32,876 bases of DNA from Thioalkalivibrio sp. (GTDB taxonomy: Bacteria; Pseudomonadota; Gammaproteobacteria; Ectothiorhodospirales; Ectothiorhodospiraceae): contig NZ_REBW01000124.1 in NCBI RefSeq assembly GCF_007692535.1, positions 1-32,876 of the forward strand, written 5' to 3'. Numbering within the stretch: position 1 is the stretch's first letter; each line of letters opens with the position of its first letter. The translations under genes and the position numbers were made by a program. Shown piece after piece: positions 1-32,876 of the stretch. The notes below the pieces were generated by a model. That model saw only the letters and a program-made list of their open reading frames with translations. It was not told the DNA's origin and searched no databases.

Positions 1-302
1 CGATCATCACCATCACCGACCGCCAGGGCAACACGCTGAGCTGGGCGACCTCCGGGGGTTCCGGTTTCCGGGGCTCGCGCAAGTCCACCCCGTTCGCGGC
101 CCAGGTTGCCGCAGAGAAGGCTGGGTCCGCCGCCCAGGAGCACGGGGTGAAAAACCTCGAGGTCCTGGTGAAGGGTCCTGGTCCCGGGCGCGAGTCCGCC
201 GTGCGCGCGCTGAACAACGTTGGGTTCAAGATCACCAACATCAGCGACATCACCCCCATCCCGCACAACGGCTGCCGTCCGCCCAAGAAGCGGCGCGTTT
301 AA
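1..302 (+). CDS. rpsK: 30S ribosomal protein S11, 3' part (5' end outside window)
   Basis: S11 sits on the platform of the small ribosomal subunit, close to the mRNA exit and the decoding region. The window begins inside the gene; the first complete codon is at position 3 and the stop TAA is 300-302, leaving 99 codons of an expected 125-130, so about 30 N-terminal residues are missing. The visible protein starts [10 protein letters not shown], contains the S11 hallmark [17 protein letters not shown], then [16 protein letters not shown], and ends [13 protein letters not shown], all typical bacterial S11. It is followed 21 nt later by rpsD, the normal order of the alpha operon. Identification is certain; nothing is odd apart from the cut edge. 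Confidence 0.98.
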
Positions 303-323
303 ACAGAATTCGGAGTTTTATCT

Positions 324-944
324 ATGGCCCGTTACATTGGACCGACATGCAAACTGAGCCGGCGGGAAGGTGCCGACCTGGGCCTGAAGAGCCGTGCCCG
401 CGCCCTCGAGACGAAGTGCAAGCTGGACAAGGCGCCGGGGCAGCATGGTGACCGGCGTACCCGCCTGTCCGATTATGGTGTTCAGCTGCGCGAGAAGCAG
501 AAGCTGCGTCGCACCTACGGGGTGCTGGAAAAGCAGTTTCGCAACTACTACAAGGAAGCCTCGCGGCTGAAGGGATCCACCGGCGAGAACCTCCTGCGCC
601 TGCTCGAGGGCCGTCTGGACAACGTCGTCTACCGAATGGGATTCGGTGGCACGCGCGCCGAGGCGAGGCAGCTGGTGTCACACCGGTCGATCCTGGTCAA
701 CGGCCGTTCGGTGAACATCCCCTCCTATCAGGTCTCCCCGGCCGATGTGATTTCGGTCCGCGAAAAAGCCCGGCAGCAGGTCCGGATTCGGGATGCGATG
801 ACACTCGCCGAACAGGCGGGTCTGCCGTCCTGGATCGAGGTGGAGAGCAGCAAGTTCGAAGGCGTGTTCAAGGCCTTCCCCGATCGTTCCGATCTGCCGG
901 CCGATATCAACGAATCGCTGGTTGTGGAGTTGTACTCCAAGTAA
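324..944 (+). CDS. rpsD: 30S ribosomal protein S4
   Basis: S4 is a primary 16S rRNA binder that nucleates assembly of the 30S body; in enterobacteria it also represses translation of the alpha operon through the rpsM leader, which would lie upstream of this window. The product is 206 aa, the standard length. It begins [16 protein letters not shown], has the N-terminal basic region, and an S4 RNA-binding domain around residues 95-155 ([20 protein letters not shown]). It ends LVVELYSK, the family terminus. The start ATG is preceded by GGAG (311-314). It lies between rpsK and rpoA, all on plus and probably one transcript. Confidence 0.98.
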
Positions 945-965
945 ACCCTGCCGGCAGGAGAGGAC

Positions 966-1952
966 ATGCAAGCGAACGAACTGGTCAACAAGCAGCACAT
1001 CGAAGTCGAAGCCGAAAACCGCAACAAGGCGAAGGTCGTCCTGGAGCCGCTGGAGCGTGGTTTCGGTCATACCCTCGGCAACGCCCTGCGGCGCGTGCTG
1101 CTGTCCTCGATCACCGGGGCCGCGATTGTTGAGGTCGAGATTGAGGGCGTGCTGCACGAGTACTCCACGATCGAGGGTGTGCAGGAGGACGTTGTCGACA
1201 TCCTGCTGAACCTGAAGGGCGTGGCGCTGCGGATGCATGCTCGCGAGGAAGCGGTGCTGTCGCTGCGCAAGAAGGGCCCCTGTGTGGTGACCGCCGGCGA
1301 CATCAAGCTCGATCACGACGTCGAAGTGGTGAACCCGGACCACGTGATCGCGACCATCACCAAGAACGTGGAACTGGCGATGTCGCTGCGCCTGCGCAGC
1401 GGTCGCGGGTATGAGCCGGTGGTGATGCGGCGGCAGGTCGACATGGAAGAGACGACCATCGGGCGGCTGATGCTCGATGCCAGTTTCAGCCCGATCCGTC
1501 GGGTCGCCTATCGGGTCGAGAGCGCCCGGCTGGCGCAGCGGACCGACATGGACCGCCTCGTCCTGGAACTCGAAACCAATGGCGCGGTGGCACCGGACGA
1601 TGCGGTGCGCCAGGCGGCAGGAATCCTGCAAAGCCAGTTGGCGCCGTTCGTGGACCTCAAGGAAACCGCGCGCGATACCCGAATCCAGACGGGGGGTGCC
1701 GTCGATCCAGTATTGCTGCGTCCGGTGGATGAACTCGAATTGACGGTGCGTTCGGCCAACTGTCTGAAGGCGGAGAACATCTACCACATCGGTGATCTGG
1801 TGCAGCGCACCGAGGTCGAACTGCTGCGGACCCCGAATCTCGGAAAGAAGTCGCTGACCGAGATCAAGGATACGCTGGCCAGCCATGGTCTGTCCCTGGG
1901 GATGCGCCTGGAGAACTGGCCACCCCCGGGGCTGCAGGACGCCCCTGAATAA
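966..1952 (+). CDS. rpoA: DNA-directed RNA polymerase subunit alpha
   Basis: Alpha forms the dimer on which RNA polymerase is assembled, and its C-terminal domain contacts UP elements and activators. The product is 328 aa, the usual size. The N-terminal dimerisation domain shows [20 protein letters not shown] near residue 30. After a linker around residue 235, the C-terminal domain carries [20 protein letters not shown] and [13 protein letters not shown], which contain the DNA-contacting helix-hairpin-helix residues. The ATG follows AGGAGAGG closely, a strong ribosome binding site, 21 nt after the rpsD stop. Position in the alpha operon agrees. Confidence 0.98.
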
Positions 1953-1991
1953 AACCGGCCCAGGCCGCACTTACGAACCTAGGTAACTCTT

Positions 1992-2369
1992 ATGCGTCAT
2001 CGCAACATTGGTCGGCAACTGAGCCGAAACAGCTCTCATCGCAAGGCGACACTGCAGGCGCTGACCGTCTCCCTGCTGCGCTATGAATTGATCAAGACCA
2101 CGCTGCCCAAGGCCAAGGAGCTGCGCAGGGTGGCCGAGCCGCTGATCACCCTGGGCAAGAAGGATTCGGTGCATACGCGCCGGCTGGCCTTCGCGAGGCT
2201 GCGGGACAAGGAAATGGTCGGGAAGCTGTTCACCGATCTGGGGCCGCGCTTCCAGGCCCGTCCGGGCGGCTACCTGCGCATCCTGAAGTGCGGCTACCGC
2301 GCCGGTGACAATGCACCGATGGCGTATGTCGAACTGCTCGACCGTCCGGAGCCGTCCTCCGCCGACTGA
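1992..2369 (+). CDS. rplQ: 50S ribosomal protein L17
   Basis: L17 is a large-subunit protein near the polypeptide exit region and the last gene of the alpha operon. The 125-aa product starts [19 protein letters not shown], continues with [23 protein letters not shown] (here given in part: residues 28-50) and ends with a GYLRILK[19 protein letters not shown] core, all diagnostic. The start is 39 nt after the rpoA stop, with AGGTAA upstream. An intrinsic terminator follows 28 nt after the stop, closing the operon. Confidence 0.97.
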
Positions 2370-2397
2370 TCGGTTAAATCAGGTGTCGCAAGTGAAA

Positions 2398-2422
2398 CGA
2401 AGCCGGCCGCGAGCCGGCTTCG
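2398..2422 (+). terminator. Rho-independent terminator-like hairpin after rplQ
   Basis: The arms CGAAGCCGGC (2398-2407) and GCCGGCTTCG (2413-2422) are perfect 10-nt complements with a 5-nt loop. The downstream T-rich stretch is weak (CAGTTTGTTG), so this is a strong stem with a poor U-tract. The position directly after the alpha operon fits termination. Confidence 0.65.
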
Positions 2423-2454
2423 CAGTTTGTTGGGATGTCTATGCGGCTAGGGGA

Positions 2455-2566
2455 GCCGTGGAGTTGGGTGCCGGGGGTTCGGGCATTCACCGGCCATGGA
2501 CGGCCGGTGCATAGCGCCCATGGATGGCTTGAGCGTGCCCGAACCCCCGGCACCCAGCTCCACGGC
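2455..2566. repeat. 112-nt palindromic element between rplQ and uvrA
   Basis: Arms 2455-2485 and 2536-2566 are 31 nt each and complementary except for one T/G pair (2464 with 2557). The 50-nt interior holds a second perfect hairpin, CACCGGCC (2488-2495) with GGCCGGTG (2502-2509), and a near-duplicate of its loop region (GCCATGGACGGC, then CCCATGGATGGC). It lies between the convergent ends of rplQ and uvrA. It could be a bidirectional terminator, a MITE-like or REP-like repeat, or both. No clear target-site duplication flanks it. Confidence 0.75.
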
Positions 2567-2625
2567 GAAGGGCAAGGTGCCAGGTACTCGGTGGCCGCTG
2601 AACGTCTTTTGAAGCCGCGACCGCG

Positions 2626-5493
<2,868 letters not shown>

Positions 5494-5533
5494 GTCTTCT
5501 CCGCATTGATGACGTTCTTGCGCTCAGCCGATG

Positions 5534-5542
5534 ATGGTATCA
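5534..5542 (-). promoter_or_regulatory. Possible extended -10 box for uvrA
   Basis: On the minus strand this reads TGATACCAT, a TGn plus 4-of-6 match to TATAAT, 40 nt upstream of the uvrA start codon. No good -35 hexamer is visible at 16-18 nt, so support is weak. Confidence 0.25.
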
Positions 5543-5610
5543 CTCGCGGGGGATCCTCTTGGTTTTCCGGCTTGGGGAGGAGGAGTACCGCGCCGGTGCG
5601 CTGCCTGCGG

Positions 5611-5656
5611 GACGCCGTGAATACATCCCTGTAGGCCTGACGGCAGGAACCCTGCT
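5611..5656. repeat. Structured repeat-like block near uvrA
   Basis: GCCGT (5614-5618) pairs with ACGGC (5640-5644), enclosing a TACA-TCCC-TGTA hairpin (5622-5633). It is followed by GCAGG-AAC-CCTGC (5643-5655), which competes with the outer stem. The layout and wording recall short dispersed intergenic repeats of high-GC gammaproteobacteria, but that resemblance is from memory and unverified. Confidence 0.4.
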
Positions 5657-5702
5657 GCGGGCAAAGTGAAACGACGGCCACACTTGCCCCTACGCTCTCA
5701 CT

Positions 5703-5788
5703 TATGGAGTGCGGGAGCTTGCTCCCGCTATTTCGGTGTCGGGGATACCCCAGCTCCTCACAGCGGCGGCAAGCCGCCGCACTCCATA
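5703..5788. repeat. Inverted pair of REP sequences (REPIN-like)
   Basis: The left copy (5703-5729) begins TATGGAGTGCGG and folds as GCGGGAGC-TT-GCTCCCGC. The right copy (5762-5788), read on minus, begins with the same TATGGAGTGCGG and folds as GCGGCGGC-TT-GCCGCCGC. The two differ at four positions that form two base pairs, so pairing is kept in both. The 32-nt spacer contains GGGGATACCCC. This matches the architecture of REP doublets mobilised in trans by RAYT (TnpA-REP) transposases; no such gene is in this window. Confidence 0.8.
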
Positions 5789-5968
5789 GTCGCTGCCACT
5801 TTCATCATTCGGCGTGATGTGCTCCGAGGCATGAGATTTACCGGCGGGAGGACGGCCGGCCAGCCCCGTTCGGTGCCGCCGGGCTCTTGCCAACGATCCC
5901 GCCGGCGTCCGGTTCCCTGTAAGATGCGGCACGGTTCCCCCATCGTTCCAGGATCGACCGCTTCGCCC

Positions 5969-7336
5969 ATGACGCCCTCCGAACTGCGTGCCACCTCCGG
6001 ACTCGCCGCCATCTATTCGGTGCGCATGGCGGGGCTGTTCATGGTGTTGCCGGTGTTCATGCTCTATGCCGATGTGCTGCCGGGGGCGACACCCTTTCTG
6101 ATGGGGCTTGCGCTGGGCATTTATGGCCTGACGCAGGCCCTGCTGCAGATCCCGTTCGGCATGATCTCGGATCGTGTGGGCCGCAAACCCCTGATTGCCC
6201 TGGGTCTGCTGCTGCTGATCGTGGGCAGCATCGTCGCCGCACTGGCCGAATCGGTCTACGGCATCATCCTCGGTCGCGCGTTGCAGGGCGCCGGCGCCGT
6301 GGCCGCCGTGGTCCTGGCGCTGACCGCCGACCTGATTTCCGAGGAGCGGCGTACCCGGGCCCTTGCGGTGATCGGCCTGACCATCGGCCTGACGTTCACC
6401 GCCGCCATGGTGCTCGGCCCCGTGGTGGACCGGATGTTCGGGCTGTCCGGGATCTTCTGGCTCACCGCAATTCTCGGTGGCGTCGCGCTTCTGCTGCTGT
6501 TCTTCTGGGTGCCGGTGCCCGCCCGGTGTCGGCCGCACCCGGACATGGTCCCGGTGCCGGGAGGCCTGCGGCACGCATTGCGGGAACCGGAACTGCTGCG
6601 GCTGAACGTCGGCATCTTCATCCTGCACATGACGCTGGCGGCAAATTTCCTGGTTCTGCCGCTGATGCTGGTGGAACGCCTCGAACTCGCTTCCGAATTC
6701 CATTATCAGGTCTATCTGCCGGTGCTGGTCCTGGGCTTTCTGCTGATGATCCCCGCAGTGATTTACGCGGAGCGCCGCCGTGCTCTGAAGCCGGTGCTGA
6801 TCGGTGCGATCGGGTTGTTGGTGGGCGTTCAGCTGTTGCTGCCCTTTGCTGCAACCTGGCTCCTGCTGGGGATTGCGCTGGTGCTGTTCTTCGCCGCCTT
6901 CAACCTGTTGGAGGCGGCGATGCCATCCCTGGTCGCCAAGACCGCGCCCGTCGCGGAGAAGGGGACCGCGATGGGCCTGTTCTCGACCAGTCAGTTCCTG
7001 GGCATCTTCGCGGGGGGGGTCCTGGGCGGCCTCGCCCTCACCTACGTCGGGGTTGCCGGGGTCTTCGGCCTCGGTCTCGCGGCGGCGGTCGTGTGGCTCC
7101 TCGTCGCGGCCACGATGGCGCCCCCCAGTCACCTCTCGAATCGGGCCTATGCGCTGCCGAAGCCCTGGATGGCTGCAGAAGGCGAGTTGAGCGGTCGCCT
7201 GAATGCGCTGCAGGGCGTGGCGGAAGCGCGCGTCAGTGCCCGCGAGGCGGCCGTTTACCTGAAGGTGGACCCTGCCAGCTTCGATGAGCACGCTCTGCGT
7301 GACGTGCTGATGGGGCATTCCGCGGCACGGGCCTGA
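5969..7336 (+). CDS. MFS efflux transporter, YajR type with C-terminal YAM-like domain
   Basis: This is a 455-aa major facilitator superfamily inner-membrane exporter; substrate unknown. About twelve hydrophobic segments are visible, with MFS motif A ([10 protein letters not shown], residues 64-73) between TM2 and TM3. After the last segment, roughly 60 residues ([23 protein letters not shown] onward, residues ~410-455) resemble the small ferredoxin-like YAM domain that ends E. coli YajR. I chose ATG 5969 because the conserved start ([20 protein letters not shown]) begins there; AGGATCG lies upstream. It sits between uvrA and ssb, the order known from Pseudomonas. Confidence in the MFS call is high, in the YAM call moderate. 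Confidence 0.9.
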
Positions 7337-7352
7337 GGGCCAGCCTTCAGGC
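7331..7352 (+). terminator. Hairpin at the MFS stop codon
   Basis: GCCTGAGGGC (7331-7340) pairs with GCCTTCAGGC (7343-7352) with one G/T pair and a very tight loop, overlapping the stop codon. No T-tract follows, so it may be a 3' stabilising stem or weak terminator only. Confidence 0.35.
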
Positions 7353-7434
7353 TCGAGCCGCACAGGAATCGCTTTCCCATTGCGGCTTGGTTCTGGCCGG
7401 AGTGTGCTTGTTCTACCGCATCGCCATGCCTGCT

Positions 7435-7443
7435 TGCTACACT
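7435..7443 (+). promoter_or_regulatory. Possible extended -10 box for ssb
   Basis: TGCTACACT (TGn plus TACACT, 4 of 6 to TATAAT) lies 39 nt upstream of the ssb start codon. No convincing -35 is visible and no canonical LexA box is nearby. Confidence 0.35.
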
Positions 7444-7482
7444 ACGGGATCCCGTCCAGCGAGCGAACGACAAGGAGCAGCC

Positions 7483-7974
7483 ATGGCCCGCGGAGTGAAC
7501 AAGGTAATCCTGCTCGGCAACCTCGGAGCCGACCCCGAAAAGCGTGAGACCCCTTCCGGGCTCACCATCACCAACCTGCGTCTTGCGACCAGCGAGCAGT
7601 GGACCGACAAGCAGTCCGGCGAGAAGCGGGAAAACACCGAGTGGCACCGGGTCGTACTGTTCGGGCGGCTCGGCGAGATTGCCGCGCAATATCTGAGCAA
7701 GGGCTCGCAGGTCTACATCGAGGGCCGAATCCAGACCAATAAGTGGCAGGGTCAGGACGGGCAGGACCGCTATACCACCGAGATCATTGCAAGCGAGATG
7801 CAATTACTTGGATCGCGTGGTGCTGGCGGCGGGGGCGGTCCCGGTGGCGGTTATTCCAACGAGCAGGGTGGTCGCGGAGACGGCGGCCAGGGATCCTCCT
7901 GGGGTTCCCAGAGCGGAGGCGGCAGCGGGCCATCGGGGGGCCGAGGCATCCAGGACGATGACGTCCCGTTTTGA
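7483..7974 (+). CDS. ssb: Single-stranded DNA-binding protein
   Basis: SSB coats single-stranded DNA during replication, recombination and repair and recruits partners by its acidic tail. The product is 163 aa. The OB-fold spans about residues 1-110, beginning [22 protein letters not shown] glycine/serine/glutamine-rich linker follows, and the protein ends DDDVPF, the conserved protein-interaction tip. The ATG was chosen over upstream in-frame codons because AAGGAG (7472-7477) is well placed and homology starts here. It follows the MFS gene and lies opposite uvrA in a conserved neighbourhood. Confidence 0.97.
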
Positions 7975-8008
7975 CCGCGGGGATCGAGCAGCGCCATCCG
8001 GGGCCGGC

Positions 8009-9368
8009 ATGATACGCAAAGTCTACATCCAGACCCACGGCTGCCAGATGAACGAGTACGATTCCGGCCGGATGCTCGACGCGTTGCGCGAACTGCACGG
8101 CGCGGAGGTCACCGAAGATGCGGCGAGTGCCGACCTGCTGCTGCTGAATACCTGTTCGATCCGCGAGAAGGCCCAGGAGAAGGTGTTTTCGCTCCTGGGT
8201 CGCTGGCGTGCACTGAAGGAGCTTCGACCGGAGATCATCATCGGCGTCGGCGGCTGCGTGGCGAGCCAGGAGGGTGCGGCGCTGCGCGAGCGGGCTCCGT
8301 TCGTGGATATCGTCTTCGGGCCCCAGACCTTGCACCGGCTGCCTGCGCTGATTCAGCAGGTGCGTGGCAACCGCAAGCCGCTGGTGGACATCAGCTTCCC
8401 CGAGATCGAGAAGTTCGACCGCCTGCCGGAACCGCAGGCGCGGGGCGCGAGCGCTTTCGTCTCGGTGATGGAGGGTTGCAGCAAGTACTGCAGTTTCTGC
8501 GTGGTGCCCTACACCCGGGGTGAAGAGATCAGTAGGCCCTTCGATGACGTGATCGCCGAGGTCGCCGGTCTCGCCGCGCAGGGCGTGAAGGAGATCAACC
8601 TGCTGGGTCAGAACGTGAATGCCTACCGCGGCCCGATGCACGATGGCGACACGGCCGATCTGGCCCTGCTGATCCACTACGTCGCCGAGGTGGAGGGGAT
8701 CGAGCGCATCCGTTTCACGACCTCCCACCCGGTGGAGTTCTCTGACCGGCTGATCCAGGCCTATGCCGACCAGCCGAAGCTGGTCAGCCATCTGCATCTT
8801 CCGGTGCAGAGCGGCTCCGACCGCATCCTGGCGCAGATGAAGCGCGGACACACCATTCTGGAATACAAGTCCAGGATCCGCCGCCTGCGCGCCCTGCGTC
8901 CGGATCTGGACCTGTCCTCGGATTTCATTGTCGGCTTCCCCGGCGAGACCGATGACGACCATGCGGCGACCATGCGCCTGGTCGAGGAGCTTCGCTTCGA
9001 TTTTTCGTTCAGCTTCATTTACAGTCCGCGGCCCGGAACACCCGCCGCGAGCCTGCCCGATGACGTCCCGATGGCGGTGAAGAAGCTGCGCCTGCAGGAG
9101 TTGCAGGCCCTGATCGAGGCACAGGGCAGGGCCCGCAACGAGGCCATGGTCGGCGGTGTCCAGCGCGTGCTGGTCGAGGGCCCATCCCGGCGCGAGCCGA
9201 CGGAGCTCGCGGCGCGTACGGCGAACAACCGGGTCGTCAATTTTGCAGGTCCGGCCGAGCTGATCGGCAGCATGGTCGACCTTCACATCACGGACGCCCA
9301 GCCGCATTCGCTGCGCGGAGTCCTTGCGGAGAGCGGCCTCGTTGCCGCCGGAGTGCCCTTCCCGGCTC

Positions 9369-9388
<20 letters not shown>
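8009..9388 (+). CDS. miaB: tRNA-2-methylthio-N6-dimethylallyladenosine synthase (MiaB)
   Basis: MiaB is a radical-SAM methylthiotransferase that turns i6A37 of tRNAs into ms2i6A37. The 459-aa product has the three N-terminal cysteines of the auxiliary Fe-S cluster (C12, C49, C83), the radical-SAM motif C157-x3-C161-x2-C164 within [17 protein letters not shown], and a C-terminal TRAM-like region after about residue 380. ATG 8009 was chosen because homology begins [15 protein letters not shown]; an in-frame ATG further upstream would overlap ssb. The ribosome binding site is weak. The last 20 nt overlap phoH, starting the miaB-phoH-ybeY-corC-lnt cluster known in many proteobacteria. Confidence 0.97.
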
Positions 9389-10343
<955 letters not shown>

Positions 10344-10956
10344 GGTGCGGGTGCAGTACGCGCTGCCCAGGGCCGGCTGGCCCGCCCCCCGTACCCTGCA
10401 TCAGGCGGCGCGGGCCGCCTGGCGCGGGCAGGGCGCGGCGCAGGTGCTGCTGCGCGTCGTGGACGCCGAGGAGGGCAGGCATCTCAATGAGGCCTTCCGC
10501 GGCAGGCAGGCCGCGACCAACGTCCTGTCGTTTCCAGCGCCACCCGAGGCGACCGTCCCCGGAGATCCCCTTTTTCTGGGCGACATCGTGCTGTGCGCGC
10601 ATGTTCTCGCCGGCGAGGCGAGGGAACAGCACAAGCCCCTGGCAGCGCACTTCGCGCACATGATCGTGCATGGCATGCTGCACCTGCAGGGTCTGGATCA
10701 CCAGACCGCGGCCGAGGCCGAGGCGATGGAGACGATTGAGCGGGAAATGCTGGACGGGTTAGGCTATCCGGACCCCTACGAGGAGTTACCCTGAACATGA
10801 CTGGTACCCGCCGTTGCCGTTCGGGATCTCCCGCGAGGCCACGGGAGCAGGATCCGCAGGTCATGAGCCATGGTTCCCCGGCCCTCCGTGCCCCGTCGGG
10901 ATATGGCTGCTGTCCAGTGAACTGGCTGCCCCGCATTCCGTGCCGGCCTGAAATCG

Positions 10957-11832
10957 ATGCCTGAATCCAGCCGCTCCGAGGTCGCCCCCCTCCGCGGTCT
11001 GATCGATCGTCTGGGCTCCATGATCTCCAGCGAGCCGCGCGACAGGATGCAGCTCGTCGAACTCCTGCGCGGCGCCCATGCGCGGGAACTGATCGACCCC
11101 GAGGCCCTGACCATGCTCGAGGGCGTGCTCAACGTCGCCGAGATGCAGGTCCGCGACATCATGGTACCCCGTGCGCAAATGGACATCGTGCGCCGGGATG
11201 CCACCCTGGAGGAGATCCTGCCGGAGGTGGTGTCCTCCGCGCATTCGCGTCTCCCCGTGATCGTCGACAGCCGTGACGAGGTTGCCGGAATCCTGCTGGC
11301 CAAGGACCTGCTGCGTTTCTTCCCCGGTGCCAACGAAGACGCTTTCGACATGCAGGAAATCCTGCGGCCTGCCGTGTTCGTGCCCGAGAGCAAGCGGCTG
11401 AACGTGCTGCTGAAGGAGTTTCGGCTCAGCCGCAATCACATGGCCATCGTCGTGGATGAATACGGCGGCGTCGCGGGGCTGGTCACCATCGAGGACGTGC
11501 TGGAGCAGATCGTCGGGGAGATCGAGGACGAGCATGACGTCGACGACTACCTCACCCAGATCATGCAGCACCCGGGCGGCCGTTATACCGTCAAGGCACT
11601 GACTCCGATCGAGGAGTTCAACACCTACTTTCAGACCGGGTATAGCGAGCAGGACTTTGACACCATCGGTGGCCTGCTGTTGTCGCGCTTTGGCCATGTC
11701 CCGCGCCGCGGCGAGAGCGTCGTGCTGGACGGTATGCAATTCCGCGTGCTGCGAGCCGATAACCGGCGCCTGCATCTGGTGGAGATGCGCCGGGTCCAGG
11801 AACCGGTCCAGCGTGATCCCTCGGCTTCCTGA
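10957..11832 (+). CDS. corC: CBS-domain protein, CorC/YbeX family
   Basis: The 291-aa product is a cytosolic two-CBS-domain protein of the CorC/YbeX family, linked historically to magnesium/cobalt efflux and more recently to ribosome/RNA homeostasis next to YbeY. MVPRAQMDIV opens the first CBS repeat (from about residue 68) and a second follows to about residue 190 (MAIVVDEYGGVAGLVTIEDV). The transporter-associated C-terminal domain (residues ~205-285) contains FNTYFQTGYSEQDFDTIGGL. The gene lies 162 nt after ybeY and 12 nt before lnt, in the expected order. The start lacks a clear ribosome binding site. Confidence 0.92.
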   Translation: MPESSRSEVAPLRGLIDRLGSMISSEPRDRMQLVELLRGAHARELIDPEALTMLEGVLNVAEMQVRDIMVPRAQMDIVRRDATLEEILPEVVSSAHSRLPVIVDSRDEVAGILLAKDLLRFFPGANEDAFDMQEILRPAVFVPESKRLNVLLKEFRLSRNHMAIVVDEYGGVAGLVTIEDVLEQIVGEIEDEHDVDDYLTQIMQHPGGRYTVKALTPIEEFNTYFQTGYSEQDFDTIGGLLLSRFGHVPRRGESVVLDGMQFRVLRADNRRLHLVEMRRVQEPVQRDPSAS

Positions 11833-11844
11833 CCGGCGTAACCG

Positions 11845-13383
11845 ATGACCCGGCCCCGCGGCGAGGGGTCGAAGCCGGTCCGGGCGCCGGAGCCGTTGCT
11901 GTGGCTCGCGGGCAGACCTCTGACGGGGTGGTCCGCCACGGGTCTGTCCGTTCTTGCCGGCGCGGTCCTGGTGCTGGCCTTCGCCCCCTTCGACCTCCAT
12001 CTGCTGGCACCGCTGGCACTGGCGCTGTGGTTCGCCGTTCTGCGTGGGGCGACCCCCCGCGCGGCCCTGCGCCACGGCTATGCCTTCGGGCTCGCCTTCT
12101 TCGGCTTCGGGGTTACCTGGATCTTCAACAGCCTGCTGATTTTTGGCGATGCGCCCTGGCTGGTCGCGACCCTGGTGACCTTGCTTTTCGTGCTTTGCCT
12201 CGCGCTGTATCCCGCACTGCTGGCCTGGAGCCTGACGCGGTATCTCGGTCCTGCGCCACTGGCCTCCTGGCTGCTTGCGCTCGTGGCCGGATTCGTGATC
12301 CTGGAGCTGTTGCGCGGCTGGTTGTTTTCGGGTTTCCCCTGGCTGCTGGTGGGGCACGTGCTGCTGGACAGTCCCGCGCGCGGCTGGCTCCCGGTCGTCG
12401 GAGAGGCCGGGGGTGCATTGCTGGTCGGGTTGCTTGCAGCCGTGCTGGTGCTGGCCGCCGCCCGTCGTTTCAGCGCAGGCGCGCTGCTGCTGGCAGCGCT
12501 GCTGGCCGCATCGGCGGCGGTGTTGCCATGGCGCTGGGTGGAGCCGGCCGGCCCGAGCCTCAGCGTCGGTATCGTACAGGGCAATATCGAGCAGGCCCGC
12601 AAGTGGGAGGAAGACGGGGTACGGCACGCGATGTCGCGGTATACCGGGATGAGCCAGGAGGCCGCGGGCGTCGATCTGCTGGTGTGGCCGGAGACGGCCA
12701 TCCCCGCGTTCTACTTTGAGGTCGACTCCGAGCTGGAGCAATTCTCGGCGACAATGGAGGAGGCCGGCACCGAGCTGGTGATCGGCATCTTCGACTACGA
12801 TCCGGTCGACCGGTCGATGTACAACAGCATTCGTCATATTCCCAGCGCGGCAACCTACGACAAGCGTCAGCTGGTGCCTTTCGGCGAGTATCTGCCGCTG
12901 CGGGATCGCCTTGCCTGGCTGGACCGGCTGCTCGACATCCCGATGTCCGACCTGAGCGCAGGCACCGGCAGCGGACGGGTCGAGATGGCCGGGCAGGTGG
13001 CAGGCCTTTCGATCTGTTACGAGGCGGCCTACGCCCGGCGTATTCGCACGGCCCTGCCGGAGGCGGGCTTCCTGCTGAACGTGAGCAACGACGCCTGGTT
13101 CGGCGCAACCCTGGCGCCGCACCAGCACCTGCAGATCGCGCGGGTACGCTCGCTGGAGATGGGCCGGCCGATGATCCGCTCGACCAACACGGGCATCTCG
13201 GCCCTGATCGACGCCGAGGGCCGGGTGACCGCCCAAGCCGGCCTGTTCACCAGCGAGGTCCTGCGCGGCGAGATCCAGCCGCAGCAGGGCCATACTCCCG
13301 CTGCCCGTTTCGGTCCCTGGCCGGCCGTGCTGCTGGCGCTGCTGCTGTTGCTGCCCGCGCTTCGCTCCCTGCGCAGGGCCTGA
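11845..13383 (+). CDS. lnt: Apolipoprotein N-acyltransferase
   Basis: Lnt is an inner-membrane enzyme that adds the third acyl chain to the N-terminal cysteine of lipoproteins, needed for their export to the outer membrane by Lol. The 512-aa product has six to seven N-terminal hydrophobic segments (residues ~20-230), a periplasmic nitrilase-like domain (~235-490) and a C-terminal anchor. The catalytic triad is visible as E283 (VWPETAIP), K340 (YDKRQLVPFGEYLP) and C391 (LSICYE). It follows corC by 12 nt, as in E. coli. BamD and LptE in this window would be among its substrates. Its stop abuts the next gene with no spacer. Confidence 0.97.
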   Translation: MTRPRGEGSKPVRAPEPLLWLAGRPLTGWSATGLSVLAGAVLVLAFAPFDLHLLAPLALALWFAVLRGATPRAALRHGYAFGLAFFGFGVTWIFNSLLIFGDAPWLVATLVTLLFVLCLALYPALLAWSLTRYLGPAPLASWLLALVAGFVILELLRGWLFSGFPWLLVGHVLLDSPARGWLPVVGEAGGALLVGLLAAVLVLAAARRFSAGALLLAALLAASAAVLPWRWVEPAGPSLSVGIVQGNIEQARKWEEDGVRHAMSRYTGMSQEAAGVDLLVWPETAIPAFYFEVDSELEQFSATMEEAGTELVIGIFDYDPVDRSMYNSIRHIPSAATYDKRQLVPFGEYLPLRDRLAWLDRLLDIPMSDLSAGTGSGRVEMAGQVAGLSICYEAAYARRIRTALPEAGFLLNVSNDAWFGATLAPHQHLQIARVRSLEMGRPMIRSTNTGISALIDAEGRVTAQAGLFTSEVLRGEIQPQQGHTPAARFGPWPAVLLALLLLLPALRSLRRA

Positions 13384-13920
13384 TTACTCCGAACCCTCCG
13401 GCGACGGCCCCCCCCGGTGAAAGCGCGTGTGACGGCAATGGGGGCAGGGCGGGATGCGCCCGACCCGGGACATGTGCGTGGTGCCGCCGCAGTCCAGACA
13501 GGTCAGTTCGCCGGGTCCGGTGATCTCCCCGGTATGCCATTCGCCGACCCGATAGGCCCGGGCCGCCAGCGCTGCGAGTTCCACCTTGGTGCGGTCGGCC
13601 ACCGAACCCAGGGCATTCAGTATTCCCGCCTCGATCAGCGCAAGGTCGATACGAAGCCATTCGCGCCAATCGGAACTGCTGGATTCCAGGAAGGCGCCCA
13701 GATCGTGGAGATCCCGGCGCACGTACTCCATCACCTGCTCCGTCTCCTCCGTACTCAGATGTTCCGCCGCCTCGACCTTCTTCCGGGCATTTTCCAGCAT
13801 CTCGTTCAGCGCGACGCTGCTGCGATCCGAAAGGGCCTCGAGTTCTTCCGCCACCAGCTTCAGCATCTCGCTGTATGCCTTCTCCAGCCGGTCTTCCCGC
13901 GGGCTCCCGTTTTCGCTCAT
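13384..13920 (-). CDS. Zinc ribbon-containing protein, YbeL/DUF1451 family
   Basis: This is a 178-aa cytoplasmic protein of unknown function. It has an N-terminal helical part (residues ~10-125), rich in charged residues and likely coiled, and a C-terminal zinc ribbon with C141-x2-C144 and C159-x2-C162. This layout is that of E. coli YbeL (DUF1451), which also lies close to leuS. ATG 13920 was chosen because GAGGAGACGAGGAA precedes it and homology starts there; a longer frame to 14148 lacks support. The stop codon directly abuts the convergent lnt stop. A TGCTAAGTT box lies upstream. Confidence 0.88.
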   Translation of the reverse strand: MSENGSPREDRLEKAYSEMLKLVAEELEALSDRSSVALNEMLENARKKVEAAEHLSTEETEQVMEYVRRDLHDLGAFLESSSSDWREWLRIDLALIEAGILNALGSVADRTKVELAALAARAYRVGEWHTGEITGPGELTCLDCGGTTHMSRVGRIPPCPHCRHTRFHRGGPSPEGSE

Positions 13921-13951
13921 TTCCTCGTCTCCTCGACTACTTCCTACGCTT

Positions 13952-13960
13952 AACTTAGCA
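13952..13960 (-). promoter_or_regulatory. Possible extended -10 box for the ybeL-like gene
   Basis: On minus this reads TGCTAAGTT (TGn plus a partial TATAAT match), 31 nt upstream of the start codon. No good -35 is visible. Confidence 0.3.
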
Positions 13961-14088
13961 CGACGGCACGCGGTCGAGGGGGCGCCCGTGCCGTCGCCCG
14001 CAGTGCCCGATGCTTCGGCAACCCTGGTCGGCGCCCCCCGCGATCCCGCCAGCCGCCTTTCCCCGCTCCGCAGCGGCCCGGCGCCCTC

Positions 14089-14094
14089 TATAAT
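14089..14094 (+). promoter_or_regulatory. -10 box TATAAT upstream of the SnoaL-like gene
   Basis: A perfect TATAAT lies 28 nt upstream of the GTG start at 14123, in otherwise GC-rich sequence. A -35 at 17 nt is not recognisable. Confidence 0.45.
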
Positions 14095-14122
14095 CCGGGT
14101 GAAAAGCCCCGGGAGATCCGTC

Positions 14123-14509
14123 GTGAACCTGACCCCCATCGAGCCCACCGCTGTCGTCGAGGGCTACCTCGACGCCCTGGCAGCCCGCGATACCGCCGGC
14201 GCCCGCAGGTATCTGGTGGACAACGGTTTCGAGTACCGCAGCCCGATCGGGCATTTCCAGAGCGCCGACGAGTTTTTGGACAACATGGGGGGCGTGGCGG
14301 CGATCCTGCACAACCTCGGGATCGTCCACCGCTTCGCCCAGGACGACGTCGTCTGTCACGTACTCGACGTGACCGTGAACATGACCGGCCACCAGACGCA
14401 GCGCGTGGTGCAGTTGGCGCGGGTGCGTGATGGCAGGATCGTCCGCCTCGAGGTGATCTTCGATGCCAGCGAGTTCAGCCGGATGATCGGCGCGGGTGGT
14501 GAATCCTGA
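14123..14509 (+). CDS. SnoaL/NTF2-like protein
   Basis: This is a 128-aa single-domain protein with the cone-shaped NTF2/SnoaL fold signature: an N-terminal helix pair (VVEGYLDALAARDTAGARRYL), then alternating strands ending VVQLARVRDGRIVRLEVIFD. Family members include ester cyclases, limonene-epoxide hydrolase-like enzymes and non-enzymatic binders, so the substrate cannot be named. The GTG start was chosen because GGGAG (14111-14115) is well placed and a perfect TATAAT lies upstream; the longer open frame to the left overlaps the opposite-strand ybeL-like gene. It is followed 79 nt later by a small tautomerase gene, a possible functional partner. Confidence 0.8.
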   Translation: MNLTPIEPTAVVEGYLDALAARDTAGARRYLVDNGFEYRSPIGHFQSADEFLDNMGGVAAILHNLGIVHRFAQDDVVCHVLDVTVNMTGHQTQRVVQLARVRDGRIVRLEVIFDASEFSRMIGAGGES

Positions 14510-14543
14510 GCCTGGCAAAGGGGCTCTGCCGGCTCTCAACGAA

Positions 14544-14563
14544 CGGGTCCGAAGGCGGACCCG
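14544..14563 (+). other. Hairpin between SnoaL-like and tautomerase genes
   Basis: CGGGTCCG (14544-14551) and CGGACCCG (14556-14563) form a perfect 8-bp stem with loop AAGG. No T-tract follows. It ends 25 nt before the tautomerase start codon and so lies in its leader. Confidence 0.5.
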
Positions 14564-14588
14564 GTAACGCGCGAAAAAGGGGAAGCAG

Positions 14589-14792
14589 ATGCCGTATGTC
14601 AACATTCGGATCACGGACGAAGGGGTCACCAGGGAACAGAAGGCGGAACTGATCGCGGGTGCGACGGAGTTGCTGCGCCGCGTCCTCGGCAAGAACCCCG
14701 CGACCACGGTCGTGGTGATCGACGAGGTCGCCACGGACAACTGGGGCATCGCGGGCGAGATGGTCACCGAGCGAAGACAGCGGGGCGAGTGA
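14589..14792 (+). CDS. 4-oxalocrotonate tautomerase family protein
   Basis: This is a 67-aa protein that, after loss of Met, would expose the N-terminal proline that serves as general base in the 4-OT family (PYVNIRI). Helix and strand pattern and the DNWGIAGE segment fit the family. Compared with Pseudomonas 4-OT, positions matching the catalytic Arg11 and Arg39 carry Val here and Phe50 is Trp, so the classical 2-hydroxymuconate substrate is doubtful. GGGGAAG precedes the ATG. It lies on plus between the SnoaL-like gene and leuS and is the usual single-domain length. Physiological role unknown. Confidence 0.9.
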   Translation: MPYVNIRITDEGVTREQKAELIAGATELLRRVLGKNPATTVVVIDEVATDNWGIAGEMVTERRQRGE

Positions 14793-14848
14793 CGCGGCCC
14801 GAGGGTATCGCACCAGGCGTGTCCAGCGTGGTCGGGGCGGTCCACGGC

Positions 14849-14857
14849 TGGTATTCT
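14849..14857 (+). promoter_or_regulatory. Possible extended -10 box for leuS
   Basis: TGGTATTCT (TGn plus TATTCT, 4 of 6 to consensus) lies 32 nt upstream of the leuS start codon. The -35 region (14829-14834, TGGTCG) is poor. Confidence 0.35.
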
Positions 14858-14859
14858 GA

Positions 14860-17992
<3,133 letters not shown>

Positions 17993-17996
<4 letters not shown>

Positions 17997-19030
17997 GTCC
18001 GGCACCGACGGTGGACGCTGCGCGACTGGACGGCGAACTGGCCCGTGGACTTCGGCCGGTTTATGTGATCCTCGGCGAGGAGCCGCTGCAGGCGCTGGAG
18101 GCGGGCGACGCGGTCCGAGCAGCGGCCCGCGCTTCCGGATTTGCCGCGCGAACGGTACTGGACCTTTCTGCGGCCGGCGACTGGAATGCCTTCGAGGCCG
18201 CGATTCGCGACCGTTCGCTGTTTGCGGAACGCGGACTGATCGACCTGCGCCTGCCCTCCGGGAAGCCCGGGAAGGCCGGGGCCGAGCACCTGAAGCGTTA
18301 CGCGGAAAGGCCGGCACCGGACCTGGTGCTGCTGCTTCAGCTACCCCGGCCGGACAAGGACATGAGGCGAGCGGCCTGGTTCAAGGCGATGGAACGTGCC
18401 GCGAGCGTGGTGCACGCCCGTCCGGTTCCGCCCGCGCGCCTTGGGGCCTGGATCCGCGAGCGGCTGTCGCGGGCCGGGATGACGATCCGTGACGATGCAC
18501 TGGCACTGCTGTCCGCACGCGTGGAGGGCAATCTGCTGGCCGCGCGGCAGGAGGTAGAAAAACTGACGCTGGCGGGCGTCACCGAGGTCGATGTCGAGAC
18601 CCTGCAGCAGGGGCTGGCGGATATGGCCCGTTTCGACCTGTTCGAGCTGCCCTCCACGGCGCTGTCCGGGCAGACGGCCCGCGCCCTGCGCATGCTGCGT
18701 GGGATGCTGGCGGAGGGACAGCCGGAGCCGCTGATCCTCTGGGCGTTGAGCCGTGACATCCGGGCCCTGGCCCAGGCAGCGCAGCGGCGCGCCGCGGGCG
18801 AGGCGCCGGCAAACGTGGTGAAGGGTTTCTGGGGCACGGATGCGGGCGCCCTGCGCAAGGCGCTCGACCGGGTCGATGCGCCGGCGGCGCTCGTCCTGCT
18901 GGCGCGTGCGGCGCAGGTGGACCGGGTGATCAAGGGCCGGGAAACGGGCAACGCGGGCAGGCAGTTGCTAGACTTGGTGGCGGCCCTCTCGGGCCGTCCC
19001 TTGGAGGGCATGGAGAGCGAATTCGCATGA
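17993..19030 (+). CDS. holA: DNA polymerase III subunit delta
   Basis: Delta is the clamp-loader wrench that opens the beta sliding clamp. The 345-aa product has the usual length and begins in the HolA manner: [20 protein letters not shown] with the clamp-binding region, then [16 protein letters not shown] near residue 75. The C-terminal collar domain lies beyond about residue 210. The start is TTG at 17993, overlapping the lptE stop by 4 nt; no nearby ATG would preserve the conserved N-terminus. It overlaps proA by 4 nt at the end, so translation is probably coupled. Confidence 0.95.
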
Positions 19031-20319
19031 ACGCCGTCAGTTTGCAGCCTCGAGCCATGGTCACGGACATCCCCGCCTACATGCAGGCGATGGGCAGGGA
19101 TGCCCGCGCCGCATCACGCGTTGTCGCCGAGGCGGAGTCGGGACGCAAGAATACGGCACTGATGGCCATTGCCGATGTGATCATCGGCCAGCGCGGCGCA
19201 CTGGTCGAGGTGAACAGGCGCGACATCGAGGCCGGACGGGCGCGCGGTCTGGACGATGCGATGCTGGATCGTCTGACCCTGGACGATGCCCGCATCGAGG
19301 CGATGGCCGAGGGTTGCCGACAGGTCGCCAGTCTGCCCGATCCGGTGGGTGAGATCACCGGACTGGCCTATCGCCCCAGCGGGATCCAGGTGGGTCGCAT
19401 GCGGGTGCCCCTCGGAGTGATCGGCATCATCTACGAGTCGCGCCCGAATGTGACCATCGACGCCGCCGCACTGTGCCTGAAGTCCGGCAACGCGACGATT
19501 CTGCGCGGTGGTTCCGAGGCCCTGCATTCCAATCGGGCGCTGGCGGAGATCATCCAGGCGGGTCTGGTGGCCTCGGGGCTGCCGCGGACCGCGGTACAGA
19601 TCGTCGCGACCGCCGACCGCGCGGCCGTGGGCGAGTTGCTGCAGCTGTCGGAGTACGTGGACGTCATCGTGCCGCGCGGCGGCAAGGGCCTGATCGAGCG
19701 AGTCAGTCGGGAATCGCGGGTGCCAGTGATCAAGCACCTGGACGGCGTCTGCCATGTCTACATCGACACGCACGCGGATGCCGACAAGGCCTTCGCGGTG
19801 GCGGTGAATGCGAAGACCCAACGCTACGGCACCTGCAACACCATGGAGACACTGCTGGTCCATGCCGAGCGCGCGGCCGAGATGCTGCCACGGCTGAAGG
19901 CCGCCTATGACCGGCACGGGGTGGAACTGCGGGGCTGCGAACGCACCCGGGCGGTATTGCCGGACATCCAGGCCGCCGCCGAGAGTGACTGGTCGGAGGA
20001 GTACCTCGCCCCGGTGCTGGCGGTCCGGGTCGTCGATTCCCTGGACGCCGCGATGGACCACATCAATACCTATGGCTCGCAGCATACCGACAGCATCATC
20101 ACCGAGGACTGGAGCGCAGCGCGCCGCTTCCTGCGCGCGGTCGACTCCAGCTCGGTGATGGTCAACGCCTCCACGCGTTTTGCCGACGGCTTCGAGTACG
20201 GGCTGGGTGCGGAGATCGGCATCAGCACCGACAAGCTGCACGCGCGGGGCCCGGTCGGCCTGGAGGGTCTGACGACCCAGAAGTACGTCGTCCTCGGGGA
20301 TGGGCATGTCCGCAGTTGA
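19027..20319 (+). CDS. proA: Gamma-glutamyl phosphate reductase
   Basis: ProA reduces gamma-glutamyl phosphate to glutamate-5-semialdehyde with NADPH, the second step of proline synthesis. The 430-aa product is of typical size. The aldehyde dehydrogenase-like fold is evident, with [17 protein letters not shown] near residue 125, and the catalytic cysteine is C270 in YGTCNTMET. The ending [21 protein letters not shown] is the family signature. ATG overlaps the holA stop (ATGA). Lying ahead of nadD and rsfS is the order also seen in Pseudomonas. The other proline genes are not in this window. Confidence 0.97.
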
Positions 20320-20405
20320 GGGGTTCCCGCGATGATTCGCCCCCAGCCCGGGAGCACGTTCACCGTGTCTCCGGGGCATCGGGGATCCGGGAGCCGTACG
20401 GGCCC

Positions 20406-21050
20406 GTGATCGGCATCCTTGGCGGAACTTTCGATCCCATCCACTTCGGGCACCTGCGTCCGGCACTCGAGGTGCACGAGTGTCTCGGGCTGCGCGAGCT
20501 GCTTTTCATCCCCAGCCATGTGCCGCCGCACCGTGCTGCCCCGGCGGCAGCTGCCCGGCATCGGCTGGCCATGGTCGAGCGGGCGATCGCGGGCGTGCCG
20601 GGCTTCCGGGTCGACTCCCGGGAGCTGGATCGCGCCGGGCCGTCCTATACCGTCGATACCCTGCGCAGCCTGCGCGGCGAGATCGGGGCGGACGGCCCGC
20701 TGCTGCTGATCATGGGCCTGGATGCCTTTGCCGGTCTCGACACGTGGCACCGCTGGCGGGAGATCCCGGCGTTGGCGCACGTCGTGGTCGCACACCGACC
20801 CGGCAGTTCCATTCCGGAGCACGCGGCCTACCTCGAACTGGCTCCGGCGACCGAGTCCCGTGCGGGACTGGAAGACAGGGCCTCCGGGCTGGTCTTCTTT
20901 CAGTCGGTGACGCAGCTCGACATCTCCGCGACCGACATCCGCGAGCGTCTGCGGGCCGGCCGCAGCCCCCGTTATCTGTTGCCCGACGATGTGCGGGACT
21001 ACATCACCGAACACGATCTCTACCCACCCGATACCGAGGATCCACAGTGA
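20406..21050 (+). CDS. nadD: Nicotinate-nucleotide adenylyltransferase
   Basis: NadD joins nicotinate mononucleotide and ATP to form deamido-NAD, which NadE then amidates. The 214-aa product starts with the nucleotidyltransferase motif GGTFDPIHFGH (residues 6-16) and has ISATDIRERLRAG near the C-terminus (the ISSTxIR motif). I chose GTG 20406 because homology starts right there with VIGILGG; a TTG at 20316 would add 30 residues without family support. CGGGAG lies about 13 nt upstream. The gene follows proA by 86 nt and precedes rsfS, the common gammaproteobacterial order. Confidence 0.95.
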   Translation: MIGILGGTFDPIHFGHLRPALEVHECLGLRELLFIPSHVPPHRAAPAAAARHRLAMVERAIAGVPGFRVDSRELDRAGPSYTVDTLRSLRGEIGADGPLLLIMGLDAFAGLDTWHRWREIPALAHVVVAHRPGSSIPEHAAYLELAPATESRAGLEDRASGLVFFQSVTQLDISATDIRERLRAGRSPRYLLPDDVRDYITEHDLYPPDTEDPQ

Positions 21051-21071
21051 CCCCAGTCCAGGAAACAACCG

Positions 21072-21473
21072 ATGCAGAGTGATAGCCTTGTCGAACTCGT
21101 GACCCAGGCCCTGGAAGACATGAAGGGACAGGAGATCCGCGTGCTGGATGTGCGGGGGAAGACCCCGCTCGCGGATTTCATGGTCATCGCCAGCGGTACA
21201 TCGAACCGGCACGTGAAGTCACTGGCCGACTCGGTGGCGATCAAGGCCAAGGAGTCCGGCGTGAAGCCGCTCGGGATCGAGGGCCAGGACGGCCAGGAAT
21301 GGGTGCTGGTGGACCTGAACGACGTGATCGTGCATGTGATGCTGCCCAAGGTCAGGGACTTCTACAACCTGGAGAAACTCTGGCTTGCCGAGGATGCCGG
21401 CGTGGACACCACGCTGGCGTCGACGGACGATCCGGTTCCCGGGCCGGCCCTGGTCCGGCGCATGCGCCGCTGA
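21072..21473 (+). CDS. rsfS: Ribosomal silencing factor RsfS
   Basis: RsfS (YbeB, Iojap family) binds L14 on the large subunit and blocks subunit joining when nutrients are short. The 133-aa product has the family core [20 protein letters not shown] and [20 protein letters not shown] (near residues 30-90), then [10 protein letters not shown]. About 20 C-terminal residues beyond this are extra and poorly ordered. ATG has AGGA upstream in the proper range. The nadD-rsfS-rlmH order is highly conserved. Confidence 0.96.
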
Positions 21474-21483
21474 GCGTGCCAGC

Positions 21484-21954
21484 ATGCGTCTGCAGTTGCT
21501 CGCGATCGGCCAGCGGATGCCGGAGTGGGTGGCCACGGGGTTCGCCGAGTATGCCGGGCGCATGCCGCGGGACATCGCACTGACGCTGCAGGCGCTGCCC
21601 AACCCGGCCCGCTCCCGGGCGATGGACACCTCCACGCTGCGCAGGGTGGAGGGTCAGGCCCTGCTGGCGGCCGTTCCCGGGCAGGCGCTGGTGGTGGCGC
21701 TGGACGAGGGCGGCGACGTCGTGGACACCAGGGGCATGGCCAGGCGCCTGGCGCGCTGGCAGCAGTCGGGACGGGACGTCGCCCTGGTCATCGGCGGCGC
21801 GGCAGGACTGGATGACGCCGTTCGGGAGCGGGCGGACTGGGTCTGGTCGCTGTCGCCGCTGACCTTTCCGCACATGCTGGTTCGCGTCCTCGTGGCCGAG
21901 CAGCTCTATCGCGCCTGGTCGTTGCTGAACAACCACCCCTACCACCGCGCATGA
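21484..21954 (+). CDS. rlmH: 23S rRNA pseudouridine-1915 N3-methyltransferase
   Basis: RlmH is a SPOUT methyltransferase that methylates pseudouridine 1915 in helix 69 of 23S rRNA on the assembled ribosome. The 156-aa product has the expected length, the knotted SAM site (LVIGGAAGLDDAVRERAD, near residue 102; then LSPLTFPHMLVRVLVAEQLYRA) and the conserved tail NNHPYHRA. ATG 21484, 10 nt after the rsfS stop, was chosen because family homology starts MRLQLLAIGQRMPEWV. The last 4 nt overlap maf. Confidence 0.96.
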   Translation: MRLQLLAIGQRMPEWVATGFAEYAGRMPRDIALTLQALPNPARSRAMDTSTLRRVEGQALLAAVPGQALVVALDEGGDVVDTRGMARRLARWQQSGRDVALVIGGAAGLDDAVRERADWVWSLSPLTFPHMLVRVLVAEQLYRAWSLLNNHPYHRA

Positions 21955-22541
21955 GCGGGGCACTGCTGCTCGCCTCCGCTTCGCCGCGCCGCAGGGAGTT
22001 GCTGGCACAACTCGGCGTGTCGTTCAGAGTCGCTGCGGTGGACATCGACGAATCCCCGGTCCCCGGCGAGGCGCCGCGCGAGCTGGTGCTGCGCCTGGCG
22101 CGCGGCAAGGCGGAGAGCGCCGTGGGGAATAGCGAGCCGGGTCAATGGGTGCTCGGTGCCGATACCGTGGTTGCCGTCGGTAAGGAGATACTCGGCAAGC
22201 CGGCAGATGCCGCCGAGGCGGCTGCGATGCTCGAACGCCTTTCGGGCCGCGCGCACACGGTACACAGCGGATTGGCCCTCGCGCGCAGCGGCTTCGCGAC
22301 CCGCGTGGATGCAGTCAGGACCCGGGTGTGGATGCGCGACATCGCCGCCGACGAGATCGCGGCCTATCTCGCCACCGGGGAGCCGCTCGGAAAGGCCGGC
22401 GCTTACGCCATTCAGGGCAGGGCAGCGGCCTTCGTCCGCTTCCTGGCCGGATCCTACAGCAACGTGGTGGGCCTGCCGCTGTTCGAATTGGACGCCATGC
22501 TGCGGGAGATCCCCGACCCGCCCGAGCGGATGATCGACTAG
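21951..22541 (+). CDS. maf: Maf-family nucleotide pyrophosphatase (YhdE type)
   Basis: Maf proteins hydrolyse non-canonical or excess nucleoside triphosphates and so help keep the nucleotide pool clean. The 196-aa product begins LLLASASPRRRELL, has VLGADTVVAV near residue 67, and KAGAYAIQG near residue 145. SPRR and KAGAYAIQG resemble the dTTP/UTP-hydrolysing YhdE subgroup rather than the m7GTP-hydrolysing YceF subgroup (SPWR, CAGSF). ATGA overlaps the rlmH stop. The stop TAG shares CTAG with the stop of convergent pilR, leaving no intergenic space. Confidence 0.94.
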   Translation: MSGALLLASASPRRRELLAQLGVSFRVAAVDIDESPVPGEAPRELVLRLARGKAESAVGNSEPGQWVLGADTVVAVGKEILGKPADAAEAAAMLERLSGRAHTVHSGLALARSGFATRVDAVRTRVWMRDIAADEIAAYLATGEPLGKAGAYAIQGRAAAFVRFLAGSYSNVVGLPLFELDAMLREIPDPPERMID

Positions 22542-23899
22542 TCGATCCCGAGTTTCTTCAGGCGATAGCGCATCTGGCGGAAGCTCAGGCCGAGTGTACG
22601 GGCCGCCGCGGTGCGGTTCCCGGCAGCCTGCTCCAGCGCCGCTTCCAGTGCCCTCCGTTCCTGTTCGGCGAGGTGGTCGTCGAGGCCGACGCCATGGGTC
22701 GCGGGCATTGACGCGGATTCGGCGTTTCGGTTGCGTTCCGGGAACACCAGCGTGTCGGCGCCGATGAGCGGGCCATCGACCATCACCGCCGCCCGTTCCA
22801 GGATATTCTCCAGCTCACGGACATTGCCCGGGAAAGGGTACCCGCAGAGGCGATCCAGCGCCGCCGGCGAAAGCGCCAGACCGGAGATCTGCCATTGCGC
22901 GGCGATGTCGCGGAGGATGTGGGCGGCCAACTCGGCGATATCCTCGGGACGTTCCCGCAGTGGCGGGGCCCGGAGTTCGACCACGTTGAGCCGGTAGAAG
23001 AGATCCTGCCGGAAGCGGCCGTGCTGCACCTCGTCCGCGAGGTTCTTGTGTGTCGCCGAGACGATGCGCACGTCCACACTCTCCTCGCGGTTGGCCCCCA
23101 CCGGTTTGATCGCGCGCTCCTGCAGGGCGCGCAGGAGCTTGACCTGCAGGGCCAGCGGCAGTTCCGCGACCTCGTCGAGGAACAGCGTACCGCCGTGTGC
23201 CTCCCGGAACAGCCCCGTCTTGTTCTGAATGGCGCCGGTGAACGCACCCTTCTGGTGTCCGAAGAATTCACTCTCCATCAGCTCCGAGGGGATCGCCCCG
23301 CAGTTCACCGGAACGAATGGCTGTGCCGAGCGGGGGCCCAGGCGGTGGATTTCGCGAGCCACCAGTTCCTTGCCCGAACCCGACTCGCCCAGCACGATCA
23401 CCGGGGCCTGGCTGCGTGCCAGCCTGGCGACCGTTGCGCGCAGTTGCATCATCGCCCCGGAGCGTCCGAGTAACGGGCTGGCCCCGTCCTCTTTCACCGG
23501 TGCCTGCGCGGCGGGTCCCGGTGCCTCCGGCCTTGCGAGCCGCAGCGCGCTGTCGACCAGCCGCCGCAGCAGCGGCAGGTCCACGGGCTTGGTGACGAAA
23601 TCGAAGGCGCCCAGCTGCAGGGCCCGCACCGCCGTGTCGACACAGCCATGCGCGGTGATGACCGCCACAGGCAGTTCCGGGCAGTGCCGCTGGATGTGCT
23701 GTACGAGCTCCAGGCCGTCGCCGTCGGGCATGCGCATGTCGGTTAGGCAAAGATCGAAACGCTGCTTCCCCAGCAGGTTCACGGCGTGGCGCATGCGCGT
23801 GGTGCTGACGGTCTCGATCCCCATGCGCTGCAGGGTGATCTCCAGAAGTTCGCAGATATCCGGTTCATCATCGACGACCAGCACTTGCTTGATGCTCAT
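22538..23899 (-). CDS. pilR: Sigma-54-dependent response regulator PilR
   Basis: PilR activates the pilin gene pilA from a sigma-54 promoter in response to PilS. The 453-aa product has a receiver domain (phosphoacceptor D54, K102), a central AAA+ domain with Walker A GESGSGKE (169-176), the sigma-54 contact loop GAFTGA (216-221) and Walker B FLDE (238-241), and a Fis-type helix-turn-helix at the C-terminus (NRTAAARTLGLSFRQMRYRL). A related regulator of the NtrC group is possible, but adjacency to PilS and the wording DLCLTDMRMPDGDGLELVQ favour PilR. GAGGA precedes the ATG. No pilin gene is in the window. Confidence 0.93.
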   Translation of the reverse strand: MSIKQVLVVDDEPDICELLEITLQRMGIETVSTTRMRHAVNLLGKQRFDLCLTDMRMPDGDGLELVQHIQRHCPELPVAVITAHGCVDTAVRALQLGAFDFVTKPVDLPLLRRLVDSALRLARPEAPGPAAQAPVKEDGASPLLGRSGAMMQLRATVARLARSQAPVIVLGESGSGKELVAREIHRLGPRSAQPFVPVNCGAIPSELMESEFFGHQKGAFTGAIQNKTGLFREAHGGTLFLDEVAELPLALQVKLLRALQERAIKPVGANREESVDVRIVSATHKNLADEVQHGRFRQDLFYRLNVVELRAPPLRERPEDIAELAAHILRDIAAQWQISGLALSPAALDRLCGYPFPGNVRELENILERAAVMVDGPLIGADTLVFPERNRNAESASMPATHGVGLDDHLAEQERRALEAALEQAAGNRTAAARTLGLSFRQMRYRLKKLGID

Positions 23900-24047
23900 C
23901 TGACGTCCTCAGGGTCTGGCGGAAGCGATCCACATGGCGCGGGCATGATGGACGGTACGCCATCCATTCCAGGTGCAACGGGCGACGGGACACAATGTCC
24001 ACTCCCCCCGGGTTATCGGCCATTGCACGCCGTTCCTTAACATGTGC

Positions 24048-25646
24048 TTACATGATGTCAGAATCCGACGGCGCAAACAGGATGCGGAAGCATCCGCCGT
24101 GGGGGTGCTGCACGTACTCCAGCCCGGCGCCGTTGTTCTCGCAGATCAGCCGTGAGATGTAGAGGCCGAGCCCCGTGCCCCCCGGCGCGGTCGATGTGAA
24201 GGGCTCGAACAGGTCCTCCTGCTCCCCTGGCGCAATCCCCGGACCATGGTCGATCACGTCCAGCGTCACTCCCTTGCGGATCTGCCCGGCTCCGCCGCGC
24301 AGGATGATCGGTCCGCTGTCCGGCCCGTCGTGACCTCCGTGCGTCCGGGCGTTCATGCACAGGTTCCACAACACCTGGCTGAGATGCGAGGGGTCGAACA
24401 GCACCTCCGAGTCGCGCGGGTGCACGCCGATGTGCAGGGATGTACGGGGAATCCGCAGGCCTGTGCAGAAGTCCTCGGCGAAGCGCTCGAGCCGATCTTC
24501 CAGTGACAGCAGCTCCCGTTCGGCCGCCCGGCCGCTGGAGAGTCCGAGCACGTTGCGGATCACGGCATCGACGCGCTTGCTCTGCTTGTGGATGATCTCG
24601 AGGAGACGCTGGTCGGCGGCGTCGAGATTGCTGGATTCCCCGAGCAGCTGTGCGCTGTGGCTGATCGCGCCCAGCGGATTGCGGATCTCGTGCGCGATGC
24701 TCGCCGTCAGCCGGCCGATCGACTGCAGCTTGGCGGCGTGGTTCCTGCGCTTGAGCTCGGCGGCGTCCTCGAGAATCAGCAACGTTCCCTGTTCACCGTC
24801 CAGGCCCAGGGGCGCCAGGCGCACCGCCAGTTCGGTCTGCTCGGCGTCGCCCTGGAGCTGGCGGGACACGGGCCGACCCTGCTCCGCCCGCCAGATCTCC
24901 ACCAGCGCGGCGAGTCGCGGCGACAGGTCGCGCAGCGCCAGGCCGGATCGCGGCGGCAGCAGGCGGCGTGCCGCCTCGTTGATGCTGCTGATGTTGCCGT
25001 CGGGGGCCACCGCGATCACGCCGGCATCCATGCGCGCGATGATCTGCGCGTTGAGTTCGGCGAGGTTGGCCAGGTCCACCTCCTGGCGCGCCACCTGGGC
25101 CTCGCTGCGGCCGGCGCGCTGGGCCAGGCGCCAGGTCAGGAGCACTGCCGCGAACAGGGTTGCGCCCAGCAGGCCGGCCTGGGTCGGCGCCGGCTCGAAG
25201 GGCCAGGGCATGGCCGGACCCACGGCGAGTTCCGTGATCAGTACCGCCAGGGTCGCCAGGGCGGCGACCAGGAGGCTGATCCGGCCGCTGGTCATCGTCG
25301 CGGCGGCAGCAACCGCCGGGATCAGCAGCAGGCCGAGGCCGGTCTGCACGCCACCGGTTGTCAGCAGGATCAGGCTGATGGCGCCGATGTCGACCATTGC
25401 CCCGACGATGGCCTGGTGGTTCAGTTGCCTCTGGTCCGTGTCCGGGGCATTTCTTGCAAGCGCCGCCAGCACCACGGCCAGCGCCAGATAGGTGACCGTT
25501 GCGAACAGGTAGATTCCCGGCGCTGCAGGCACGAAGCCCGGGTCACCGGGAGCGAGGGTGCCCAGCCAGAGCAGGAATGCGGCGACGAAGAGGCGGTAGA
25601 GCGCGGTCAGCCAGAGGGATCGCGAGGTCTCGTCGTGTGCTCCCAC
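24048..25646 (-). CDS. pilS: Sensor histidine kinase PilS
   Basis: PilS is an inner-membrane kinase that senses pilin and phosphorylates PilR. The 532-aa product has about six N-terminal hydrophobic segments (residues ~10-185), a PAS-like region (LNAQIIARMDAGVIAVAPDG, from ~198), a dimerisation/phosphoacceptor domain with H319 in SIAHEIRNPLG, and a HATPase domain with N box (NLCMNARTH), DHGPGIAPGE and GGTGLGLYISR. This matches PilS of Pseudomonas in layout and length. The start (25646) is 6 nt after the PP0621-like gene, and 148 nt separate it from pilR, more than is usual within this pair. Confidence 0.93.
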   Translation of the reverse strand: MGAHDETSRSLWLTALYRLFVAAFLLWLGTLAPGDPGFVPAAPGIYLFATVTYLALAVVLAALARNAPDTDQRQLNHQAIVGAMVDIGAISLILLTTGGVQTGLGLLLIPAVAAAATMTSGRISLLVAALATLAVLITELAVGPAMPWPFEPAPTQAGLLGATLFAAVLLTWRLAQRAGRSEAQVARQEVDLANLAELNAQIIARMDAGVIAVAPDGNISSINEAARRLLPPRSGLALRDLSPRLAALVEIWRAEQGRPVSRQLQGDAEQTELAVRLAPLGLDGEQGTLLILEDAAELKRRNHAAKLQSIGRLTASIAHEIRNPLGAISHSAQLLGESSNLDAADQRLLEIIHKQSKRVDAVIRNVLGLSSGRAAERELLSLEDRLERFAEDFCTGLRIPRTSLHIGVHPRDSEVLFDPSHLSQVLWNLCMNARTHGGHDGPDSGPIILRGGAGQIRKGVTLDVIDHGPGIAPGEQEDLFEPFTSTAPGGTGLGLYISRLICENNGAGLEYVQHPHGGCFRILFAPSDSDIM

Positions 25647-25652
25647 CGGGGT

Positions 25653-25895
25653 TCAGTCGTCGCTGCCGGAGGACTTGTCCTCCAGGGCATGATCGCGCGA
25701 ACAATACATTTTTGATCCGGATCGGTAGGCCTCGAACTGCGGCACGTGGACACCACAGTGAGCACAGCGCACCACGGCGCCCTGCTCCTTGATCCGTCCC
25801 GGCTTCTCGGGCGTCTTTCTGCCCGGGTTCCGCAGCAGCGTGCGCACGATCATGAACACGCCCACGATCGCGGCGATTAGGAGCAGGATTCTCAT
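25653..25895 (-). CDS. PP0621-family small membrane protein with zinc-binding-like cysteines
   Basis: The 80-aa product starts with one hydrophobic segment (MRILLLIAAIVGVFMIVRTLL) and then has a short basic linker and CAHCGVHVPQFEA plus YCSRDH, a cysteine/histidine set suited to binding zinc. This is the PP0621 family, found beside pilS in Pseudomonas. Function unknown. ATG 25895 was chosen because the membrane segment starts there; longer starts add non-conserved residues. No Shine-Dalgarno is visible, and a TGTTAGAAT box lies 7 nt upstream, so the mRNA may be leaderless. Confidence 0.82.
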   Translation of the reverse strand: MRILLLIAAIVGVFMIVRTLLRNPGRKTPEKPGRIKEQGAVVRCAHCGVHVPQFEAYRSGSKMYCSRDHALEDKSSGSDD

Positions 25896-25902
25896 CCGCA
25901 GG

Positions 25903-25911
25903 ATTCTAACA
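25903..25911 (-). promoter_or_regulatory. Possible extended -10 box for the PP0621-pilS transcript
   Basis: On minus this reads TGTTAGAAT (TGn plus TAGAAT, 5 of 6). It ends 7 nt before the start codon, so transcription would start at or within a base of the ATG. Confidence 0.35.
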
Positions 25912-25968
25912 CCGACGCTTCCCGCTTCGGATACCTTCCCTTGGGTCACGCAGTCTACGCGCTGGCAG

Positions 25969-25997
25969 TTGTCGCTGGCCCGGGGGGTCGTTATGCT
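25969..25997 (+). promoter_or_regulatory. Sigma-70-like promoter for sucC
   Basis: TTGTCG (25969-25974) and TATGCT (25992-25997) each match consensus at 4 of 6 positions with exactly 17 nt between. The sucC ATG begins only 8 nt after the -10 box, predicting a leaderless or nearly leaderless transcript. Confidence 0.45.
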
Positions 25998-26005
25998 CCG
26001 GTCGC

Positions 26006-27166
26006 ATGAACCTGCACGAATTCCAGGCCAAGGCCCTGTTCCGCTCCGCAGGCATCCCGGTGCCTCCGGCCGAGCTCATTACCAGGATCGGCGATGCCCG
26101 GGAGGCATGGCCGCGGCTCGAGTCCGCGAGCGCGCTGGTCAAGGCCCAGGTGCACAGCGGCGGCCGCGGGAAGGCCGGCGGGGTGGTGCACGTGACCGGC
26201 CCGGCCGAGGCCGAGGCGGCGGTGGCGAGACTGCTCGGCACACGGCTGGTCACGGGGCAAAGCGGGCCCGAGGGGCTGCCCGTGGACCAGGTCCTGATGG
26301 AGCCGGCCGCGGCGATCGCGCGCGAATTCTATTTCGGCATGCTGGTGGATCGGGCGCGGGAGTCGGTGGCGATGGTCGTGTCCGCCGAGGGCGGCATGGA
26401 TATCGAGACCCTGGCCCGGGAGCGACCGGAGGCCGTGGTGACCATGCAGATCCATCCCGTGACCGGCGTGATGCCGTTTCACGGGCGCCGCGTCGCGCAG
26501 GTGCTGGGACTGAAGGCCGAGCCTGCCCGGGCGGTGGCGAAGCTGGTCCACGATGCCCACCGGCTGTTCCAGTCCTCGGATGCCCAGCTGCTGGAGATCA
26601 ACCCGCTGGTGCTGACCGTGGACGAGCAGCTCCTGGCGCTCGATGGCAAACTGGTGATCGACGACTCCGCGGCCTATCGCCAGCGCGAGATCTTCGGGCT
26701 GCGCGATGCCCGCCAGCGGCACGAGGCGGAGGAACGCGCCCAGGAACACGATCTGAACTATATTCGCCTCGACGGCAACATTGGCTGCATGGTCAATGGC
26801 GCGGGATTGGCGATGGCGACGATGGACCTGATCCAGTATCACGGCGGACAGCCCGCCAATTTTCTTGACGTGGGCGGCGGCACCACGGTGGAACGCGTGA
26901 CCGAGGCCTTCAAGCTGATCCTGTCCGACACGGCGGTACGCGCGGTGCTGGTGAATATTTTCGGAGGCATCGTGCGCTGTGACCTGATCGCCGAAGGCAT
27001 CATCGCCGCGATCCGCGAGGTGCACGTCGCGGTGCCGGTGATCGTGCGCCTGGAGGGCACCAATGCCGAGGCCGGGAGAGAGGCGCTGGCCGCCAGCGGG
27101 CTCGATATCCTGGCCGCGGCCGATCTCGACCGCGCCGCACGCGCGGCCGTGGAGGCCGCCGCATGA
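26006..27166 (+). CDS. sucC: Succinyl-CoA synthetase beta subunit (ADP-forming)
   Basis: SucC is the nucleotide-binding subunit of succinyl-CoA synthetase in the TCA cycle. The 386-aa product begins [20 protein letters not shown], an ATP-grasp domain with [17 protein letters not shown] near residue 45. The C-terminal ligase domain has [16 protein letters not shown] and [17 protein letters not shown] (residues ~290-335), which contribute to the active site. Length matches E. coli (388). The start has no clear Shine-Dalgarno and a promoter lies immediately upstream. The last 4 nt overlap sucD, so stoichiometric coupling is likely. Confidence 0.97.
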
Positions 27167-28032
27167 GCATCCTCGTCGATCGCGAGACTCGGGTGATCTG
27201 CCAGGGCTTCACCGGCAAGCAGGGTACCTTCCACTCCGAACAGGCGATCGCCTACGGTACAAACCTCGTCGGCGGCGTGACGCCGGGCAAGGGCGGGCAA
27301 CGACACCTGGACCTGCCGGTCTTCGACACCGTGGCCCAGGCCGTCAGCGAGGCGGGAGCCCAGGCCAGCATGATCTATGTTCCCGCCGCCTTTGCCGCCG
27401 ACGCGATCTGCGAGGCGGCCGACGCCGGCATCGAACTGGTGGTCTGCATCACCGAAGGTATTCCGGTCCAGGACATGATCCGGGTGAAGCAGTACCTGGG
27501 GCAGACCGCGGCGCGGCTGATCGGTCCCAACTGTCCGGGCATCATCACGCCCGAGGCCTGCAAGATCGGCATCATGCCCGGTTACATTCACAGGCGTGGC
27601 CGTGTCGGTATCGTGTCCCGCTCCGGCACCCTGACTTACGAAGCGGTCAAGCAGACCAGTGACCTCGGGCTTGGCCAGAGCACCTGTATCGGGATCGGCG
27701 GCGACCCGATCCAGGGCATGGACTTCGTCGATTGCCTGCGGCTGTTCGCCGAGGATCCCGAGACCGAAGGCGTGCTGATGGTCGGCGAGATCGGTGGCGA
27801 TGCCGAAGAACGCGCGGCGCGTTACATCCGGGAGTCCTACACCAAACCGGTCGCGGCCTACATCGCCGGGGCCACTGCGCCGCCCGGCCGGCGCATGGGG
27901 CACGCGGGGGCGATCATCGCCGGAGGGCAGGGCACCGCGCAGCAGAAGATCGCGGCCCTGCGCGACGCGGGTGCGGAGATCGCCGCCAGCCCGGCCGAGC
28001 TCGGTGCCGCGATGGCCCGGGCGCTGGCCTAG
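27163..28032 (+). CDS. sucD: Succinyl-CoA synthetase alpha subunit
   Basis: SucD binds CoA and carries the phosphohistidine intermediate. The 289-aa product begins [21 protein letters not shown] with the CoA-binding fold, includes [21 protein letters not shown] near residue 125, and has the active-site histidine H247 in [14 protein letters not shown] overlaps the sucC stop. Other TCA genes (sdh, sucAB) are absent here; instead nadE follows after 29 nt. Confidence 0.97.
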
Positions 28033-28061
28033 TCGAGCCGGGTCGCGGGATCCTCGCGTCG

Positions 28062-30137
<2,076 letters not shown>

Positions 30138-30139
<2 letters not shown>

Positions 30140-30207
30140 TGGGCGATGCGGAAAGTTCGGTACCAGATCGCTTCACCAGAGACGCCGAACTTCCCGCATA
30201 GCCCACT
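30138..30207. repeat. Long inverted repeat between glnB and bamD, probable bidirectional terminator
   Basis: Arms 30138-30160 and 30185-30207 (23 nt) are complementary except for two mismatches (30145/30200 and 30152/30193) with a 24-nt loop. The left arm starts inside the glnB stop codon, and the right arm ends 25 nt short of the bamD stop. No T-tract follows on either side. It fits a termination or mRNA 3'-stabilising element between convergent genes, or a dispersed repeat. Confidence 0.7.
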
Positions 30208-30231
30208 CGCCTCTTCGCGGACCCCAGCGGA

Positions 30232-31086
30232 TCAGTTTGCGAAGAAGGGCAGGCGTTCGACCCAGCGGCGAAGCCCGCCCGCTTCCGCGCCCACCGTGAT
30301 CGGCCTGCCCGCCCGAGCCGCTTCCGCGTGCTCGGGGAAATTCAGTTCCAGGACGGCCATCGTGTTTTCGGCGTGATCCTCGAGGTCCAGCGCACGGTAG
30401 CTCTGGTACAGGATCGCCAGTGCCTGTGGCATGACCTCCGCACCCTGGTAGCGCTCGATCACGTACCGCGCACGCTGCGATGCGGCCACCCAGGCCTGGC
30501 GTTCCACGTAGAATTCCGCGACCCGGAGTTCGTGGGAAGCCAGTGCATTGCGGATGAAGATCATGCGCTGACGGGAATCCTCCACGTAGCGGCTGTCCGG
30601 GAATTCATTGATCAGGCGCCCGAAGTCCTCGAAGGACTGCTGCAGCGGCTTCGTGTCCATCTCCGCCGGGTCCATCGGGAAGAGCCTGGTCAGGAACCCC
30701 TGATCGCGATTGAAGTTGATCAGGCCGCGCAGGTAGTAGGCATAGTCGAGGTTGGGATGGCGCGGGTTGAGTTGCACGAAGCGGTCGACGGCGGCCAGTG
30801 CGGCCTCGGGCTCCCCCGCCCTGTAGTAGGCGTAGGGAATCTCGATCTGGGCCTGCTGGGCGAAGCGGCCAAAGGGAAAGCGGGCCTCGAGGAGTTCGTA
30901 GTATTCCACCGCCTGCTCGTAATTCCCGGCGTCGAGCGCCGCCTTGGCCTCGCCGTAGAGCTGACTTGCCGACCAGTTCAGTGTCGGGTCTTCGCGCAGG
31001 CTCGCACAGCCGGACGCGGTTATGATGACGATCAGAACGATCAATGAACGGGCCAGGGACACGGCGGAGCCTCGAAACAGATGCAT
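30232..31086 (-). CDS. bamD: Outer membrane assembly lipoprotein BamD
   Basis: BamD is the essential lipoprotein of the BAM complex, which inserts beta-barrel proteins into the outer membrane. The 284-aa product has a signal peptide with lipobox TASGC (Cys27) followed by TPR repeats: LYGEAKAALDAGNYEQAVEYYELLEARFP (residues ~43-71) and several further helical pairs to about residue 245. FVQLNPRHPNLDYAYYLRGL near residue 105 is a typical BamD segment. Length is a little above E. coli (245). The start codon is 46 nt from the divergent rluD start, so both promoters share that gap. Confidence 0.95.
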   Translation of the reverse strand: MHLFRGSAVSLARSLIVLIVIITASGCASLREDPTLNWSASQLYGEAKAALDAGNYEQAVEYYELLEARFPFGRFAQQAQIEIPYAYYRAGEPEAALAAVDRFVQLNPRHPNLDYAYYLRGLINFNRDQGFLTRLFPMDPAEMDTKPLQQSFEDFGRLINEFPDSRYVEDSRQRMIFIRNALASHELRVAEFYVERQAWVAASQRARYVIERYQGAEVMPQALAILYQSYRALDLEDHAENTMAVLELNFPEHAEAARAGRPITVGAEAGGLRRWVERLPFFAN

Positions 31087-31095
31087 GACCCCGGG

Positions 31096-31101
31096 ATTCT
31101 A
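31096..31101 (-). promoter_or_regulatory. Possible -10 box TAGAAT for bamD
   Basis: On minus TAGAAT (5 of 6) ends 9 nt before the bamD start codon, implying a leader of about 0-3 nt. No -35 match is evident, so this may be chance. Confidence 0.28.
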
Positions 31102-31132
31102 CAGCAATGCAGCGTGGCCCCGCGTAGCCTCG

Positions 31133-32092
31133 ATGACTGAGAAGCTTTTTACGGAATTGCCGTCCGAACTCGCCGGGATGCGGCTCGATGCTGCGCTCGC
31201 GCGGGTCCTCACGGCGTATTCACGAAGTCAGCTCAAGCAGTGGCTGCAGGAAGGCGCGTTGACCGTGGATGGGGGGCAGCCGCTGCCGAGGTCGGTGGTT
31301 CGGGGAGGGGAGCAGGTGCGCCTGCGGATTCCCGACACCCCGGCATCCGCGGCCCAGCCTGAGCCCATCGAGCTCAACGTTGTGCATGCGGATGAGGCGA
31401 TCATCGTAATCGACAAGCCGGCGGGGCTGGTGGTGCACCCCGCCGTCGGCCATCGCGAGGGCACCCTGGTCAATGCGTTGCTGCATTACGCACCGGAACT
31501 GGCGGCACTGCCGCGCGCGGGCATCGTGCATCGGCTGGACAAGGAAACGACCGGACTCCTGGTCGTTGCGCGCACGGCTGCGGCCCAGACGGCTCTGGTG
31601 CGGCAACTCCAGGAACGCAGCGTGCACCGCGAATATCGTGCGCTGGTGCAGGGCGTGCTGATCAGCGGCGGCACGGTGGACGCGGCGATCGGACGGCATC
31701 CCGTGGACCGCAAGCGCATGGCCGTCGTGAGCGGTGGCAAGCCCGCAGTCACCCATTATCGTGTGTTGCAGCGCCTGCGTGCGCACAGCCTGCTGCAGGT
31801 GCGCTTGGATACCGGCCGGACGCACCAGATCCGGGTGCACATGGCGCAGATCGGCCATCCGGTGGTGGGCGACCCCGTCTATGGAGGCCGGCCCCGACCG
31901 GTGCGCGACATGCAGCCCGAGGCCGCGCAAGCCCTGGCGGCGTTCCGGCGCCAGGCGCTGCATGCGGCCGTGCTCGGTCTGACGCACCCTGTGACGGAAG
32001 ACGAGTGCCGGTTCGAGGCCCCGCTGCCCGGTGATTTCCGTTCGCTCCTCGACGCGCTGGAGAAGGACGCCGCGCAAAGTCAGGCACGATGA
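31133..32092 (+). CDS. rluD: 23S rRNA pseudouridine synthase RluD
   Basis: RluD makes pseudouridines 1911, 1915 and 1917 in helix 69 of 23S rRNA; position 1915 is the one later methylated by RlmH, also in this window. The 319-aa product has an N-terminal S4-like domain (RLDAALARVLTAYSRSQLKQWL) and the RluA-family catalytic motif HRLDKETTG with D136. RTHQIRVHMAQIGHPVVGDPVYG near residue 225 is also family-typical. ATG 31133 gives the family length; an ATG at 31085 would add 16 unsupported residues. bamD-rluD-pgeF is a conserved cluster. Confidence 0.95.
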   Translation: MTEKLFTELPSELAGMRLDAALARVLTAYSRSQLKQWLQEGALTVDGGQPLPRSVVRGGEQVRLRIPDTPASAAQPEPIELNVVHADEAIIVIDKPAGLVVHPAVGHREGTLVNALLHYAPELAALPRAGIVHRLDKETTGLLVVARTAAAQTALVRQLQERSVHREYRALVQGVLISGGTVDAAIGRHPVDRKRMAVVSGGKPAVTHYRVLQRLRAHSLLQVRLDTGRTHQIRVHMAQIGHPVVGDPVYGGRPRPVRDMQPEAAQALAAFRRQALHAAVLGLTHPVTEDECRFEAPLPGDFRSLLDALEKDAAQSQAR

Positions 32093-32829
32093 CCGAAGTC
32101 CCGCTGATCATCCCGGACTGGCCTCTGCCGGCGGGCCTGCGCGCGGTGCAGACCACCCGCAGCGGCGGTGTGAGCCGGGGCCCCTGGGACAGTCTGAACC
32201 TTGCCCTGCACACCGGCGACGATCCGGAGGCCGTGCGGGAGAATCGCGAACGGCTCGCCCGCGCGCTGGGCCTAGCCCGGATTCCGTCGTGGCCTCGGCA
32301 GGTGCACGGAGCGGTCGTCGTCGAAGCAAGTTCCACGGTTGCCGCAGTGGAGGCCGACGCCGTGGTCGGCCGCACGCCGGGAGAGGTCTGCAGCGTGCAG
32401 ACCGCGGATTGCCTGCCGGTGCTCTTCTGCAGCCATGACGGCGCGGTGGTGGCGGCCGCGCATGCAGGATGGCGGGGCCTCGCCGGTGGGGTGCTGGAGG
32501 CGACGTTGCGGACGATGGCCCGGCCACCGGCGGAGATCATGGCCTGGCTGGGTCCGGCGATCGGCCCCGCGGCCTTCGAGGTCGGTCCCGAGGTGCGCGC
32601 CGCCTTCGTCGCCGATCATCCAGCGGCCGCAGCCGCCTTCCGCGCCGGTGCCGGTGACCGGTGGTTCGCGGACATCTACCGCCTGGCGCGGCTGCGCCTG
32701 GAACGCGCCGGAGTGGCGGACATCCATGGCGGCGGCCGCTGCACCTACACCGAGTCCGAGACCTTCTTCTCCTACCGCCGCGACGGCGTCTGCGGCCGCA
32801 TGGCCACCCTGATCTGGCGGGTTTTTTGA
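32089..32829 (+). CDS. pgeF: Peptidoglycan editing factor PgeF (YfiH, laccase-domain family)
   Basis: PgeF is a cytoplasmic enzyme of the YfiH/DUF152 family that in E. coli removes wrongly incorporated L-Ser from muropeptide precursors; homologues have also been called polyphenol oxidases. The 246-aa product keeps the metal-site residues H73 (RQVHG), C108 (TADCLP) and H125 (AHAGWRG). The C-terminus (GGGRCTYTESETFFSYRRDG) is typical. ATGA overlaps the rluD stop, as usual for this pair. The 47 nt after its stop to the window end show nothing I can identify. Confidence 0.95.
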   Translation: MTEVPLIIPDWPLPAGLRAVQTTRSGGVSRGPWDSLNLALHTGDDPEAVRENRERLARALGLARIPSWPRQVHGAVVVEASSTVAAVEADAVVGRTPGEVCSVQTADCLPVLFCSHDGAVVAAAHAGWRGLAGGVLEATLRTMARPPAEIMAWLGPAIGPAAFEVGPEVRAAFVADHPAAAAAFRAGAGDRWFADIYRLARLRLERAGVADIHGGGRCTYTESETFFSYRRDGVCGRMATLIWRVF

Positions 32830-32876
32830 GGGTTGCCCCTGAGGCGGGTGCCACGATGCGGAGCCGGCCGCCCGCC

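Follow-up and report, generated by a model that had tools for sequence, protein, structure and literature searches.

In this study, we find that the inverted repeat pair at positions 5703-5788 of the window, a stretch of 32,876 nucleotides that is one entire contig of a genome (3,127,315 bp in 277 contigs) from Thioalkalivibrio sp., a sulfur bacterium of salt lakes, belongs to a REPIN-like heterodimer family that is non-coding and present in many copies. The paired changes that set its two stems apart did not arise in the window doublet; they reflect two stem subtypes found throughout the family. With some confidence we favor the reading that this doublet is the hairpin core of a TA-targeting MITE of about 175-180 bp, within which the REP heterodimer is carried; the long form is probably moved by a putative IS630-like enzyme.

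The arms of the window doublet are 27 nt each, inverted and 32 nt apart. The arm of subtype A (5703..5729, plus strand) joins the head TATGGAGT to the stem GCGGGAGC-TT-GCTCCCGC, and the arm of subtype B (5762..5788, minus strand) joins the same head to GCGGCGGC-TT-GCCGCCGC; the spacer between them (5730..5761, plus strand) is, in an alignment of 45 A/B doublets, conserved in the long-form subfamily and variable elsewhere. Two neighboring base pairs distinguish the 8-bp stems (G-C to C-G and A-T to G-C), and each is altered on both sides. The first-pass annotation had described exactly this, two inverted copies with a common head and stems that differ at two compensated base pairs, and our analysis confirms it, except that the last four bases (GCGG) of the 12-nt head it proposed are already stem. 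In the REP head, TATGGAG, one could see a GTRG or GGAG tag in degenerate form; its resemblance to GTAG/GTGG is at best that of a degenerate version. With up to three mismatches allowed, the window has two matches to head plus stem, where shuffles predict 0.04; in the window alone the bare 12-mer at up to two mismatches is found five times against 2.27 expected, a number reached by 12 of 100 shuffles and not significant. The copy is situated in a 475-bp gap between uvrA (minus strand, start at 5493; NCBIfam UvrA) and a divergently oriented gene with its start at 5969, which is followed by ssb; the family that this divergent gene matches best is a multidrug-efflux superfamily model, with a score below that model's cut-off. 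Rfam gave no match at gathering score, and the window stretch matched one microRNA model at chance level.

Across the 3.13-Mb genome, a search for the exact 12-mer head gave 94 matches, 49 of them forward and 45 reverse, and none for the reversed pattern; head plus stem at up to three mismatches gave 179 (reversed pattern, 4), with stem pairing kept. A count of genome-wide copies and their pairing, which the first-pass annotation had proposed as a check, thus came out in favor of its description. From 75 stretches fetched around listed matches and the two Y1 genes of the genome we kept 152 REPs at up to three mismatches, a sample in which degenerate copies are under-counted because it was drawn from the 94 exact heads and the first 100 of the 179 head-plus-stem matches. 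By stem, 76 of these are of subtype A (GA/TC), 63 of subtype B (CG/CG) and 13 of other types. In 144 of the 152, the two variable pairs are both Watson-Crick, whereas 7 have one of them broken and 1 has both; among the 39 distinct arm sequences, 69 of 78 cells are Watson-Crick, whereas the shuffle mean was 35.6 and none of 5,000 shuffles, which leave shared ancestry in, reached the observed value. The claim of a REPIN-type inverted doublet is borne out by 61 head-outward doublets at near-constant spacing (mostly 30-36 nt, with a mode of 33 nt between 23-mers), of which 25 are AB, 20 BA, 7 AA and 1 BB, while 8 contain another type. Mixed A/B pairs thus make up 45 of the 53 typed doublets, as compared with a shuffle mean of 26.4 and maximum of 41 (0 of 20,000 shuffles reach 45). 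Thirty of the 152 REPs lie outside head-outward doublets, some because of a stretch or contig end or a degenerate partner. Since the two subtypes recur and most typed doublets are mixed, the stem difference seen in the window is the normal state of the family, and a local origin of the two paired changes is ruled out by the recurrence of the same two stems genome-wide.

The family is Thioalkalivibrio-specific among the 58 genomes searched at up to two mismatches (the host, 29 others of the genus and 28 more distant). Matches are numerous in G017 (174), the host (166), G027 (104), G014 (57), G015 (46) and G028 (32); G003, G008, G019 and G023 have 5-12 each, and the remaining genus members 0-2, among which the complete genomes G010 and G012 have one exact copy each. 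Outside the genus, 4 of the 28 genomes gave a single match each, no higher than the reversed control.

Flank comparison, together with a profile built on nine copies, the window copy among them, delineates a long form of about 175-180 bp with constant ends, which in the window runs from about 5664 to 5838; the profile itself matches 5662-5843 (model positions 9-190 of 193, 173 bits). Its A-side outer part (5664..5702, plus strand) starts AAGTGAAAC, where the family end is ACGTGAAAG, and just before it, at 5662-5663, the window has CA in place of the TA seen in the family; its B-side outer part (5789..5838, plus strand) ends CATGAGATT, where the family end is CATGAGAGT, with TA following at 5839-5840. 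The terminal inverted repeats are short and imperfect, ACGTGAAAGTCACGGCC and ACTCTCATGGCC having in common only AC and GGCC (AC...GGCC). The 95 family places divide into 13 with both outer parts, 5 with the A part only, 8 with the B part only, 58 with nothing but the core and 11 cut by the end of a stretch; about a third of the untruncated copies in the host-genome stretches therefore carry one or both constant outer parts. Exact consensus arms are seen in 35 of 39 cases in long-form places versus 80 of 113 in others. Searches of plasmids for the long form gave no match, and the three matches of the end motif in viral contigs are likely due to chance because they lie within reading frames and are without a matching second end.

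Frame and REP core are separable, because 6 of 19 GTAG-type REPIN heads have the A-end motif upstream, at a distance of at most 45 nt (host and G027 stretches; a count without control), and 4 of 78 B-part matches are without a TATGGAG REP within 80 bp, one of them (L091) adjoining a GTAG-type REPIN. Individual loci present further arrangements: at L082:237-559 a GTAG-type REPIN is nested inside an outer part of the REP long form, and at L073, from about position 429, a long form has its start at the TA in the head of a GTAG-type REP. At L141:4574-4612 (...CACGTTAACTCTCATGG...) and L363:398-442 (...CACGCTAACTGTCATGG...), long-form ends abut head to tail with one TA in common, which, judged from these junctions, looks as if long forms had inserted into each other's terminal TA.

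Empty sites were sought at three loci (L082, L075 and the window), and clean counterparts for L082 and L075 were found in G027, whose flanks are about 88-91% identical to those of the host; in the other relatives searched, the alignment stopped short of the junction. With borders marked by slashes, the filled L082 locus reads CTTA/ACGTC...GAGT/TG/GCAGGG and its empty counterpart CTTA/GCAGGG, an insertion of 323 bp that includes the GTAG-type REPIN and whose second target copy reads TG. The filled L075 locus reads CTA/ACTCTC...CACGT/TA/AATTTCTCG and its counterpart CTA/GGATTCTCG, with three neighboring bases differing between the two; here the long form measures 177 bp and has nothing nested in it. 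By length, both empty sites thus agree with a duplication of 2 bp, which reads TA/TA in one case and TA/TG in the other. For the window locus, no clean empty site was found among the relatives searched, and the left border is CA, not TA. Among 116 stretches from three genomes, where the background TA frequency is 0.015, TA stands outside the A end in 17 of 24 cases and outside the B end in 18 of 42; if one change is allowed, the B-end figure rises to 37 of 42. Where both ends of a copy were found, TA lies on the two sides in only 6 of 17. Duplication of TA together with TA ends is a hallmark of IS630-type MITEs (PMC2229807, PMC2817692). Since sister long forms were inserted with TA duplication, at least part of the family probably has a mobilizer other than a RAYT, and the whole arrival of the L075 unit argues that the frame is mobile with the REP pair inside.

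The first-pass annotation had proposed a RAYT-dependent element. A profile search, positive in 5 of 14 control genomes (E. coli included), identified two Y1_Tnp genes in the host. The one on contig C92 (178 aa) matches a REP-associated tyrosine transposase model with 199 bits; it was rejected as the cognate RAYT because its flanks carry GTAG-type REPs (GTAGGTCGGGTTAGCG...), unlike the window REP. The one on contig C182 (275 aa; G000:C182:12640-13582, L033) reaches 66 bits with the same model, below the cut-off of 80, and was likewise rejected, being bracketed by inverted GGCTTGGTCCGACCCC repeats. These have 48 genome copies at up to one mismatch (reversed control, 0), including several minus/plus pairs about 240-275 bp apart, and the arrangement resembles the TIR-flanked Y1 genes in section 16 of PMC3733652. 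In total we checked 18 Y1 genes: the host's two and all those listed in G003, G014, G015, G017, G023, G027, G016 and G018, the last two being near non-carriers, so that 16 of the 18 come from seven carrier genomes. The TATGGAGTGCGG REP at up to four mismatches was found within 1 kb of none of the 18, the nearest being at 1,102 bp, a count in which 8 of the 18 have one flank of less than about 130 nt before the contig end. In G017 and G027, the 238-aa Y1 genes have REPs 1.1-1.5 kb off and were discarded as candidates because other terminal inverted repeats flank them. In the carriers G008, G019 and G028, Y1 matches were absent from assemblies that are 58-79% complete. Dependence on a RAYT is therefore not supported by these genes: RAYT-like genes are present, and the REPs that flank them do not match. 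The first-pass annotation would have given up its reading if further copies and a RAYT gene were both lacking; as it is, copies abound and RAYT-like genes exist.

These data allow other accounts of the family to be weighed. In a classic REPIN, a cognate RAYT would recognize head and stem and move the pair as single-stranded DNA, its gene here having been lost or left unassembled between identical repeats. The inverted doublets with their modal 33-nt gap and mostly variable spacers fit this account, as does the majority of core-only copies, and the presence of several REPs at contig ends means that a REP-flanked gene could drop out of the assembly. We nevertheless think it unlikely, as the host's two Y1 genes have repeats of their own, none of the 16 Y1 genes in seven carriers (nor the two in G016 and G018) has the REP nearby, and long-form insertions come with TA duplication. 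Rather improbable, in our judgment, is an old and inert TA-flanked MITE that serves as a preferred landing site for a REP family moving by its own means. The A-end motif upstream of GTAG-type REPIN heads, in the uncontrolled count given above, and the B end next to such a REPIN at L091 agree with it, as do REP dimers inside palindromes in Anabaena and Halothiobacillus (PMC3733652, section 7); against it, the whole unit arrived at an empty TA site at two loci, at L075 with nothing nested.

A further alternative concerns the stems alone. The first-pass annotation took the compensated changes to argue that the folded stem is selected or required for mobilization; that the stem is kept paired through changes on both sides stands, and selection for folding does not stand as the sole reading, because hairpin-templated correction could also keep the pairing. 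In replication, one hairpin arm would be copied from the other, writing a change to both in one step. Compatible with such templating, the main subtypes differ at both base pairs at once, and the 152 REPs include further types in which pairing is complete (AA/TT in 2, CA/TG in 2, TG/CA in 1), but the strong A/B heterodimer preference and the fixed positions of the changes are left unexplained by it, and we regard it as a possible, if doubtful, substitute for selection.

Under the reading that we prefer, that of a TA-targeting MITE with the REP pair as its hairpin core, a TA-targeting DDE transposase of the IS630/Tc1-mariner type would move the long unit in trans as double-stranded DNA, and the REP pair would spread along with it. 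As 58 of the 84 untruncated places match the REP pair alone, many of them with exact arms, the pair probably has, or had, its own spreading route; such copies may be older, or may owe their spread to a RAYT that is unlinked, lost or unassembled. The unlike stems would let each arm fold alone, and because of them the two arms would form a less than perfect palindrome with each other; this should shield the element from nucleases that cut hairpins.

To place the family among known systems, the REPINs of Pseudomonas fluorescens (PMC3116915) offer a similar layout, consisting likewise of two inverted REPs with a hairpin-forming spacer. The GI doublets there have 71 bp between the first residues of their 16-mers, near the 72-75 found here, and compensatory changes along the hairpin are described in that work as common. 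As described in that paper, P. fluorescens doublets join identical REP types and are rarely mixed, in contrast to the predominantly mixed doublets of our family, and P. fluorescens REPs adjoin RAYT genes, whereas here no linked RAYT was found and a subset has constant outer parts and TA duplication. GTAG-tagged REPs (PMC3733652) share with ours stem subfamilies with complementary alternative residues, and section 14 of that work reports a similar preference for heterodimers in many families, for which protection from SbcCD-type cutting is suggested. They differ in that here the tag, within TATGGAG, is at best degenerate and no REPtron matches. GTAG-1 REPs are described in Thioalkalivibrio sp. 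K90mix (PMC3733652).

The IS630-type MITEs RUP and Correia/NEMIS (PMC2229807, PMC2817692) resemble the long form in being non-autonomous, about 100-200 bp long, TA-ended, hairpin-rich and accompanied by target duplication; in contrast to these, ours has a REP-heterodimer core, lies in G+C-rich DNA, has short terminal inverted repeats and has a transposase that is only putative. Dimers of GTAG-15 in Anabaena variabilis, which lie in TATAGGA...TCCTATA palindromes (PMC3733652, section 7), are likewise REP dimers within a longer TA-ended repeat; their sequences are unrelated to those here, and the passage in section 7 describes them without insertion sites or target duplication. A search of the literature for the element sequences as letters gave no match, a weak negative since most papers print such sequences in figures.

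Immediately upstream of the long form, the window contains part of a second repeat, which looks more unusual than the REP doublet. Its left inverted arm (5582..5608, plus strand) is followed by a core (5609..5661, plus strand; GGGACGCCGTGAATACATCCCTGTAGGC...) whose 3′ part is broken where the REP long form begins, and the right arm is missing in the window. The complete 58-nt core, GGGACGCCGTGAATACATCCCTGTAGGCTTGACGGCAGCATCCCTGCTGCCGACACCC, has 9-20 copies per genome in four Thioalkalivibrio genomes (28-mer at up to three mismatches; reversed control, 0) and forms the tip of a long hairpin. The two arms of this hairpin measure 18-30 nt, with a median of 26, and are almost perfect inverted repeats of one another, but their sequences are unrelated between loci (L183-L212). 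Of 32 copies taken from four genomes, 25 have such locus-specific arms directly beside the core. In a set that was partly picked by hand, 37 of 43 copies have them (random flank pairing, 11 of 2,000), with a core length of 58 in 42 of 43; as 15 loci of that set were chosen after earlier results had been seen, 25 of 32 is the less selected figure. From these sequences, insertion of the element may involve copying about 26 nt of its target in inverted orientation, or may take place at hairpin tips. At one intergenic place in four species (L198, L339, L341, L344), the arms are similar in the host and G027, with two paired changes that keep complementarity, and wholly different in G023 and G016, a pattern that looks as if arms had been replaced or the site hit repeatedly. 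Among the matches listed, the core also occurs in methanotrophs (Methylotuvimicrobium and Methylomicrobium; L216, L217, L222, L231 and others) and in other Gammaproteobacteria, many of these copies having similar arms that are not locus-specific. Literature on inverted target duplication yielded, among the matches listed, plant microRNA papers only.

Tentatively, these findings can be extended to the genus: in Thioalkalivibrio, REP pairs might be exchangeable cores of one TA-targeting miniature transposon, so that a RAYT-less REP family would be maintained by serving as hairpin core to a DDE-type MITE whose frame also carries a RAYT-linked GTAG-type REPIN. REPs are usually explained by a single enzyme, the RAYT. 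If the extension is true, they have two routes of spread, one single-stranded (Y1/RAYT) and one double-stranded (DDE), and could outlive their own RAYT. The preference of REP dimers for two different stems has been called unexplained (PMC3733652, section 14), and this family is a natural set in which to test it. A large and apparently young REP family that is without a matching RAYT and inserts in a TA-targeting unit would show that REPs can persist without a transposase of their own.
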